Source of the DNA: Haloquadratum walsbyi J07HQW2
GTDB lineage: Archaea > Halobacteriota > Halobacteria > Halobacteriales > Haloferacaceae
NCBI RefSeq assembly: GCF_000415985.1
Contig: NZ_KE356561.1
Coordinates: forward strand, 3,216,524 to 3,280,523
Length of the DNA stretch: 64,000 nucleotides
Direction: 5' to 3'
The notes under the pieces: model-generated
What the model was told of the DNA's origin: nothing
Databases searched by the model: none
Seen by the model: the letters and a program-made list of their open reading frames with translations, nothing else
Shown here: one piece after another, positions 1 to 64,000 of the stretch
Position numbering within the stretch: the first letter of the stretch is position 1
How the letters are laid out: each line of letters opens with the position of its first letter
Program-made: the position numbers and the translations under genes

Positions 1-1355
1 TTTGAGGTTAGTTTGGTTGGACTCCCGCCGTCGTTCGCGTCGATAGCGTTGATATTGTTCGAACCACCAACGAACAGTTGCTCCTGTGCTGTGTCGTCGT
101 CCACGTCGAGGAGTCCATCCACTCCGATTCCATTGTTTGACCCGGCGCCGGTGCCGAATGTCTCGACTGACCCACTTGGCTCGAGATATTTGAGATTCGC
201 ACTGCCATCGGTGAATGCAAGCTCATCAACTCCGTCACCGTCAACATCGCCAATCTCAGAGACGGCTTTGCTTTGCTCAGCCGTAACGATTTTTGTGGAT
301 CCAGACGCGCCGACACGCACTATATCCTCGTTCGTTGAGGCGTAGAATATCGATGTCTCGCTGCCGTTGAATCGACCAGCGGTCATGATTGTCTTTGAGC
401 TCCGTGGCGAGTTTGGGGAACTCGCAGGGACTAGTGTCGTCTCATTTCGTATCTGCACGCCTGTGCTCGTGTTTTTGGCTTCGACCGTTTTGAGCGCCCC
501 AGACGAGTTAACAAACGGCTGTTCGAATCTCCTATCACCGTCGAGATCGATGGAACTCCCGACGGCTTCGACATCTCCTCGGGAGACCAGTATTGGGTCA
601 TCTGGATCAGTCTCGTTTGGATTGATAATTTTGAGTCCGTCGGTCACAACTGCCGACGCCGCAGGCGAGAACGGATCAGTGCTGCTGGTTCCACTACCAC
701 TGCCGCTTCCGCCGCTGTCACCACCACTGTCACCGCCGTTATTCCCTCCCCCACCATCGAATGAGTCGCCTGGCTGGATGTTGACACGGCTATCCGTCGA
801 TGTGAGTTTGAACGTTGCTGTGAGTGGTGAGGCTGGTGTTGTATCGTATGTGAGTGTCACATTGACTGCTCGTGGTTCGCTTCCAACTGTCGATGGTAAC
901 TCGACAAGCGCGTCCGTATCACTAATGACTGTGTGGTTCACCGTTCGGGCGAATGTTGAGTTATTGGCAAACGATTCGGAGATGGTTTTTGTATCGATTG
1001 TAAACGGTGTCGTCGATGAGTCAGTCGAAAGACGAGTCGTCCCTCGGTCCGTTCCATCGTTTTCGATTGGGACCGTCACTGTGAGCGAGTTGGCTTCGGT
1101 GTTTTCTTCAATCACTCGGAGCGTTGTGCCGTTTTGTGTCCGAAAGACACTCAGGCGACCTTGCGACGATGTCTGAATGTCGCTTCGATTGATATCGCCA
1201 AGTTGTGGCACAACGAACTGACGGGCAATCTGGACATTAACCTCTGAAGAGACTGAGCTGTCGCTGAGTGTTGCTGTGACGGCAAGACCACCTCCAGCTA
1301 GAATTAAAATGACCGTCCCAATCACCAATATCTCAAACGCTCCGTGAGAACTCAC
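1..1355 (-). CDS. Large surface protein with pilin-like N-terminal helix and FG-GAP-like repeats (3' end beyond window)
   Basis: Reading the minus strand from the GTG at 1355 gives an open frame of about 451 codons that runs off the window edge. An in-frame TAA lies four codons upstream of the GTG, so this is the most upstream possible start. Residues 5-27 are one hydrophobic segment (starting HGAFEILVIGTVILILAGGG), like the helix of archaeal type IV pilin-like proteins. Then follow a Thr/Ser-rich beta-type region, a Gly/Ser/Asp linker near 738-690 (GGGGNNGGDSGGDSGG) and an Asp-rich part with DVDGDGVDELAF and LLDVDDD, like calcium-binding FG-GAP/VCBS blades. I infer a membrane-anchored extracellular protein, possibly adhesive. 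The family is not named with certainty. The plus-strand ORF at 367-1176 is its shadow. Confidence 0.75.
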   Translation of the reverse strand, partial: MSSHGAFEILVIGTVILILAGGGLAVTATLSDSSVSSEVNVQIARQFVVPQLGDINRSDIQTSSQGRLSVFRTQNGTTLRVIEENTEANSLTVTVPIENDGTDRGTTRLSTDSSTTPFTIDTKTISESFANNSTFARTVNHTVISDTDALVELPSTVGSEPRAVNVTLTYDTTPASPLTATFKLTSTDSRVNIQPGDSFDGGGGNNGGDSGGDSGGSGSGSGTSSTDPFSPAASAVVTDGLKIINPNETDPDDPILVSRGDVEAVGSSIDLDGDRRFEQPFVNSSGALKTVEAKNTSTGVQIRNETTLVPASSPNSPRSSKTIMTAGRFNGSETSIFYASTNEDIVRVGASGSTKIVTAEQSKAVSEIGDVDGDGVDELAFTDGSANLKYLEPSGSVETFGTGAGSNNGIGVDGLLDVDDDTAQEQLFVGGSNNINAIDANDGGSPTKLTS

Positions 1356-1865
1356 TATGTCTATTTATTTTATTTTTGTTATATCCCCTGTTAATCCCAC
1401 GGATTTCCAACCAAATTCGTCCATATAATGAATTGCAACCGGGTTCCTCATTGATAATGGTCGTGATGTAACCACAACCGCAACCGGACAGGAGTGTCTC
1501 AGTGACAATGATAGACCACCATTCATAGTCCTAATCATAGTACAGCGATAGGTTCCCTTCTCAGCGTGCGTGCCGGGAGACAAAGGGTGGTGTATATATC
1601 CATATCCGCATTCGTACCTGTGCGTCTAAGTGTGTCAATTATTTACCCAATATTCCGAGTTATTCTCAACAGTCTTTTTCACTGAGGTAGTGGCATCTCA
1701 GGGACAATACATTGATACTGTCCAGATCCGGGTCCGGGTCCGGGTTTGCGATGCTTGCCGGAGAATACCAGCTCTGGCAGTTACGGTACGAATTGAAACC
1801 CTCCTGTCTCTACCTTTCCTACGTCAGACACTCTCTTTTGGAATTTCAGCCATGTTATGATATCG
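1356..1865. other. Gap without supported gene
   Basis: Only short, low-complexity ORFs occur here. A GGGTCC tandem (three units, about 1726-1745) is present. An ORF of 72 codons at 1365-1583 (minus) has no recognisable pattern and is not called. Confidence 0.5.
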
Positions 1866-2222
1866 CTACGGGAGAGTCAATAGAAACCCGACCGACAGGA
1901 GTATTGATATGACGATGATAGCGCAGAGACCGATTTTGAAAGACCCAGTAGACTCGGAATGGGTAAGGGTAGTATTCCTGTCGTCTGCCATTGACGAATG
2001 AGCGGTGGTTGATCGACTCCGTGAACTGGAGGATAATATTGATCTCGCGGGTGAACCAGATGCATCCACGCCTGTGACTGTATGTAGCTTTGATCTCTCC
2101 ATGTCAACCCGGGAGAGACGACTTTGTGTTTCAATCTCGTTGCTCCCGACATAATCAAATAACAACGGAACGAGCTCGTTTTCGCGAATGTGAGTGTGGA
2201 GATCGTGACAGTCAACGATCAT
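1866..2222 (-). CDS. Hypothetical protein with C-terminal membrane helix (possibly a decayed DUF7344-like gene)
   Basis: The 118-residue frame begins MIVDCHDLHTHI and ends with a clear membrane segment (about residues 95-118, GLCAIIVISILLSVGFLLTLP region). A Ser/Thr/Arg-rich linker lies between. The N-terminal part (LHTHIRENELVPLLFDYVG) loosely recalls the recognition-helix end of haloarchaeal DUF7344 winged-helix proteins, which often carry C-terminal membrane helices. The upstream half of such a domain is missing, so this may be a truncated copy. It lies head to head with the decayed membrane gene that begins at 2293. The family assignment is a weak inference. Confidence 0.35.
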   Translation of the reverse strand: MIVDCHDLHTHIRENELVPLLFDYVGSNEIETQSRLSRVDMERSKLHTVTGVDASGSPARSILSSSSRSRSTTAHSSMADDRNTTLTHSESTGSFKIGLCAIIVISILLSVGFLLTLP

Positions 2223-2292
2223 GTTTTCATACCTGGTGGCTCACACCGCTGTCGCTGCTACGATCGTGCACTGCCTGTGGCAACTCACACTA

Positions 2293-3233
2293 ATGGATGC
2301 CAGTCCAAGCGTGATTTCGACGCTTGTCGTCTGCCTTCTCACCGGAATGATTATTGGGATTCTTGACGAATTATATTTGCTCCCCAAATTGCTGATTATT
2401 GCTGCCGTGGGCGCCGCCGTAATTAATCATATTGATCTGTTTCCGGATATCCCAGAGATATCACCTCAGCTTGCTGATCTGGAAACGAAGTTGGTAACTG
2501 GACTTCCCGCTGCCATCCAATCCTCTGATAATCTTTTCAACCCAGTGATGATATTTCAAGAGCTCTGGATTGGTGGCTGGAGGGGTCTAGATTTGCATGA
2601 CAGTGTATAATCGCTCCAGCCGACAGGTATCGAACTCATCACCGTCTCGTTGATTATAATCTCTGTGGGGATTACCTTCGCGTACATTTTGTTATTCTGG
2701 ATCAATGAAATAAGCCGGTTTGCCCACTCGACGTCACGTCCCCGCCCGACTTGCTCATCTTTCCGGCAGTAGTTATAATACTGATGCTTTTGATGGAGCG
2801 GTTATACAATATAATGCCTGTACTCGCTTTCATTTGTCTCGTGGTCGCTCCTGTCAGCCTAGTTAGCATCCGTTGGAGCCTCACGAACAGACTCAGTCGT
2901 GTTCTCCCAGCACATATTCATCGCTGGGAGCATTATGATCACTGGGCTTGCAGTCACTGGTCTGTGGAATCCGTCACCTTATGATCAGGCTGGGTCGTAT
3001 ATTATCTTCCTCTTGCTAACGCTGATCCCCCTCTCTATGTTTCCCCACATCAAACAGACAGGGATCGATCCTGTTCCGGCGCGGCTCGCAGCCCTGGACT
3101 AGTCCTCGTGGCGAGCCTCAGCAGCGGGCTATATCTTTCCACAGTAAACGCCGCTTCTGTCTTGAGTTCCGGACTCCTCGGTGTCGCGGCAATCGGGCTC
3201 GCTGCATACCGAATAATTCGGCGAGAGGTGTAA
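2293..3233 (+). pseudogene. Decayed polytopic membrane protein gene (one stop, at least three frameshifts)
   Basis: The first frame starts MDASPSVISTLVVCLLTGM at 2293 and stops at 2608-2610, but hydrophobic coding continues in the same frame after the stop (ELITVSLIIISVGITFAYI, to about 2740). It then moves to another frame at about 2740-2900 (LLIFPAVVIILMLLME, LAFICLVVAPVSLVSI), back to the first at 2899-3102 (IMITGLAVTGLW, IIFLLLTLIPLSMFP) and ends in the second frame (LVLVASLSSGLYL) with TAA at 3231-3233. Joined, the pieces give a protein of about 310 residues with seven or more membrane segments. Membrane-type sequence persisting across frames is the evidence for one broken gene. I do not recognise the family. 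Confidence 0.7.
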
Positions 3234-3792
3234 ACAGACATTCCGTGTTTGTAAATTTCTACTATGTGACTGCCCTATGACACGACTCGATAATGAAATC
3301 CGGTGCTTGTCCACCATCCAGGCGCTGACGCAACGTAGCGTTGCGGCAACAGAGAGCACGGCGATCTTGACTGAGTGCTGAGCATCTGCTGACTGTGTTT
3401 CTCTTTTTTAGTCTACTCGATCTGCGTCACGATCACGATGCCACCCATGCACGTCAAAATATTCAGCTGTCGGGGGTTTTCTTTAAACACGTAGTATATC
3501 GTATTATATTACAGCTGTATCCTGATACAACGTCTCAAGAATAGCCATCTCAGTGAATTGTACCGTCTTAGCACGTCGTGAGCAATATCACAGGAATGAG
3601 CTTGCACTGCTTGAATTGACTGGAGACTGACGCCTACTACACCTACCGAAGATAGTCAAGCAGGCAGTCTTCCAGTACTACTTTATACACTCTTAGACAG
3701 TATAAATATGCAAATAATCCGGCTTTATTACCAGTTGTATGTCCGAAACCGGTTTCTAGGACACGAAGAACACGCTGAGACCGATGAATAAG
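3234..3792. other. Gap without supported gene
   Basis: No ORF with coding character was found on either strand. The segment carries AT-rich runs near 3475-3515 and 3680-3720. Nothing else could be named. Confidence 0.4.
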
Positions 3793-4208
3793 TTATTTAC
3801 TCGGTCCGACTGATAGTGTGGTGTCATAGCTCACTGGCAGCTCATGCTTATCGAGAGTCACTGCGATCTCCGGTGTCGTGAAAGTTCCATTCTCTTCGGC
3901 TGCATCGAGTGCATTGCTCCGTGTGCTTGCTCATTCGTGGCTCCACAGAGTTGCTCACGGTCATCGGTTGATTTTACTCTCATTTTTTGCACAACCCTCT
4001 GAATCACTGTGTCGATGCGGTGACTCAACGGTGCAATATCCGGATTGGTTATAAATACGGGTGAGATATGGGCGGTGATTACGCCGAAAGTGGGGGTATC
4101 ATCTCTAATAATTGCACACTCAAACGCACGTCCGATGTGCAATTCTAGGGTTGCGATATTCTCAGCACATAGCCCCCTGGGCACACATGGGGATGGGACC
4201 TGTCTCAC
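3793..4208 (-). pseudogene. Frameshifted gene of unknown function
   Basis: The minus-strand frame from ATG 4208 carries protein-like sequence (GRAFECAIIRDDTPTFGVIT, IDTVIQRVVQKM). Near 3925 the plausible coding jumps to another frame, ALDAAEENGTFTTPEIAVTL followed by DKHELPVSYDTTLSVGPSK, ending with TAA at 3793-3795. The original frame instead ends at 3858 in Arg/Ser-rich nonsense. A single frameshift would restore a protein of about 137 residues. No family is recognised. Confidence 0.55.
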
Positions 4209-4305
4209 TCAGTTAATGAATTGACAACCCCACGTCTCAGAGAATCGTTTACCTATAGAGACTCACCCCATATCGACACTGAGCTGTTTACCGTGTCATG
4301 AGTTA

Positions 4306-5892
4306 CTACTGACCACTAAGACCAATAAATGTGAACGATATGACTATAATTGTAATGATGATACCGAATCTGATGATACCGAATCCTGGTGTTGATATTG
4401 GCGTCACATAATCGGGTTCTGTTTCGGTCGATACTGGAGTGTCTGTTTCGATGGTCGCCTGTGAGGATGCATCATTAGTTTCGGTATCGGTATTTGTATC
4501 TGATTGTTGCGATGGTTCTGAGGTCAGAGCCGTATCAAGAGATGATGAATCGTCTACGGCAGATGGAGAGTCGCCAATTGCACCTGTGTTCGAGTTAGCC
4601 CACACCGAGCGCTCATGCTGTATTCCCTCTGAGTCGGTCGCAAGAACACGGATTTCGGTCACTGTTTCGTTTGGAGCCAGTGTGAGCGTCTGATTGATTG
4701 TCACCGTCTCTACAACTGAATCTCCGGTATACACGCCCTTGATGTCGACAGTTTCACTACTACTTTCTGATTCAGGTCGTGTCTGAATTGACGCGCGTGT
4801 AACTTCACCCTGGAATATTCGCCCCCTCACAAAAATAGAATTATTCTCAACTCTTGTATTCGCAGCATCAATCTCAATTGTTGGTTGAATGATTGGAATA
4901 TACTCAATAGGGAGTTTTTTTGATACGGTATTGCCATTCACATCTGTCGCTTCGATATCAATTTCATTTCTCCCCTCACTGAGATCGATGTTCTCTTGGA
5001 CATTTACTTGTAATCGATCTGTGTTTGGTTTTGGACTACGGTCTAAGACGAGCGTTTTTGTCCCGAGATTAGGGGACGTTATTATGACTGACTTGATCTT
5101 CACATTATCTGTCACGGTCACACCGATACTTGCTGATGGCTCGGTAACTTGTGTAGGGGCACTAGTATCGATTTGTGGAGCTCTTTGATCATCGACGACC
5201 AATGAAAAGTCATGTCGACGTTGATTCCCCATCTCATCAATGTACGTCGCAGTAATTTCATTATCCCCATTTCCTAGGAGGAGTTTCTGTTGGAATGAAT
5301 CACCAGGGTCAGTAATTTCGTGATTTGCTCGACTCGTCTCTCGTGAGCCCGCGTAACTGTAATTAAATCGGCGCTCAATTTCGACTGACTGAACACTGCT
5401 ATCATCGAAGAGATACCCAGAAAGGTTTACTTGCGCCTGGGGAACCGTTGCTACATCCGGTGGGATGCTTTTATTTGATGTCTTAAATGGTTCTGTGTAC
5501 CCAATGAACGGCGCACCTCCATCTTTGGTAATCATACCGTTGATCGTTGTTGTTTCATTCGCACCAGCTATCACCTGGATATCGTGCTCACCATTATTAA
5601 TATGTAGTTGAAATTCTCTCTCAAGTGAGGTATTGGTGGGGTCGAATGTCCGTCGTGCGGCTCCATCAACGTACAACTCAACAAGATTGATTTGTGTGTC
5701 AGCGGTGACGCTGATATCGACAGTCGGGTTCGACCTGACATCGATTTCTGAGCCATCGGTGAACTGTTCATTATTTATCTCAATGTCGATCGTTGGCTCA
5801 GCAGCGCTGCTGACAAAAGATCCTCCTGCAGAAAAGACGAGACATGCGCACACGAGTATACTTATGTGAGTTGTAATCGGGTTCATATTCAA
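4306..5892 (-). CDS. Secreted multi-domain surface protein with PGF-CTERM-like tail
   Basis: This 528-residue protein has a Sec signal peptide (about residues 6-30, ISILVCACLVFSAGGSFVSS, then AAEP). It is followed by about four beta-sandwich blocks of roughly 100 residues, each with phrases such as GDNEITATYIDEMGN or GRNEIDIEATDVNGN, typical of bacterial-Ig-like repeats. A Ser/Thr/Asp/Glu-rich stretch (about 437-500) resembles a wall-spanning, O-glycosylated linker. The tail STPGFG plus a hydrophobic helix resembles the PGF-CTERM signal processed by archaeosortase A for lipid anchoring. Unusually, the tail ends FIGLSGQ without the basic cluster normally present, so processing is uncertain. 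The nearest complete neighbours are distant, so it is probably transcribed alone. Confidence 0.8.
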   Translation of the reverse strand: MNMNPITTHISILVCACLVFSAGGSFVSSAAEPTIDIEINNEQFTDGSEIDVRSNPTVDISVTADTQINLVELYVDGAARRTFDPTNTSLEREFQLHINNGEHDIQVIAGANETTTINGMITKDGGAPFIGYTEPFKTSNKSIPPDVATVPQAQVNLSGYLFDDSSVQSVEIERRFNYSYAGSRETSRANHEITDPGDSFQQKLLLGNGDNEITATYIDEMGNQRRHDFSLVVDDQRAPQIDTSAPTQVTEPSASIGVTVTDNVKIKSVIITSPNLGTKTLVLDRSPKPNTDRLQVNVQENIDLSEGRNEIDIEATDVNGNTVSKKLPIEYIPIIQPTIEIDAANTRVENNSIFVRGRIFQGEVTRASIQTRPESESSSETVDIKGVYTGDSVVETVTINQTLTLAPNETVTEIRVLATDSEGIQHERSVWANSNTGAIGDSPSAVDDSSSLDTALTSEPSQQSDTNTDTETNDASSQATIETDTPVSTETEPDYVTPISTPGFGIIRFGIIITIIVISFTFIGLSGQ

Positions 5893-6317
5893 TACGGTGT
5901 GTAGGTAAATGAATAAAATGTCTACTCACGAGGTTCATGCTCATATAATCATCTTATTGATTGTCTCGAGATCATCTCGCATATCGTGTCAACGGCTCTG
6001 TGGTGCTTTTAGGAGCATATACGGCATTTACAAAGATACAGACTCCTTCGTTAATTGTGCTATCTGACATGAGGTGGATTGTAGCCTCACAGATAATCTG
6101 ATTAATCTGAATTGCTACAACATCACAAATAAATCACGGTGAGTGTGACATATCGTTATCTTGCAGATTGCAGATGTATGTGAACTGTTAAGATGAACTT
6201 TGGATTCATCTTGCGAGGAAAGGTGACTCATCTCCCCTCGTGCATCAACGTCCTCTGTTTTCGATCTTATCTGTTGTTCCTCTTTTTATTCCTGAATCCC
6301 CTCTGGTGCTGGCGGTT
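5893..6317. other. Gap without supported gene
   Basis: The segment is AT-rich. A 61-codon plus-strand ORF at 6193-6378 runs into the decayed regulator on the other strand and has no coding character. Confidence 0.45.
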
Positions 6318-6686
6318 ACCTTTGCATCATAAAGTTCTCTTGAAGATGGTTCATATGTTCCCGTGCCGTCTTAACTGAAACATCGAATTTCTGAGCGATG
6401 TCTGCAGGAGTCACACTAATGAAATTTACGTACTTGTCTCGAATGGCTACAGAGATGAGTTATACTCTCCATTCTCAGTACGAACACGCCCACTCCCACC
6501 TCGGAACTCTGATTCAATTGTATATCCGTCTGATGCGTCCTCTAGCCGGCTGGGCTCATACTCGTCCTCAGTTTCATTCCATTCTCCTGTAATTCTCGGC
6601 TCATCGTGCTCATGATTATGAGTTACGATACTACATCTCATACATTTGTGTATATCAACAATTGTTGAATTCAGAGGTGGTAGCAT
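6318..6686 (-). pseudogene. Frameshifted small regulator with zinc-knuckle-like N-terminus and winged-helix C-terminus
   Basis: The frame from ATG 6686 encodes MLPPLNSTIVDIHKCMRC, then SIVTHNHEHDEPRI, an acidic linker and GRVRTENGEYNSSL before a stop at 6447. The +1 frame continues without a gap as VAIRDKYVNFISVTPADIAQ and KFDVSVKTAREHMNHL, ending with TAA at 6318-6320. That second part is a typical helix-turn-helix (PADIAQKFDVSVKTAREHM). I infer one gene of about 121 codons broken by a single frameshift close to 6447. The Cys/His cluster near the N-terminus may have bound zinc. Confidence 0.65.
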
Positions 6687-7017
6687 TGACTCCTCTCCAT
6701 GTCGTCCCAGCGAAATATGTCTGACCTTGTGTTCTCATCTGTCGCCTTGTCATCCACAGCGGTCGCCTCAAACGGACCGATCTTCAACGGATTCTATCAA
6801 CTGATACGGCAGATCAATGAGCACGAGAAAACCACGCCTCACTCTCACTCTCACTCTCGCTGTCACCGTCGTCAGAGCAAGCACTCGTATCTCCGTCTCT
6901 CTCTTTCACTGTAGTAGTACAGTAAAACGTGTAGACCGCCCTAGTCTCGCCAGTAAGAGAGGGCGTTAATGTGGTGGTTTATTGAGACTATGCTTCCACT
7001 GAGTGCTGGCTTCCGAC
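6687..7017. other. Gap without supported gene
   Basis: A 71-codon plus-strand ORF at 6699-6914 ends in low-complexity His/Ser sequence from a CACTCT/CTCACT simple repeat near 6836-6870. It is not believed to be coding. Confidence 0.45.
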
Positions 7018-7772
7018 GCTTATACCGTCGCCTCCGCTGACGACACTGACAGAGCGCCGCTCACCAACCGCTGATACGTGTCTGAGTCTTCATGGAGGAC
7101 GAAATCTTGCCATGCTTGGACGAGTTAACGAACGTAAATGCGCCCTCAGACAGCGACTCCAATGCTTCGGCGGCTCGATAGTACTGGTTCCAGCAAAACG
7201 ATCCATCCCGATCAGCTGAGAGGAGTTCCAACGGGCGATCCGATGACTTGACGACAATGCCCTTCGGAGTACGAGAGCCTCATTCATATGTGTAAGCAAC
7301 GAGACTGCACGCCGAACACTCGGTGAATCTATCACTTCATCGAGATTCTCTGCACGAAATAATTGCTCAATTGGCGTCAAATCATGCTGCTGGATGCCGG
7401 TGTTCCCGTCATCAGAGTAGTTGAACTTGTATCGACGGAAACCTCTTTGATGGACTGTTGAACACGGTTTTATTTCTTTTTCGTCTCTGCTTGATCCCGT
7501 GCTGCTCTGTCTCGATCCTCTTCGAGCTGCTCAATGCGCTTGGATTGTTGATTGATGATTTCCTGCTGATCGGCTATGGTTTCCTTCAGCTCGTCTTGAT
7601 TACTCTCAGGATCGTCAATCCGGTCGGACTGCTCGTCAATCGTTTCCTGTTGAGATTCGACTACCTGTTCCGAGCGGTTAATACGAGAAAGCAACTTTGA
7701 CACTGCCCTGCAGTCCCGATGCAGTAGTTGTGACTCCTGCACCCAAGATAATTCATCGCCTACTGAACTCAA
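7018..7772 (-). pseudogene. Coiled-coil protein gene broken by at least three frameshifts
   Basis: The minus strand from 7772 reads MSSVGDELSWVQESQLLHRD, then a long Gln/Glu/Asp coiled coil (QETIDEQSDRIDD, KETIADQQEIINQQSKRIEQ) and stops at 7470. A shifted frame carries on as VHQRGFRRYKFNYSDDGN, then LTPIEQLFRAENLDEVIDSP and RRAVSLLTHMNEALVLRR. The next shift continues IVVKSSDRPLELLSADRDG, FCWNQYYRAAEALESLSEGA and FTFVNSSKHGKISSSMKTQT. A last shift gives YQRLVSGALSVSSAEATV with a stop at 7018. Each junction continues sensible sequence within a few codons, so one gene of about 245 codons is inferred. The family is unknown to me. Confidence 0.7.
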
Positions 7773-8223
7773 CCATGTCTGTTGATTTCTCGTATTGCAA
7801 CCATATCAATGATTTTTAGCATCATTGAAACAAGTCAGGCTCACCACTGAAAGTAAGCCACCTGTTCCCGCTGATGCGATCTAAATACATGATGGCCGTC
7901 GGCGAAACCCCGCCACTCAAACACGGTGACGATGGTCCGTGCTCAAGAGAGCCTCTCCACTCTCAATTGTAATTGCACAACTAACTCGCCGTAGTTGTGT
8001 GAGTGCAGTATGAACACCTACCACGCCGATCTGGAGCACGGGTTCGCCCTCCTCATATTCCCACTTTTCGAGTAAGGAGCCATGAAGGATACAGGGATGT
8101 TGAAATATACTCAATAAAACAACATTGTAATAACCCCCCGAACGAAAATACGGGAATCGCGAGGGGCATAAAAAAGCTTCTTACAAAGTCAGTTATTAGC
8201 AGATTTACTGGTTTTTACCGAAC
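7773..8223. other. Gap with a possible short gene relic
   Basis: A 65-codon minus-strand frame at 7917-8114 (starting MSIFQHPCILHGSLLEKW) has mixed coding character. A neighbouring frame just downstream reads GGVSPTAIMYLDRISGNRW. Together they may be another frameshifted gene, but this is too weak to call. Confidence 0.3.
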
Positions 8224-8844
8224 ATGACATTCCGAAGTTCTCGTCGTCAATGCCTACGATATCTGAGCATCACTGTTGCCAGCATCGGACTTGTAGGATG
8301 CATCGGCGATTCAACAAAACAATCAGACACAACTGCTGAGGGTCCTCCTACTACTGTCAGCAAAACTCAAACCGAAACAGGACAATCAGGCACAATTGCG
8401 GAAGACTCTGATACCACTCAGGTTCATACCGACTATGAGACAACTGAAATTAAGATAGAGTCATCTGGTGGAAGCCTTCGAGGGACGATCACAGCAGCGA
8501 TCGCCGATACAAGCGACCTGCGGTATCTTGGACTTAGTGAGACGGAAAGTTTGCCTGAGGACCGGGGAATGCTGTTTGTGTTCAACTCAAATAATCCGCG
8601 GACTTTCGTTATGCGAGAGATGGATTTCGGGATTGACATTATGTATGTCGACAGTGAGGGGATAATCACCTCAATTCATCACGCCGACGCACCAGGACCA
8701 GATGAAGACGGGAGCGACCAACGATTTTCAGGGGAGGGTCAGTACGTTTTAGAAGTCAATAAAAACTGGACGACAAGGCACGATATTGAGGAAGGAGATA
8801 TTCTTGTGTCGGAAAAAATAGCAGAGCCAACTAATCAATCATAA
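8224..8844 (+). CDS. DUF192-family lipoprotein, probably Tat-exported
   Basis: This 206-residue protein starts MTFRSSRRQCLRYL, a twin-arginine motif, then a hydrophobic stretch and the lipobox-like GLVGC (Cys near residue 26). It should therefore be exported and lipid-anchored. A Thr/Ser/Glu linker (about 30-85) precedes a DUF192 domain (about 85-200) with LPEDRGMLFVF, RTFVMREMDFGIDIMYVD and EGQYVLEVNKNW, the usual conserved blocks. The role of DUF192 is not established. It stands alone, flanked by decayed genes. Confidence 0.85.
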   Translation: MTFRSSRRQCLRYLSITVASIGLVGCIGDSTKQSDTTAEGPPTTVSKTQTETGQSGTIAEDSDTTQVHTDYETTEIKIESSGGSLRGTITAAIADTSDLRYLGLSETESLPEDRGMLFVFNSNNPRTFVMREMDFGIDIMYVDSEGIITSIHHADAPGPDEDGSDQRFSGEGQYVLEVNKNWTTRHDIEEGDILVSEKIAEPTNQS

Positions 8845-8909
8845 TTGCACCTGTGCAAGTAACGTCAATAATCTGGATTCGTGCAATATCATCAACGATC
8901 ACAGTGAGT

Positions 8910-8996
8910 GTGTCGCGCCGTCACAACGACCGTGACGACCTCTCCGACGTTGACTTCGCCTGTGCTGAACTCTTGGAGCCAGAAACAGCGTGCTGA
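8910..8996 (+). pseudogene. Short coding fragment, possibly the end of a lost gene
   Basis: A 28-codon frame (VSRRHNDRDDLSDVDFACAE, then LLEPETAC and stop) has strong haloarchaeal coding character but is too short to be a gene. It could be a transposase scrap. The identity is not secured. Confidence 0.25.
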
Positions 8997-9014
8997 ATCT
9001 AGAGCGTGAATTCA

Positions 9015-9595
9015 TCAGCACAGCGTAGAGAGAAATTCTACATATTTATTAAGGATGCTGGTAAGAGCGCTAATGAGGTATTTGTCAATACAGGTCACAA
9101 GCATCTGCACAGCATCAGGGTCGAGGATCTCAGTTCGCGATATCAAGGAACTCTTTCAATGTCGTACCGACACGAATGACGATGGGTTCACACTCCTCGT
9201 TGGTATCGAATACAACACCGATCCTCTGTTCATCCGCGTCGTCAATAGACATCGTCTTATTTGCCTGCGAAATTCCCTCTATCTCCGTATTCGTGAGTTC
9301 AACGCTGACCGCACACTTACCGGTGGCTCCCAACACGTCACCACGTGATCCTGCTCGTGCTTTATGTCGACCGTCTGCTCAAGAGTTGTGTCTCCGGTGG
9401 GATTAACCACCTCAATTGATCTTTTGACTTGTCGGTCTGCCATGTTGAACACGTTTATTTTTCAAGAGCCACGTCACTCGTGAAATCTCTGATAGCAGCA
9501 CACCCAGCTCCCGAAGCCAGAAGGGCTGTTCCGCTCATCACGTCAACCTGCCGTCGAATTGTCGACACGCCGTCCGTTTGATTTCGCAACCTCAT
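9015..9595 (-). pseudogene. Decayed Tat lipoprotein gene in three frames
   Basis: The minus strand from ATG 9595 reads MRLRNQTDGVSTIRRQVDVM, then SGTALLASGAGCAAIRDFTS, a twin-arginine/lipobox signal, and stops at 9455. A second frame from 9443 gives RSIEVVNPTGDTTLEQTVDI and HEQDHVV. A third gives GATGKCAVSVELTNTEIEG, DEQRIGVVFDTNEECEPIVI and RVGTTLKEFLDIAN (stop 9130). A last shift gives EILDPDAVQMLVTCIDKYL to a stop at 9015. Together they describe one beta-sandwich-type surface lipoprotein of roughly 190 residues that is now inactive. Confidence 0.6.
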
Positions 9596-9791
9596 GGGTG
9601 TTTCACCTCTTGACTTCGTGTTCGTATCCGTATCATGTAATTAACGCGCGGAGTGCCTCACAGTGAGCAACACGCCGCGTGATTCTCGGGTTAACCTGAG
9701 GGCGGTTGCGTACCGGCTACATCTAGTCGTGTTCACGAGTGGGTCCGCGAAAGTGATGCCGCTTAATATCTTTACTGTATGATCGGGTTCA

Positions 9792-10415
9792 TCAACTCAA
9801 ATCGGATGGAGTATCAATATCATATAATACACCTTGATCGTTAGTCTCGACAAGTGCCGCATCTTCTGTTTCAAACAGTATTGATCGTCCACCGGTATCT
9901 CCTTGTTGTTCAATAAGCGAATCAAAGTGTTGTCGGTCAAATAACACTGGATTGCCTCGGTGTCCCATGTATGCAGACGCCAGCGCTGATCGCGATCGCT
10001 TCTCATATGTGGCTATCAGTGCTTGCACGCTTGATACTGAGATATTTGGCATATCTCCAAGTGCAATTATAATAGCATCTGCTTTTTTTGTGCGTGCTGT
10101 GTGAGTCCCTACCTCAACTGATGCACTTTGACCGGTCTCATATTTTTCGTTCATGTGAAATTCAACCGGCAGGTCGGATAACGCACTTCGAACCCGATCT
10201 GCGTCGTGTCCAACAATAACAGTTGTTGATAAATTAGCTTCAAGTAATGTCCTCGCGGCTTGTCGAATTATCAAACCACTATCTATCGATTGAATAAGTT
10301 TATTTCTCTCACCGAATCGTGAACTCATACCAGCAGCGAGTAATACGCCTTGCACGTTCGACTCGTGTTTTCTTTCATTCGGTGGCGAGATGACCGGAAG
10401 TTCATTACTGCTCAT
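9792..10415 (-). CDS. MobA/MocA-like nucleotidyltransferase (molybdenum cofactor modification)
   Basis: This 207-residue protein has a GT-A-fold nucleotidyltransferase pattern. The nucleotide-binding loop is LLAAGMSSRFGERNKL (about residues 25-40), followed by VIVGHDADRV, the metal-binding IIALGDMPNIS and HRGNPVLFDRQHF. These features match the MocA/MobA-like group, which transfers CMP or GMP from CTP or GTP to molybdopterin. MocA-type cytidylyltransferase is the closer match, but substrate cannot be read from sequence. No molybdoenzyme gene is in the window. A perfect inverted repeat lies about 50 bp upstream of the start. Confidence 0.8.
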   Translation of the reverse strand: MSSNELPVISPPNERKHESNVQGVLLAAGMSSRFGERNKLIQSIDSGLIIRQAARTLLEANLSTTVIVGHDADRVRSALSDLPVEFHMNEKYETGQSASVEVGTHTARTKKADAIIIALGDMPNISVSSVQALIATYEKRSRSALASAYMGHRGNPVLFDRQHFDSLIEQQGDTGGRSILFETEDAALVETNDQGVLYDIDTPSDLS

Positions 10416-10464
10416 ATTGTTTGATAGCGCATACTATGCGATCTTAATACAAAAAATGGCTACA

Positions 10465-10482
10465 GGTGGATATATTTCCACC
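10465..10482. promoter_or_regulatory. Perfect inverted repeat upstream of the MobA/MocA-like gene
   Basis: GGTGGA-TATATT-TCCACC: two 6-bp arms match exactly around a TATA-like centre. It starts 50 bp before the ATG at 10415 (minus strand), a plausible place for a promoter or operator. A partial further copy of the arm (TCCACC) follows at 10488-10493. Function is inferred from position only. Confidence 0.45.
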
Positions 10483-11263
10483 GACAGTCCACCTATTAGC
10501 ACGTATTAAGCAAATATGATAATATATAATATTCGTGCTGGTTTCGATATAGATCTTAGGAATGACTGATGTATCTTCACGCGTATTAAATTAAGTTCTA
10601 TTCCTGGTTAAAAAACCGCAGGAATTCATATAATGGATATATCTAGTACTAACCTGCTGGTATATAGATTAATACGACATACGGAAACTCAATTATGAAC
10701 ATGCTCAGATTAGTCTGATGCGATCACGGATCTCACATCTGGGATTTAATATGTATATGATACTCATAAGAAGACGATGATTGGATTATACTGTCATTAT
10801 TGTGCGAGGGATTAATATCTAAAACATCGCTCACATATCAGGACACTGGTACTTGAGGACACGTTTGATTTGTAATCTTATATTTCAAAATGTCTAATTA
10901 CAATATTGTTACCACGGGGTAATCCGTTAATCAGATCATCACATGCTGATGGTGCTGTTTTATTTATATAATCACAAATAAGCGAAAAAGATGTATTTAC
11001 ACCTTTTAACTGCTAATTAAAACAAATACGTGTCATGCGATCTGAATATTTGTGATTTGTGAAGAAAAATCGCACACTCAATATAGTTATACCTAAATTC
11101 TTGAATAAATATGTCCAGATAATACTTCGGTAGTGATAACCATATATTAATTATCATCAATAATAATAATATTGACAATTAAACTGCGAATCCAATCCAA
11201 TTTAATATAATTAAATCTGAATGGCTTAGTATGGTCAATGATAAATAATTCTACTTGATTCAT
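10483..11263. other. Very AT-rich gap without supported gene
   Basis: The stretch is strongly AT-rich (runs such as TTAATTATCATCAATAATAA) with no coding frame. It separates the MobA/MocA-like gene from the HalX regulator and may be a remnant of an acquired or decayed region. Confidence 0.5.
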
Positions 11264-11321
11264 TAATTTCGTTGATGAAATCTTTCGGTTACATATAAGT
11301 AACAAATTATTTATATTTACA
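11264..11321 (+). repeat. 58-bp promoter-like repeat, copy 1
   Basis: Starts TAATTTCGTTGATGAAATC and matches the copy at 13850-13907 at 54 of 58 positions. All four differences are transitions. Its core is an inverted repeat, GTTAC-ATATAA-GTAAC, followed by the TATA-like TTTATATTTA. It ends 166 bp before the HalX regulator start at 11488. Confidence 0.65.
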
Positions 11322-11487
11322 CGAAGTAGTAATCTATCTATTCACGCTTTCAAACATCATATATAATGAAATCTATCATAGTGATTTTACGGTAGAACCA
11401 AGAGGCGTTCAATCTACAGTATTAATTACCTCTGCAGATAATAGAAGCTGAATAATTCTATATATTTGACATTGAATCCAGACTGCA

Positions 11488-12054
11488 ATGACTAGAGTGT
11501 CTGTAGAGAAGGAACAGCACGTCTTAATTGCCGAACATAACTCAGAACTGGCAGATCTATTCGCAACGTGGCTTTCACCGACATATCATGTAGACACTGC
11601 CTGTGAGTTTGAAGAAGCAACACAGAAAGTAAATAGTTCAATAGATGTTGTGCTTCTCGACAGACAGATATCAAGATACTCAGAAGCCAAAATGCTTCAA
11701 AAAATCCGGTATGATCAGTATCGAATCCAGTCGGCGGTGATAACCGCCATTGAGCCGGATTTCAATATCGCTGAGACAGGGTTTGATGACTATATTGTCA
11801 AGCCGATATCATGTAGAACTTTAATTGAATTTACTTCAGCACTCATTACTCGTGGAGAGTACACTAAATTAACTAATAATTTGTATCAACTGTCAAAGAA
11901 AAAGGCATTACTTGAGGAGCAGAATAGTCAACGAGAACTACGAAATAGCAACGAGTATGAACAGATCGTCAATCGGTTAAAATCAATACAAGAACATGCC
12001 GATATGACAGTCGAAGAGATAAATCATAAAAAGGCATTTAGTGAACTATCATGA
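11488..12054 (+). CDS. HalX-domain response regulator
   Basis: This 188-residue protein has a receiver domain (about 10-112). The phospho-acceptor is Asp58 in SIDVVLLDRQ and the conserved Lys105 lies in YIVKPIS. The acidic pocket near residues 16-17 is Glu-His rather than the usual acidic pair, so phosphorylation may be altered. Residues about 113-180 form the helical HalX domain (LTNNLYQLSKKKALLEEQNS), found at the C-terminus of haloarchaeal receivers. No DNA-binding domain or histidine kinase is adjacent. The target is unknown. A duplicated promoter-like element lies upstream. Confidence 0.88.
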   Translation: MTRVSVEKEQHVLIAEHNSELADLFATWLSPTYHVDTACEFEEATQKVNSSIDVVLLDRQISRYSEAKMLQKIRYDQYRIQSAVITAIEPDFNIAETGFDDYIVKPISCRTLIEFTSALITRGEYTKLTNNLYQLSKKKALLEEQNSQRELRNSNEYEQIVNRLKSIQEHADMTVEEINHKKAFSELS

Positions 12055-12077
12055 TCATGACATGACATTTTCAATAC

Positions 12078-12458
12078 TTATAGATTAATATTATCAAGCG
12101 GTCCGTCCGTCGCCACACTTGTTGTTATCTGATATTGATTGTTAATGTCTGATGTATTCGTATTAAATACAAACTGATAGCTATTCGTTTCAGAGCCAAG
12201 CACTGTGATTTGTCGACGTCGGGTGTAGGTGTCTCCAGCGATTACATTGCATTGAATGGTTAAAGTTCCAGACTGTGAACTGTTGGATGGATTCATAACA
12301 GCAACCAAAACTACCACAGTCTGCCCATCACGAACTTCCGATTCTGTTCCTTCTATACTTAATCCACTAGAAAGACACCCTGAGAGGGGAATTAAAATAG
12401 CGCTTACTCCACCAATCAAAATATGATGTATGTATTGACGTCGTTCATGTGCCGGCAT
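12078..12458 (-). CDS. Small lipoprotein, probably beta-sandwich
   Basis: The 126-residue product has a signal MPAHERRQYIHHILIGGV followed by a lipobox (IPLSGC, Cys near residue 28). The mature part (TVVVLVAVMNPSNSSQSGTL, YQFVFNTNTSDINNQYQITT) looks like a small extracellular beta-sandwich of the FxLYD/CARDB sort. The ERR at the N-terminus may act as a twin-arginine signal. It converges with the HalX gene, 23 bp apart. Function unknown. Confidence 0.7.
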   Translation of the reverse strand: MPAHERRQYIHHILIGGVSAILIPLSGCLSSGLSIEGTESEVRDGQTVVVLVAVMNPSNSSQSGTLTIQCNVIAGDTYTRRRQITVLGSETNSYQFVFNTNTSDINNQYQITTSVATDGPLDNINL

Positions 12459-12770
12459 TTAGATATTGTGTCTCGTACATGTTATTCAACTCTTCTAATA
12501 TTATCGAATGATATGCATGAAGCGTTCTGAATATATCATAGAAAGAATAGATAACTGACGATTAGATGATAGAAAATATATCAAATTTGATTGTTAGATT
12601 TTAATATCATATAATAAACATTTTTAAGAACGAACCACCACAGCGGTGAACGAGTGCGTTGAACTGATTTAGTTAATCAAATATTCAGGACTTTCGAAAT
12701 AATATTAGCCGTTGAATATATACTGTAATATGAATTAGTTATCTCAGTAAACACATAATTATTAAATCTA
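12459..12770. other. AT-rich promoter region between divergent genes
   Basis: The segment separates the lipoprotein (minus) from the HxlR-receiver-HalX gene (plus). It is AT-rich and must hold both promoters, but no single element stands out. No coding frame was seen. Confidence 0.4.
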
Positions 12771-13610
12771 ATGTCAAATAAAAATACGACCGAATTAATC
12801 AATGATCTGATATCTGCGACGGATGTATTCTCAAAGAAATGGAATGCTCCGGTATTGTATGCAGTCAGTGTGCATTCTGAAGCATCTTATACCGATATTA
12901 GTTCCGTAATACCGGATATAACCAGTAAGATGCTCTCAGGTAGTCTTACTGATCTTCAAGAACGCGATCTTATCAGATATGATGAACAGACACAACAAAG
13001 CGTATATAAACTCACTGCTGAAGGACAAAAGTTTGTTCAGATTCTTGAATTGTTAGTTGAGTGGAACATTCAATACGATAGTGATGAGACTTCAGCATTA
13101 ATAATTGAAGATGAGTCGATGATTGCAGAACTATACATGAACTATCTTTCAGAGGATTATGACCCACATTATTATGAATCTGCTAAAGAGGCACTCTCAT
13201 CTACAATAGATGAAGATATAATTACGATCCTTGACCGACGACTTCCGAACATTTCTGGTGATGAGGTTGCAGCGAGATTAAAAACAAAAGTCGATACCTG
13301 TCTTATTTTAGCAGTCAGTGGAGTTGAACCCGGCGAGGGTATCACTGAGTTACCAATTGATGATTACTTGCAAAAGCCAGTCAAAAAAGATGAATTACTC
13401 TCGCGTCTCAGTAATCTTGAACTTCGCTTAGGATTACCACCAGAAGAACAACAATACCTCGCAGTTCGATCAAAACAGCGAGCGCTTCGGGACGCATATG
13501 GTCGAAGTGCAAATTCGATGTCCGCGTATACGGCACTATCAAAAGAGGCAGATAGTATAGATGTCAGCAGTGATCGAAAAGATTCACTTAATGAGCTTAT
13601 TGAGCGGTAG
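12771..13610 (+). CDS. HxlR winged-helix / receiver / HalX fusion regulator
   Basis: This 279-residue protein starts with an HxlR-type winged helix (about 15-102: KKWNAPVLYAVSVHSEASYT, MLSGSLTDLQERDLI). A complete receiver follows (about 107-215) with acidic pocket Glu113-Asp114, phospho-acceptor Asp155 in ITILDRRLPN and Lys202 in LQKPVKK. A helical HalX domain (about 216-275, PPEEQQYLAVRSKQRALRDA) ends the protein. HxlR proteins usually bind DNA as dimers and sense small signals. Here the fused receiver suggests phosphorylation-controlled DNA binding. No kinase is adjacent. Confidence 0.88.
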   Translation: MSNKNTTELINDLISATDVFSKKWNAPVLYAVSVHSEASYTDISSVIPDITSKMLSGSLTDLQERDLIRYDEQTQQSVYKLTAEGQKFVQILELLVEWNIQYDSDETSALIIEDESMIAELYMNYLSEDYDPHYYESAKEALSSTIDEDIITILDRRLPNISGDEVAARLKTKVDTCLILAVSGVEPGEGITELPIDDYLQKPVKKDELLSRLSNLELRLGLPPEEQQYLAVRSKQRALRDAYGRSANSMSAYTALSKEADSIDVSSDRKDSLNELIER

Positions 13611-13849
13611 ACGTCACCATTGAGTCATATACACCACTTTCAGCAGACAGCAGTATACATGAATAGTTCAGTTTGATCTTACTACGGATTCTACAAATAT
13701 AAATGTCAAGAGTTTTATGATACATACAGCTATCTGTACTGAAATCTCCAGTCTATCTGACAGTCACTGAAACTTCCTTACGAACAGAGTTATGAGTTCT
13801 ACAGTCTCTGGTTATGAAGTTATCTTTGAGTGGTGTACGTTGATTGCCC

Positions 13850-13907
13850 TAATTTCGTTAATGAAATCTTTCGGTTACGTATAAGTAACAAATTGTTTAT
13901 ATTTATA
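13850..13907 (+). repeat. 58-bp promoter-like repeat, copy 2
   Basis: Second copy of the element at 11264, starting TAATTTCGTTAATGAAATC. The inverted repeat GTTAC-GTATAA-GTAAC and the TTTATATTTA box are kept. About 60 bp downstream in both copies there is a further similar stretch (ATGAAATCTATCA against ATGAAGTCTATCA, 11366 and 13970), so the duplication may be longer than 58 bp. It precedes the secreted-protein operon at 14198. Confidence 0.65.
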
Positions 13908-14197
13908 TAAAATACAACTTGAAATAATAGTAGTGCTATCAAACTCATTTACATTCCAAATGTATACATGATGAAGTCTATCAGCATGGGCTTATTCTGG
14001 AGCCAGAATGAGTTTGATGTCGATCCCGAGTCATCACCTGCTGTAATTATAGAGATAATCATTCTTTTGCGTACAGCTAAGAATATACAAACAGATATAC
14101 GATCTATAAATAGCATAGCAATATCAATAGCCATCGTATTATTTTCATCTACATTCTCAATTAATTCTAACAGTATAGTGTATAGAGTGTGCGCCGA
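13908..14197. other. AT-rich leader region with a doubtful short ORF
   Basis: A plus-strand ORF from 13968 to 14201 (77 codons, starting MMKSISMGLFWSQNEF) begins just after the duplicated element and has a hydrophobic middle (PAVIIEIIILL). The minus strand also holds an 87-codon ORF. Neither has clear coding bias. The plus ORF overlaps the next gene by four bases and could be a small translated leader. Confidence 0.3.
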
Positions 14198-14710
14198 ATG
14201 ACACGGCGGCAACTCCCATTTGTGACCGCTACGGTCCCAACTATGGAAGCCGGCGTCACTGCAGCACGGCGCCTGACGAGTGCCTCACTTGATAGGCAGG
14301 TTGATGTTCAATCAGAGCAAGCACTTACTGTAGCGAATGTCGAAGTTACCGGTTCAGATACACCATTCAATCAAATTGGAAATAATAACATAAGTTTTCA
14401 AATCGCTATTGAATCGAACGTTGATGATGCGTTTAAACCAATTCCATCGACACAAAACTCAATTGCGGGTCCATTTGCTGTCCAATTTAGATTTAATATT
14501 CCAACTCATATTCAACTGACAACAATACAATTCAGGGATGGAGATGGCGACAATATTGTACAGTCAGGGATTGAAACATACATTGGTAAGCTGCCAGCTA
14601 AAACCACAGAAGACGTTATTATCGAGTTCAACATTACAGATACAGCACAGCCCGGTTCAAAAAATATCTCAGTATATATTGATCCACTGAGCGTCGATGA
14701 GCAAGGATGA
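14198..14710 (+). CDS. Secreted beta-sandwich protein, paralogue of the one at 35083
   Basis: The 170-residue product begins MTRRQLPFVTATVP, a twin-arginine-like start, although the hydrophobic part of the signal is weak. VQSEQALTVANVEVTG, NNNISFQIAIESN and the PxxQNxxA pattern align with VQAEQALTVTDVGVSG, DDNTSFQTAVELN and PTIQNNAA in the protein at 35083-35646. The end (ITDTAQPGSKNISVYIDPL) matches DDTADSGAYNIGVVINPL. Both therefore belong to one surface-protein family whose function is unknown. It is followed after 6 bp by the large membrane protein, so the two form an operon. The weakened signal suggests drift. Confidence 0.75.
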   Translation: MTRRQLPFVTATVPTMEAGVTAARRLTSASLDRQVDVQSEQALTVANVEVTGSDTPFNQIGNNNISFQIAIESNVDDAFKPIPSTQNSIAGPFAVQFRFNIPTHIQLTTIQFRDGDGDNIVQSGIETYIGKLPAKTTEDVIIEFNITDTAQPGSKNISVYIDPLSVDEQG

Positions 14711-14716
14711 CACGCC

Positions 14717-16621
14717 ATGACAAATAAAAACAATGACTCAGAGAAGGAGAACAAACATGACCGTGCCAGCTCAAATAGTAGTGACACACGAGGGGATATT
14801 CCTCAGGAGGCGACTGCATCATCGCCTCAATCCGTTACGCAGTTGCTTTCCAGTGCACGCACGTATGATCATACAGTCACCGCAATATTAACTGCGGGTG
14901 TAATCGTTGTTTTTCATCTGCTCGATAAACAATCACTTGCAACTCGAGCTCAGGCGTTTATGAATCCGCCTGATACTGAGACAGATTTCAATTCGGGTCA
15001 GTCGAATACAAACGATGATTCAGTTAACTCAGGCACGAATACAACTAAAGTTGGGTCTCCACCCGGTACCACTCGCTCAGGTGACAGACGAGCTCAGGCG
15101 GCGACAAACACACCCACAAGTGATGGGGGAAATGTCGTGTCAACTCAATACGTCGGTGCTGTGCAATCAGACAGTGCTTTGGACCCTCATCAAGATAATC
15201 AAACTGTACACCCAGACAAGTCACATCGCTCAGATACATATGACCGAGGAGTAAACGACAGTAGGAGTGACCCTGCGTATACAGAGGTGGACACCGGGCG
15301 AGGACGGAACTCCCGAAACGAGGACCATTCTGGACAACATCCACAGACGCAAGCAAATGAGCCAAGGGATATCGATGAAAGGAGGACCAAACGACGCAGT
15401 TCACAGGATGAAGCACATTCGAACCGTCTCGATTCAGAGTCAAGATTAACCCGCAACAACGGTTTGGGCGCATCACAATCAGGACACAGCAGTGAATCGC
15501 AGCCACAGTCGCAATCACAGTCTGAGCTACAAGATCATTCGTCCCCGGATTTAGAGGATTCTCACCGTTCGCATAGACAGTCGAACAGTATAAATAGCAG
15601 ACATAGGACGGTAGCAACAAGAACGAATAGCCGACGTGAAGCCACGTCGGGTGAACACGGTGAAGAATCTATCAATCGGTCAAAAGACGGTATCAGTGAC
15701 ACTGAGACCGACAGAGAGTCTCCTCAATTCGATACTCATGGCGGTCAGAGTGATTCATACGATGACGCTAAGAAATCAATCGCGAATCCTCATTGGCAAG
15801 TGTCAATTGGACTATTCACCATCGTATGGGCTTTTGCCTCAGGATTATATGGAGCGGGAGATACAGTAACGACATTTTATGCCCTCGCAGCAGGTTCTGC
15901 CGTTGAAACGAATCCGATTATCAGGACTGCATTGAACATTCATCCTGGTGTTGTCGTCATTGTGAAAGTTGCAATACTTGCGGGATTATATCTACTCTCT
16001 CAATCGGTGGCTGAAAGAGGAGAAATAAGCTATCACAGTCACGTCTCTGTTGGCATACCGGTTTTACTCGGGGGCGTTGGGACGTACGCTTCGTTTGTTA
16101 ATATGCAAAACCTACCGGCTGAATTGTTCATATATGTCATCCTCTCAATCATATTTATTGGGTTTGCCGGCGGTGCCATTGTGGCTCTAGTCGAGGGAAT
16201 TCCACTTACTGCAAGCGAGCTGAGCAAGTATGAATTTGGACAAGCACTCCGAGACAGCGGGATGCAAGGCAAAGACCACTCGACTCAGAATAAATCTACA
16301 GTTGATGCTGCAGCTGAGAAGGATACCCATCGAGAATCAAGACACACTGGATCGTCGAGTGTCGGGGCTCGATCCACCTCCGGAACTCGGGCTGCCGGTC
16401 CCGATCATCCTCGCAATAATGAGTACGAACAGTCAAATGACTCAGTTGCAAGAACAAGAGCAAGAACCGATCAACAATCATCTCATTCCCGACAACCACG
16501 AGAGGATACTCAGTTATCGAGAGATGATAATCTAGACGACTTAACAAAAAACTCATCCAGCAAACACAAACGTCAGAGTAGAGAAAATGGTACGTACACC
16601 GGATCAAGAAGGGAGAGATGA
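14717..16621 (+). CDS. Large disordered membrane protein with DUF5658-like core
   Basis: This 634-residue protein has one helix near residues 54-70 (VTAILTAGVIVVFHLLD). About 290 residues of Ser/Asp/Arg/Gln-rich, probably disordered sequence follow. A four-helix membrane block (about 358-500) comes next, and then a second disordered tail. The block contains AGDTVTTFYALAAGSAVETN and NPIIRTALNIHP, the pattern of DUF5658 (D..TT, E.NP motifs). Function unknown. The long polar tails suggest a scaffold or surface role. It is co-transcribed with the secreted protein at 14198. Confidence 0.75.
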   Translation: MTNKNNDSEKENKHDRASSNSSDTRGDIPQEATASSPQSVTQLLSSARTYDHTVTAILTAGVIVVFHLLDKQSLATRAQAFMNPPDTETDFNSGQSNTNDDSVNSGTNTTKVGSPPGTTRSGDRRAQAATNTPTSDGGNVVSTQYVGAVQSDSALDPHQDNQTVHPDKSHRSDTYDRGVNDSRSDPAYTEVDTGRGRNSRNEDHSGQHPQTQANEPRDIDERRTKRRSSQDEAHSNRLDSESRLTRNNGLGASQSGHSSESQPQSQSQSELQDHSSPDLEDSHRSHRQSNSINSRHRTVATRTNSRREATSGEHGEESINRSKDGISDTETDRESPQFDTHGGQSDSYDDAKKSIANPHWQVSIGLFTIVWAFASGLYGAGDTVTTFYALAAGSAVETNPIIRTALNIHPGVVVIVKVAILAGLYLLSQSVAERGEISYHSHVSVGIPVLLGGVGTYASFVNMQNLPAELFIYVILSIIFIGFAGGAIVALVEGIPLTASELSKYEFGQALRDSGMQGKDHSTQNKSTVDAAAEKDTHRESRHTGSSSVGARSTSGTRAAGPDHPRNNEYEQSNDSVARTRARTDQQSSHSRQPREDTQLSRDDNLDDLTKNSSSKHKRQSRENGTYTGSRRER

Positions 16622-16734
16622 TAATTTTAAGAGTGAATTGATAACCTATCTTAACAATTACTTCGTGAGCGAACTATCATTGGCTGTATCCACTGAACTC
16701 AATCATAGCATAGAGAACAAAATTAGACATCTTC

Positions 16735-16765
16735 AGACTCCGGATATGACTGTGGTCCGGAGTCT
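16735..16765 (+). terminator. Perfect 10-bp stem-loop, possible terminator
   Basis: AGACTCCGGA at 16735-16744 pairs exactly with TCCGGAGTCT at 16756-16765 around an 11-nt loop. It lies 114 bp after the stop of the DUF5658-like gene and before the convergent DUF2892 gene. No T-run follows, so it may be a processing or stability element instead. Confidence 0.5.
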
Positions 16766-16873
16766 GTGATGCTTCAATATTAGTTGATACATACAATCAA
16801 ATCACTCCTGAAATGTGGTCATGACATTGTATGATTCAGTAAGCCAGAGTGGATATTGCTGTTACCGTTACTA

Positions 16874-17083
16874 TTACTCGTCAGTCGTGTCAATTCCGAG
16901 CATTTCGTTCAATCCACAAAAGCAGGTCACTGTATTGAACCCAAGTCCAAATGCTCCGGCGATAGCTAGTATTCCGGATTTATATTTTCCTTTCTGCAAT
17001 GTATTTATCGCAACAAGAGTCAGTAATACGGTAAATACTCCACGCATGAGACGGTCACGACCTCCAACGTTTTCTACAGGCAT
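16874..17083 (-). CDS. DUF2892 small membrane protein
   Basis: This 69-residue protein starts MPVENVGGRDRLMRGVFTVL and has two membrane segments. The conserved N-GG-DR start and the C-terminal FCGLNEMLGIDT are typical of DUF2892 (YgaP membrane-domain-like) proteins, often found with rhodanese or sulfur genes. None is adjacent here. A second DUF2892 gene lies at 41461. Function unproven. Confidence 0.85.
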   Translation of the reverse strand: MPVENVGGRDRLMRGVFTVLLTLVAINTLQKGKYKSGILAIAGAFGLGFNTVTCFCGLNEMLGIDTTDE

Positions 17084-17252
17084 ATATCAATTATAATGCG
17101 CATCTGGTTTATATTTTATCTCACAATAATAGAGAGTGAATCTATCAACTAAACTCATGTACCACAGCACGCGGTTCGGTATATACTGACTACCATTATG
17201 AGCCGTAACCGAATAGTGAATGTGTGTTATAACTGATGATAACAGTGGGCAG

Positions 17253-18599
17253 CTACTCCGAGATAGCTGTAGTGCTGGTGTCACCGAGTTGTGTTCGGAG
17301 ATGAGACCCAATCAACAGGATTGTCGCAAGTAGAATAACGGCTGCAAAAAGCAATACGCTACCTGAGAGAAGCGTAAGACCGCTATTGATTTGACTAATC
17401 ACGAAATTTCCGGCAAGTATACTTGCAACAGTGAATACAGCAATCCCACCAATATTAATAGCGACTCTCGGCGGGTCACCGGTTGTTTCTGGATCATTCA
17501 ATAAAACTAGCACAAGCGCAAGCGCAAACGGTGTTCCAACTGTCCCAACTGCCAACACGAGCACTAGCTGTCCTAAGAACGCGCCAGGAATGAACACGCC
17601 AGCGCCACTAAGAAGTGCTGTCCCAGCCAGCAATGCTCGATATCGTGTATCATCGACGCTTGTTTTCCAATTGAGTTTATCAGCGATGACATATACAGGC
17701 ACAAGCGTATTGCCTCCAAGTGTTGATACAGCCGCTCCAAGAAGCCCAATTAGGAAGACTTGTTGAGCGACCGATCCAGCAATCGGTTCAAGAGCCTGTG
17801 CTGCGCCAATTGCCTGCAATCCCTGGGTATCAACATTGCCGAATAGTGCCCCAGCAGCGACAAGAAAAGTAGCGATACTGAATACTCCGAATGCAACGAG
17901 CATTGAGACGCTGATATCAAAGCGAGCAATATCAGCATCATTTTGTGTCCACCCACGAGCTTTCACTGTATATGTCTGCATTGTGATGATCGTAACATGA
18001 ACGGCGCCTCCGACAATGCCGGCAGCGGCAATCGCACCACCAATCGGAACTGTCGGTAAGAGTCCCTTGACAGCAGCTCCTGAGTCAATCGGAACGACAA
18101 ACAGTGACGTAATAAATGCAAGAACAACTCCCGTGACGACTACCTTCGCCCCAATTTCAGCAATTCGATATCCGCCACCAGCAAGTCCAATCGTGAGAAA
18201 CACAGCCCATATGATACCCCAGGATTCAGCACCAAATGGTGTCAACAATCCTGAAACACTGGCAACAGTTTTCATAATAACTAGTTGTGCAAAGCCGGCA
18301 ACAAGAACGACGTCTGCAACTAATAGCCATGCCCATTTTTTTCCAAGCCGACGCTCAACAGTTTTGATCAGTCCTTCATTTGTCTTCAACGCTAGCTTTG
18401 TTGCAAGATACTGCGCTAGCGCACCAAAGACAGCCGAAGCAATCACCACCCATAGTAGTGTATACCCAAAGTTTGCACCACCACTCAGTAAACTCGCCAT
18501 AGAAGCCGGTCCAGCCGCAATTGCTCCTGCCAACCATGTCGGTCCTAACTGTGAAATCTTCTCCCGAAGTGAATGCTGCTCCGCTATTGATTGACTCAT
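17253..18599 (-). CDS. NRAMP-family transporter with altered metal-site motifs
   Basis: The 448-residue membrane protein starts MSQSIAEQHSLREKISQL, chosen because an upstream ATG adds an atypical Cys-rich leader. It follows the NRAMP plan: AIAAGPASMASLLSGGANFG in helix 1, then FGYTLLWVV, and a helix-6 region IVGGAVHVTIITMQTYTVKA. In metal-transporting NRAMPs helix 1 carries DPGN and helix 6 carries a Met-Pro-His motif. Here the positions read GPAS and AVHVT. I infer an NRAMP-like protein whose substrate may not be Mn2+ or Fe2+. It is probably transcribed alone. Confidence 0.8.
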   Translation of the reverse strand: MSQSIAEQHSLREKISQLGPTWLAGAIAAGPASMASLLSGGANFGYTLLWVVIASAVFGALAQYLATKLALKTNEGLIKTVERRLGKKWAWLLVADVVLVAGFAQLVIMKTVASVSGLLTPFGAESWGIIWAVFLTIGLAGGGYRIAEIGAKVVVTGVVLAFITSLFVVPIDSGAAVKGLLPTVPIGGAIAAAGIVGGAVHVTIITMQTYTVKARGWTQNDADIARFDISVSMLVAFGVFSIATFLVAAGALFGNVDTQGLQAIGAAQALEPIAGSVAQQVFLIGLLGAAVSTLGGNTLVPVYVIADKLNWKTSVDDTRYRALLAGTALLSGAGVFIPGAFLGQLVLVLAVGTVGTPFALALVLVLLNDPETTGDPPRVAINIGGIAVFTVASILAGNFVISQINSGLTLLSGSVLLFAAVILLATILLIGSHLRTQLGDTSTTAISE

Positions 18600-19148
18600 A
18601 CATATCATCCTCATCAATGTACTCATTAAAGATCTATTAATCAGTACTACCACTGTAGAAACTGCATCTGGGTAGAATCCTATCTCAAAACACGGCGTTT
18701 GTTGGGTCATCCAAACAACTACTGAAAAACACGACAATGAAAACTAGACATGGCGAAATCATCTTGAGACAATATGTCATCATAATAAGCAAATATCTAT
18801 GAATTTGTTATCACAAAACAAGAGAGTAAGGATTTTGATTAAATCTTCTTTCGTCTGAGGCTTACAGAATTCTAAGGAGTATCATAACTCCACTCATTTC
18901 ACTCACTTACTGAGAAACAAAATTAAGCCTGTAATAATTGCTATATATGAGCTATTCTACCCAGTGTTGACCACCAACCAGTACGTCTGATTTGATTATT
19001 ATTATCAAGCACTGAGGGCACAAAAAGTATATATCGCTTGTAATTCGATGGTGAATATATATATACTATTATGCAGATTTTGTTCCAAATAAGAGAGTTG
19101 TATCAGCGATATAAGAACTGATATCGATATTGATATTAATATTCAAAA
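18600..19148. other. AT-rich gap between divergent transporters
   Basis: This gap holds the promoters for the NRAMP-like gene (minus) and the SLC13-like gene (plus). It is AT-rich, with TATATATAT-like runs at about 19050-19075. No coding frame was supported. Confidence 0.45.
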
Positions 19149-20963
19149 ATGCCTGAAGTGACCGTCGGGACGCTTGTTGTTTTCATTATTATCTTTATTG
19201 CTCTCATCTTATTCGTCACCGAACCTGTTTCAGTCGATGTCACAGCGCTTGGCATTGTGGTGACGCTCATAATGTTAGGACCATGGACAGGTATTTCGCC
19301 GCGTGATGGCGTATCTGGGTTTGCAAATCCAGCGACAATCACGATTCTTGCGATGATGATATTAAGTGAAGGTGTCCGCCGTACAGGCATTATTCAGCGA
19401 CTAGAAGAGATAGTCACATCATATACCGGCGATAACGTTCATAAACAACTTGGTGCAACAATCGGTATTGTTGGTCCCCTTTCAGGGATTATTAACAACA
19501 CAGCAGCTGTTGCAATTCTGCTACCGATGGTGAGCGATCTTGCGCATGAAAACGGTACTTCTCCGTCAAAGCTGTTACTGCCGCTTTCGTATGCTTCGAT
19601 GGCTGGCGGGATGCTGACGCTCATCGGAACATCGACGAACCTGCTAGCCAGCACCATAGCGAGTCAACTCTCAACAGACTACCCATCCCTGCATGCGTTC
19701 TCGATGTTTGAATTCACACAGCTTGGGTTGATTGTGTTTCTTGTCGGAGCGGTGTATCTTTTGACTATCGGGTACTGGCTTGCACCGTCACATGTGACAC
19801 CACGAAGTAAGTTCGAAACAACTGATAAAGAAGAATTCCTCACTGAGGTCGTCATCGGCGGTGAATCACCATTAATCGATATGACAATTCAAGAAGCACT
19901 TCAACAGGTTGAGTTTGAAGGAAATGTTACCCAGCTTGTTCGTAAAAATAAATATTATCGTGAACCTCGACTGTCAATGACGATACAGAGCGGTGATACA
20001 TTTACTATCCGCCTCACTGAAGATGCGTTGCGTACGCTGCATGATGTCAAAGGAATTGAGTTTGTTCCGGAGGTGACACCCCCAGGTGGTCTCGACGCAC
20101 TTGCTCCTGGGCAGACGCTCGTTGAAATCGTCATTACTGCCGGTTCTGATCTCGTTAGTGAAACAATCGAAACGTCAAGATTTCAAGAGCAATATCAAGC
20201 AGGTGTCCTTGCAATTCGTCGTGGGGGGAAGATCGCTTATGAACGTTTGAGTGAGCATCGAATCCGACCGGGAGACATGCTTCTGATTGAATCTGATTCT
20301 GATACCATCGATCGTCTTGCAGATGATCCAAACGTGGTCGTGGCTGGTGAAGTTGAACTTCAACAGTTTCGTTCATCAAAGCTCCCACTTGCAGTTGGTA
20401 TTATACTCTCGGTTATTACACTGGCAGCAGTTGGTATCATCCCAATCATGGTTTCGGCACTCGGCGGTGTCGTCATGATGTTTGTTACTAATGTTATCAA
20501 ATCATCAGAAGCATATGATGCTGTACAGTGGGACGTGATTTTCCTCTTAGCGGGCGTTATCCCACTCGGCAAAGCGCTATCTGAGACAGGTGGGGCAGAT
20601 CTGCTCGGGACCCTTGTTGTTTCAACGGCTGAGTTTCTGCCGACAATCGCTGTTCTTGGAGTGATATATCTGTCGACTGCTGTAGTGACAAATCTCATCA
20701 GTAATCAGGCTAGCGTCGTGTTGTTCATCCCTGTTGCTGCCGACGTCGCTGCCCAACTGAATGCGAACGTATTCGCGTTCATCCTCGCGGTCACGTTCGC
20801 CGCTAGTACAGCTTTCATGTCACCAGTTGGATATCAGACGAATCTCTTCGTCTACGGTCCAGGTGGATACGAATTTAGTGACTACGCTCGTGTCGGTGGA
20901 CCGCTTCAAGTAATCTTAGCTATCGTAACGACCCTTGGAATCGCGACGTTCTGGGGGCTATGA
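19149..20963 (+). CDS. SLC13/DASS-like transporter with internal TrkA-C (RCK_C) domains
   Basis: This 604-residue protein has an N-terminal membrane half (about 1-220) with NNTAAVAILLPMV and GTSTNLLAST. Two soluble RCK_C/TrkA-C domains (about 225-400, SGDTFTIRLTEDAL and RPGDMLLIESDSD) follow. The second membrane half (about 410-604) has NLISNQASVVLFIPVA and SPVGYQTNLFVYGPGGY. The NNTA and NQAS elements with following TxTNL and YQTN are hallmark substrate and sodium sites of the DASS/SLC13 group. The inserted RCK_C pair is typical of archaeal and bacterial CitT-like transporters. Substrate may be sulfate or a dicarboxylate. Confidence 0.85.
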   Translation: MPEVTVGTLVVFIIIFIALILFVTEPVSVDVTALGIVVTLIMLGPWTGISPRDGVSGFANPATITILAMMILSEGVRRTGIIQRLEEIVTSYTGDNVHKQLGATIGIVGPLSGIINNTAAVAILLPMVSDLAHENGTSPSKLLLPLSYASMAGGMLTLIGTSTNLLASTIASQLSTDYPSLHAFSMFEFTQLGLIVFLVGAVYLLTIGYWLAPSHVTPRSKFETTDKEEFLTEVVIGGESPLIDMTIQEALQQVEFEGNVTQLVRKNKYYREPRLSMTIQSGDTFTIRLTEDALRTLHDVKGIEFVPEVTPPGGLDALAPGQTLVEIVITAGSDLVSETIETSRFQEQYQAGVLAIRRGGKIAYERLSEHRIRPGDMLLIESDSDTIDRLADDPNVVVAGEVELQQFRSSKLPLAVGIILSVITLAAVGIIPIMVSALGGVVMMFVTNVIKSSEAYDAVQWDVIFLLAGVIPLGKALSETGGADLLGTLVVSTAEFLPTIAVLGVIYLSTAVVTNLISNQASVVLFIPVAADVAAQLNANVFAFILAVTFAASTAFMSPVGYQTNLFVYGPGGYEFSDYARVGGPLQVILAIVTTLGIATFWGL

Positions 20964-21317
20964 GTTACACCCTTCGCATCCTCGGGGCTTCCTGTCATTC
21001 GGTGAGGATAGATCCAGCACTTGCCTCTCTCAGGACATGCCTTGTCAGGTTCGCGCAGTTAGCACATAGATTTAATTGCCGACAGATTTAGATTATAGAC
21101 GAATAGCATACACAAAGGAAATACTTCCGTCGCTAATCGTCGATAAAAAAGAGGTATTACATTTCAATTATCATAATATCAATTCATGATCATAATCGTG
21201 ACGAGTGGCTTCGAATCTTAGCATAGACCAACCGTACTGCTGATAAACTACCTAAGGAATTAATCGAAGTTTGCGGGGACTGGTTACATATATAACCGAA
21301 TTGGATAAAACAAATCA
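20964..21317. other. Gap with a possible short relic
   Basis: A minus-strand stretch near 20965-21070 reads NLCANCANLTRHVLREASAG and SILTE. Nearby CCTCGGGGCTTCCTGTC recalls the tail ends of haloarchaeal TnpB elements. This is too short to call. Confidence 0.3.
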
Positions 21318-21971
21318 ATGTCAAATATAAAGCGTATAATCATCGCTGGCGGCGGTCGTATCGGACTCCGAACTGCAAAGGAACTCGCCGACCGTGGATA
21401 TGAAATTGTATTAATCGAGAAGGAGGAGGCTCGCTCAGAAGAGGTAGCAGATGAATACGTTGCGATGGTGTTACAGGGAGATGCAACAGCGCCGTCAATT
21501 CTCGAACAAGCAGATCTTGAGCGGGCTGACGCCATTGCTGCACTGACCGACGAACCTGGAAGCAATCTTGCAATCTGTATGACAGCAAAGCAGATCGCCC
21601 CGAATATTCGGACACTCGCTCGAACCGGGACAGGGACTGAGGATGAGTACGACGAGATTGCTGACGCAACGATTCTACCGCAAAAGCTCAGTGCGGGCAC
21701 TGCCGCTGACATCCTTTCAGGTGACGAGGTGCGAACAATTATTGGGACCCATCATGACCTCGAAATATTAGAAATTAAAGTGGCTGAAGATGCCCCAGTT
21801 GCCAGTAGTGCGCTCGAAGAAATTAGCCTTCCAAAAGGGAGTCTCATTATCTCGGATCAAAACCGAACACGAATCGCACGCGCAGATACAACATTAGAGC
21901 CTGGTGAGTACTATATTGTCGGCGTTGAACCGGATGTGCTCGATGAGGTACTGAAATTATTCCGTGGGTGA
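21318..21971 (+). CDS. trkA: TrkA-type potassium regulatory protein (RCK_N plus RCK_C)
   Basis: This 217-residue protein starts MSNIKRIIIAGGGRIGLRTA, a Rossmann GxGxxG loop. An acidic end of strand two (IVLIEKEEARSEE) and QGDATAPSILEQADLERADA follow, as in RCK_N domains. The RCK_C domain (about 130-217) contains THHDLEILEIKVAEDAPVA and LEPGEYYIVGVEPDVLDEVL. TrkA proteins bind NAD(H) and gate Trk or Ktr potassium channels. No TrkH gene is adjacent, so its partner lies elsewhere. The SLC13/RCK_C gene precedes it but 354 bp separate them. Confidence 0.9.
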   Translation: MSNIKRIIIAGGGRIGLRTAKELADRGYEIVLIEKEEARSEEVADEYVAMVLQGDATAPSILEQADLERADAIAALTDEPGSNLAICMTAKQIAPNIRTLARTGTGTEDEYDEIADATILPQKLSAGTAADILSGDEVRTIIGTHHDLEILEIKVAEDAPVASSALEEISLPKGSLIISDQNRTRIARADTTLEPGEYYIVGVEPDVLDEVLKLFRG

Positions 21972-22045
21972 TTAAGAACGCTGTTATATCCTCTCACAAG
22001 CTAATCTACAGGGATATTATCTATATGATACCTGAACCATCCCAC

Positions 22046-22492
22046 TCAAGAAGATCTATCAGCTGATCCAATTGACATTGGAACTGTCAAGACGGGCGCA
22101 TCTGAAACCCGGACGACATTCTCAGTGACGCTACCAAGGAAATACCGATCCAAACCTGTGCGACCATGTGTCCCCATGACGATAGAATCAATTTCATTTT
22201 CATCAACATAATCAAGAATGACCTGATGGGGTGTTCCTTGTGCCACTGAACCCTCGATTGTGCGTACACCGGCTGCCTCTGCTTGCTGGAGTACCTCATC
22301 GATTGCGTTCTTTCCAGTCTCTTCGAGGGCATCAAGTATTCCGGGAACCGAGGCATCAGTCGGGCCACCCCCTTCAATGACATATATTGTGTGAAGCGCG
22401 GCGTCATAGACCATCGCAAGATCAATCGCATGCTCAACGGCGCCTCGCGTTCCCTCAGTTCCATCCGTTGGAATCAGTATTTTGTCATACAT
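22046..22492 (-). CDS. Universal stress protein, single UspA domain
   Basis: The 148-residue product begins MYDKILIPTDGTEGTRGAVE and ends with the ATP-binding pattern MGTHGRTGLDRYFLGSVTEN. The G-2x-G-9x-G-S spacing marks the ATP-binding class of UspA. Such proteins respond to starvation or membrane stress. It lies next to trkA and a LarA-like gene. Haloarchaeal Usp genes are often linked to transporters. Confidence 0.92.
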   Translation of the reverse strand: MYDKILIPTDGTEGTRGAVEHAIDLAMVYDAALHTIYVIEGGGPTDASVPGILDALEETGKNAIDEVLQQAEAAGVRTIEGSVAQGTPHQVILDYVDENEIDSIVMGTHGRTGLDRYFLGSVTENVVRVSDAPVLTVPMSIGSADRSS

Positions 22493-22621
22493 ATCAATCT
22501 CTTATTTACCGAGGGAGAAAGTTATACTGCCGATTGGTAATATTATAACTAGAATGGCGTTCATAGAGAAGCCCTCGATCAGTAGCAGTATTTAATATAT
22601 CTCCATCCACGTCATATCCAC

Positions 22622-23971
22622 ATGAGTCCAAACCAAGCAAGCGAAGTAGCTGACCAACTCTCGGTCCCAGAGGAAATGATTCAAAAAGCATGTGATGATC
22701 CAGCGTTACCTGAACTCGGTATTATTGAACAAATATGGAGTACCAACTCAATTCCATCAGCGGAGACGGCAGAAGCCGCCGCAAAAGCTGTGGACTCACT
22801 TCCGCTTGAAACTGTTCCTGCCGGTGGTGAAATCGCCCTTGGTGTTGGGAGCCGAGGAATTGCGAATCTTGCTTCATTGGTTAGCGGTGTTGTGACACAT
22901 CTACAGGATAGCGGGTATAACCCATTCATCTTTCCAGCAATGGGGAGCCATGGCGGTGCAACCGGTGATGGTCAACAGAAAAAACTCGCCGAACTCAACA
23001 TTACCGAAGCGACCATTGGCTGTGAAATCCGTTCCAGTATGAACGTTGTCGAAGTCGGTCAGACGGCTGATCGTGAAATTCCGGTCGTTGCCGACGCAAA
23101 CGCTGCCAGTGCGGACGCCATCATACCAATTAATCGAGTCAAACCTCATACTGATTTTGATGGCACAGTCGAAAGTGGGCTCTCAAAAATGCTTGTGATT
23201 GGGATGGGCAAGCAGCGTGGAGCTCAAATCGCACATCAATGGGCTGTTGATTGGTCACTCAGGAATATGATTCCTGAAATCACTGAACAGTTGCTCGCGA
23301 AACTTCCTGTTGTCGGTGGTATTGCTATCGTCGAAGACCAACACGATGAGACAACATTAGTTGAGGGGGTCCCCCCATCTGGTTTTCTTGATCGGGAAGC
23401 AGAATTGCTTGAAGTTGCATACGATGTGATGCCGAAGATTCCATTCAATGAAATTGATATAGTCGTTCTCGATAGACAGGGAAAGGAGATTAGTGGTCAA
23501 GGACTTGATACGAATGTCATTGGGCGGCGACCATTCGCGATCAACGAACCTGAGCCCAACCAGCCGAATATCAAGCGAATATACGTTCGCGGACTGACCG
23601 AAACAACACATGGGAACGCCATGGGGATGGGATCTGCCGATATTGTTCATAAAGATGTCCCAGCAGATCTTGAGACAACGCCGACGTTGATTAACGCCCT
23701 CACTGCGAGTACGATCCGTGGCGTGAAGCTTCCGCCAGTTGTTGAAACAGACCGTGCCGGGCTCATTGCTGCGCTCTCAACGATTGGTGTTGTTGATCTT
23801 GATACCGTCCGTATGCTCCGGGCTACCGATACGATGCATCTTCATCGATTCTATGCATCACCAGCACTGATCACTGAAGCGCGGGACCGCGCTGATCTCC
23901 GGGTGATCGAGGAGCCATCACCAATTGCATTCGACAATGGTCAGTTCACTGCTCCATCTCTCGAAGATTGA
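22622..23971 (+). CDS. LarA-like (DUF2088) protein
   Basis: This 449-residue protein belongs to the lactate racemase-like DUF2088 group. IALGVGSRGIANLASLVSGV, then FIFPAMGSHGGATGDGQ, IPINRVKPHTDFDGTVESGL and GLSKMLVIGMGKQRGA are the conserved blocks. LarA enzymes bind the nickel-pincer nucleotide covalently through a Lys and coordinate nickel with His residues. Conserved Lys and His are visible (VKPHTDF, MGSHGG), but the Lys carrying the cofactor cannot be fixed by eye. The substrate may differ from lactate. The window also holds larB at 48906, supporting cofactor dependence. Confidence 0.75.
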   Translation: MSPNQASEVADQLSVPEEMIQKACDDPALPELGIIEQIWSTNSIPSAETAEAAAKAVDSLPLETVPAGGEIALGVGSRGIANLASLVSGVVTHLQDSGYNPFIFPAMGSHGGATGDGQQKKLAELNITEATIGCEIRSSMNVVEVGQTADREIPVVADANAASADAIIPINRVKPHTDFDGTVESGLSKMLVIGMGKQRGAQIAHQWAVDWSLRNMIPEITEQLLAKLPVVGGIAIVEDQHDETTLVEGVPPSGFLDREAELLEVAYDVMPKIPFNEIDIVVLDRQGKEISGQGLDTNVIGRRPFAINEPEPNQPNIKRIYVRGLTETTHGNAMGMGSADIVHKDVPADLETTPTLINALTASTIRGVKLPPVVETDRAGLIAALSTIGVVDLDTVRMLRATDTMHLHRFYASPALITEARDRADLRVIEEPSPIAFDNGQFTAPSLED

Positions 23972-24044
23972 TGATGAACGCTTCATTAGTAGTATGATAT
24001 ATTCATTAATTGCAGAATTAAATCCGATACGCCCAATTGGGAAT

Positions 24045-24926
24045 TCAATCTTCGGATTCGTTTGAATTTGCGATGGTCATCACAGGAACTGGTGCCGAGC
24101 GAACGACCTTCTCGGCGACGCTACCAAGCAGAATACGATCTGTCCCACGTTTCCCGGTTGTACCCATTCCGACGGCATTTATATTATTTGACTCAATATA
24201 CGCAAGAATTTCATTTACTGGTGCCCCATGTTTGATATGGCGCTTTGTATCCGTGACACCGTTCATTTCGGCTTCTGAAATAATAGTTTCGACGGCATCA
24301 GTAGCAGTCTGTTCGCTTTCCGTTCTGGATATTTTTGACCGAATATCCGAACTGAGTCCACCATCATCAACGACAGCTAGAACGTGTACGGTCGCATCAA
24401 CTGAGGCGGCGACTGAGCAAACATGTTTGGCTGCATGTGTCGCAGCAACACTCCCATCTGTCGGTATAAGAATATCTTCATATGGGAAGTCAATAGTCTC
24501 ATTAGGCTGCATTCGAGCTGTGAGAACTGGAACTGAAGAAAGCCGGACGACCTTTTCACAAACACTTCCAATAAGATGTCGTGAGATTCCCTCTCGGGCA
24601 TGGGTTGGCATCATGATGAGATTCTGATCATATCGTTTGGCATACTCAGCGATTGTTACAGCCGGATTGCCTTGGACGACATCAGTATTATATGTGACAC
24701 CAAGTGTGTCCAGTGTCTTTGCCGCTTTTTCTACGACGGTTTGCCCTTTCTGCTCAAGCATATCAATCGTATCACCCTCAACAACGGCGACACTATCACG
24801 AGTCGTATCGGCTACATAGAGCAATTGAATGGTTGCGTTGGTCCAGTGCGCGATTTCACTGGCGTGATGAAGTATCTCAGCCGCGCCTTCACTACCGTCG
24901 TATGGGAGGAGGATATGCTCGTACAT
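24045..24926 (-). CDS. Universal stress protein with two UspA domains
   Basis: This 293-residue protein is a tandem UspA. Domain 1 (about 1-140) starts MYEHILLPYDGSEGAAEILH and has MPTHAREGISRHLIGSVCEK. Domain 2 (about 148-290) starts FPYEDILIPTDGSVAATHAA and has MGTTGKRGTDRILLGSVAEK. Domain 2 keeps G-2x-G-9x-GS for ATP. In domain 1 the first Gly is replaced by Pro-Thr-His, so its binding may be weaker. It is next to the CorC-type gene and may respond to ion or membrane stress. Confidence 0.92.
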   Translation of the reverse strand: MYEHILLPYDGSEGAAEILHHASEIAHWTNATIQLLYVADTTRDSVAVVEGDTIDMLEQKGQTVVEKAAKTLDTLGVTYNTDVVQGNPAVTIAEYAKRYDQNLIMMPTHAREGISRHLIGSVCEKVVRLSSVPVLTARMQPNETIDFPYEDILIPTDGSVAATHAAKHVCSVAASVDATVHVLAVVDDGGLSSDIRSKISRTESEQTATDAVETIISEAEMNGVTDTKRHIKHGAPVNEILAYIESNNINAVGMGTTGKRGTDRILLGSVAEKVVRSAPVPVMTIANSNESED

Positions 24927-25091
24927 GACCTGATGGTATCGACTTCGTTTATCAACTTATAATTATTTTTCCTAAATTTCAAATATAATATCTATCCAGA
25001 GACATTGATCCTCGATATTAATTGACACCCATTTTGCTGGGCTTCGAAATAGTATTCTTGGAGGACTTATCTTCTCATCAAGCCGATTACT

Positions 25092-26483
25092 TCAGTTGGA
25101 GCTATCTTCATCATCGCCAAGCGGCGACTCCTCTTCGGTTCTCTCAGTGGTGTCAGGATGGACAGCTATCCGGACTCTTCGGATACGGGTATCCTCCAGT
25201 TGTTCAGTCCGCAATGTCACATTCTCGTAATTGAACTCCTCATCCTGTTCAACAAGGCGTCCTGCGAGATTAAAGATGAAGCCTGCAATCGTTTCGAATT
25301 CTTCGCCCTCTGGGAGGTCAATATCAAGCACTTCGTTGATCTCATGAATGTTAACCTCTCCCTGGACGAGTACTTCATTATCATTAACGAACTCAATTGG
25401 ATGATCCTCATCACCCATCAAGATCTCACCAACGATTTCCTCGGTGACGTCTTCCATCGTAATGAGTCCCTCTGTGGTCCCGAACTCATCAATGATAATA
25501 ACCATGTGTATCCGCTCATTTCGCATCTCCGAGAGCAACTCATCGACATTTTTCGATTCTGGAACGTGTAGCGTCGGATTAAGTACATCCTCTACCACAA
25601 GATCAGAAAAGGCACTGTCGGCATCATTGAGATCGCGGAAATCAAAAACACCGATCACGTTATCGAGTGATTCCTCGTAGACCGGTAGGCGAGCGTGACC
25701 TGACTGAATACATTTCTCAATGGCTTGCTCGACGGTCAGTTGTTTGGAGATTGCCGCCATGTCGAGACGAGGAGTCATTACCTCTTTGGCAGTAGCGTCA
25801 GTGAACCGCAAGGTGCGGTTGAGTATCTGGCGTTCTTCCTCATCAAGAATACCCTCACGCTCACCCATCTTGATCATATTCCGGATATCTTCACGGCTGA
25901 CGTACGATGACTCGATTGCCGAGCCGCCGGGGGTGACCTTGTTGACGGCTCTCGTCAGATGATAGAATACAGTAATAAGCGGCCACAGTAGTTTTTCGAC
26001 AATCTTCAGCAGTGGGGCGACGGTCCGTGCCCATGTGTCGGTGTTATCGACGGCGTATGATTTGGGTGCGCTCTCACCAAACAGTAGGACCAATGATGTA
26101 ATTCCTAGTGATGAAACAATAACGGCTGTGCCGGCATCAAAATAAAACCCGACGATAGTTGTCGAAATAGAGGACATTGTAATATTAACAAGATTGTTCC
26201 CGACAAGAATCGTCACGAGTAGGCGATGGGGGTCGTTTTTCAGAGACTTGATTGCTCGTGCCCCACGCTTCCCCTGTTCAACCATCGCATCAATCTGGTA
26301 AGGCGAGAGCGAAAACATGGCAATCTCCGACGATGAAAAAAACCCTGACCCCATGATGAGCAGCAAAATCATACTCACACCGAGTGCAGTGAATTCTAAC
26401 TGTCCCAGCTCAATACCGATGACTGGAACAGTATACAGTATCACATCAATCTCTGCGACTGCCGTGAGGATGGAGATTACCAT
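25092..26483 (-). CDS. CNNM/CorC-type membrane protein (DUF21, CBS pair, CorC-HlyC)
   Basis: This 463-residue protein has a DUF21/CNNM membrane domain (about 30-195: GSGFFSSSEIAMFSLSPYQI, LVTILVGNNLVNITMSSIST). Two CBS domains (about 215-345: VMTPRLDMAAISKQL, IHMVIIIDEFGTTEGLITME) and a CorC_HlyC domain (about 360-440: ALVQGEVNIHEINEV-like, FETIAGFIFNLAGRLVEQDE) follow. These proteins are linked to magnesium or sodium efflux. The acidic C-terminus is typical of haloarchaea. The gene is divergent from the regulator at 26629, with a perfect palindrome between them. Confidence 0.9.
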   Translation of the reverse strand: MVISILTAVAEIDVILYTVPVIGIELGQLEFTALGVSMILLLIMGSGFFSSSEIAMFSLSPYQIDAMVEQGKRGARAIKSLKNDPHRLLVTILVGNNLVNITMSSISTTIVGFYFDAGTAVIVSSLGITSLVLLFGESAPKSYAVDNTDTWARTVAPLLKIVEKLLWPLITVFYHLTRAVNKVTPGGSAIESSYVSREDIRNMIKMGEREGILDEEERQILNRTLRFTDATAKEVMTPRLDMAAISKQLTVEQAIEKCIQSGHARLPVYEESLDNVIGVFDFRDLNDADSAFSDLVVEDVLNPTLHVPESKNVDELLSEMRNERIHMVIIIDEFGTTEGLITMEDVTEEIVGEILMGDEDHPIEFVNDNEVLVQGEVNIHEINEVLDIDLPEGEEFETIAGFIFNLAGRLVEQDEEFNYENVTLRTEQLEDTRIRRVRIAVHPDTTERTEEESPLGDDEDSSN

Positions 26484-26537
26484 CTATATTAGCCATTATT
26501 GGGGGACAGAACTAATTCTTGTGTACTGAATCCTAAT

Positions 26538-26556
26538 TATACCAATATATGGTATA
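26538..26556. promoter_or_regulatory. Perfect 19-bp palindrome between divergent genes
   Basis: TATACCA-ATATA-TGGTATA has two exact 7-bp arms. It lies 55 bp upstream of the CorC-type gene (minus, 26483) and 73 bp upstream of the HTH regulator (plus, 26629). An autoregulated operator over a promoter is a natural reading, but this is inference. Confidence 0.55.
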
Positions 26557-26628
26557 GTCTAATTTTTGTTTTTAAAGATATAGTATCTGATATAAATCAT
26601 TTTGACACTACATATATTGTCATACTAT

Positions 26629-27114
26629 ATGATAGATATAGAAGGGATTAATAGAACGGCAAATGACTACAGCGCTGAGTCAGGCGAATTAGGACAAGAT
26701 CAAAGACAGCAAATCATGAACGTGACAGATGATCTTAAACACACGGTTGACTCAGTATCCACGGTCTGGTCTAGACTCGGACTATCGGATCGGGAAGCAG
26801 AAGTCGCTGCCTACAGAGAGCTTGGATTCACAAACAAATCGATTGCATATATGCTCGATATATCGACAAATACAGTTAATGAATATACACGTCGTGCGAA
26901 GCAGAAATATAACACTGCACGAGCATTGCTCGCACGTGAAGAGGATTCACAGGCGTTATCGAAAAACTGGGTCTGCCCCAAACCAAGTTGCGGACATGAG
27001 ACAAAACGTGCATATACTAACTCAAAATACAACCCAGATACCAACGTCAGTACATGGCGATGCCAGGAATGTCACACTGAGTATCAACGAAAAATCCAAT
27101 CACCTGATGCGTAA
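26629..27114 (+). CDS. LuxR/Tfx-like HTH regulator with zinc ribbon
   Basis: The product of about 161 residues begins MIDIEGINRTANDY. The ATG at 26629 is preferred to a TTG at 26602. A helix-turn-helix at about 55-105 reads LGLSDREAEVAAYRELGFT and NKSIAYMLDISTNTVNEYTR, of the sigma-70 region-4/LuxR/Tfx kind. A C-terminal ribbon (WVCPKPSCGH and WRCQECHTEY) should bind zinc. I infer a DNA-binding regulator, perhaps acting on its own promoter palindrome and the divergent CorC-type gene. Confidence 0.8.
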   Translation: MIDIEGINRTANDYSAESGELGQDQRQQIMNVTDDLKHTVDSVSTVWSRLGLSDREAEVAAYRELGFTNKSIAYMLDISTNTVNEYTRRAKQKYNTARALLAREEDSQALSKNWVCPKPSCGHETKRAYTNSKYNPDTNVSTWRCQECHTEYQRKIQSPDA

Positions 27115-27167
27115 TCGCTTTGAATGATTGTCATGAGACCATATCAGTACAGTGATTGATGTATCTG

Positions 27168-27225
27168 GTGAACTACCCTCCCTACTCGTTCCCTGCATTC
27201 ACTCCTTGAGGAAGGGGACTTAGCC
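27168..27225 (-). mobile_element. Relic right end of an IS200/IS605 TnpB element, minus orientation
   Basis: On the minus strand the end reads AAGTCCCCTTCCTCAAGGAG, a spacer, then GAACGAGTAGGGAGGGTAGT and TCAC. It has the same plan as the relics at 27961 and 62701: a C-rich arm, TCAAGGAGTGAA, GAGTAGGG, then GTAGTTCAC. Such ends carry the structured guide-RNA-like transcript of haloarchaeal TnpB elements. No TnpB remains here. Confidence 0.5.
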
Positions 27226-27319
27226 TGTAAAAATTAAATTCGCATTTCATGCAGAATATCTGCATTGAGGTATTCAAAGCTGTTACTCAGAAAAAGTCAC
27301 TTGAGAATAGAAAGATCGT

Positions 27320-27709
27320 TTAGATCTTGTCGAGTGCATCATCAAGTGAGAACTGCTCAGTAGTTGTGTCACCTTCGGTGCGACTAGGAGACCCATCAGG
27401 TTCAAACTGTGTTATCAATTCGACCCGCTCATCATCGATTTCCTGAGTGCCATCAATAACTATGCAATCGCATTTCGGTCTATCATCAGGTCCACGAGGA
27501 AACTCGAATGGAGCTTCAATATTGATAATTTCGCTATTTTTCGCCTCAATGATTACAGCCACAATCTCTTGATAACTCCATCCATCGGGAGTCCGCCATG
27601 GAGTCCCGTCAGCTCGAGTGCGCTCAATGTGTGGCATATCGTCAGATGAAACAACCGCATCATAATCAATCCTAATTGTTGCCCGCTCAGTGTCGTCTTG
27701 TTTTGTCAT
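27320..27709 (-). CDS. Hypothetical acidic protein
   Basis: The 129-residue product starts MTKQDDTERATIRIDYDAVV and is strongly acidic (pI low). It has one Cys-x-Cys (PKCDCIVID), no signal peptide and no membrane segment. No family was recognised. It lies between two outward-facing relic TnpB right ends (27168 minus and 27961 plus), so it could be cargo from an old element, but codon use looks ordinary. Confidence 0.6.
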   Translation of the reverse strand: MTKQDDTERATIRIDYDAVVSSDDMPHIERTRADGTPWRTPDGWSYQEIVAVIIEAKNSEIINIEAPFEFPRGPDDRPKCDCIVIDGTQEIDDERVELITQFEPDGSPSRTEGDTTTEQFSLDDALDKI

Positions 27710-27960
27710 GTCTTGAGATATGTCATAGTGAAATATAGCACATTCGGACTGTTCTCAGGTCAATTATACTCGTAAATTCAAATCATCTCATCACCGGTGT
27801 GGGTCTCTCTTCTATCAAACATAAACTATGAACACTGACTCTGCGGAGGAAATCCAATTCCAGATTTATTATTGTTTTGTCTGGATAAAAATACCATTCT
27901 TAGCTCGTCGGGTAGCTCCGAGGTTGTGGATTGGATGGAAAGCGCGTCATCGAATCAGGA

Positions 27961-28024
27961 AGCCCCACTCTCAGCTTAAGAACCGACCGGTGCAAGCCGT
28001 GAGCGAGTAAGTGGGGTAGTTCAC
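27961..28024 (+). mobile_element. Relic right end of an IS200/IS605 TnpB element, plus orientation
   Basis: AGCCCCACTCTCAGC then CCGTGAGCGAGTAAGTGGGG and TAGTTCAC. The CCCCACT and AGTGGGG arms can pair. Just upstream, the frame VIESGSPTLSLRTDRCKP resembles the C-terminal tail of haloarchaeal TnpB, so a scrap of tnpB may extend from about 27897. The end abuts the peroxiredoxin stop. Confidence 0.5.
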
Positions 28025-28056
28025 TCAGTTCACGCGCAGTAATCTCTTTCACCGAG

Positions 28057-28509
28057 CTATCCGCCGCGACCATACTCATTCCGCATATCGGTCAACACTT
28101 CACGTGCATGCCCTGATGGATCCGCTACCGTCGGGTCATATACTGAGATGATCTCATTATCTGCGAGTGTGAACGTTCGCCGATCGACGTATCCTTCTGA
28201 TGTGTCAAGGCCAAACCTGGAAGCAATTGCACCATCAGGATCTGCCAAGAGATTAAAAATGATGTTTTCCTCCTCAGCGAATTCCGCATGGCTGCTGACG
28301 GTATCCATCGAGACCCCATACACATCGATTCCGATCTCTCGGAATTCCGGTAATACACTCTGAAAATCGTTCGCTTCAATTGTGCATCCGCCGGTGAAAT
28401 CCTTCGGATAGAAGTACACAACGGTCGGTGTATTGAACTCAACAGTTACCGATTCATCATGTTGGTTTGTTGCCGTGATTGTCGGTGCTGGGTCTCCAGA
28501 TGTAAGCAT
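28057..28509 (-). CDS. Peroxiredoxin (AhpC/TSA, BCP-like)
   Basis: This 150-residue protein starts MLTSGDPAPTITATNQHD. The peroxidatic Cys lies in YFYPKDFTGGCTIEANDF (residue about 41). This position and the preceding Pro/Thr match peroxiredoxins of the BCP/PrxQ kind. No Cys stands five residues later, so it is a 1-Cys enzyme or uses another thiol. It reduces hydroperoxides in the cytoplasm. IS relics flank the gene on both sides. Confidence 0.9.
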   Translation of the reverse strand: MLTSGDPAPTITATNQHDESVTVEFNTPTVVYFYPKDFTGGCTIEANDFQSVLPEFREIGIDVYGVSMDTVSSHAEFAEEENIIFNLLADPDGAIASRFGLDTSEGYVDRRTFTLADNEIISVYDPTVADPSGHAREVLTDMRNEYGRGG

Positions 28510-28821
28510 ACCCAGTCGTCAGTCTGAATTAATTTAGAGATTGTGATTACTTCCGAGCCTACCTTCCTGCTACCTTTGCCGATAACAATCTAGTTGGGTC
28601 AACGACTATCTTACTTACTAGAGGACAGAGACACACTAAATCATACCGAAGCAGTTCAAATTCTGAGCAAACACGTCGTTATTGAATCGTGGATAAATAA
28701 AAAGATCGGCAATCGAAGAGTGATATATTGACGAACGCATACCATCCCAACAAAGGAACTCGGCGTCAGTAGATATGATATGAACGTTCAATTGAGTTAC
28801 TGAAATCAAGGAGAAAGTTCA

Positions 28822-29335
28822 AGCCCCAGCCCCCGTCTTTGAGGGCAGGGATGAATCCGACAGAAATGTATTCGATCCTCTTAGACGATAGTTCATCGGA
28901 GTTTCCCCGATAGCGACTCGTCTGCGACGACATCACGACTTCGACGTGTCGCGTCGTGTCTCGCTTCGTGGTGACAAATCCGCAACACGATACCAGTCCG
29001 TCAAGTCATGTCCCAGCTCACTCACCGACCGCGACTGCGACTGAGACTGACGGCACTCAGAGGGTGAATATCCTCCCGTGGAGAGATGAATCGCAGTCGT
29101 CTTGGTAGTCGTCTCAGTGACCCGCTCGGTATGTCCAGGTAAGAGGGCTAAGGCTCCGCTGACAGAGCTCCATGCGCTGGACGGCACACTCTCGGTCATA
29201 ATTGAGTGGCTTCCTTCGACGGTCCACGCGACAGCGACAACGTCCGTGAGAGCCGAGGAACTGCGTAATCGTGAATCCCTCTTTGAGGAATCTTCGCCAA
29301 CGGGCGGAGAGGATGTCAATTCAGGGCAGGTGTAG
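28822..29335 (+). mobile_element. Relic of a TnpB-type insertion sequence
   Basis: The start, CAAGCCCCAGCCCCCGTCTT and GGGATGAATCCGACA, matches the end at 55592-55606 (15 identical bases) and resembles the left ends of haloarchaeal TnpB elements. The body up to 29335 holds broken frames. The frame ending at 29335 (ELRNRESLFEESSPTGGEDV) looks like the basic/acidic tail of such a transposase, but the family could not be proved. No intact gene survives. Confidence 0.4.
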
Positions 29336-29449
29336 GAGTCTATGATCCAATCTTATAGACTGATATATTCACTATGCTTGCTGTGCAGCATGATAGAATC
29401 CGGATTCATGCAATACTTTATATCGTCAAAAAATGCCACGATTGGTTCG

Positions 29450-30895
29450 TTATTTTGCTTTTAGATTATGGATAACGTCAAGCCAATCGACAACTTCAGC
29501 GGTTGGCTCAATCGCATCAACGACTGCCTCAGTTGGTTTGTACGCCATTGGGGCTTCATCAAGCACAGATTCGACAACTGACTCAGAGTAAATTCCATCC
29601 ATCGCATCTGCAAATGCATCGAGTGAGCCCTCTTTGTGCGCCTGTCGTCGACTCATGATTCGACCAGCACCGTGCGGTGCTGTTTGATGAAATCTCTCAG
29701 CACCCTGTCCGCGCGCTAGAATCGATCCTTCAGCCATGTTGAATGGGATAATGAGTTCTTCATCTTCACGTGCCGGGGTAGCACCTTTCCGAATCATCAG
29801 ATCGTGAAAATCGATATAATTGTGAATCGATTGAAACTGACGATCTGGGTCAATCTGGAGTGTATCACAGATAGCTTCACTCATTAGTGCTCGGTTCCAA
29901 CGGGCATACTGTTGAGCAAATAACATATCAATGTAATACCCATGCGCCTCACGACCCTCAAGCCAATCGAGGTCGTCTGATTGATCCCCAATTTCTGATT
30001 GTGGTTGACTAAGAGCATCGAATACCCTAGTGATTTCTTTCCCATCGAAGTCTTGTCTGATTGATTCTTTATGAAGATGTGATTCTCCCATTCCACCGGT
30101 GACCCAAGTATACAATTTCCCGTCACTGATTGTTTCGGGGTCAAATTTCAGATACTCATGATACTCCTCTGGAAGGGCATTCCTGATGACGTCGGCTTGT
30201 CGATACTGCGTGGCTTGGTGTTGCCAATACTCAGCAACGGATTTACCAAGATATCGTGACCCACTGTGAATGATCAACCAGTAATCACCAGCGTCACGTG
30301 TCTGTGCGAACTCGATGAAATGATTTCCACCGCCAAGTGTCCCCGCACTTCGAATTACATGACCCATTCCTTGCCGTTGGTTGGAAAGTACTCGCTGGCA
30401 GAGTGAATTGAAATACTCATCATCATAACTATCGAAATCAAATCCAAGCGGGTTGATACGTCGTCCAAATTTATTTTTATACGCACGCTCAAACTGTTTG
30501 AATACATCATTCGCCCGTTCGAAAGGAAATTCATCGATGAGATGACTTGCATCATCATAATCATGCACATCATGCCCCATCGGCACTACATCACGAACAC
30601 ATCGTTCACGTTCTGCCCCTGAGAGTGGTAATGCGGATCCAAGCTTTGTTGCCACCATCCCACAACCGACATCCACACCAACAATGTTGGGGACAACCCG
30701 GTCAGGAAGTGGCATTGTAAATCCGATTGGCGCGCCTGACCCAACGTGTGTATCGGGCATGACCCGGACGGGTTCAGTGAACGCAGGATGGTCAATCAGT
30801 TTTTGGATTTGCTCAATACAATTAGACTCAATGAGACTCTCATCATCAATCAGTATATTGGCAGTCGTGTACTCGCCTGTAAGCTTAATTGTCAT
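29450..30895 (-). CDS. RtcB-family RNA ligase, bacterial-type paralogue
   Basis: The 481-residue product starts MTIKLTGEYTTANILIDD. An upstream in-frame extension to 30943 is judged non-coding. RtcB hallmarks are present: VMPDTHVGSGAPIGFTMPL, VGVDVGCGM (metal Cys), GTLGGGNHFIEF, IHSGSRYLG, RKGATPA, and TAPHGAGRIMSR, whose His takes GMP. RtcB joins 3'-phosphate or cyclic phosphate to 5'-OH RNA ends using GTP and Mn2+. The KLTGxYTTA start resembles bacterial RtcB, unlike the archaeal tRNA-splicing enzyme, so this is probably a second, horizontally acquired copy. No archease gene is adjacent. Confidence 0.88.
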   Translation of the reverse strand: MTIKLTGEYTTANILIDDESLIESNCIEQIQKLIDHPAFTEPVRVMPDTHVGSGAPIGFTMPLPDRVVPNIVGVDVGCGMVATKLGSALPLSGAERERCVRDVVPMGHDVHDYDDASHLIDEFPFERANDVFKQFERAYKNKFGRRINPLGFDFDSYDDEYFNSLCQRVLSNQRQGMGHVIRSAGTLGGGNHFIEFAQTRDAGDYWLIIHSGSRYLGKSVAEYWQHQATQYRQADVIRNALPEEYHEYLKFDPETISDGKLYTWVTGGMGESHLHKESIRQDFDGKEITRVFDALSQPQSEIGDQSDDLDWLEGREAHGYYIDMLFAQQYARWNRALMSEAICDTLQIDPDRQFQSIHNYIDFHDLMIRKGATPAREDEELIIPFNMAEGSILARGQGAERFHQTAPHGAGRIMSRRQAHKEGSLDAFADAMDGIYSESVVESVLDEAPMAYKPTEAVVDAIEPTAEVVDWLDVIHNLKAK

Positions 30896-31467
30896 AGTGA
30901 ATATGCGATCTTGAAACTGATATTTACGATTAGTGACCCACATATTAATGGATGGGTTTCCGTGCTATCTCCATCATGATTCACACTGATTCATGCCTAT
31001 CGCAGTTGCAGGTGGTGACACTCTCTGATGATTATCTTCATCATAGAATCTTCACTCAGAGAGAGAAAATATTCTCGCAGTTGTCCTGAATACTCGAATA
31101 TCAGTCCTGTGAACAAACATGTCCATTATGGAAAGAAGCGACATGAAATTTACCGTATTATTGACTGATCTTGACCTCTAATAAGACTATTTTAATCAGT
31201 TCAGTCAATACCTCTATCGGAAATATTTAGTCATTAGACTTACATTTATAACCCGGAACCGGTGATGCGTGTTCAATAACGGCACGATATGCTAGATCAC
31301 GGACATACACTCCCATTGTGATGGGATACAGAGCACACTCTACGATCATACTGACATCTGAGTGTAATGTGTTCTCTCGCTACGATCAGCAGTAACTGAA
31401 ACAATTCATGTGTTAGCTCTGAATTTGTGGGAAAGTTATTTATTATATGTATCTCAATCGCTAAGAT
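30896..31467. other. AT-rich gap without supported gene
   Basis: No coding frame was seen. TGACTGA at 31163 and TCAGTCA at 31203 form a loose inverted pair. The region ends in the promoter of the small membrane protein at 31468. Confidence 0.4.
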
Positions 31468-31662
31468 ATGTTAAAACAGGTTTCTGAGCAATTTAATAGC
31501 ATGATTGACACTAATAGCAAAATTACATTCATCTTTGTTATAATTGGTCTCGCGTCGTGGCTTGGTACTCGAATGATAATAGATAATCAACAGATCCAAT
31601 TGATCGTGCTTTTTACAGTTGGCATTATCATTCCGACACTCATCAATGAGTGGCGAGAATGA
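31468..31662 (+). CDS. Small membrane protein
   Basis: This 64-residue protein starts MLKQVSEQFNSMIDTN and has two membrane helices (ITFIFVIIGLASWLG and LIVLFTVGIIIPTLI). It ends in NEWRE. A TATA-like TTATTTATTATATG lies about 30 bp upstream. No family is recognised. Membrane-type composition and a short, clean frame make it likely real. Confidence 0.6.
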   Translation: MLKQVSEQFNSMIDTNSKITFIFVIIGLASWLGTRMIIDNQQIQLIVLFTVGIIIPTLINEWRE

Positions 31663-31849
31663 ATTGGCTCGGGATCAAGCCCTGTGGCATTCGCCTCGAT
31701 TTTCTGTAAAATATCCAAAAAATCATAGATGAACTCGAAAATATATCCTGCTCAGCGTCTCAGAACTAGCTATGTTCGATACACGTTCCATATTTTCGTT
31801 CCTATCTCTCGGCTGTGATGAATTTCTATTTGTATTAGTATTGAATCCG

Positions 31850-32614
31850 CTATCGCTCTTGATCCGTCGGTCGAATTAACAACTCATTCACGTTCACGTG
31901 CTGTGGTTGAGTCACAGCGTAGGCGATTGCACGGGCAATATCCTCACTTTCAAGCGGTGTCATCGATTCGATCAGTCCTTCTTCGATCTGTTGTTTGATC
32001 TCTTCATCAGGGATGTGATCTTGAAGTTCGGTATCAACAGCTCCCGGTTCAATAATCGTTGTTCGAATGCCATCTGTTGTGACCTCCTGTCGGGTGGCTT
32101 CAGTAAACGCGTTCACTCCAAATTTCGTTGCATTATATCCAGAACACGCTGCGCTTGCCTGCCGACCAGCTGTTGATGAGACGTTCACGATATGACCAGC
32201 ATCTTGCTTTTGCATGATTGGGAGTGTGGCATGAGTGAGATTCATCAATCCGAGCAGGTTCACCTCAATCATTTGTCTGAAGTTAGAACGATCGGCTCGC
32301 TCAACCGGTTCGAGTAACATCACACCTGCGTTGTTAACAAGAATATCAATTGAGTCGAACTCATCAACAGTGGTGTCAACGAGTGATTCAATATCATCTT
32401 CCTCTGTCACATCGGTCGGGACAACAAGTGCTTCACCCCCTGCTGATTCGATTTCTTCAGCTAGCGTTATCAGATTATCTTCACGACGAGCAGAAAGGAC
32501 AACATTTGCACCCCGGGAACTAAGTGTCTTAGCCGTTGCTTCTCCAATCCCTGATGATGCACCAGTCACGATTGCGGTTTGCCCATTGAGTTCAGAATTA
32601 ATTTCCGTCGACAT
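31850..32614 (-). CDS. Short-chain dehydrogenase/reductase
   Basis: The 254-residue product starts MSTEINSELNGQTAIVTG. The Rossmann loop is TGASSGIGEATA, then NNAGVML, the catalytic Ser in VNVSSTAG and the Tyr-Lys pair in YNATKFGV. EPGAVDTEL follows. This matches classical SDRs with NAD(P)H. The substrate cannot be read. The start was chosen over an upstream ATG at 32635 because the added residues are not family-like. Confidence 0.88.
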   Translation of the reverse strand: MSTEINSELNGQTAIVTGASSGIGEATAKTLSSRGANVVLSARREDNLITLAEEIESAGGEALVVPTDVTEEDDIESLVDTTVDEFDSIDILVNNAGVMLLEPVERADRSNFRQMIEVNLLGLMNLTHATLPIMQKQDAGHIVNVSSTAGRQASAACSGYNATKFGVNAFTEATRQEVTTDGIRTTIIEPGAVDTELQDHIPDEEIKQQIEEGLIESMTPLESEDIARAIAYAVTQPQHVNVNELLIRPTDQER

Positions 32615-33067
32615 CAACAAAATTAGTCCTTCCAATTAATATGAGAGTGTTGTTATCTTTCCCTGATTGAAAACAGTCATCTCATTATCATTTCTCCGGG
32701 CTAGTGAAACTGAAAAATTCTTCTGTCCTCGAAGTATTGCGCTCTGTCGACATAATCAGCCCCAATCAGTACTCAACAAAGCAGACACAATCTGGTTAAG
32801 CCTGATTGAGTGTTAAACCATACCAAAATAGGTCTATTTAAGAGCTTGATTGTATGAGATACTGGGTTGCTAGGACTGCTACAAAGAATATGAAGTGTAC
32901 TGGTTACGTCGTGAGGATAAAATATACCCAGTATGAACTACCCCTGGTAACCCTTGAGATAGGCTGTCTACTGTCTCTGTAGCAATTATATTGAAGAGTA
33001 AGATACTCACTACTGCAGAACAGCAGGAAGATGCTTCGGCGAGGAACACTTCGTTCGTATTATCTGT
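32615..33067. other. Gap holding promoters of divergent genes
   Basis: This gap separates the SDR (minus) from the ABC exporter (plus). No coding frame was supported. A GAACTACCCC stretch at 32937 may be a worn IS200/IS605-type end, but is too weak to call. Confidence 0.35.
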
Positions 33068-34966
33068 ATGTCTGTGCGAAATCTTTCAGAACGATTAGGG
33101 CGAAACTCTGTATTTTGGATGTATATTTCACACTGGACACAATATCGAAAATATATCCTTATTGCTGTTATCTCTGGCGCGATTGGGACGGCGCTTACAC
33201 AGATCCCACAAATCGCGTTCGGGCTAGTGATTGAGGTTATCGACCCCAGCGTGACACAATCACAATTTCCGTTTGCTGATTCTTTGCTCTCTTCCAGAGC
33301 ACAGGATAGGACAACTCAGGTAAGTATCGTATTTTTCATTGCAATATTTTTGATCGCAGTCTTCCGATTTATTTCAGGATATCTCTGGGACGTTTTCAAA
33401 GAGTCATTTCAAAAGAGCATCCGTGTAGATTGCTATGAGTCCATTCAGGAACTTCACCCAAGACGATTTATTCAGCATTCTTCGGGTGAATATCTCAGTG
33501 TTATTGAATCAGATGTCAAGCAAGTTGGTGACCTCCCACGAACCGTCCTTTCTGGTGTTTCAAATGATATAGTCAATATATTTACGACTGGTATTGTGTT
33601 ATTCTCTCTTAATTGGCAGTTCTCAATTCTTCTGCTTGCGCCGGTCCCGCTTATTGGGTGGTATGCGTTTAGATTTAATAATGTAATTGAACCACTATAT
33701 CAAGAAACAAGAAAAAGTTCAGCCTCTCTTACTGAACAACTTTCCTCTAGTATTCGAGGCATACTCACCGTACGGTCATATGTTGCGGAGGATAGAGAAA
33801 TAGAACGAGTACAAGAGGTATCAGAAAACGTGCAAGACACGCGATTAGCCGTATCAAAAACATGGTTATCTTACGCACAGGTATTCGGGCTGACATCACG
33901 ATTTAGCAGCTTTCTCGTCTTATCTGCCGGTGCATTTTGGGTTATCAATGGTCCACCATTGTTCTTTACCCAACCATTAACTACCGGGGAGTTGGCTGTT
34001 TTCTTCACCAATGCAACACTACTAATCCAGCCTGCAACGAGTCTTCGCTCGTACGTAGACGAGTACAAGGATGCGAAGGCTTCCGCTGATAGGGTGTATA
34101 ATATTATCCAAGTACAAACAGAGGACGAGAAGCAGTTTGATGACGAATTTAATCGGATTAACGGGGAGATTCAATTTGAAGATGCGAGCTTCTCATACTC
34201 ATTTGATACAACGGACCCGCTTACGCAATTAAATGAGGCAAACGATGAATCCGATACTGATGACAACCAGGATGAACCGTTCGCATTCGGTCCAGTGGAT
34301 TGTCAGATCCAACCCGGAGAAACAGTGGGCGTGGTCGGTCGATCGGGGTCGGGAAAAACAACATTCATCCGATTATTATTACGTTTTATTGATGTTGATA
34401 CCGGGACGATACGAGTAGATGGTAAGGATATCTCTGAGTATGATCCAAAGAGTCTTCGAGAACATATTGGATATGTCGAACAGCAACCATACATCTTTGA
34501 TTCAACATTAGAAGATAATATTCGATATGGAAATATTTCGGCGACTGAAGAGGAACTTGAAAGAGCAATCGAGCGGGCTGCACTACACGGACCAATCGAT
34601 ACAATGGAGGATGGTCTCAACACGAATCTTGGTGAGTCCGGTAGCCGAATGTCAGGAGGTGAGAAACAACGCGTTGCTATTGCGCGAGCCATTCTCTCTG
34701 ACCCGGAGGTTCTCGTCTTAGATGAGGCGACAAGCCACGTCGATAATATTACAGAAAGTAAAATACAAACGGCGATTGAGGAAGCAACAGAGGAGCGAAC
34801 AACAATTATTATTGCACACAGACTTTCGACAATTCGAAATGCTGATAGAATATTTGTGCTTGATAATGGGAATATTGTCGAACAGGGCACGCATAAGAAT
34901 CTACTTGAAATTGATGATGGGCTATACAATGAACTCTGGTCAAAACACGTCGGAAAAGCACACTAA
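33068..34966 (+). CDS. ABC exporter, fused membrane and ATPase domains
   Basis: This 632-residue protein has a six-helix type I exporter domain (about 36-340) followed by an ATPase (about 365-625). Walker A is GRSGSGKTTF (about 423-432), the Q-loop region is GYVEQQPYIFD, the signature is MSGGEKQRVAIARA, Walker B is EVLVLDEATSHVD and the H-loop is IIAHRLST. It acts as a homodimer in the cytoplasmic membrane to export a lipid, drug or peptide; the substrate is not known. A polar Asp-rich insert (about 385-410) in the ATPase is a halophilic feature. It converges with the secreted protein at 35083. Confidence 0.93.
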   Translation: MSVRNLSERLGRNSVFWMYISHWTQYRKYILIAVISGAIGTALTQIPQIAFGLVIEVIDPSVTQSQFPFADSLLSSRAQDRTTQVSIVFFIAIFLIAVFRFISGYLWDVFKESFQKSIRVDCYESIQELHPRRFIQHSSGEYLSVIESDVKQVGDLPRTVLSGVSNDIVNIFTTGIVLFSLNWQFSILLLAPVPLIGWYAFRFNNVIEPLYQETRKSSASLTEQLSSSIRGILTVRSYVAEDREIERVQEVSENVQDTRLAVSKTWLSYAQVFGLTSRFSSFLVLSAGAFWVINGPPLFFTQPLTTGELAVFFTNATLLIQPATSLRSYVDEYKDAKASADRVYNIIQVQTEDEKQFDDEFNRINGEIQFEDASFSYSFDTTDPLTQLNEANDESDTDDNQDEPFAFGPVDCQIQPGETVGVVGRSGSGKTTFIRLLLRFIDVDTGTIRVDGKDISEYDPKSLREHIGYVEQQPYIFDSTLEDNIRYGNISATEEELERAIERAALHGPIDTMEDGLNTNLGESGSRMSGGEKQRVAIARAILSDPEVLVLDEATSHVDNITESKIQTAIEEATEERTTIIIAHRLSTIRNADRIFVLDNGNIVEQGTHKNLLEIDDGLYNELWSKHVGKAH

Positions 34967-35082
34967 CAGCATCAAATGACAACATCCTCATTGATGATCC
35001 GACAACGACTTTTTGATCTGCCCGCTGGTCAGTATCTATGGATCAATAATATGAAATTAATAACAAATCTGGGGATATATGA

Positions 35083-35646
35083 CTAATTATCACTACTTAG
35101 TGGGTTGATTACGACACCGATATTGTACGCTCCAGAGTCTGCTGTATCATCGACTTCGGCGTCAATAAGGACAGTACTGGATCCACCGCCAGGAATCTTC
35201 AGGACAAATGTCCCTTTGTCGGTCTTGACTGCTCCATCGTCTGCGTTTGCGTCATTGACATTAGCATCATTATCTGTACCTGGACCACCTGTCGGGTCGG
35301 CTTTGTGTCCAACAGCAACATCAATTATATTTGATGTATTAATCTTGATCTGTACGCTTAGTTTGTCCGCAGCATTGTTTTGAATTGTTGGGCTAAGTCG
35401 AACCTCATCACCGTTGTTGAGTTCGACTGCAGTCTGGAAACTTGTATTGTCATCATTTACTCGGGTGAAATCAGCGTCAGTGTCTCCGGATACTCCGACA
35501 TCAGTCACTGTCAGCGCTTGTTCAGCCTGCACATCACTCTTCCCCTCAACACTCTCTTCAACCCCCGAATCAGCAGCAGTAACCCCGGCACCCGCTGCAG
35601 CGATGCTTGCTGCGGTGAGTATGATTGACCGCCTGCTGAGTTCCAT
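35083..35646 (-). CDS. Secreted beta-sandwich protein, Tat-type signal
   Basis: The 187-residue product starts MELSRRSIILTAASIAAAG, a twin-arginine signal with a good hydrophobic core and AAD cleavage region. The start at 35646 is chosen because this places the twin Arg correctly. The mature part (VQAEQALTVTDVGVSG, LSVQIKINTSNIIDVAV, GGSSTVLIDAEVDDTADSGA) is a beta-rich, Asp-rich domain. It is the intact paralogue of the protein at 14198. Function unknown. The family may include exoproteins near ABC or membrane partners. Confidence 0.8.
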   Translation of the reverse strand: MELSRRSIILTAASIAAAGAGVTAADSGVEESVEGKSDVQAEQALTVTDVGVSGDTDADFTRVNDDNTSFQTAVELNNGDEVRLSPTIQNNAADKLSVQIKINTSNIIDVAVGHKADPTGGPGTDNDANVNDANADDGAVKTDKGTFVLKIPGGGSSTVLIDAEVDDTADSGAYNIGVVINPLSSDN

Positions 35647-36082
35647 GATGATTAATACATGTATGTTCTTCACATATTATACTAACGCCTATGAAAGTAA
35701 TTACTTTCTTCAATGAAAGCTGCTGCACTGTTTGATCGATAAAAGTTCTTAGTGTCGACTGGATAGTAGCGAATCAAGACGCGGTAGTAGTGTTAACTGA
35801 GGATATCTTACCAATATTGATCGCTGTCATACGACCACTATAGTGTAAATCAATATTACTATGGATAATATACTAGTGACGATATCGATAGCAATATGCT
35901 GGATAAATTCTCAATGGTATCAAGTGGCATTATGACCATACTGAAAATGAAAAAGCGAGCCTAAACGAGAAACTGTTAGTATACTCAAACATATTAATCA
36001 ACCGACTGACATACCCTCATTTAGGCACTTATTCATGCCATCATAATAACTATACTTGCGGGAACATCAGATACGATGATAG
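35647..36082. other. Gap between secreted protein and methyltransferase
   Basis: No coding frame was supported. The region holds the promoter of the secreted protein (minus) and of the methyltransferase (plus). Confidence 0.4.
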
Positions 36083-36937
36083 ATGCAAGATTATGAACTC
36101 TCTAATGGCGTTATTTACAGGGGGGATTGTCTCGATGGGCTGAGAGAGCTCGCTGAGAACTCCATTACCCTTGGATTTACCTCACCTCCGTATTTTAATG
36201 CTGTCAACTATGAGGAACATGTCGAAAAAGTCCAGGGAAACACGGATCACTGGGAGCGTGAGGAGATGTCATATGATGATTATCAAGATTTTCTTATTGA
36301 CCGTTTTGAGGAGGCATTTCGTGTCACGAAGCCCGGCGGACATACAATTATAAACATCTCACCTGTCCATTGGCAGGATGAGAGAGTACCATTACCATTT
36401 CACCTTGTTGGATGGATGGAAGATATTGGTTGGAAATTCAAAGAAGACATTATTTGGGAGAAACCTGTTGCTAAGGATAGGAGATCTGGCGTCCTGCTGC
36501 AGAATCCATATCCAGGATACTATTATCCGTCAGTAGTTGCTGAATATATTCTTGTTTTTCAAAAAGAGGCTGATAATAATGATAAAAACAATATCTATTG
36601 GGATCGGACAGAAGAAGAAAAAGAGAAAAATCAAATAGATCTTGATGATTACCAGGGTGAGAAGTCAAAAAATGTCTGGAAAATCCGTCAGGTAGCTCCT
36701 GGAGAGAATGAGCATCCCGCTCCGTTTCCGCGAGATCTTGCAAAACGGGTTATCGAACTTTACTCATATCAAGACGATACGGTCATGGATATCTTTGCGG
36801 GGAGTGGTCAAACCCTCCTTGCTGCACAGGACCTGGATCGAGAGTTTACTGGCTTTGAGACGCAGCAAGAATACGTTGAATACGCCAAAGACAGGATAAT
36901 AGATGAAAACTCACAGATGACATTGGAAGACATCTAA
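36083..36937 (+). CDS. DNA (cytosine-N4 or adenine-N6) methyltransferase, beta class
   Basis: The 284-residue enzyme has motif IV TSPPYFNA at residues 33-40 and motif I MDIFAGSGQT at about 235-244. Motif IV before motif I is the beta class of amino-methyltransferases. SPPY rather than DPPY favours N4-cytosine over N6-adenine. GDCLDGL precedes motif IV and PFPRDLAKRVIELYS precedes motif I, as usual. A target-recognition region should lie between, about 110-220, rich in Tyr and charged residues. Convergent with the nuclease-like gene 145 bp away, it is probably the modification half of a restriction system. Confidence 0.88.
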   Translation: MQDYELSNGVIYRGDCLDGLRELAENSITLGFTSPPYFNAVNYEEHVEKVQGNTDHWEREEMSYDDYQDFLIDRFEEAFRVTKPGGHTIINISPVHWQDERVPLPFHLVGWMEDIGWKFKEDIIWEKPVAKDRRSGVLLQNPYPGYYYPSVVAEYILVFQKEADNNDKNNIYWDRTEEEKEKNQIDLDDYQGEKSKNVWKIRQVAPGENEHPAPFPRDLAKRVIELYSYQDDTVMDIFAGSGQTLLAAQDLDREFTGFETQQEYVEYAKDRIIDENSQMTLEDI

Positions 36938-37082
36938 TGATTGGGTACGAATTCACTGGAAGGGCTCCTATCGAAATATCTATCAGAAAAGTTCATATAT
37001 GACAATATTCAACGTGAAATTAGCCGGCAGCTCACTCATGATGAGTAAATCCGACATGTTGTTGAATAACTAAGGGTAAAAA

Positions 37083-38219
37083 TCAATATCTTTGGGTTTT
37101 GAATCTCTTATAGAGATCTTTCTCGACAGACTCGGTATCTTCAGAAATAATAACGGTGAAATCATTTTCATTTCCTTCCTGAAGCAACGAATCGACTTCA
37201 TCTCTTTTCCGATCTGAGATTGATGTTAAATTATTTTCAATACTATCAGAATTAGAGGTATAGCCTTTGAGTTCACTTCCCGTCACGCCAAGAATAGGAA
37301 CGGGGTCATAGAGTTCTCCATTTATCATAGCTGTATCAAGATTCTTGAACAACATCATTCGAACCAATCCATTTTTGATATCAGCAGTGCTCGGGAACGT
37401 CCTTGTAGTATGTTTTTTCTCTATTAGGAACACCTCATCATCTTCGATCATTATTTCATCAGTAGTGAAGTAATACTCTCCACCAAGATGATCTTGGATT
37501 GTTATCCTGCCCTTATCTTCTTTGACACTCTCCTTTGGCTGAAGAGTCAACGATTCCCTATTTTGTGCTTCCTCAGCGAGCCCTCTTGATTTTTGTTTGA
37601 AATCCTCAGCTTTCTCAGTTATACTATTCATTCTCCTCTCAAAGTAGCTCCGCGAGTGCATCTCTACCTCTGTTTCAGAGGATATTTTATCATAATAATA
37701 TTCCTCACTCAGCTCAGCTACTTCGTCAAGATTGGATGCCTGATGTAAGTTCCAGTGTAACGCATCCGATTGGTAATTTTGCAGCTCTTGAAATTTATCT
37801 TTGATATACTGTTGGTCAAACGTCTGATTAGTTATTTTATTATCATATGTCTCATTTTTCTCGGCGTACTTATATGGAGCTACTATGACGTATATCTGCA
37901 GAAGACTCATCAGAGAAAGTGTATCCCATTGCAGGTAATCTCTGTCTCCGTCTTTGCCTTCGTCCTTTACCAATGGGAGTATCGTGACTCTATTCGCATG
38001 ATTATACGTATCATATACTCGTGCTCGCGGATAGCTTCTTGTTCTCTTTGGTGAAACCCACCAACTTACTGCATAGCTGTTTTCGTCTATATCGATATGA
38101 AATGAGCTATCATCAAACGCGTCTCCAGAATAGAAACTCTCAGCGGAGTATGTGTTTAAATCTCGACATAACATCGGAGCATAACTGACGTCTTCTATTT
38201 TTGCTTTAACATCAATCAT
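37083..38219 (-). CDS. Predicted type II restriction endonuclease
   Basis: This 378-residue protein has no close match that I can name, but its place opposite a methyltransferase and its sequence fit a restriction enzyme. A block VTILPLVKDEGKDGDRDYLQ and WDTLSLMSLLQIYVI recurs, as I recall, in type II endonucleases. A candidate PD-(D/E)xK site is Asp254 in YFTTDEIMIE and Glu267-Lys268-Lys269 in VFLIEKKH. A charged helical region lies at about 185-225. It is codirected with nothing near. AT-rich codon use resembles the methyltransferase, suggesting joint transfer. Confidence 0.65.
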   Translation of the reverse strand: MIDVKAKIEDVSYAPMLCRDLNTYSAESFYSGDAFDDSSFHIDIDENSYAVSWWVSPKRTRSYPRARVYDTYNHANRVTILPLVKDEGKDGDRDYLQWDTLSLMSLLQIYVIVAPYKYAEKNETYDNKITNQTFDQQYIKDKFQELQNYQSDALHWNLHQASNLDEVAELSEEYYYDKISSETEVEMHSRSYFERRMNSITEKAEDFKQKSRGLAEEAQNRESLTLQPKESVKEDKGRITIQDHLGGEYYFTTDEIMIEDDEVFLIEKKHTTRTFPSTADIKNGLVRMMLFKNLDTAMINGELYDPVPILGVTGSELKGYTSNSDSIENNLTSISDRKRDEVDSLLQEGNENDFTVIISEDTESVEKDLYKRFKTQRY

Positions 38220-38616
38220 TATACATCACCGTTATCACGTACGGACAGTTTCTCAGTTTGTATCTTAATCCTTTGGTATAGCCATCATTCACGTCTTACA
38301 GACTGCTGAGGCGACTGCCATGGGAGTTGGTCCTGAGCAATCTACGATGAATATCTTCACTTATTATATCAACAGCTGAATTCGACTCGATTGGTGACCG
38401 AGATGAATTACTATATATTATCTGATACCTATGTACGAATAATAAGATCACCGGCGTACTGTGGACGATCATTGGTTATGCTTCGATTATCGTTGTGATT
38501 CACCCGTTAGCTGGAACTGTCGCCTTCGTGAGTGTGCTCCTCGTAGCGATTCCATCACGCGGCTGATATCTCTGGCAAAGCCCTTTAATATTAATAATTA
38601 TAATAATTATATGCGT
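38220..38616. other. Gap with a stray membrane-protein fragment
   Basis: A plus-strand open frame at 38426-38566 without a good start codon encodes GVLWTIIGYASIIVVIHPLA and GTVAFVSVLLVAIPSRG, clearly membrane-like. It is about 46 residues and probably the last piece of a lost transporter gene. A further scrap (QTAEATAMGVGPEQS) lies near 38298. Confidence 0.4.
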
Positions 38617-40143
38617 ATGTCAACTGATAATGAAGCGCAATCAACAGCAGAGCGTAAATCAGCAATCAATAGACGACACGAACAGGCAGCAAATGAGGTA
38701 ATGCCAACTCATCGGTCACTGTATATTGGTGGAGAGTGGACTCAGAGTGCATCCGGAGAGACATTCGAAACACATGATCCAACGACAGGGCAAACATTGG
38801 CTGAAGTTCAAGCCGGTGTAGCCGCAGATATTGACCGTGCAGTCGACGCAGCACAGGAGGGCTATGATGAACGTGTTTCTGATATGTCATCAGCTGACCG
38901 ACAAGCATTATTAGAGACAATGGCTGATCGAGTTGAGAACAAAAAAGAAGAATTCGCTCAACTTGAGTCACTGGACAATGGTAAGCCAATTACTGAGGCA
39001 CGGATCGATATTGATCTTGTCATTGACCATTTCCGATATTTCGCCGGAATGGCTCGGTCGCATGAGGGTCGGACAGTTGATACTGATGACTCTCGACACG
39101 TCCAGACACTTCAGGAGCCGTATGGTGTCGTTGGGCAGATTATCCCGTGGAATTTCCCACTTCTGATGGCTGCATGGAAACTTGGACCAGCGCTCGCAGC
39201 AGGCAATGCAATTGTGCTCAAGCCTGCAGAGCAGACACCACTCTCAATTCTGAAGCTGATGGAAGAAGCAGGCGACGCAATTCCTGATGGAGCGGTCAAT
39301 GTCGTTACCGGATTTGGAACAGACGCAGGAGAGCCATTATCCAAGCATGATGGGATTCGGAAACTAGCATTTACCGGATCAACAAAGGTCGGACGTTCTG
39401 TCATGAAGGCAGCCGCAGACACGATCACGGATGTAACACTGGAACTTGGTGGTAAGTCACCACTTGTTGTTTTCCCAGACGCAGATCTTGATCGTGCAGT
39501 CGAGACAACGATTACCGCTATCTTCTTTAATACGGGTGAATGTTGCTGTGCTGGCTCACGACTATTCGTCCACGAGGATATCAAGAGCGAATTCATGGAT
39601 AAACTGGCTGAAGCTGCAGATGATATCGAAGTTGGCGACCCGCTATTGGAGTCAACAGACCTCGGACCAAAGGTAACAGCTGATCAAGTCGAGCGGACAA
39701 TGGGGTATATTCAGGAGGCACGCGATGCAGGTGCAGAAGTCGTCTCAGGTGGAGACGCCCCGGATGATGAAGCGCTTGGAGACGGCTGTTTCGTCACTCC
39801 AACGCTTATTTCAGAGATTGACCATGACAACCGTGCAGTCCAGGAGGAAATATTTGGACCGGTACAAGAAGTGTTTACCTGGAATGACTATGATGAGATG
39901 ATCGAGCTGGCGAATGACGTTGACTACGGACTCGCAGGCGGTGTCCTTACAGAAGATCTCACGAAAGCACATCAATGTGCTAAGGATATCGAAGCTGGAA
40001 CGATTTGGGTGAACACGTACAATGACTTCCCATCAGGACAGCCGTTTGGTGGATACAAACAATCGGGTATCGGTCGGGAGATCGGTCAAGAAGCCGTTGA
40101 CCACTATACCCAGACAAAAACGATCAACATTTCATTAGACTAA
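38617..40143 (+). CDS. NAD(P)-dependent aldehyde dehydrogenase
   Basis: This protein of about 508 residues starts MSTDNEAQSTAERK; an ATG two codons earlier is also possible. It carries IIPWNFPLLMAAWKLGPALA (cofactor), FTGSTKVG, the general-base Glu in LELGGKSPLVVFPDADLD and the catalytic Cys in FNTGECCCAGSRLFVH (about residue 308). QEEIFGPV and FGGYKQSGIGRE complete the family set. It oxidises an aldehyde to an acid; betaine or long-chain aldehydes are typical substrates. The ORF begins further upstream at 38461, but that part is the tail of the stray membrane fragment. Confidence 0.93.
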   Translation: MSTDNEAQSTAERKSAINRRHEQAANEVMPTHRSLYIGGEWTQSASGETFETHDPTTGQTLAEVQAGVAADIDRAVDAAQEGYDERVSDMSSADRQALLETMADRVENKKEEFAQLESLDNGKPITEARIDIDLVIDHFRYFAGMARSHEGRTVDTDDSRHVQTLQEPYGVVGQIIPWNFPLLMAAWKLGPALAAGNAIVLKPAEQTPLSILKLMEEAGDAIPDGAVNVVTGFGTDAGEPLSKHDGIRKLAFTGSTKVGRSVMKAAADTITDVTLELGGKSPLVVFPDADLDRAVETTITAIFFNTGECCCAGSRLFVHEDIKSEFMDKLAEAADDIEVGDPLLESTDLGPKVTADQVERTMGYIQEARDAGAEVVSGGDAPDDEALGDGCFVTPTLISEIDHDNRAVQEEIFGPVQEVFTWNDYDEMIELANDVDYGLAGGVLTEDLTKAHQCAKDIEAGTIWVNTYNDFPSGQPFGGYKQSGIGREIGQEAVDHYTQTKTINISLD

Positions 40144-40313
40144 ATCCGGATTTAGCACAAATTATTGATCACAAGCTGGATATCTTCGCTTTTTAGACGA
40201 ACTGATTCTAACAGATATTGAGATTTGCTTATTAGCTATCTACCCTTTCGTCTGTAGGGGTATCTATACGTCCGCTAAGACACTCGAGTTTCAAGATATT
40301 ATCATTGTAGACT
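40144..40313. other. Short gap between aldehyde dehydrogenase and IS relic
   Basis: Nothing coding was seen. The IS relic right end starts at 40314. Confidence 0.4.
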
Positions 40314-40870
40314 TGACATCCTCCTGTGTCTAAAGACGCGGGAATACCACGCCACGGGACCGCACCGCTGAGTTGAGCTGAGTTGGGAATTGCAGGCTCA
40401 CAGACTGCCAAGCTCACACGCCGTCCGAACTGGTGTGCAACCGGGCAAGGGCAAGGGGCAGCCTCTTGAGAGTACACCCCCCCTTCTCTCGTCTTCTCAT
40501 CCAAGAACGCGTTCCTGCGTTGTGTTCTGTTCTGTGTGCCACAGGATCAGTGGTCGGATTCACCAGACTCAGACTCGGAGTTGGAGTTACTGACGCTGAT
40601 AAATCCCTGTCGCTTGTTATTTGATTCCTCAGAGGGCACATCCTGTTTCCAGTCTAGGCGGACACAGACACCCACACTCACACTCGAACCCCTGATTGTC
40701 GGGCATGCGGTTACGCTGGGGTCGTAACCAACGTGCCAAGGTATCAATATACGATATTGGAGCAAAAAACAGCTCGGGAATTTCCCACTCCCGTCCTCGT
40801 CTGACGGCGTGTATCCACACCACGCCGCACCGGAAACAGCGTGGGATCGCGCCTGTTCAATCTATAACTG
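40314..40870 (-). mobile_element. Relic of a TnpB-type insertion sequence with its right end
   Basis: The minus strand from about 40870 to 40340 holds broken frames with phrases such as FECECGCLCPPRLETG (a worn zinc-ribbon) and CEPAIPNSAQLSGAVPWRGI. The right end is CCCGCGTCTTTAGACACAGG plus AGGATGTCA (minus, ending 40314). The same GGAGGATGTCA end is found at 41332-41342 and at the intact TnpB element (43225-43235). The element is certainly inactive. Confidence 0.55.
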
Positions 40871-41310
40871 CAAGTATCTGCATTATTCTCTCTACTTAGT
40901 AACCGTGTTTGTCAATTCAGACCATATGATGAAACTATGAATATATTTGAATTATCAACAAAACGCTGAATTTATATCACTCAAATACTAGTGATTCTTC
41001 GATTTATGAATATTTTATTAAAATATTATAACAGCCGTACTTTCATTATAGCGTCGGTTAACCTATTCATACTAAAATGTAATGTACAGTGACTGAAATT
41101 AATTGATAAAAGCTATCATTGATTTACTAGGGTGAAACTATACTAAATCAATTATTTTGGAATTAAACCGTGTGATAATCGTCCCTACAATCTATGAATT
41201 CAATCTGCTTTCGCCTCGCTACTTCGTGATCATTTGAGACAGTCATTCAGACTATACTATTTGAATTGTGCTGGTCGTGCAGGGTTCTGTTGTTATAGGA
41301 TACGAGGAGA
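40871..41310. other. AT-rich gap without supported gene
   Basis: The stretch is very AT-rich, with no coding frame. It separates a relic element (minus) from a lone right end (plus). Confidence 0.45.
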
Positions 41311-41342
41311 ATGCCCGCGTCTTCAGGCGCCGGAGGATGTCA
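41311..41342 (+). mobile_element. Lone TnpB-element right end, plus orientation
   Basis: ATGCCCGCGTCTTCAGGCGC then CGGAGGATGTCA. It matches the right end at 40314 (reverse) and the intact element at 43225 in the final GGAGGATGTCA. There is no TnpB upstream, so it is a solo end. Confidence 0.5.
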
Positions 41343-41460
41343 ACAGACTCAATAATCCATTCAATTATCTTGAGTGATGTTTTGTCGGTTTAATAGTCAT
41401 AGTTTGTGTATTGTACAATCAACACATTATTACGATTGGCACCCGTATTACAGGTTGAAG

Positions 41461-41685
41461 ATGAACAATAACGTTGGTTCCATGGATCGTACCGCTCGTG
41501 TATCAGTCGGCGCACTAGCAGGACTGGTATCATTAGCAACACTTGCGAGTGTCGTCTCGCTTCCGGCAGTCGTATCACCTGTACTTGGCATCATCTCTCT
41601 GGTAATGCTAGGTACTAGTATGACGGGATTTTGTCCACTGTACACGCTACTTGGAGTCGATACCTGTTCGGCTTCACCTCAGTAG
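41461..41685 (+). CDS. DUF2892 small membrane protein
   Basis: The 74-residue protein starts MNNNVGSMDRTARVSVGALA and has two membrane segments. The N-x-G-x-x-DR start and the end FCPLYTLLGVDTC match DUF2892. The Cys pair near the C-terminus (FCPLY, DTCS) is typical of this family. The annotated start is the ATG at 41461, since upstream codons are not family-like. Paralogue of the protein at 16874. Confidence 0.85.
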   Translation: MNNNVGSMDRTARVSVGALAGLVSLATLASVVSLPAVVSPVLGIISLVMLGTSMTGFCPLYTLLGVDTCSASPQ

Positions 41686-42169
41686 AGATATACGCGTTTT
41701 TGCGGCAGGGAAGTGGGGTTAGATCACATTCATTGGAGTAAACATCCAGCGGTATACAATGACCACAATCGGTTAGCCTCGTATCCACAACCAATAGATG
41801 CAGATGAAAATGAGAACGAATGATGCATCATCAACCCCAGACCAGCCACCATTGGACAATTAAAAATATAAATAATATATTTCGGATACTAATATTAACT
41901 TGCGAGCTATCTTACTCCGGTTCAGTGAAAAATAGTGTATTAACGCTGAATAGACATCACGGATCGATTCGGGTTTGGAGTGACTCGATTAATACGCTTG
42001 AACCCAGGGCTGGCTGACGAGTAGTTCATTTCGGTGATCATTTTTGTTCATGTACATGTAATCACAGTTAAGAGCCAAACTCAGCGAACGCTTACTCATT
42101 TCATCCCACGGCTGGGTCCATCTTGTATTAGTATACATATACTGGCGTAATTAACCCCGTGTCATGCTT
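41686..42169. other. Gap without supported gene
   Basis: No coding frame was supported. A region of unknown function precedes an IS relic. Confidence 0.4.
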
Positions 42170-42497
42170 CGGACATGACAGAGAGGAGTATCCCGAGAAT
42201 ACATAGACAGACAGCACCGACCAGCGTCAATTGCCTCGGGGTCAAGCCCCGACTCCGAGGCTTGTCGGTGGACTTCCCACGTCTTACCCAAACTGCTCAG
42301 GATTACTCTATTCCGAGAATTGGGCGTTCACGATTCATCGACCACGACTTCGAGGGCTGGTTGACTGGCAGCCCGTAACTGGGAACGCTTGTGGCTCCCA
42401 GTCACTATACTTATTTTGTGGAGCAATGGTCACAAATATCATCGTGTTAGGTGGCTGTCGGCTTCCTCCCCGAGGTCAAGCCTCGGGGTATCAGCCT
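42170..42497 (+). mobile_element. IS relic with two hairpins
   Basis: CCTCGGGGTCAAGCCCCGAC at 42234 folds on itself, and CCCCGAGG at 42468-42475 pairs with CCTCGGGG at 42481-42488. CCCCGACTCCGAGGC at 42247 recurs at 60672. Hairpin-rich borders of this kind mark IS200/IS605-type elements. No transposase remains. Confidence 0.45.
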
Positions 42498-42758
42498 TGA
42501 ATTTACGATGAAGAGCCTCCAGGTAGAAATAGAGAATTCATCAGAGTCAGTCTTGACCGATTCATAGACAGCGCCAATAAACATCCCGGAGCCACCTATT
42601 GTCGGAGGCAGTATTGGAAGACTCCAATCTCCGATAATAAGTGAGCGCACTGCTGGTCCTCACATTACAATCCCGATGATACCGTACGTTCCAGGATAAA
42701 CATACAATCGCTCCATAGACACTGTTGCGGGGGAGTCGTCAATTTGAAAATATCGTTC
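42498..42758 (-). pseudogene. Membrane-protein gene remnant with internal stop, cut by an IS relic
   Basis: The minus frame reads ERYFQIDDSPATVSMERLYV, then YPGTYGIIGIVM, a TGA, and GPAVRSLIIGDWSLPILPPT and IGGSGMFIGAVYESVKTD before running into the hairpin at 42488. The frame is unbroken except for the TGA. It resembles the end of a DUF3592-like membrane protein but this is not secure. Confidence 0.45.
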
Positions 42759-43083
42759 TCACGTTCACATCGAGAAATAATCAAATGCCATAGGTTCAGA
42801 ACCTTAGGTGACATCTGAGCTGTTCATTCTGATAGATTGAGCTTACGTTTCTACGAGTCTTAATGTCATGGATTAGGCGAGATACGGTCAATGGACTGAT
42901 GATTATCCGGCGGCAATGATACTGGGACCCGCTAAGAGATCTCAATATCCGGTCGGAAATGCTCTGAGAGAAACAAATCGGATTTCTTCTGGTGTGTTGT
43001 CCGATCCTCGCAAGTATGATCTAGAAGTCTAGTTTGCACAGAGATTACCAGTCCACAGTAATCAATTCTCATCCAAGCTACCG
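42759..43083. other. Gap without supported gene
   Basis: No coding frame was supported between the membrane-protein relic and the sfsA fragment. Confidence 0.4.
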
Positions 43084-43224
43084 TTAGTTAATCTTAATTG
43101 ATAGATTGTTGTTCTGTAAGCGGTAGTGGGGTGGTTCAAGAGTGGTCATGATGGCGTATATTTCAACGCCGTTATGTTGCACATTCGCGAGTAAGTCCGC
43201 GAAGTCAGGGTCCACGTCTCGATG
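43084..43224 (-). pseudogene. sfsA: sfsA 3' fragment
   Basis: After the insertion-sequence end the minus strand reads HRDVDPDFADLLANVQHNGV and EIYAIMTTLEPPHYRLQ, ending at TAA 43084-43086. This matches the C-terminal end of SfsA (NRDxDPxFAxxL...GVEVYA). It is the downstream part of the gene whose 5' part lies at 44812-45148. About 80 central residues of the family are missing. Confidence 0.7.
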
Positions 43225-43277
43225 TGACATCCTCCCCGTCGTAAACGACGGGGCTTCCCACACGGTGGGAATGCCAG
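43225..43277 (-). ncRNA. Likely 3' part of the TnpB guide RNA (omega-RNA) and right end
   Basis: Just after tnpB the minus strand has TGGGAAGCCCCGTCGTTTAC then GACGGGGAGGATGTCA. CCCCGTCG and CGACGGGG pair exactly around TTTA. In TnpB systems the guide scaffold overlaps the 3' end of tnpB and runs through the right end into flanking DNA, which acts as guide. In haloarchaea such transcripts are known as sense overlapping transcripts. Position and fold support this; transcription is inferred. Confidence 0.55.
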
Positions 43278-44552
43278 TCAGTCATCGCTGGCAGTGGGTT
43301 CCGACTCTTGAAACGTTGTGAGTTTCATCTGCGAGGGTGTCTCGCTCTGCTCACACTGAGTCGTGGCGGTGTCACAACCGCTCCCGTCCTGTGGCGAGTC
43401 ATCGCCTACCTGTTTCACTGGTAAGCTCTCTCCCCACGGGTCTACGCGCCGTGCGATGTTCGCACTCGCGTTAATATCAGCTTGAAACGTCGATACGTGG
43501 CACTCAGGGTTCTTGCACTTGAACTCGGCTTGCCGGGGTCTATACCCGATGTGTCTGCACGAGTGACACGTCTTTGAGGTGTACTGTGGGTGGACGTATC
43601 GAACCGGAATACCGGCGTCCTTCGCCTTGTCTTCGATACGTCCCTGCAATCGAGCGAATGCCCACGAGTGCAGGCGTCGGTTCATATACTTCCCGTAGTC
43701 CAGCGACTCGCGGATGTACGCCAAGTCCTCCATCACGATAACGGGGTTCTCGAACTGACGAGCGTACTCCACGGACTCACGAGATGCCTTCTCGATGATG
43801 TCCGTGAGTCGATTCTGGTAGTACGAGAATCGCTCCTCGATACGCCACTCGGAGGCGTCTCGCTCTTGGAGTCGCTTGAGTGTCGTGAACATCTCCTTGC
43901 GGATTCGTTTGGCCTCCTTCCCGTTGATGAGAAGTGGTTTCGTGGGAGTGTCGTGTTGGAGGGCACAGCCCGTGACCAACATCGACTCGCCAATATCGAA
44001 TCCAACCCGAGTCTGGTTCTCGGGAAGTTCGGAGGTGTCCTCGATTTCGTATTCAACAGTGACGTGGAGCGTCCACGTATTCCGGTGTTTCTGCAATCGA
44101 AGTTCGCCCACCTTGGTACTCGACTCGTCATCGAGAAGGTCGCCCCACAGTTCTTCTTGCTCGGGGTTCAGTCGAAGTGGAATCCAGAAGTTGGTTCCGC
44201 GACCGGGTTGCGGAACGTTCCAACAGATTTCGTACTCACGCGAGGTGTCACGGTCGAACTTTCCGGCTCGGTTCACGAAGCGGAGCGGGTGGTCGTCGTC
44301 CAATTCGTTTGCGTTGTACGTGTTGTGGAGTTTCGGGACGTAGGATTTGAGGGCGTCTTTCGCTTGGTACGGCAGGTCGTACGGCGTCACCACGTTGTTC
44401 GTGGCACTCATCGTCGTACAGTCTTGCTCGAAGGCGTGGTTGAGTGCGTCTCGGTATTCGGACAGCGTTTGCTGGAGGCGTTGCTCTTTGCACCGAGTGG
44501 GTGGTGCGAGCGTGGCTTCCAGCGTCTTATTCGTCGTCTGAGTCGTTGACAT
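43278..44552 (-). CDS. tnpB: TnpB RNA-guided nuclease, intact
   Basis: The 424-residue protein has a complete RuvC-like site: Asp186 in VGFDIGES, Glu275 in VIVMEDLAYI and Asp359 in FQADINASANIA. The zinc ribbon is complete (Cys329-Cys332 in CHSC and Cys346-Cys351 in CKNPEC). WIPLRLNPEQEELWGD lies in the N-terminal part. TnpB cuts DNA using a guide RNA from the element's right end and helps keep the element in place. The C-terminal tail past about 370 is disordered and rich in Gln/Ser/Thr. The start overlaps the upstream 53-codon gene. Confidence 0.93.
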   Translation of the reverse strand: MSTTQTTNKTLEATLAPPTRCKEQRLQQTLSEYRDALNHAFEQDCTTMSATNNVVTPYDLPYQAKDALKSYVPKLHNTYNANELDDDHPLRFVNRAGKFDRDTSREYEICWNVPQPGRGTNFWIPLRLNPEQEELWGDLLDDESSTKVGELRLQKHRNTWTLHVTVEYEIEDTSELPENQTRVGFDIGESMLVTGCALQHDTPTKPLLINGKEAKRIRKEMFTTLKRLQERDASEWRIEERFSYYQNRLTDIIEKASRESVEYARQFENPVIVMEDLAYIRESLDYGKYMNRRLHSWAFARLQGRIEDKAKDAGIPVRYVHPQYTSKTCHSCRHIGYRPRQAEFKCKNPECHVSTFQADINASANIARRVDPWGESLPVKQVGDDSPQDGSGCDTATTQCEQSETPSQMKLTTFQESEPTASDD

Positions 44553-44688
44553 CGTAGCCTTCGGATTCGAGTCCTTTGCGGAGGAGTTCGGGGTACGCCC
44601 GTGAGTGGCGTATCCCGTGGTCGCGGGCGTACTCCTTCACGGCTTCGTGAAGTGGCCCGCCACGCTCCATATCGAAATCGGCTCTCAT
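44527..44688 (-). CDS. 53-residue ribbon-helix-helix-like protein overlapping tnpB
   Basis: A short frame from ATG 44688 encodes MRADFDMERGGPLHEAVKEY, then ARDHGIRHSRAYPELLRKGL, ESEGYDVNDSDDE and TAA at 44527. It overlaps the tnpB start by 26 bases in another frame. The pattern of a strand followed by two helices (AVKEYARDHG, SRAYPELLRKGLE) suggests a ribbon-helix-helix or small helical DNA-binding protein. Such an ORF is often seen just before haloarchaeal tnpB, from memory. It may repress tnpB or act with it; that is inference. Confidence 0.65.
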   Translation of the reverse strand: MRADFDMERGGPLHEAVKEYARDHGIRHSRAYPELLRKGLESEGYDVNDSDDE

Positions 44689-44811
44689 CCATCTAAGCGT
44701 AACTTAAAGCTAACGGTCGGCATTCGGGTTGGCTGTCAGAGCGTGGTTAGTTCAGCCGTTGTCGGATTCCCTCCCGGCCTGAAGGCCGGGATTCCCTCCT
44801 TGAAAAAGATG

Positions 44812-45148
44812 GCTCGCGTTTTTGAACTGTATATCCGGTAAGCGCGGGAATCGCATCATTAGCAAGCGCGCTCTCAACGAGATCATTCGCCAACGCAGTT
44901 CGAACGCTTACGCAGATATCATCGATAAGGACTGCAATGGCATCATAATCAGTTGATCGATCTGCATCATCGACAGGTGAACATAGGATCTCATGTCCCG
45001 GCTCTATAATTCCCTCAAGAGCACCAGGATCTCCTAAAAACACGCGTTCAGGCGTATTATCAAACCGCACGTGAACAACAAAACGGTTCGGACGGTCAAC
45101 AATAGTGCCCGTTATCAGCGTTGCCTCAATCGTATGCAGTCGCGTCAT
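44812..45148 (-). pseudogene. sfsA: sfsA 5' fragment
   Basis: From ATG 45148 the frame reads MTRLHTIEATLITGTIVDRP, NRFVVHVRFDNTPERVFLGD, PGALEGIIEPGHEILCSPVD and ALTGYTVQKREPSF, matching the OB-fold N-terminus of SfsA (sugar fermentation stimulation protein A, a nucleic-acid-associated protein). It then meets the insertion sequence near 44812. The reading frame continues into the element as a meaningless tail to 44747. The 3' part lies across the element at 43084-43224. Confidence 0.75.
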
Positions 45149-45538
45149 ATTGTGTGAAGGTGACTGTTATTTATGAACAACATCATGAGAGCTTGATCAA
45201 CTTTTGTGACAGTACCCGTTCAAAATACATGTCTGTCACTACGCATATGAGTCATGCTGTCCATATACTACAGAGTATGGCACGATATATGCGGACAGTA
45301 TTGATTAGTTAGACTGCACATTCATACAGACGACCACTATCTAATAGCGATAGGTTCGATAGTGACTGAGAGATACCGGCATTAATAATTCAGTGTGGTT
45401 TCTAACTGCGTTGCCAGCCATTTCAGCCCGTTCAGTAAAATTTGAAGAGTATTTTTCTTCAATATAGAATAAGATATAAAATACAGTCATGATACTGTGT
45501 TCGGAATGTATTTATCTATTCAATCGAATTGTCTGTAT
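45149..45538. other. Gap between sfsA fragment and ABC importer operon
   Basis: No coding frame was supported. The region should hold the operon promoter; TATA-like AT-rich sequence lies at 45450-45480. Confidence 0.4.
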
Positions 45539-46558
45539 ATGTATATATCGCGACGCAGGGCACTCAAAAGTGCGAGCGTCACAGCGGCAGTCGCAGTTAG
45601 TGGTTGTCTCGGAGAGAGTATATCAGGCACTGATAGTTCAAAGACCATTGCGGTTCGAGAGGTCGAAAGTAGCGTCAGCGCAGCTGTATTTCGATGGGGA
45701 ATCGAAAACGGCGTATGGTCGTCGCGGAATCTTGAGTTAGATTTTCAGACCGTCCCTTACGGTCGGTACAACCGGCAACTCGTGACTGATGAATCCGACA
45801 TCGGGGCACCAGCAACGGTTGCACAGATGGAATTCATGACCGATGGTGAACCATTAACATTCATTGGACCCCAACAAAATATGTTCAATCGTATGTTCGT
45901 CCGAGCTGACGACAGCTCTATCGAGGATCCAACAGACCTCGTCGATAAACGGCTAGGTGTCCCAGCTGCAGTCAGTTCAACAACAACAATTGTCCATCGG
46001 GCGCTCATCGATGAAACGCACGGGATCGACATTATCGAGGATACTGCTGAAACACGGGCTGAAGACCCGCCAGTGCTTTGGGAACTGCTTCAGGATGGGG
46101 AACTGGATGCAATCTCCGAGTTCTCAGGATACACGATTCGTGGAATTGCTGATGAATCTACGCGAACAATTTTTGACCCGCACGCGATATGGACAGAGCG
46201 CACCGGTGTTGGACTTCCAACGACGACATTTACTGTCCGCCAAGATTGGTTTGACGAAAATCGTGATATAACCGAACGGTTCTTACAGGGCTGGGGGGAA
46301 TCAGTATCGTTGTTCCGCTCAGACGCAGAAACAGCTCTTAACCAGTTTGGGAGAGCGGCTGGGATTTCAGACCCTGATGAAGCCGCCGTCGTTGGTGAGT
46401 TGATGGACAATGACACTGTGTTTGGACCGCCATTTTATGAAGAGTCATTAGCTGATAGTCATTGGTCATTTTTCGAACTGCTGGCTGACCGGCAAGTGCT
46501 TGATCTCCCGGACCGTGATACAGCAATAACAACCGCCGACGCGTTTGACCAGGGCTAA
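45539..46558 (+). CDS. NMT1/THI5-like ABC substrate-binding lipoprotein
   Basis: The 339-residue product starts MYISRRRALKSASVTAAVAV, a twin-arginine signal, then SGC as the lipobox. The start at 45539 places the three Arg correctly; the longer frame from 45497 lacks this. The mature part (FRWGIENGVWSSRNLELDFQ, QLVTDESDIGAPATVAQMEF, LVDKRLGVPAAVSSTTT) matches the SsuA/THI5-NMT1 fold that binds pyrimidines, taurine or similar. It leads an operon with two permeases and an ATPase. Substrate could be a thiamine precursor (HMP) or an alkanesulfonate. Confidence 0.85.
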   Translation: MYISRRRALKSASVTAAVAVSGCLGESISGTDSSKTIAVREVESSVSAAVFRWGIENGVWSSRNLELDFQTVPYGRYNRQLVTDESDIGAPATVAQMEFMTDGEPLTFIGPQQNMFNRMFVRADDSSIEDPTDLVDKRLGVPAAVSSTTTIVHRALIDETHGIDIIEDTAETRAEDPPVLWELLQDGELDAISEFSGYTIRGIADESTRTIFDPHAIWTERTGVGLPTTTFTVRQDWFDENRDITERFLQGWGESVSLFRSDAETALNQFGRAAGISDPDEAAVVGELMDNDTVFGPPFYEESLADSHWSFFELLADRQVLDLPDRDTAITTADAFDQG

Positions 46559-46562
46559 TCGG

Positions 46563-47387
46563 ATGTCAACTCAACAATCAGTACTGCCAGATATTGGTTC
46601 CACACTGGTTCGTCAGATTGTTGTAACGACTGTATCGGTTGCTATGCTTGCACTCGCTTGGCAGATGATTGCTGCAGCGTTCACTCCTCGACAATTTCCT
46701 GGTATTATCGCGCTAGCAGAGAATGTTCAAACGATTGTCTCAGGTGGCGACCGGTTTGCGCCCGGAGTGACTTACGGCGCGACAATCATCCGAGTTGTGA
46801 CAGGATTTGTACTCTCGATGATGTTTGCCACTTTGTGGGGCGTGATCATGGGTGTTCGAGAGAATATTACGGATTATCTTGCGGCTCCGCTCTTCGTATT
46901 ATTGACAGTTCCTTCGGTCGTATGGGCATTTATTGCTGTATTATGGCTTGGATTGACTGAGTTCGCTGTTCCGGTGTTAGTGATCGTGTTGATTGTCTTT
47001 CCATATTTGACATCAATAATTTGGGAGGGTACTCGTGATCTTGATGACGAGTTAATCGAGATGGCTACCGCTTATAATGCTCGTAGAAGCCAAGTTTGGC
47101 GTCATATCTATTTGCCGCATATTAGACCAGTTTTATTTGGTGCTATGCGTATTGGGCTTGCAGTTTCATGGAAACTGGCGTTGGTCGCAGAAGTTTTTGG
47201 GACCGCGACAGGGGTTGGTGTTGCCGTCAACTACCATTTTGAGGCTTTTGACACTGGGATGATGATTGCGTGGGCAGTCCCAATTATAGGAGCGATGCTT
47301 CTTGCTGATCGCCTATTGCGGTGGAGTGAACATCGAGCAGCGCAGAAACGAGGTTACGATACTGAAATGAAAAATCTGATTGCATGA
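46563..47387 (+). CDS. ABC importer permease 1
   Basis: The 274-residue protein starts MSTQQSVLPDIGSTLVRQIV, 5 bp after the stop of the binding protein. Six membrane segments are visible. The ATPase-coupling loop is EMATAYNARRSQVWRHIYLP (a conserved EAA-like loop), followed by HIRPVLFGAMRIGLAVSWKL. It belongs to the BPD_transp_1/SsuC type. Its ATG overlaps nothing, but the stop overlaps the next gene start (ATGA). Confidence 0.88.
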   Translation: MSTQQSVLPDIGSTLVRQIVVTTVSVAMLALAWQMIAAAFTPRQFPGIIALAENVQTIVSGGDRFAPGVTYGATIIRVVTGFVLSMMFATLWGVIMGVRENITDYLAAPLFVLLTVPSVVWAFIAVLWLGLTEFAVPVLVIVLIVFPYLTSIIWEGTRDLDDELIEMATAYNARRSQVWRHIYLPHIRPVLFGAMRIGLAVSWKLALVAEVFGTATGVGVAVNYHFEAFDTGMMIAWAVPIIGAMLLADRLLRWSEHRAAQKRGYDTEMKNLIA

Positions 47388-48133
47388 CTCGACTCCGCGT
47401 GCGTGAGGCGACGAAACGCTACGGCGATAATACTGAGACAGTAGATGTATTTACTAACCTAAATCTATCTGTCGACGCCGACGAGTTTGTCACGCTGATG
47501 GGACCCTCAGGCTGTGGCAAGACCACGATCTTAAATGTTATCGCCGGATTGACGCCGCTGACCGAGGGGACTGTTGAGTTTGATGACAAATCAGTTGTTG
47601 CTGGTGAATTTCCGTTTGGATATGTGTTTCAAGAGCCTCGCTTACTAGAGTGGCGGACAGTCGGAAAGAATATTGAGTTTGTGCTCCAAGCTGTCGACGT
47701 TAATCCCAGCGAGTATGACTCACATATTGATAGCGTCTTAACCCGAGTCGGTCTCGCCGATGAACGAGACAGTTACCCTCAACGATTATCTGGTGGTCAA
47801 CGCCAGCGAGTGAATCTTGCGCGAGCACTGGCAATTGAGCCAGAACTCCTCTTAATGGATGAACCGTTTTCATCACTGGACGAGGTAACCGCTCGTCACG
47901 TCCGTCAAGATCTGCTTGATGTTTGGTATAACACAGACAAAGCAGTGTTGTTTGTCACCCACGATATGAGTGAGGCGGTCGCACTTTCTGACCGGATCCT
48001 GTTCGTTGATAGAGAAGGAAATTTGTTTGATGAAGCTACCATTGATCATGAGCGTCCACGGGATTTCGATGATCCGGCACTTCGAGAGACAGAAACACGA
48101 TTAACTCGTCGATTTTTCGGGTCGTTGCAGTGA
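47384..48133 (+). CDS. ABC importer ATPase
   Basis: The 249-residue protein has Walker A GPSGCGKTTI, the Q-loop GYVFQEPRLLEW, the signature LSGGQRQRVNLARA, Walker B LLLMDEPFSSLDE and the H-loop FVTHDMSEAV. It matches SsuB/TauB/ThiZ-like importers. It overlaps the permease by ATGA at 47384 and the next permease by GTGA at 48130, indicating translational coupling. It provides ATP hydrolysis for both permeases. Confidence 0.93.
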   Translation: MTRLRVREATKRYGDNTETVDVFTNLNLSVDADEFVTLMGPSGCGKTTILNVIAGLTPLTEGTVEFDDKSVVAGEFPFGYVFQEPRLLEWRTVGKNIEFVLQAVDVNPSEYDSHIDSVLTRVGLADERDSYPQRLSGGQRQRVNLARALAIEPELLLMDEPFSSLDEVTARHVRQDLLDVWYNTDKAVLFVTHDMSEAVALSDRILFVDREGNLFDEATIDHERPRDFDDPALRETETRLTRRFFGSLQ

Positions 48134-48879
48134 TTACTCGACGCAGCTATCGGTGGGTTGTAACAATAGCGACGATTTTTGTCATATGGGCTATCAGTGG
48201 GCAAATTATACCAGCAACGCTGCCAACTCCGGTCGCCGTAATCAGGCGAATACCCACATTGTTGGTGCCTAGACCAGGTGGCAATCTTACGACCCATCTT
48301 ATTCGGAGTCTTATGCGGGTGCTGAGCGTAAGTATGATTACTCTGATAGTCGGGACAACTATCGGGATCACGATGGCTCAACAGCGCTCAGTCGAGTGGG
48401 CGGTCTCACCGTGGTTACCACTGGCGATGACAATCCCGACGCTCGTCGTTGTGTTAGTAACGATGGTGCTGTTTCAATTTGGTGAACTCGCAGTCATTAC
48501 TGCAACTGTGTTCGTGACGACACCATACGCCACAGTTACGATATGGGAGGGTGCTCGGACAGTTGACAGTGATCTGTTAGCGGTAGCCGCAACATATGAT
48601 GTCACTCGTTCCTCAATACTACGGGAGATATACCTTCCAGCGGTCGCTCCTGCTGTTCTAGGGAGTGCCCGATATCTGTTGAGCATGGTCTGGAAGGTCG
48701 TTGTGCTCGCGGAAACGTTTGGCATGTCAGTCGGGATGGGTGCACTCTTTCGATTCTGGTACGGGCAGGGTGATCTAGAAGCACTGTTAGCTGCGCTGTT
48801 TGTTTTCGTGCTCGTAATGGTCGGGCTTCAGGCTGGAATTACGCAAGCCAAAGAGCGACTACTAGTCTGGCAAGGGTAG
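48130..48879 (+). CDS. ABC importer permease 2
   Basis: The 249-residue product uses a GTG start at 48130, overlapping the ATPase stop. It has six membrane segments and the coupling loop AVAATYDVTRSSILREIYLP, followed by AVAPAVLGSARYLLSMVWKV. It is a second SsuC-like permease. Two different permeases with one ATPase suggest a heterodimer channel. Confidence 0.88.
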   Translation: MITRRSYRWVVTIATIFVIWAISGQIIPATLPTPVAVIRRIPTLLVPRPGGNLTTHLIRSLMRVLSVSMITLIVGTTIGITMAQQRSVEWAVSPWLPLAMTIPTLVVVLVTMVLFQFGELAVITATVFVTTPYATVTIWEGARTVDSDLLAVAATYDVTRSSILREIYLPAVAPAVLGSARYLLSMVWKVVVLAETFGMSVGMGALFRFWYGQGDLEALLAALFVFVLVMVGLQAGITQAKERLLVWQG

Positions 48880-48905
48880 TGGTAGTGGGCACTCATTATT
48901 CCGTA

Positions 48906-49655
48906 TTATCGGGCAATTAACGCTGCCTGTCCACCAGCAACAAACCCGGCGTCAATATTGACAACCGTCAGATAAGTGCAAGACTGTAACATTCCCAGCA
49001 GGGCTGCCTCACCGTCACCAGCGTAGCCGGAACCGGTTCCAACGGGAAGTCCAATGACGGGGGCTGAGACCATCCCTGCAACCACTGTTGCGAGTGCTCC
49101 CTCACGACCGGCAGCAGCAATCACACAATCACAATCAGCTAATGTCTCCTGTTCTGCCAGTAGCCGGTGAACTCCCGAAACACCGACATCGTACAATCTC
49201 TCAACAGTACAGCCCATCTCCTCACTTAGTGCAACTGCCTGCTCGGCGATGGTGATATCTGATGTTCCCGCAGTCACGACACCAACAGTCCCGTTATCAT
49301 CAGGTTGCTCAAAATCTGCCGTATGACCAACGAATGTCTGAGAACGCTCATAAAATTGTGCGGTCGCAGCACTGTCAGACAGTTCTTCACGGACAGTATC
49401 AGAGACTCCTGTCACGATTGCCCGACCGGTCGTTGAAAGAAGCTCATGTCCAATATCGATAGTCTGCTGATCGGTTTTGCGCTCAGCTTCGACAACTTCA
49501 GGAATCCCGGTCCGCTCACCTTGACGAGCATCTATCCGTGCGAATTCATCGATTTGATGCACCCCTTTTAGCTGGCGTTTAGCCTCTTGAAGCTCGATTT
49601 TATTCCCAGCTAACGCTTCAAGAACATCATCAACCGCGGCATTATCATCGCTCAT
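48906..49655 (-). CDS. larB: LarB, pyridinium-3,5-biscarboxylic acid mononucleotide synthase
   Basis: This 249-residue protein matches the LarB family. The N-terminus (VLEALAGNKIELQEAKRQLK) is typical and the C-terminal PurE-like domain has VGVVTAGTSDITIAEQAVAL, CVIAAAGREGALATVVAGMV and PVIGLPVGTGSGYAGDGEAA. LarB carboxylates the pyridinium ring of nicotinic acid adenine dinucleotide and cleaves it, the first step to the nickel-pincer cofactor. It lies 9 bp downstream of the nicotinate phosphoribosyltransferase, forming an operon. larC and larE are not in the window. Confidence 0.9.
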   Translation of the reverse strand: MSDDNAAVDDVLEALAGNKIELQEAKRQLKGVHQIDEFARIDARQGERTGIPEVVEAERKTDQQTIDIGHELLSTTGRAIVTGVSDTVREELSDSAATAQFYERSQTFVGHTADFEQPDDNGTVGVVTAGTSDITIAEQAVALSEEMGCTVERLYDVGVSGVHRLLAEQETLADCDCVIAAAGREGALATVVAGMVSAPVIGLPVGTGSGYAGDGEAALLGMLQSCTYLTVVNIDAGFVAGGQAALIAR

Positions 49656-49664
49656 ATGATGACT

Positions 49665-50822
49665 TCACTTCTTAGCGCTGGTATCAAAGACCCCGCGATT
49701 CCGGAGCGTCGGAATTGCTTCACGACCCCGATCAGCGGCTGTGGTAATATCAAATGCTCTGAGTTTTTCACCATCACGTACTAACGGATTCAATAATCGC
49801 TCGCCAGGAGCAGTCTCACCGACCGCAACAACTTGATCATCATAACCATCTCGGTAGACGGTCTTCGCGCCAGGACGGACACCGCGTTTGGCTCGTGGCT
49901 CTCCCTCAACCGCTACGAGATTCAACGAGAAATCAACTGGATCGGCGTTCGCAATCGCACCACCAACACCAAAACCATCAACAACATCCCGGAGACGGTG
50001 GATATCCGCAACATCAATGCCCCCGCTTACGAGTATGGTGACATCATCTCGTCCTCGCCGCTGTAGCTCCCACCGGACATCCTCAACGATTGTCCGCATA
50101 TCACCCCGACGTGAGCTTGTGGTGTCCAGACGAACTCCTTCCAGTTGATCTTCGATATGATCCGCAACGCGACCAACCTCATCAGCTTCATCGCCGAATG
50201 TATCACATAGCAACACTCTCGGCACCGACTCCTCAAGTGCCTCATCATACGCTTTCCAAGCTGCCTCAGGTGATCCTAATGCGACAACAAGGGCGTGAGG
50301 CATCGTGCCCCCGGCTTCAACGCCAATGACCTCACCACCAGCGACGTTCCCAATACCGTCCACGCCACCTATCAGCGCAGAGCGCTCAATCATCGCCCCC
50401 AACGCTGGATGCTGACGACGCGTTCCGAAACTCAACACTGTCCGGTCGCGAGCCGCTGCCCTGATCCGCCAAGCAGCGGAGGCGACACCTGAAGCATGAG
50501 CAAGAAATCCTAATAATGATGACTCATATCGTGCGAACGTGCGATATGGACCCTCAATGCGTAGTATGGGACCACCAGAACCAGAAACTGGCGTCCCCTC
50601 AGGCGGTGCATACACGTCAATAGGGAGTCCTTCTAGTAACTCAGCAGCATCATTGAGCCCTGCTAGTAAGTGCCACCCCTCAGGCGCAGAAAGTTCTGCA
50701 GTGACTGTTGGGTTTTCATCAACATGGTCTAATACGGTCTCGGTGCGCAGAAAATACGCCGCTGTTGCCTGACCATCATCAATTTCTGATTCGGTCAGCA
50801 AATCATATTTCCGGTCGTCCAT
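49665..50822 (-). CDS. pncB: Nicotinate phosphoribosyltransferase
   Basis: The 385-residue product starts MDDRKYDLLTESEIDDGQAT. A 16-codon longer start at 50870 is possible. Family phrases include GFLAHASGVASAAWRI, VLSFGTRRQHPALGAMIERS, LLCDTFGDEADEV and ILVSGGIDVADIHRL, which is the PRPP/nicotinate site region. It makes nicotinate mononucleotide from nicotinate. Because LarB uses the dinucleotide made from that mononucleotide, coupling with larB in one operon is sensible. It may serve NAD salvage too. Confidence 0.9.
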   Translation of the reverse strand: MDDRKYDLLTESEIDDGQATAAYFLRTETVLDHVDENPTVTAELSAPEGWHLLAGLNDAAELLEGLPIDVYAPPEGTPVSGSGGPILRIEGPYRTFARYESSLLGFLAHASGVASAAWRIRAAARDRTVLSFGTRRQHPALGAMIERSALIGGVDGIGNVAGGEVIGVEAGGTMPHALVVALGSPEAAWKAYDEALEESVPRVLLCDTFGDEADEVGRVADHIEDQLEGVRLDTTSSRRGDMRTIVEDVRWELQRRGRDDVTILVSGGIDVADIHRLRDVVDGFGVGGAIANADPVDFSLNLVAVEGEPRAKRGVRPGAKTVYRDGYDDQVVAVGETAPGERLLNPLVRDGEKLRAFDITTAADRGREAIPTLRNRGVFDTSAKK

Positions 50823-51020
50823 TGACCGTGATTTGGATAACACAATAATAAGCGCTTGGAACACACTCATTTTGTCTCCCGATCATGGTTTAGAATTCAG
50901 AATTCAAGATATCGACTCACCACATGTGATTATTGATTATTGTTGGTAGTTTGTGATTTAATATTGCGAAACTCTGATTCCATATTCGGACGTGATGGCG
51001 TCGAAATCAATTACCCCCCA

Positions 51021-52292
51021 TCAGGATGACGCAGATTTGTCTTGCTCACCTACAGTGATATTAAATCCAATATCACGAAGTCGTGTAGCCAGCGGTTTGC
51101 CAATGCCTGATGCAGGTGTTAATATCCCCCCAGATACTGGCGAATCAATCTCGTCTCGCAGGAGACACATTGCGCTCTCGGCGAGCATGCGTGCAGTCGA
51201 GCCATATCCGGGGTCTAACTCTGAGCTAAACTCAGTCTCAATAGTGACCGGACCGTCCGCAGTTGTGCAACGTCCAACTGCACGGACGGTAAAGTAGCCA
51301 TCCTTGATTTGCTGTCTTGTCGGTCCCTCTCCAGGAGCGGGGAATACGAACTGACGAATTCCTGAACGAACCGGATCAACAGACATCGCAGCGGTAAATA
51401 ACATGATTCCACCGGCAACGACACTTGCACCGACCACACCACCAATTCCAGAACCGGTTGGAATGACTTCTGCACAACGAAACTCCCGACCCCAAGGATA
51501 TCCAAGAAGCGCATTGCTCCGCCGAAGGACACGCTCATTTATTGGTGCCATTGGAGACGGTGCTGTCCACACTGACTGAAATTCATCATTCTGTGGGTAG
51601 CGCTGTTCACCTGAGTCAATACCATCTCGTTCGCCTGGTGGTGCAAGTGAGTATGGATTTTGTAGGGTTTGTTGAGTCACCGTGTCATCGGAGGCAGCGT
51701 CAAATAGTTCAGCGAAACTGGCTAGTGTTCCACCACTTACTCCTCCATTACCTTCCTCAAGATACACTCGAACCATTTCACAATGCGTATCGAAGTTCTC
51801 AGTTGCGAATGACTGGACGAGTAATGTCCCGATATCCGCTGGTACGGAATCGAAACCACAACTGTGGATGATACGCGTATCAGCGTTGACTGCTGCATCG
51901 TGGAATCGATCGACCATCTCTCGCACCCAATTTATCTCACCAGTCAAATCACAGTACTCGGTTTGCGTCTCAATACATGCTTCAACCAGTGGGGTTCCGT
52001 ACTTTGTATATGGACCAACTGTTGTGCAGATCACTCGTGTGTCCTGTGTAATCTCATGAAGACTTTCAGGGTCTGTTGCGTCGCCAATTACTATTGGGAT
52101 ATTATCCCACGTTTCAGTCTTCGCGGTAAGATCCGCTTCAACTGAATCAAGACGATCTGCACTTCGACCACCAAGAGCTAAAGAAATATTATTTGGTGTG
52201 TATTGCTCTGTGAGATACTCGGATACTAAACGTCCGGCAAAACCAGTCGCACCCCATACAACAATATCATACGGTCGATTTATATTTGACAT
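51021..52292 (-). CDS. Saccharopine dehydrogenase-like oxidoreductase (trans-acting enoyl reductase family)
   Basis: The 423-residue product starts MSNINRPYDIVVWGATGFAG, a Rossmann GxTGFAG loop. RVICTTVGPYTKYGTPLVEA and YCDLTGEINWVREMVDRFHD follow. A central part (SCGFDSVPADIGTLLVQSF) and a C-terminal GAGIMLF-like region match the family related to mycobacterial trans-acting enoyl reductase and human SCCPDH. Substrate is probably a lipid intermediate. The start was moved to 52292 because codons before it are not family-like. Confidence 0.85.
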   Translation of the reverse strand: MSNINRPYDIVVWGATGFAGRLVSEYLTEQYTPNNISLALGGRSADRLDSVEADLTAKTETWDNIPIVIGDATDPESLHEITQDTRVICTTVGPYTKYGTPLVEACIETQTEYCDLTGEINWVREMVDRFHDAAVNADTRIIHSCGFDSVPADIGTLLVQSFATENFDTHCEMVRVYLEEGNGGVSGGTLASFAELFDAASDDTVTQQTLQNPYSLAPPGERDGIDSGEQRYPQNDEFQSVWTAPSPMAPINERVLRRSNALLGYPWGREFRCAEVIPTGSGIGGVVGASVVAGGIMLFTAAMSVDPVRSGIRQFVFPAPGEGPTRQQIKDGYFTVRAVGRCTTADGPVTIETEFSSELDPGYGSTARMLAESAMCLLRDEIDSPVSGGILTPASGIGKPLATRLRDIGFNITVGEQDKSASS

Positions 52293-52686
52293 ATAAATTG
52301 CGTCTATGTTTCGATTGGGCGTCACGTGGCTAAATCATCTGGATTTTGCTCCGATAGCTCAATATCATCTCAATATAGCTGTTTTGTATCTTGTAGTCAA
52401 TAGCCCATGAGTCATAAGACGAGAGTTGAGTGCCCGCCTATTCAGCGTATCCAGCTTTACCAATCAATACAGCATCCTAGCAATATCACGCTCAACAGAC
52501 AGCTTATTATTCCGACCTTCCATGTTTATGTATTCAATAATACTAGATTGACAGTGACAGTGACAGTGACTGTGACTTACAATGTATGAACTCTGACAGG
52601 ACTGTTCTCATCAAACAAATAAAGCTTTAGTTCGAAATTAAACGCGAGTGATGATACACCGAACCTGATGATGTATGGATCGAGTG
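52293..52686. other. Gap with a TGACAG tandem
   Basis: The gap holds the promoter of the saccharopine dehydrogenase-like gene (minus). TGACAG repeats three times at 52549-52566, then TGACTGTGAC. No coding frame was supported. Confidence 0.45.
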
Positions 52687-55491
52687 CTATTCATGATATT
52701 CCCAAAACCGGGTAATTGCATCGCCAACCTCAGCATACTTAACTGGTGTAAACTCCTGCTGTTGCTGCGGTGATAGATACATACGCAGATTTGTGTTATC
52801 ACTCGTTCCATATCGCTCATCCGCCAGTATACGAACGCCTGTTTCATCTACACCACGGATCACGCGCCCAACAGACTGTCGCACCCGACGTGTCGATGGA
52901 ATCAATCGCGCTGCCTCTTGACCACCTGTCTCATCAACTGCTCGCTGGTATGCTATTTCGACAGCATCCATCTCTGAGCTTGGTGGAGCTAGTGGCACTC
53001 CAATTGAAAGACATGTATGCAGTTTTTTCCCATCAAAATCAACACCTTCGGTGATTGTACCACGTAGACTGGTACAAAGAATTCCATCCCCGGACTCGAA
53101 GAATTCCGATAATAACTTATCAGTCTCATCAGCCGTACTCGATTCATCGATGAAACAACGTTTTTCAGTCGACAGTGTCCCGAGATACTCATATACCCAT
53201 GCAGCCTCGCTATAGCTTGGCATTGCAATGAGAATATTGCCATCTGTCCGTGCCACTTGTCCAATCACCTCAGCGTATTGCCTGCGAGTATCGGTCATAG
53301 CCTGCGGATCCGTTTTTTGTTCACCGCGATTTGCTTTCGTGAATTTTGGCAAGTCAATCACAATAGAGAGTCGATTTTCCGGCGAGAACCGCAGTGGGAA
53401 CCGATCGAACGTCGTTGATCGAGTGTCGACACTCTCAGTCATCTCATCCGTGATTCCATTCATCCGAATTGTCATCCCATCGTCTGTAGATTGTACCTTC
53501 GTGTCTAATGCACCAGACTGTGGCACGGCATCAATACCGATTGCCTCACGGAATGTTTCTTTTGGGCGGAGTGTTGCGCTCATCAAGACTCCACTGCCAA
53601 GTTCAGAGAACACTCTCCGTAGCTCACGCTTTGGAATACAATTAAACAATCGTAACTCTGGCGTCCAGTTTTTCACCCACGCTGGGAACTGGTCTGGAAA
53701 TGATTCTTTCTGTGATGGAATCACACGAGCCTCCGGATGGTACACCTCATGTGGCGCCTGCGCCCACTGTCGAAAGAACGCTCCGACTGGTTTACCCTGT
53801 GGAGTCCGATCAAGAATTCCATGTTCACGAAATGCATCAAAGACGTCTTCCAAGCGGCTCATGATTCGCTCTGCATCCTGCATCACCGATACTGAAACGG
53901 ATGTATTTGTTTTAACACTCCGTGTTAGCTGATCACCCCAATTGAGATTATTCGGGTCGACTAGTGACTTTACTTCTCGGCTTTGTGGCTCTGCGTCTTC
54001 CTCTCCAAATCGATGTATCAGACCCACTGCATCAATTGTCTCGCTTGCTTCGATAAGTTTCTGCTTTGCAATATCCAATAGCTGTTCCACAGCACGCATT
54101 TCTGCATGATCAATCCCGGTCGTTCGTAGCTTTGCCCCGTCTTCGACAATTTTCTGCGCTAGCTCTGCACGTTCATTGGGGAGATCGGGGGTTGGACTAT
54201 CAGCAATGCTTCCACTCGCGTACTGACGGGCAATTTTGACATCATTGCGCGCCCTCATTAGCGTGTATAAATCAACTGAAGTAGAAAGGCTATCTCGGCT
54301 TCGTTCTTCCAGCTGATGCGCCTCATCAACAATTGCAATCGTTTGTTCATTAAGTAACCCCAGTTTTTTATCGGTCAGATATCGAGTTTCGGGATCAAGA
54401 AGATGATTATAATTTCCTATGATAACATCCGCCTGCTGAGCAAGAATGCACATCAACTCGTGAGGGCAACATCCACTTGCAACCGTCGCCTCAAACAGCG
54501 TTTGTTTATCAACAACATGGGATGGAGCATCCGCAAACTCGACAATCGATTCCTGTAATCCTGAAAGCGTTGCCGCATAAAATGGGTCAAATCGACCCTG
54601 CAGATCCGATGGTAATTGATTAAAATTTGAATCAAGTCGAGTGGAATCAACAATCTCTGAAGTATGCGGAACATGTTCCGGATACGGAGTCTCGATACCA
54701 TCGATATATAATTGCGTGTTATCTTCGGTATCTCTCGGTTCTAATTGTGCAACAATATCCTTGATAGCCCGCGCCCGGTTCGGATCATATGGATACTTTT
54801 CCTGTGTCTGTACGGCTTTTTCACTTGGATTAGACCAGTCGTAATTAGCTACTGAGAACGCTGGGGGGCTGAGATCATCCGGCCAGTCAAGCGGAATATC
54901 ACTGTTGAAACGAATAATCTCCCGTGTGGTCGCACGAAGGTCTTGAGTTACATCCCGTGTGTCTGTTTTGGGGAGGTTTGCATTCCTGATTGCCATCATA
55001 TCAGCTTGTCCTCGTAGGACGACTGTGCGTATCGGTTTTGCTTCTGCTGGAAGTGTCTTGTTGATACCGCGTAATTCGGCGATAAACTGCTGAAGCTGCT
55101 TTTTAACCGGCGTAACAGCTATTACGCGATCATACTCTGGAAATGATTCATCTGTCGGTGATCGATCGCTCAATTGCTCAGGGTTCCGGATCGCGTGTAT
55201 ACTCGCCGTTACCGCAGCGAGTGTCTTGCCAGTTCCACACGCACCTTCTTTCAAATAGTAGCCTTGTTGTCCAAGTGTATCTAAAAACGACTCAATTGCA
55301 GTATGTTGATCCTCATAGATTGTGTCATATCGAAAATATGGTGTCCACCCTGAGTCGATGGTCGATACATCTCGCGTGCCTGTTGTCTGGCGCGCTGTCG
55401 ATTCAGTGCGTTGACCAGCGTCTGTTACTGATAACTCCTCAACTGAGCGCGGACGCGGACACTGATATGAAGATGAATCCTGTGAGGGCAT
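52687..55491 (-). CDS. XPD/Rad3-like DNA helicase
   Basis: The 934-residue product starts MPSQDSSSYQCPRPRSVEEL; an upstream extension to 55653 crosses an IS end and is rejected. Walker A is KEGACGTGKT (about 81-90). A Cys cluster at VASGCCPHELMC (about 335-345) with more Cys nearby may be the FeS site. DEAH lies at 389-392 (VDEAHQLEERS). Motif VI-like SVGRVIRGVDETGV and the C-terminal GILCTSLRGTITEGVDFDGK complete an SF2 XPD/DinG enzyme. It likely acts in repair as a 5'-3' helicase. Haloarchaea commonly have several such proteins. Confidence 0.87.
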   Translation of the reverse strand: MPSQDSSSYQCPRPRSVEELSVTDAGQRTESTARQTTGTRDVSTIDSGWTPYFRYDTIYEDQHTAIESFLDTLGQQGYYLKEGACGTGKTLAAVTASIHAIRNPEQLSDRSPTDESFPEYDRVIAVTPVKKQLQQFIAELRGINKTLPAEAKPIRTVVLRGQADMMAIRNANLPKTDTRDVTQDLRATTREIIRFNSDIPLDWPDDLSPPAFSVANYDWSNPSEKAVQTQEKYPYDPNRARAIKDIVAQLEPRDTEDNTQLYIDGIETPYPEHVPHTSEIVDSTRLDSNFNQLPSDLQGRFDPFYAATLSGLQESIVEFADAPSHVVDKQTLFEATVASGCCPHELMCILAQQADVIIGNYNHLLDPETRYLTDKKLGLLNEQTIAIVDEAHQLEERSRDSLSTSVDLYTLMRARNDVKIARQYASGSIADSPTPDLPNERAELAQKIVEDGAKLRTTGIDHAEMRAVEQLLDIAKQKLIEASETIDAVGLIHRFGEEDAEPQSREVKSLVDPNNLNWGDQLTRSVKTNTSVSVSVMQDAERIMSRLEDVFDAFREHGILDRTPQGKPVGAFFRQWAQAPHEVYHPEARVIPSQKESFPDQFPAWVKNWTPELRLFNCIPKRELRRVFSELGSGVLMSATLRPKETFREAIGIDAVPQSGALDTKVQSTDDGMTIRMNGITDEMTESVDTRSTTFDRFPLRFSPENRLSIVIDLPKFTKANRGEQKTDPQAMTDTRRQYAEVIGQVARTDGNILIAMPSYSEAAWVYEYLGTLSTEKRCFIDESSTADETDKLLSEFFESGDGILCTSLRGTITEGVDFDGKKLHTCLSIGVPLAPPSSEMDAVEIAYQRAVDETGGQEAARLIPSTRRVRQSVGRVIRGVDETGVRILADERYGTSDNTNLRMYLSPQQQQEFTPVKYAEVGDAITRFWEYHE

Positions 55492-55574
55492 GATATTGGA
55501 ATACAGACGCTGACGATATTGAATACTCGCACTCTGAGGGGGTTTATCTATACCGACCAGTCGGTGATAATAAA

Positions 55575-56530
55575 TCTTGAGGAGAATACCCGCGGGATGA
55601 ATCCGACAACTCACTCCGTAATCCACCGTCGATAGCCCACCCGGATATTCCACGTCTTCGTCTTCGTCTTCGTCTTCGTTTTTAATCCGTCCACTTACAC
55701 CAGATACGAGTATAAGTGGTTACATAGACGTTCAGAATGCTGGAACTCCACCGAGCGACAATCCTCACCCACTCACAACGAGAGGAGATGCTCGATCAGC
55801 ACGGGCACGGCACAGGTGAAGTGCCAGCCAAAGCGAACTCTACTCTGGATCGGTCTCAGACTGGACTCTGTTTAAGAGCCCGTGAGACGTCGTCTCACGT
55901 GGCAACGTCGCCAATTACCACTCCCGGGAAGTATGGGATGACACGGGTGAAATCCCCGACCACGGCAACTTCAAAGACGAGTTGAAGGGTCATACCAACT
56001 ACAAGGCGAGGGATTGCACAGTCAGTCCAGTTAGCGCGTTCTGGAGTCACGGGCAACTCACTGACCGACTCGAACTCACACTCAGAGATGTCGGCATCAC
56101 CGTCAAGGAGTGAGTGAAAAAAGTTCGAGTCGCAAGCGCCCACAGTGTGAGCCTGAAAACGTTCACCGGGCCGGGGCGGTGATGCGTTCCGATCTCCGAC
56201 CCGATATGATGACTGCGAGTTGGACACGCACAGTGACATTGCCGGACCGGGGCGTGGGACGTGCTGCAAAAACAAGTAGAGTAGGGTCGATGGCTATGGC
56301 TCGGCGAGATGCCCTGTCTGCTGAACGTGGCAAGGGCGCACCCGCGAGTGGGGCGTACTGGGAGTGGCACGACCACGATCGAACACCATCGGTTTGGGGA
56401 CAGCCGAGGTTGAGGTCGGGGTCGGGGTCGGTTAAGCAACCTAACCCAACTCAGTGTCAGCGAACCCGTTAGTTCACAGCCGGGGGAATCGCTTGGTCAG
56501 ACTACCCACGGAGCAATCCCACACGGCTTC
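55575..56530 (+). mobile_element. Relic TnpB-type insertion sequence
   Basis: The left end at about 55575-55610 includes ACCCGCGGGATGAATCCGAC, and GGGATGAATCCGACA recurs in the relic at 28846-28860. A CGTCTT tandem (four units, 55653-55677) follows. A decayed tnpB lies within. The right end is less clear: GGGGGAATCGC at about 56480. It is inserted just upstream of the helicase start. Confidence 0.55.
55737..56472 (+). pseudogene. Decayed TnpB gene
   Basis: The first frame starts MLELHRATILTHSQREEMLD, typical of haloarchaeal TnpB N-termini. A second frame from 55934 reads WDDTGEIPDHGNFKDELKG and HTNYKAR, the next family block, then VGITVKE and a stop at 56113. The third frame (56110-56472) has NVHRAGAVMRSDLRPDM and YWEWHDHDRTPSVWGQPRLR, resembling the zinc-ribbon end and tail. 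No catalytic RuvC motif survives in full. Large parts are deleted. Confidence 0.7.
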
Positions 56531-56688
56531 AGCTATGGAAGAAGTCAAATGAGCTTACTCGCACATTGAGGTGACTCCGACGTTATCTCTGTCCTCATGA
56601 TATCTAAAGCGTAATAGAGGGGTTGAAAGTCAGATTTCATACTAATATTATAATTAAAATTAAGTATATTGATTGCCTTATATGATAT

Positions 56689-58656
56689 ATGCAGTCTCCT
56701 GAATCACAAGAGGTCGTCCACGTCCCAGATGAGTCATTCGTTAAGTCGACAAACGTCGCCGCGTTCATGAATGCCTATGATATCACTGACCATGATGATC
56801 TCATCAGGCGAACAACCTCTGATATTGAATGGTTTTGGGATGAACTGCCTAATTATTTAGATATCGAATTTTATACAGAATATGACAGTGTCCGAGATGA
56901 TGCTGAGGGTCCACAATTCACAGAATGGTATCCGGGCGGTGAATTAAACGTTGCACATAATACGGTCGATCGGCACGGGTCTATGAGTTCTGATCGAAGA
57001 AATACCGTTGCCTGCATATGGGAAGGCGAACAGGGTAATGTTCGAGAATTAACATACCACGAACTTCTTCGTCGGAGCAATCAAGTCGCCAATTATCTCG
57101 AATCAGTCAATATCGACACCGGCGATACGGTTGGATTGTATATGCCGATGATTCCGGAGGTTATCTCAATTCTGTATGGTTGCTTCAAAGTAGGTGCAAT
57201 TGCTGTACCTATTTTCTCAGGATTCGGTGTTGACGCGACGGCAACCCGGATTGATGATTCAGAGTGCTCAGTGTTATTTACCGGTGATGGGTTCTATCGC
57301 CGTGGCGATGAGATTACACTGAAAAGTGCTGCTGACGAAGCGGTTGCTGAGGCTGGCTTTGTTGAACATACAGTCGTCTTTGACCGTCTTGGCGCAGATA
57401 TCCCATGGAACGATAATCGAGATGAGTGGTGGGCAGATGCAATCGAAACTCAAAATGACGATTACGAGACGAAGTCACTCAGCAGTGATCAGGAGTGTAT
57501 GCTGTTGTATTCCTCTGGGACGACAGGAAAGCCGAAAGGAATTGTCCACACGCACGCAGGTGCACAACTCCAACCAGCGAAAGAATTACATTTTGGCTTT
57601 GATCTCAAACCGTCGGATCGGTTTCTCTGGGTCTCCGATATTGGCTGGATGATGGGACCATGGACGCTCATTGGCACTCACACCTTCGGCGGCACGATGG
57701 TTATGTATGAGGGGGCTCCGGACCACCCGCAGCCAGATCGATTCTGGAAATTGATTGACCGCCATGGAGTCACCCAATTTGGCATCTCCCCGACAGCAAT
57801 CCGTGCACTCCGCAAGCAGGGTGATGAATGGGTAGAAGGACATGACCTTTCGTCGCTTCGATTGCTAGGTTCAACTGGCGAACCATGGGATACTGAGTCG
57901 TGGCTTTGGTTGTATGATCATGTCGGGAATGGTAATACACCGATTATCAATATTTCCGGCGGGACAGAAATATTCGGCTGTTTTCTGATGCCGATGCCAA
58001 CCCAGTCATTAAAACCGTGCACACTTGGTGGACCAGGGCTCGGCATGGATATTGACATCATCGACGAAACGGGAGCATCGGTTGCAGAAACGAACGAACG
58101 CGGTTACCTCGTTGCTCGTGACTCCAATCCTGCCATGACGAAGTCTCTATGGGGTGGTGATGAGCGATATCTCAATGAGTATTGGTCGGCATTCGAGAGC
58201 CCACCAATGTGGAACCACGGCGACTGGGCGCAACAAGATGAAGACGGCTTTTGGTTCTTGCATGGTCGTGCTGACGATGTTTTAAATGTTGCAGGGAGAA
58301 AGATTGGACCCGCAGAAATCGAGAGCGCGGCAATGGAGCACGACAAAATCAATCAGGCGGCAGTGGTAGGTGCCCCTGACGATACTACCGGAACGGCAGT
58401 CGTATTATATTTGATCACGGAAGACGATGCTAAAGAGACTGATATGCTTCGGGATGAGGTCCGTGAATTGGTTGGCAGAGAGCAAGGCAAACCATTCCGA
58501 CCTAGTGAGGTATTGTTTGTTGATGCGTTTCCAAAAACACAGTCGGGTAAAATTATTCGTCGGGCAGTGAAGACAACCTATACAGGTGGAAATCTCGGCG
58601 ACATGAGTAGTATCGAAAATCCTGAAGCGCTTACACAAATTGAAAACGCTCGGTAA
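56689..58656 (+). CDS. Acetyl-CoA synthetase-like AMP-forming ligase
   Basis: This 655-residue protein starts MQSPESQEVVHVPDESF and carries the adenylate motif YSSGTTGKPKGIVHTHAG, then WVSDIGWMMGPW, STGEPWDTESW and GGTEIFGCFL. RADDVLNVAGRKIGPAEIES and the C-terminal KTQSGKIIRRAV (the catalytic Lys) complete the family. It activates a short carboxylate to the acyl-CoA with ATP. Acetate or propionate is likely, though other acids are possible. The gene stands alone after an IS relic. Confidence 0.9.
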   Translation: MQSPESQEVVHVPDESFVKSTNVAAFMNAYDITDHDDLIRRTTSDIEWFWDELPNYLDIEFYTEYDSVRDDAEGPQFTEWYPGGELNVAHNTVDRHGSMSSDRRNTVACIWEGEQGNVRELTYHELLRRSNQVANYLESVNIDTGDTVGLYMPMIPEVISILYGCFKVGAIAVPIFSGFGVDATATRIDDSECSVLFTGDGFYRRGDEITLKSAADEAVAEAGFVEHTVVFDRLGADIPWNDNRDEWWADAIETQNDDYETKSLSSDQECMLLYSSGTTGKPKGIVHTHAGAQLQPAKELHFGFDLKPSDRFLWVSDIGWMMGPWTLIGTHTFGGTMVMYEGAPDHPQPDRFWKLIDRHGVTQFGISPTAIRALRKQGDEWVEGHDLSSLRLLGSTGEPWDTESWLWLYDHVGNGNTPIINISGGTEIFGCFLMPMPTQSLKPCTLGGPGLGMDIDIIDETGASVAETNERGYLVARDSNPAMTKSLWGGDERYLNEYWSAFESPPMWNHGDWAQQDEDGFWFLHGRADDVLNVAGRKIGPAEIESAAMEHDKINQAAVVGAPDDTTGTAVVLYLITEDDAKETDMLRDEVRELVGREQGKPFRPSEVLFVDAFPKTQSGKIIRRAVKTTYTGGNLGDMSSIENPEALTQIENAR

Positions 58657-59084
58657 ACACTAGATTATGTTAATTCAACTGTCTGTGTGAGAGCATCTAC
58701 TGTATCTAATTGAGATGTTTTCATTTCGCGTCACTCATTCAAGCCCAATCTAATCTGTTGAGTATCTTCTTTCAGCTTGCATTGAGTCATATTGTACGAA
58801 GCAACTCAGCTTATGAAAGCGGGTACATTGCACTCAATTCGAACGATAATACCATGACGAAATTCTATCTCTTAGGATATGTCTATCAATACGAAATAAA
58901 AGTATCACTGCCTAGGCGCAACTTGCGTGATATGTTGAATTCCTCAAGAAGTATCAAACATCACCGATGAACTACAATTTCCTTCCCACGAATCGTAAGG
59001 TCGAATCACATTCAATTAAAGCATTATTGAGATGTCGGCTAGGGTGAATTCTTACCGTCAGGTGAAATTGTTCGTGACAATCAG
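58657..59084. other. Gap without supported gene
   Basis: An 86-codon plus-strand ORF at 58710-58970 has no clear coding bias and no recognisable pattern. It is not called. Confidence 0.4.
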
Positions 59085-59303
59085 CTATTTATCGATGAGT
59101 CGATATGTCGGCGGTATATCGTCAGTCGCCTCAATCGTGTCCATTTCAATCTGTTCTTTACAAACATCTCTGATAGCTCCTGTCGTCATATCGCGACTTT
59201 GCGTGGCGATGTGATGTTGAATTGTTGACGCTGATAGCGGTTCGTTAGCCGATTTCAGCACCTCAAGGACTCGATTTGTTGTCTCCGTATCTGGCATATT
59301 CAA
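59085..59303 (-). CDS. Small winged-helix protein
   Basis: The 72-residue frame starts MNMPDTETTNRVLEVLKSA; ATG 59297 is also possible. The helix pattern (VLEVLKSANEPLSASTIQHH, AIRDVCKEQIEMDTIEAT) and the C-terminal DDIPPTYRLIDK look like a compact winged helix-turn-helix. Such short HTH proteins are common in haloarchaea. The operator is unknown. Confidence 0.65.
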   Translation of the reverse strand: MNMPDTETTNRVLEVLKSANEPLSASTIQHHIATQSRDMTTGAIRDVCKEQIEMDTIEATDDIPPTYRLIDK

Positions 59304-59720
59304 TATATGTTGACGAGGAAAAATAAAATCTTCCAGTCACGATATCTGGAGTGTACTCAGCAAGATTGTTTTCATTTTGAACTCGTGAATTAAGATACCC
59401 ACTGAGAGGAGACGAGACGAGACGAGTAATTGTCTATATTTACTCGTGGAAATCCCAAATCTATTCTATAAACTCGACAATAACTGAAGATGACGCGTGA
59501 TGAATCAATTGTGCCGTGTTTCTCTTATTCACCCATCATAGTAAAAGTAATATGATAGGTTTTTTGTGAATAATTACTTTACTACTCTGTTTGAGTATGT
59601 GTGGTTTTCAGTCATATCACTCAATTCCGATGATTGCCTAGCTAGAGATACTCATCTCTGTGTTTCTTACTCTGAAATACATTCTGTGGCTATATACACA
59701 ACAGGTGATGTATACAATCT
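59304..59720. other. Gap without supported gene
   Basis: The region has a GAGACGAGACGAGACGAG tandem near 59408-59426. A long plus-strand ORF at 59566-59994 is out of frame with the better gene at 59721 and is rejected. Confidence 0.4.
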
Positions 59721-60083
59721 ATGCCAACGCAGAGAGCAAGAATTAATTCCGATCTTCAATTCGGTCGTGACGCGGCGGATAATGTGCAACAAAGCCAACC
59801 GACACTCGTTGTTCGGAATTACGATTCCTCCGAGACCCATTCGGTTCATATACAACTTCATGATACCGCGGGGAACTGTGCATTTGAACGAACACTGCAG
59901 GTTGATCCCTCACGGGCAATTACCACCGAGATGCGCTGTGATGCTGCGAACTATACAATCACGGCGCAAATTGAAACTGGATCAGTTGATATGACTAGAT
60001 GTGATATTGAGACAGGCATGGACAAGACGGCGCTCATTGAGACCGGCAACGGCTCTGTGCGAGTCGTTGATGATTTTATTTAA
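59721..60083 (+). CDS. Hypothetical beta-rich protein
   Basis: The 120-residue product starts MPTQRARINSDLQFGRDAAD. It is predicted beta-rich (HSVHIQLHDTAGNCAFERTL, TITAQIETGSVDMTRCDIET) with no signal peptide or helix. Paired Cys residues are possible. No family is recognised. It lies 54 bp before the dUTPase-like gene on the same strand, so an operon is possible. Confidence 0.6.
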   Translation: MPTQRARINSDLQFGRDAADNVQQSQPTLVVRNYDSSETHSVHIQLHDTAGNCAFERTLQVDPSRAITTEMRCDAANYTITAQIETGSVDMTRCDIETGMDKTALIETGNGSVRVVDDFI

Positions 60084-60136
60084 TATAATATCTCCCGACG
60101 CCGGGTTTATGTTGTTCACCTCATGTAACGAATAGT

Positions 60137-60553
60137 ATGAATTCACTCATTGAAACAGTGGATGAGCTTGTGCATGAACCGACACAGACGCGTGACGATG
60201 GTGGAGTTGATATCACCGTGAGTGAGATATATACAATACAGCAGCCTGGACAACTCGATTTTGGCGGTGGTGAGATGAAGCCTGCAGACTTACAAACGCA
60301 CTCAACACAGCTTCACAACGAGGGTGATAGTTACCAGTGGTGGCATCTTGATGAAGGGATATATCTGATTGAGTACAATGAGTCGCTGTCAACGGAAGCG
60401 CAGCTTCAACCACGGACAGAAATTCTTGAACAAGGAGCTAGTCATCCGTCGATACGTGTCGAGTCGCTCCCAATGATTCCACTGTCTGTCTCGGTGGGAG
60501 GGATTCAGATAAAAGAGAATGCACGAGTTTCTGTTATTTTACCAGTAGAATAA
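60137..60553 (+). CDS. dUTPase/dCTP deaminase-like protein
   Basis: The 138-residue product starts MNSLIETVDELVHEPTQTRD. GGEMKPADLQTHSTQLHNEG, YQWWHLDEGIYLIEYNESL, LQPRTEILEQGASHPSI and VGGIQIKENARVSVILPV resemble the jelly-roll of the dCTP deaminase/dUTPase superfamily. The usual catalytic motifs are not clear, so this may be a divergent or regulatory member. I recall similar haloarchaeal proteins being annotated this way. Confidence 0.6.
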   Translation: MNSLIETVDELVHEPTQTRDDGGVDITVSEIYTIQQPGQLDFGGGEMKPADLQTHSTQLHNEGDSYQWWHLDEGIYLIEYNESLSTEAQLQPRTEILEQGASHPSIRVESLPMIPLSVSVGGIQIKENARVSVILPVE

Positions 60554-60636
60554 TTCTATTTGATCTGCAGTCTCGACATTGACGGAGTATCTCAACCGAT
60601 CTTCACTCATCAAATCATCATGATGATGTGAACCAT

Positions 60637-60705
60637 CTCGGGGTCACATCACATCAGTATCAAACCTCTGACCCCGACTCCGAGGCACTCGCCTTGCTTA
60701 TCTAT
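60637..60705 (+). mobile_element. Short IS-end relic
   Basis: TCGGGGTCA and then CCCCGACTCCGAGGC at 60672-60686 match the relic at 42234-42261 (15 identical bases in the second part). TGACCCCGACTCCGAGG can pair partly with CTCGGGGTCA. No gene remains. Confidence 0.4.
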
Positions 60706-60788
60706 AGAAAACTAACCGATATACGCATACTCAGGGGCGGAAACAATCTATTTTAAGCTATTGTCTGAGAAATTTCTGTGTAAGCAAT

Positions 60789-61532
60789 ATGGATTCATTC
60801 GATGAAAAGATCGTGCTCATTACGGGTGCAAGTTCAGGTATTGGAGCGGCGACTGCACGACATTTTGCGAGTGCTGGGGCGACAGTCGTCCTTGCTGCTC
60901 GTAGTGAGGAAGCGCTCAAAGAGGTAGCAGACGAGTGTGAGGCGATGGGCAGCACTGCGCTGGCGGTCCCTACAGATGTCACCGATCATACTGCAGTAGA
61001 TGCGCTTGTTGACGCTACTATCGAGCGATTCAATCAACTCGATATTTGTATCGTGAACGCTGGAACCGGCGAATCAGTAGATACTGCGCTCTCAGAGTTA
61101 CCTATCGAGCAGTTCAAACAGGTAACTGAAACGAACGTCCACGGGGCATTCTATACAACCCGTTCAGTAGTTCCTCATTTGCGAGAAAGTAACGGGTCAA
61201 TAGTCTTTATTGGGAGTTTCAAGGGTAAATATCCAAGTACCTCAACACCAATATACGCTGCCTCAAAATGGTGGCTTCGGGGATTCGCGGCTAGTGTGGC
61301 TGGCCGAATCGGACCCGAGGGGGTTGCAACAACGCTCATCAATCCATCTGGGGTTACGACAAATTTCGGTTCACAATTCCGTAAACGCTCCAACAATGAG
61401 GCGCTTGATGCAGAAACGACTCTTGACGTGACTGACGTTGCCGATTCGATTTTATTCGCTGCTCAACAAGACGCGCCTGCAGCGGTAACCGAACTCGATC
61501 TCAACCGACAGGACATTTTTGATCGATTTTAA
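60789..61532 (+). CDS. Short-chain dehydrogenase/reductase
   Basis: This 247-residue protein starts MDSFDEKIVLITGASSGIGA. VNAGTGESVDTAL, IVFIGSFKG and the catalytic PIYAASKWW follow. An SDR using NAD(P)H is certain; the substrate is not. It resembles the SDR at 31850 but shares only the family pattern. Its start lies 9 bp after a TTTTAAGC region with a TATA-like box about 30 bp upstream. Confidence 0.88.
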   Translation: MDSFDEKIVLITGASSGIGAATARHFASAGATVVLAARSEEALKEVADECEAMGSTALAVPTDVTDHTAVDALVDATIERFNQLDICIVNAGTGESVDTALSELPIEQFKQVTETNVHGAFYTTRSVVPHLRESNGSIVFIGSFKGKYPSTSTPIYAASKWWLRGFAASVAGRIGPEGVATTLINPSGVTTNFGSQFRKRSNNEALDAETTLDVTDVADSILFAAQQDAPAAVTELDLNRQDIFDRF

Positions 61533-61634
61533 TATACGCTATTCTCTGCTGTGACATACTGTGTTATTCTATCCAAAGACGGGAATCAATTAACGAATCA
61601 AAACTATCAGCATCATCGGAATCTATTATAAAAT

Positions 61635-62090
61635 ATGCGTGTGAGTATCATTGGTGGAAGTACGGTCACAGATGACGAGTATGCAACAGCAGAACGTCTT
61701 GGTGAAGTAATTGGTGAGCGGGGGCATGAACTCGTTTGTGGCGGATTAACTGGTGTGATGGAAGCGGCTTGTAAGGGCGCACAAAGCGAAGGAGCCCACA
61801 CAATTGGTATCATCCCAGGTAAAGACCCACAAGAAGCAAATGAACATGTTGAAACAGCGATTGCAACAGGGATCAATGATTCGCGGAACCCAGTCATTGT
61901 CATGAATGGTGACGGTGTTGTTGCTGTCGATGGTGGTCCCGGAACACTTTCAGAGATAGGACATGCACTCACTTTTAGTAAGCCTGTGGCTGGTCTTGAT
62001 ACACATCGAGTTGATGGCGTTTATGGGATTGAGCATGTTGATGCACCTGCGGAGGCGATTGCGCATCTTGAGGATAGCGTCGACTCATAA
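61635..62090 (+). CDS. LOG-like protein, TIGR00725 family
   Basis: The 151-residue product starts MRVSIIGGSTVTDDEYATAE. VCGGLTGVMEAACKGAQSEG, IGIIPGKDPQEANEHV and VDGGPGTLSEIGHALTFSKP are characteristic of the lysine-decarboxylase-like/LOG fold (TIGR00725). Such proteins resemble cytokinin-activating LOG enzymes that cleave nucleoside monophosphates. In archaea the substrate is unproven. Confidence 0.88.
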   Translation: MRVSIIGGSTVTDDEYATAERLGEVIGERGHELVCGGLTGVMEAACKGAQSEGAHTIGIIPGKDPQEANEHVETAIATGINDSRNPVIVMNGDGVVAVDGGPGTLSEIGHALTFSKPVAGLDTHRVDGVYGIEHVDAPAEAIAHLEDSVDS

Positions 62091-62700
62091 ATTACGTAGA
62101 TAATAAAAGAGATGCTGTTACCCGTTGTTGATAGAGCAAATGTCGCCTCTCTCAGCTCCGCCTGTAGGATACGTGGTCACGGATTCTGATTCTCCGGCTG
62201 GACTGATTTGGATGAAGTAGCAATCTCGTCCTGAGTTATGATGATATCGATAGAAGCATAACTCGAGTAATCATCATAAAGTTGTATTTCTTGGTGCATA
62301 CGACGATGTAAAAATTAGTATATCAGGGGTGAACTCTCAGAGGACATCCGAAATGTGACTTACGTAGGCTGACAGATACATTGCGGACGATGCGGAGTAA
62401 CGTCACTCAACTATGAGAAGGAAATTAACCTGTGTGGGTCATACTGTTGCATGCATTGGTTACAATGCAATGAGGATAGAACCTCAAATGGCAAGGTCAC
62501 GACAGATACCACTGTCACCCTTCTCGGGGATGCAGTAATATCCCCGATAAGCTAATTATGGAATATTTATCTGATTATCAATAATAGCAATTACACATAC
62601 AAATAGCTCAAATTAAATTAGATTTTGAAGTTAATTAATGATTAATACCTCAGCTATTCAAGAGTAATCAAAAGATAATTTATCGGAGTAACAAGGGCAA
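62091..62700. other. Gap without supported gene
   Basis: The stretch is AT-rich towards 62560-62690 with no coding frame. It is followed by a relic IS right end. Confidence 0.4.
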
Positions 62701-62762
62701 GACCCCGTCCTCGAGGAATGAACGGCACCGAGCCGTGAGTGAGTAGGTCGGGGTAGTTTATT
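62701..62762 (+). mobile_element. Relic right end of an IS200/IS605 TnpB element
   Basis: GACCCCGTCCTCGAGGAATG, then GAGCCGTGAGTGAGTAGGTC, GGGGTAGTTTAT. ACCCCG and CGGGGT arms can pair. It matches the relics at 27961 (plus) and 27168 (minus). No tnpB remains upstream; the AT-rich gap is all that is left. Confidence 0.5.
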
Positions 62763-62932
62763 ATGTGCCTCTCTGCTCGAACATATTGCCCTGATGATAT
62801 CCATCGCGCTGCGCTGACCTTGCAGTAATATGACCGATATATTCTGAGGCGTTGTTAGTTACAGACTTATTGTTTTGATAACAAAACTCAATTCCGTGTG
62901 TAGATTTTGTCTGCTAGATAAACGATCAAGAT

Positions 62933-63793
62933 ATGCTAACCACGATTTTCATTTCAGTTAATTCACCACTTGTGGGTATGATATTATTGATTGCGGCGGC
63001 GGTCACTGGGTGGTATAGCCGGCGACTTCATCGCCGTCAATCAGTTATTACAGAGACAACGACTACCGATATTGGACAGCTATCTGAGGAAGGAGTTGTT
63101 GAGGTTCAAGCCGAGGTGACCGGTGGAGAGACATTTGATTCACCGATTGGAGATCAGGAATGTGTTCTTTCAGTCTGGGAAATCGATGAATATGATGATG
63201 GGTGGGAGACCCGGGTCTCAGGTATCTATGCAAAGCCGTTTAGACTCGATGATGGGACGGGTCAAACTCAAGTCGATATTGAAAATCATATCAGCACTGA
63301 GTATGATTCTGACTCCTGGGAAATCAGCTGGCGTGGATTCGATATTGATCGGATGCTGTCGGTCGGCATCTCGGTTAACGACGTATACTGCGTATTTGAT
63401 GAATTCACTGTTGAGCACTCTGTGTCATCTGATTGTGAGTTACCACCACGGATTTCTGCATTTGAGACAGCTGACCCGGATATCCCGGAACGATCCGAAT
63501 CAACGATTAAACTCGGTGAGACAGATATTCAAACAAAAAGTAAACGTCGGTACTTTGAGGAGACGATTACTCCGGGACAGGAGATATATCTTCTTTGTGA
63601 GGCGACCGTAACCGGCGATGTGACTCATCCGCCTAAACCAGGTGACATAACTCTGAAACAGCGACAGAATGACGAGTTGATGATTATCTCTAATCAGCGT
63701 AAAAACGATATTATTGCTGATTTTAATCAGTATCGATTGGGATATGCAGCGGCTGGCGTTATGACTTTTGTCGGGTTGGTTGCTGTAATCTGA
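62933..63793 (+). CDS. GIDE-domain membrane protein
   Basis: The 286-residue product starts MLTTIFISVNSPLVGMILLI, a membrane helix, with a second at the C-terminus (GYAAAGVMTFVGLVAVI). The middle (VEVQAEVTGGETFDSPIGDQ, ECVLSVWEIDEYDDGWETRV, PFRLDDGTGQTQVDIENH, RRYFEETITPGQEIYLLCEA) matches the GIDE domain of E3-ligase-like proteins, with the outer-beta pattern. In archaea the domain is membrane-bound, and no RING finger is present. Function unknown. Confidence 0.8.
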   Translation: MLTTIFISVNSPLVGMILLIAAAVTGWYSRRLHRRQSVITETTTTDIGQLSEEGVVEVQAEVTGGETFDSPIGDQECVLSVWEIDEYDDGWETRVSGIYAKPFRLDDGTGQTQVDIENHISTEYDSDSWEISWRGFDIDRMLSVGISVNDVYCVFDEFTVEHSVSSDCELPPRISAFETADPDIPERSESTIKLGETDIQTKSKRRYFEETITPGQEIYLLCEATVTGDVTHPPKPGDITLKQRQNDELMIISNQRKNDIIADFNQYRLGYAAAGVMTFVGLVAVI

Positions 63794-64000
63794 GTGTGCT
63801 AATCTGGAACGGTCAATCCTTTCTCAGATTAATGGCAATATATTATAGCTAGTGTGGCAGAAAACCCATCCGTTTACAGATGGGGTGAATACCATCAAAA
63901 ACAATAAACGAGTAAAATATTTTACTGATTCTAAGATTACAATATTCATTAGTAGCGTGTGCTTTGGTGTCGCATAACACACTTATGGCTGCACGAGAAT
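63794..64000. other. Gap with a hairpin (CCCATC-GATGGG)
   Basis: CCCATC at 63865-63870 pairs exactly with GATGGG at 63879-63884 around CGTTTACA. It resembles end hairpins of haloarchaeal TnpB elements. The window ends in AT-rich sequence without a visible gene. Confidence 0.4.

What the first reader, a model, noticed from the sequence alone, without database searches (positions are those of the whole stretch)
43084..45148. sfsA split by an intact TnpB element and missing about 80 residues
The N-terminal (44812-45148) and C-terminal (43084-43224) parts of SfsA flank the element, but the centre of the family is lost. IS200/IS605 insertion alone deletes nothing, so a deletion or recombination also occurred.
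Basis: partly seen in the sequence, partly recalled or inferred. Interest (0 to 1): 0.65.

Follow-up and report, generated by a model that had tools for sequence, protein, structure and literature searches.

The report
Broken sfsA gene with precise deletion
In this salt-loving archaeon a small mobile element sits inside the sfsA gene, and the 78 codons missing beside it end exactly at a second landing site for the same element, so the loss was probably caused by the element itself, although the gene is simply dead.

Summary
On the minus strand, sfsA codons 1-113 plus one base (44809-45148) and its last 140 nt (43084-43223) flank an intact 1585-bp TnpB-only IS200/IS605 (IS1341-type) element at 43224-44808. 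No intact sfsA exists elsewhere in the 3.59-Mb genome. A syntenic intact orthologue in a congener (G012) shows that exactly 234 nt (78 codons, in frame) are gone, including the D...EVK nuclease core of SfsA. The genus is Haloquadratum by inference.

The element sits 3' of a short target, CCAT in its own subfamily (13 of 14 copies). The left flank in sfsA is CCAT. All three congeneric orthologues also have CCAT immediately before the base that abuts the right end (about 0.5% by chance). So the deletion runs from one target site to the next, with both element ends perfect. I favour two insertions of the same element at the two CCAT sites, followed by recombination between them. Transposase-driven adjacent deletion and CCAT-repeat-mediated deletion are the rivals. 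It is a pseudogene of an ordinary kind, with an instructive scar.

The parts
44809..45148 (-). sfsA 5' remnant (nt 1-340 of the gene, OB-fold domain), still open
   Evidence: Pfam SfsA_N E 3.2e-15; 71% aa identity to the intact orthologue L001; end fixed
44809..44812 (-). Target site A, CCAT, immediately 5' of the element's left end
   Evidence: CCAT in 13 of 14 subfamily copies
43224..44808 (-). Complete TnpB-only IS200/IS605 (IS1341-type) element, LE CTTTTTCAAGG... to RE ...GGGGAGGATGTCAC
   Evidence: ends fixed from other copies and empty sites
43278..44552 (-). tnpB, 424 aa, RuvC and zinc-finger residues intact
   Evidence: Pfam PF07282 E 1.8e-16; Cas12f/TnpB structures
44527..44688 (-). 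53-aa ORF overlapping the tnpB start, conserved with the element
   Evidence: 87-96% identical in eight related elements
43212..43329 (-). omegaRNA 3' end with the start of its guide
   Evidence: Rfam HgcC RF00062, 31.9 bits, E 9.5e-5, below the gathering score of 50; that HgcC-type RNAs are TnpB guides is from my own knowledge
43204..43223 (-). Predicted TnpB guide region, i.e. sfsA sequence just 3' of the right end (ATCGAGACGTGGACCCTGAC)
   Evidence: position relative to the RE; guide length assumed from known TnpB systems
43084..43223 (-). sfsA 3' remnant (last 140 nt with stop); its first base equals nt 575 of the orthologue, just after target site B (CCAT) in three orthologues

Best explanation
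This is a dead sfsA gene in which both edges of the loss are insertion sites of one element subfamily. Shown: the element's left end sits 3' of a CCAT target (site A, after nt 340 of sfsA); its right end is perfect and joins sfsA at nt 575; 234 nt between are missing; three congeneric orthologues have CCAT just before nt 575 (site B). Inferred: two copies of the element came to occupy sites A and B in the same orientation, either as two insertions on one chromosome or as one copy at A and one at B on sister chromosomes of a polyploid cell. Homologous recombination between the two copies then removed the 234 nt plus one element length, leaving one complete element with the left flank of A and the right flank of B. 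The SfsA nuclease core (D...EVK) went with the lost segment. The TnpA that moves TnpB-only elements is supplied in trans, probably by an intact copy elsewhere in the genome.
For: Element ends are exact: a paralogous empty site in the same genome is 497/500 identical and gapless across the junction (CTAT|ATAG), and an orthologous empty site in G010 is gapless at its junction (CAT|GTCGG). RE GGATGTCAC is followed by unrelated flanks in many copies. CCAT precedes the left end in 13 of 14 subfamily copies, two of which share one site. Site B is CCAT in G012, G010 and G001; CCAT frequency is 4/714 in the G012 sfsA and 0.33% in the window, so chance is about 0.3-0.6%. An intact TnpA with HVH and a C-terminal tyrosine lies next to a tnpB and a left end of the same family.
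Against: The genome holds no second close copy: the best other match is 69% identical over most of the length, so two insertions of this element in one gene must be assumed. The window lineage's own site B is lost; CCAT there is inferred from relatives at about 75% identity or less. The remaining product does not distinguish two-copy recombination from the rival one-copy mechanisms. This is a single case; four other insertion sites that could be checked show no large deletion.
Confidence: 0.45

Rival explanations
1. Transposase-driven adjacent deletion: one element at A or B, and TnpA cuts a second CCAT nearby and joins across, releasing the 234-nt segment as a single-stranded circle.
For: Predicts exactly what is seen: perfect ends and both breakpoints 3' of CCAT. 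Needs only one copy, and only one close copy is present. An intact TnpA is present.
Against: I found no report of such a reaction for IS200/IS605 in the papers searched. Other resolvable insertions show no such deletion.
Confidence: 0.22
2. Repeat-mediated deletion: a single insertion at site B, then loss of 234 nt between the short direct repeats CCAT(C) at A and at the B-left-end junction.
For: Repeat-mediated deletions, some with 4- and 5-bp repeats, are documented for Haloquadratum (PMC3119063). The repeat CCATC is present at A in G012 and is formed by CCAT plus the first base of the element.
Against: It would be a coincidence that, of all short repeats available, the one at the element's exact boundary was used.
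Confidence: 0.2
3. Deletion first: the gene lost 234 nt between the two CCAT tetranucleotides, in frame, and the element later inserted into the remaining CCAT.
For: The deletion is in frame (78 codons) and CCAT is the target.
Against: Requires the element to hit the exact deletion joint by chance among the many CCAT sites in the genome.
Confidence: 0.06
4. Assembly collapse of two identical elements flanking the 234-nt segment; the real locus still holds the segment.
For: Would leave the same joined sequence; the missing segment is found nowhere in the assembly.
Against: The genome is a single 3.59-Mb contig, which makes a collapse less likely; it would still require two insertions at A and B.
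Confidence: 0.05

Closest known systems
IS1341-type (TnpB-only) elements and PATEs of Haloquadratum (ISHwa17-29, HqIRS series; PMC3119063)
   Same: TnpB without TnpA, subterminal palindromes, short conserved target oligonucleotide outside the element, no target duplication
   Different: Most known Haloquadratum copies are broken, while this one is intact; its flanks come from two target sites
Deletion-coupled insertions of Haloquadratum (PMC3119063)
   Same: New DNA stands exactly where host DNA was lost
   Different: Those showed no targeting sequence and no known mechanism; here both edges carry the element's target
Repeat-mediated deletions of Haloquadratum (PMC3119063)
   Same: Loss between two short direct repeats, here CCAT
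   Different: One repeat coincides with the element's target and boundary
SfsA family (PF17746 + PF03749), PDB 4da2, 4dap
   Same: Remnants align at both ends, and the intact orthologue over nearly its whole length
   Different: PD-(D/E)XK core missing; pseudogene

Membership tests
IS200/IS605 family, IS1341 group | tnpB with RuvC and zinc finger, no tnpA in the element | tested here: met
IS200/IS605 family, IS1341 group | Insertion 3' of a fixed short target without duplication; imperfect subterminal palindromes at both ends | tested here: met
   Empty sites gapless at the junction; end sequences
IS200/IS605 family, IS1341 group | Mobilisation by TnpA acting on these ends | not testable with these tools
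   An intact TnpA beside a left end of the same family exists in the genome; activity not shown
TnpB RNA-guided nuclease | omegaRNA overlapping the right end, with its guide in the flank | tested here: inconclusive
   HgcC match below gathering score
SfsA | N-terminal OB domain and C-terminal nuclease-like domain with D...EVK | tested here: not met
   OB domain present, core with TDF...VEVK deleted; hence pseudogene
Repeat-mediated deletion (Haloquadratum) | Short direct repeat at both edges, one copy left | tested here: met
   CCAT at A and B in relatives, one CCAT left; the repeat is also the element's target, so the mechanism is not decided
Deletion-coupled insertion | Insertion and loss at the same position versus a relative | tested here: met
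   1585 bp in, 234 nt out, against G012

The most novel reading that the evidence does not exclude
A single IS200/IS605-type element can delete host DNA between its insertion site and a second copy of its target on the same strand by a TnpA reaction, which would supply a mechanism for part of the unexplained deletion-coupled insertions in Haloquadratum.
Probability: 0.2. Interest if true: 0.6.

Novelty: new member of a known kind. Interest (0 to 1): 0.33.

Why it matters
IS200/IS605 elements are described as inserting and leaving without loss of host DNA. Here a host gene lost 234 nt between two target sites of the element that sits in it. If such target-to-target scars recur, they would explain part of the deletion-coupled insertions reported for Haloquadratum without a mechanism, and they are easy to search for. 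As for the gene, sfsA is dispensable in this genus: most congeners lack it and a second one (G010) has wrecked it independently.

Tried and rejected
Intact duplicate of sfsA elsewhere: none. TnpB cutting as the cause: rejected as the main cause, because TnpB is expected to cut well inside the flank (own knowledge), while both breakpoints here lie exactly at the target. TTTTTCAA as target: my first guess, because the orthologue has TTTCAA near site B; empty sites showed that the target is the YYAT (CCAT) before CT and that TTCAA belongs to the element. Recurrence test on other copies in the genome: four resolvable sites show no large deletion, one is too rearranged to read (L151), and the remaining flanks tested gave no usable orthologue. 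Literature searches for IS605 adjacent deletions gave nothing on point.

Full report
Check. On the minus strand the window holds the first 340 nt of sfsA (44809-45148), then a 1585-bp element (43224-44808), then the last 140 nt of sfsA (43084-43223). Both pieces are open and in frame with the family: Pfam SfsA_N E 3.2e-15 for the first, positions 106-136 of Pfam SfsA for the second. The genome (3.59 Mb, one contig) has no other sfsA by profile or DNA search.

Reference. Of 17 genomes of the genus, two (G012 and G001) carry an intact sfsA, G010 has a broken one, and most have none. One G001 locus of this element is the same as a locus of Haloquadratum sp. J07HQX50 in the named collection (L086 and L115), so the genus is Haloquadratum by inference. 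In G012 the gene stands in the same neighbourhood: the DNA of the gene upstream of sfsA matches at 81%, and the same small membrane-protein gene lies downstream. Its nt 1-340 and 575-714 align end to end with the window pieces at 73% and 76%, so 234 nt, exactly 78 codons, are missing. The lost peptide in G012, SLPDHGRTDF...AYVEVKSC...RFQP, holds the D...EVK active site predicted for SfsA nucleases (PMC1189080). The intact orthologue aligns with the solved SfsA proteins 4da2 and 4dap over nearly its whole length.

Element. tnpB codes for 424 aa with the three RuvC acidic residues and the zinc finger. No tnpA lies inside. A 53-aa ORF overlaps its start and travels with the element. The protein is 84-94% identical to TnpBs in Haloferax, Halogeometricum, Natronocalculus, Halorussus, Haloarcula and others, so the element moves widely among haloarchaea. 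A sub-threshold Rfam HgcC match (43329-43212) runs across the right end into sfsA, as expected for an omegaRNA whose guide is the flank.

Ends. Other copies in the genome share the right end GGATGTCAC followed by unrelated flanks, and left ends preceded by YYAT. A paralogous locus in the same genome without the element matches the joined flanks of one copy at 497 of 500 bases without a gap, with the joint CTAT|ATAG; a second site is gapless at the joint in G010. So the element runs from CT... to ...GTCAC, and the YAT-ending tetranucleotide before it is the target. In the subfamily of the window element the target is CCAT in 13 of 14 copies, two of which share one site.

The scar. The left flank in sfsA ends in CCAT (site A). 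The right end joins sfsA at the base equal to nt 575 of the orthologue, and G012, G010 and G001 all read CCAT just before that base (site B). CCAT occurs at 0.56% of positions in the G012 gene and 0.33% of the window, so a chance match at this one position is unlikely. The loss thus runs from one target to the next on the same strand, and both element ends are perfect.

Mechanism. Three mechanisms give the observed product: recombination between two copies at A and B, a transposase reaction between one copy and a second target, or a repeat-mediated deletion between CCAT at A and CCAT at B after insertion at B. The first needs only known reactions, but needs a second copy that is no longer present. 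The second needs one copy and an intact TnpA, which is there, but I found no description of it. The third is documented in Haloquadratum even for 4-5 bp repeats (PMC3119063) but must have chosen the element boundary by coincidence. I put them at 0.45, 0.22 and 0.20.

Context. Dyall-Smith et al. 2011 (PMC3119063) described deletion-coupled insertions in Haloquadratum with no targeting sequence and no known mechanism, and described IS605-type elements there as mostly broken. The present locus is a small case in which the targeting sequence is visible. In G010 sfsA was destroyed independently: most of the N-terminal region is gone and a short IS605-like remnant sits further on.

Noticed in passing
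L006/L004 (G010), sfsA region: sfsA of congener G010 is independently wrecked: about 100 N-terminal codons are deleted and a short non-coding element of about 270 bp with IS605-type ends sits in the remaining part.
   Followed up: partly
G000:C1:643287-644571 and 1945448-1945947 (L031, L040): A segment present twice in the genome, 99% identical over 500 bp, once with and once without a TnpB-type element: a natural empty-site pair.
   Followed up: yes
G000:C1:2775343-2777523 (L024/L025): A segment of about 1.2 kb containing a 458-bp non-coding IS605-type element is tandemly duplicated.
   Followed up: no
G000:C1:761795-762154 (L099): Intact TnpA (HVH, C-terminal Tyr) beside a tnpB and a left end of the same family: the likely mobiliser of the TnpB-only and non-coding copies.
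   Followed up: partly
window 44527-44688: 53-aa ORF overlapping the tnpB start, 87-96% conserved across genera with the element; no confident Pfam family; function unknown.
   Followed up: partly
window 10000-14000: G+C drops to about 36% against about 46% for the window.
   Followed up: no
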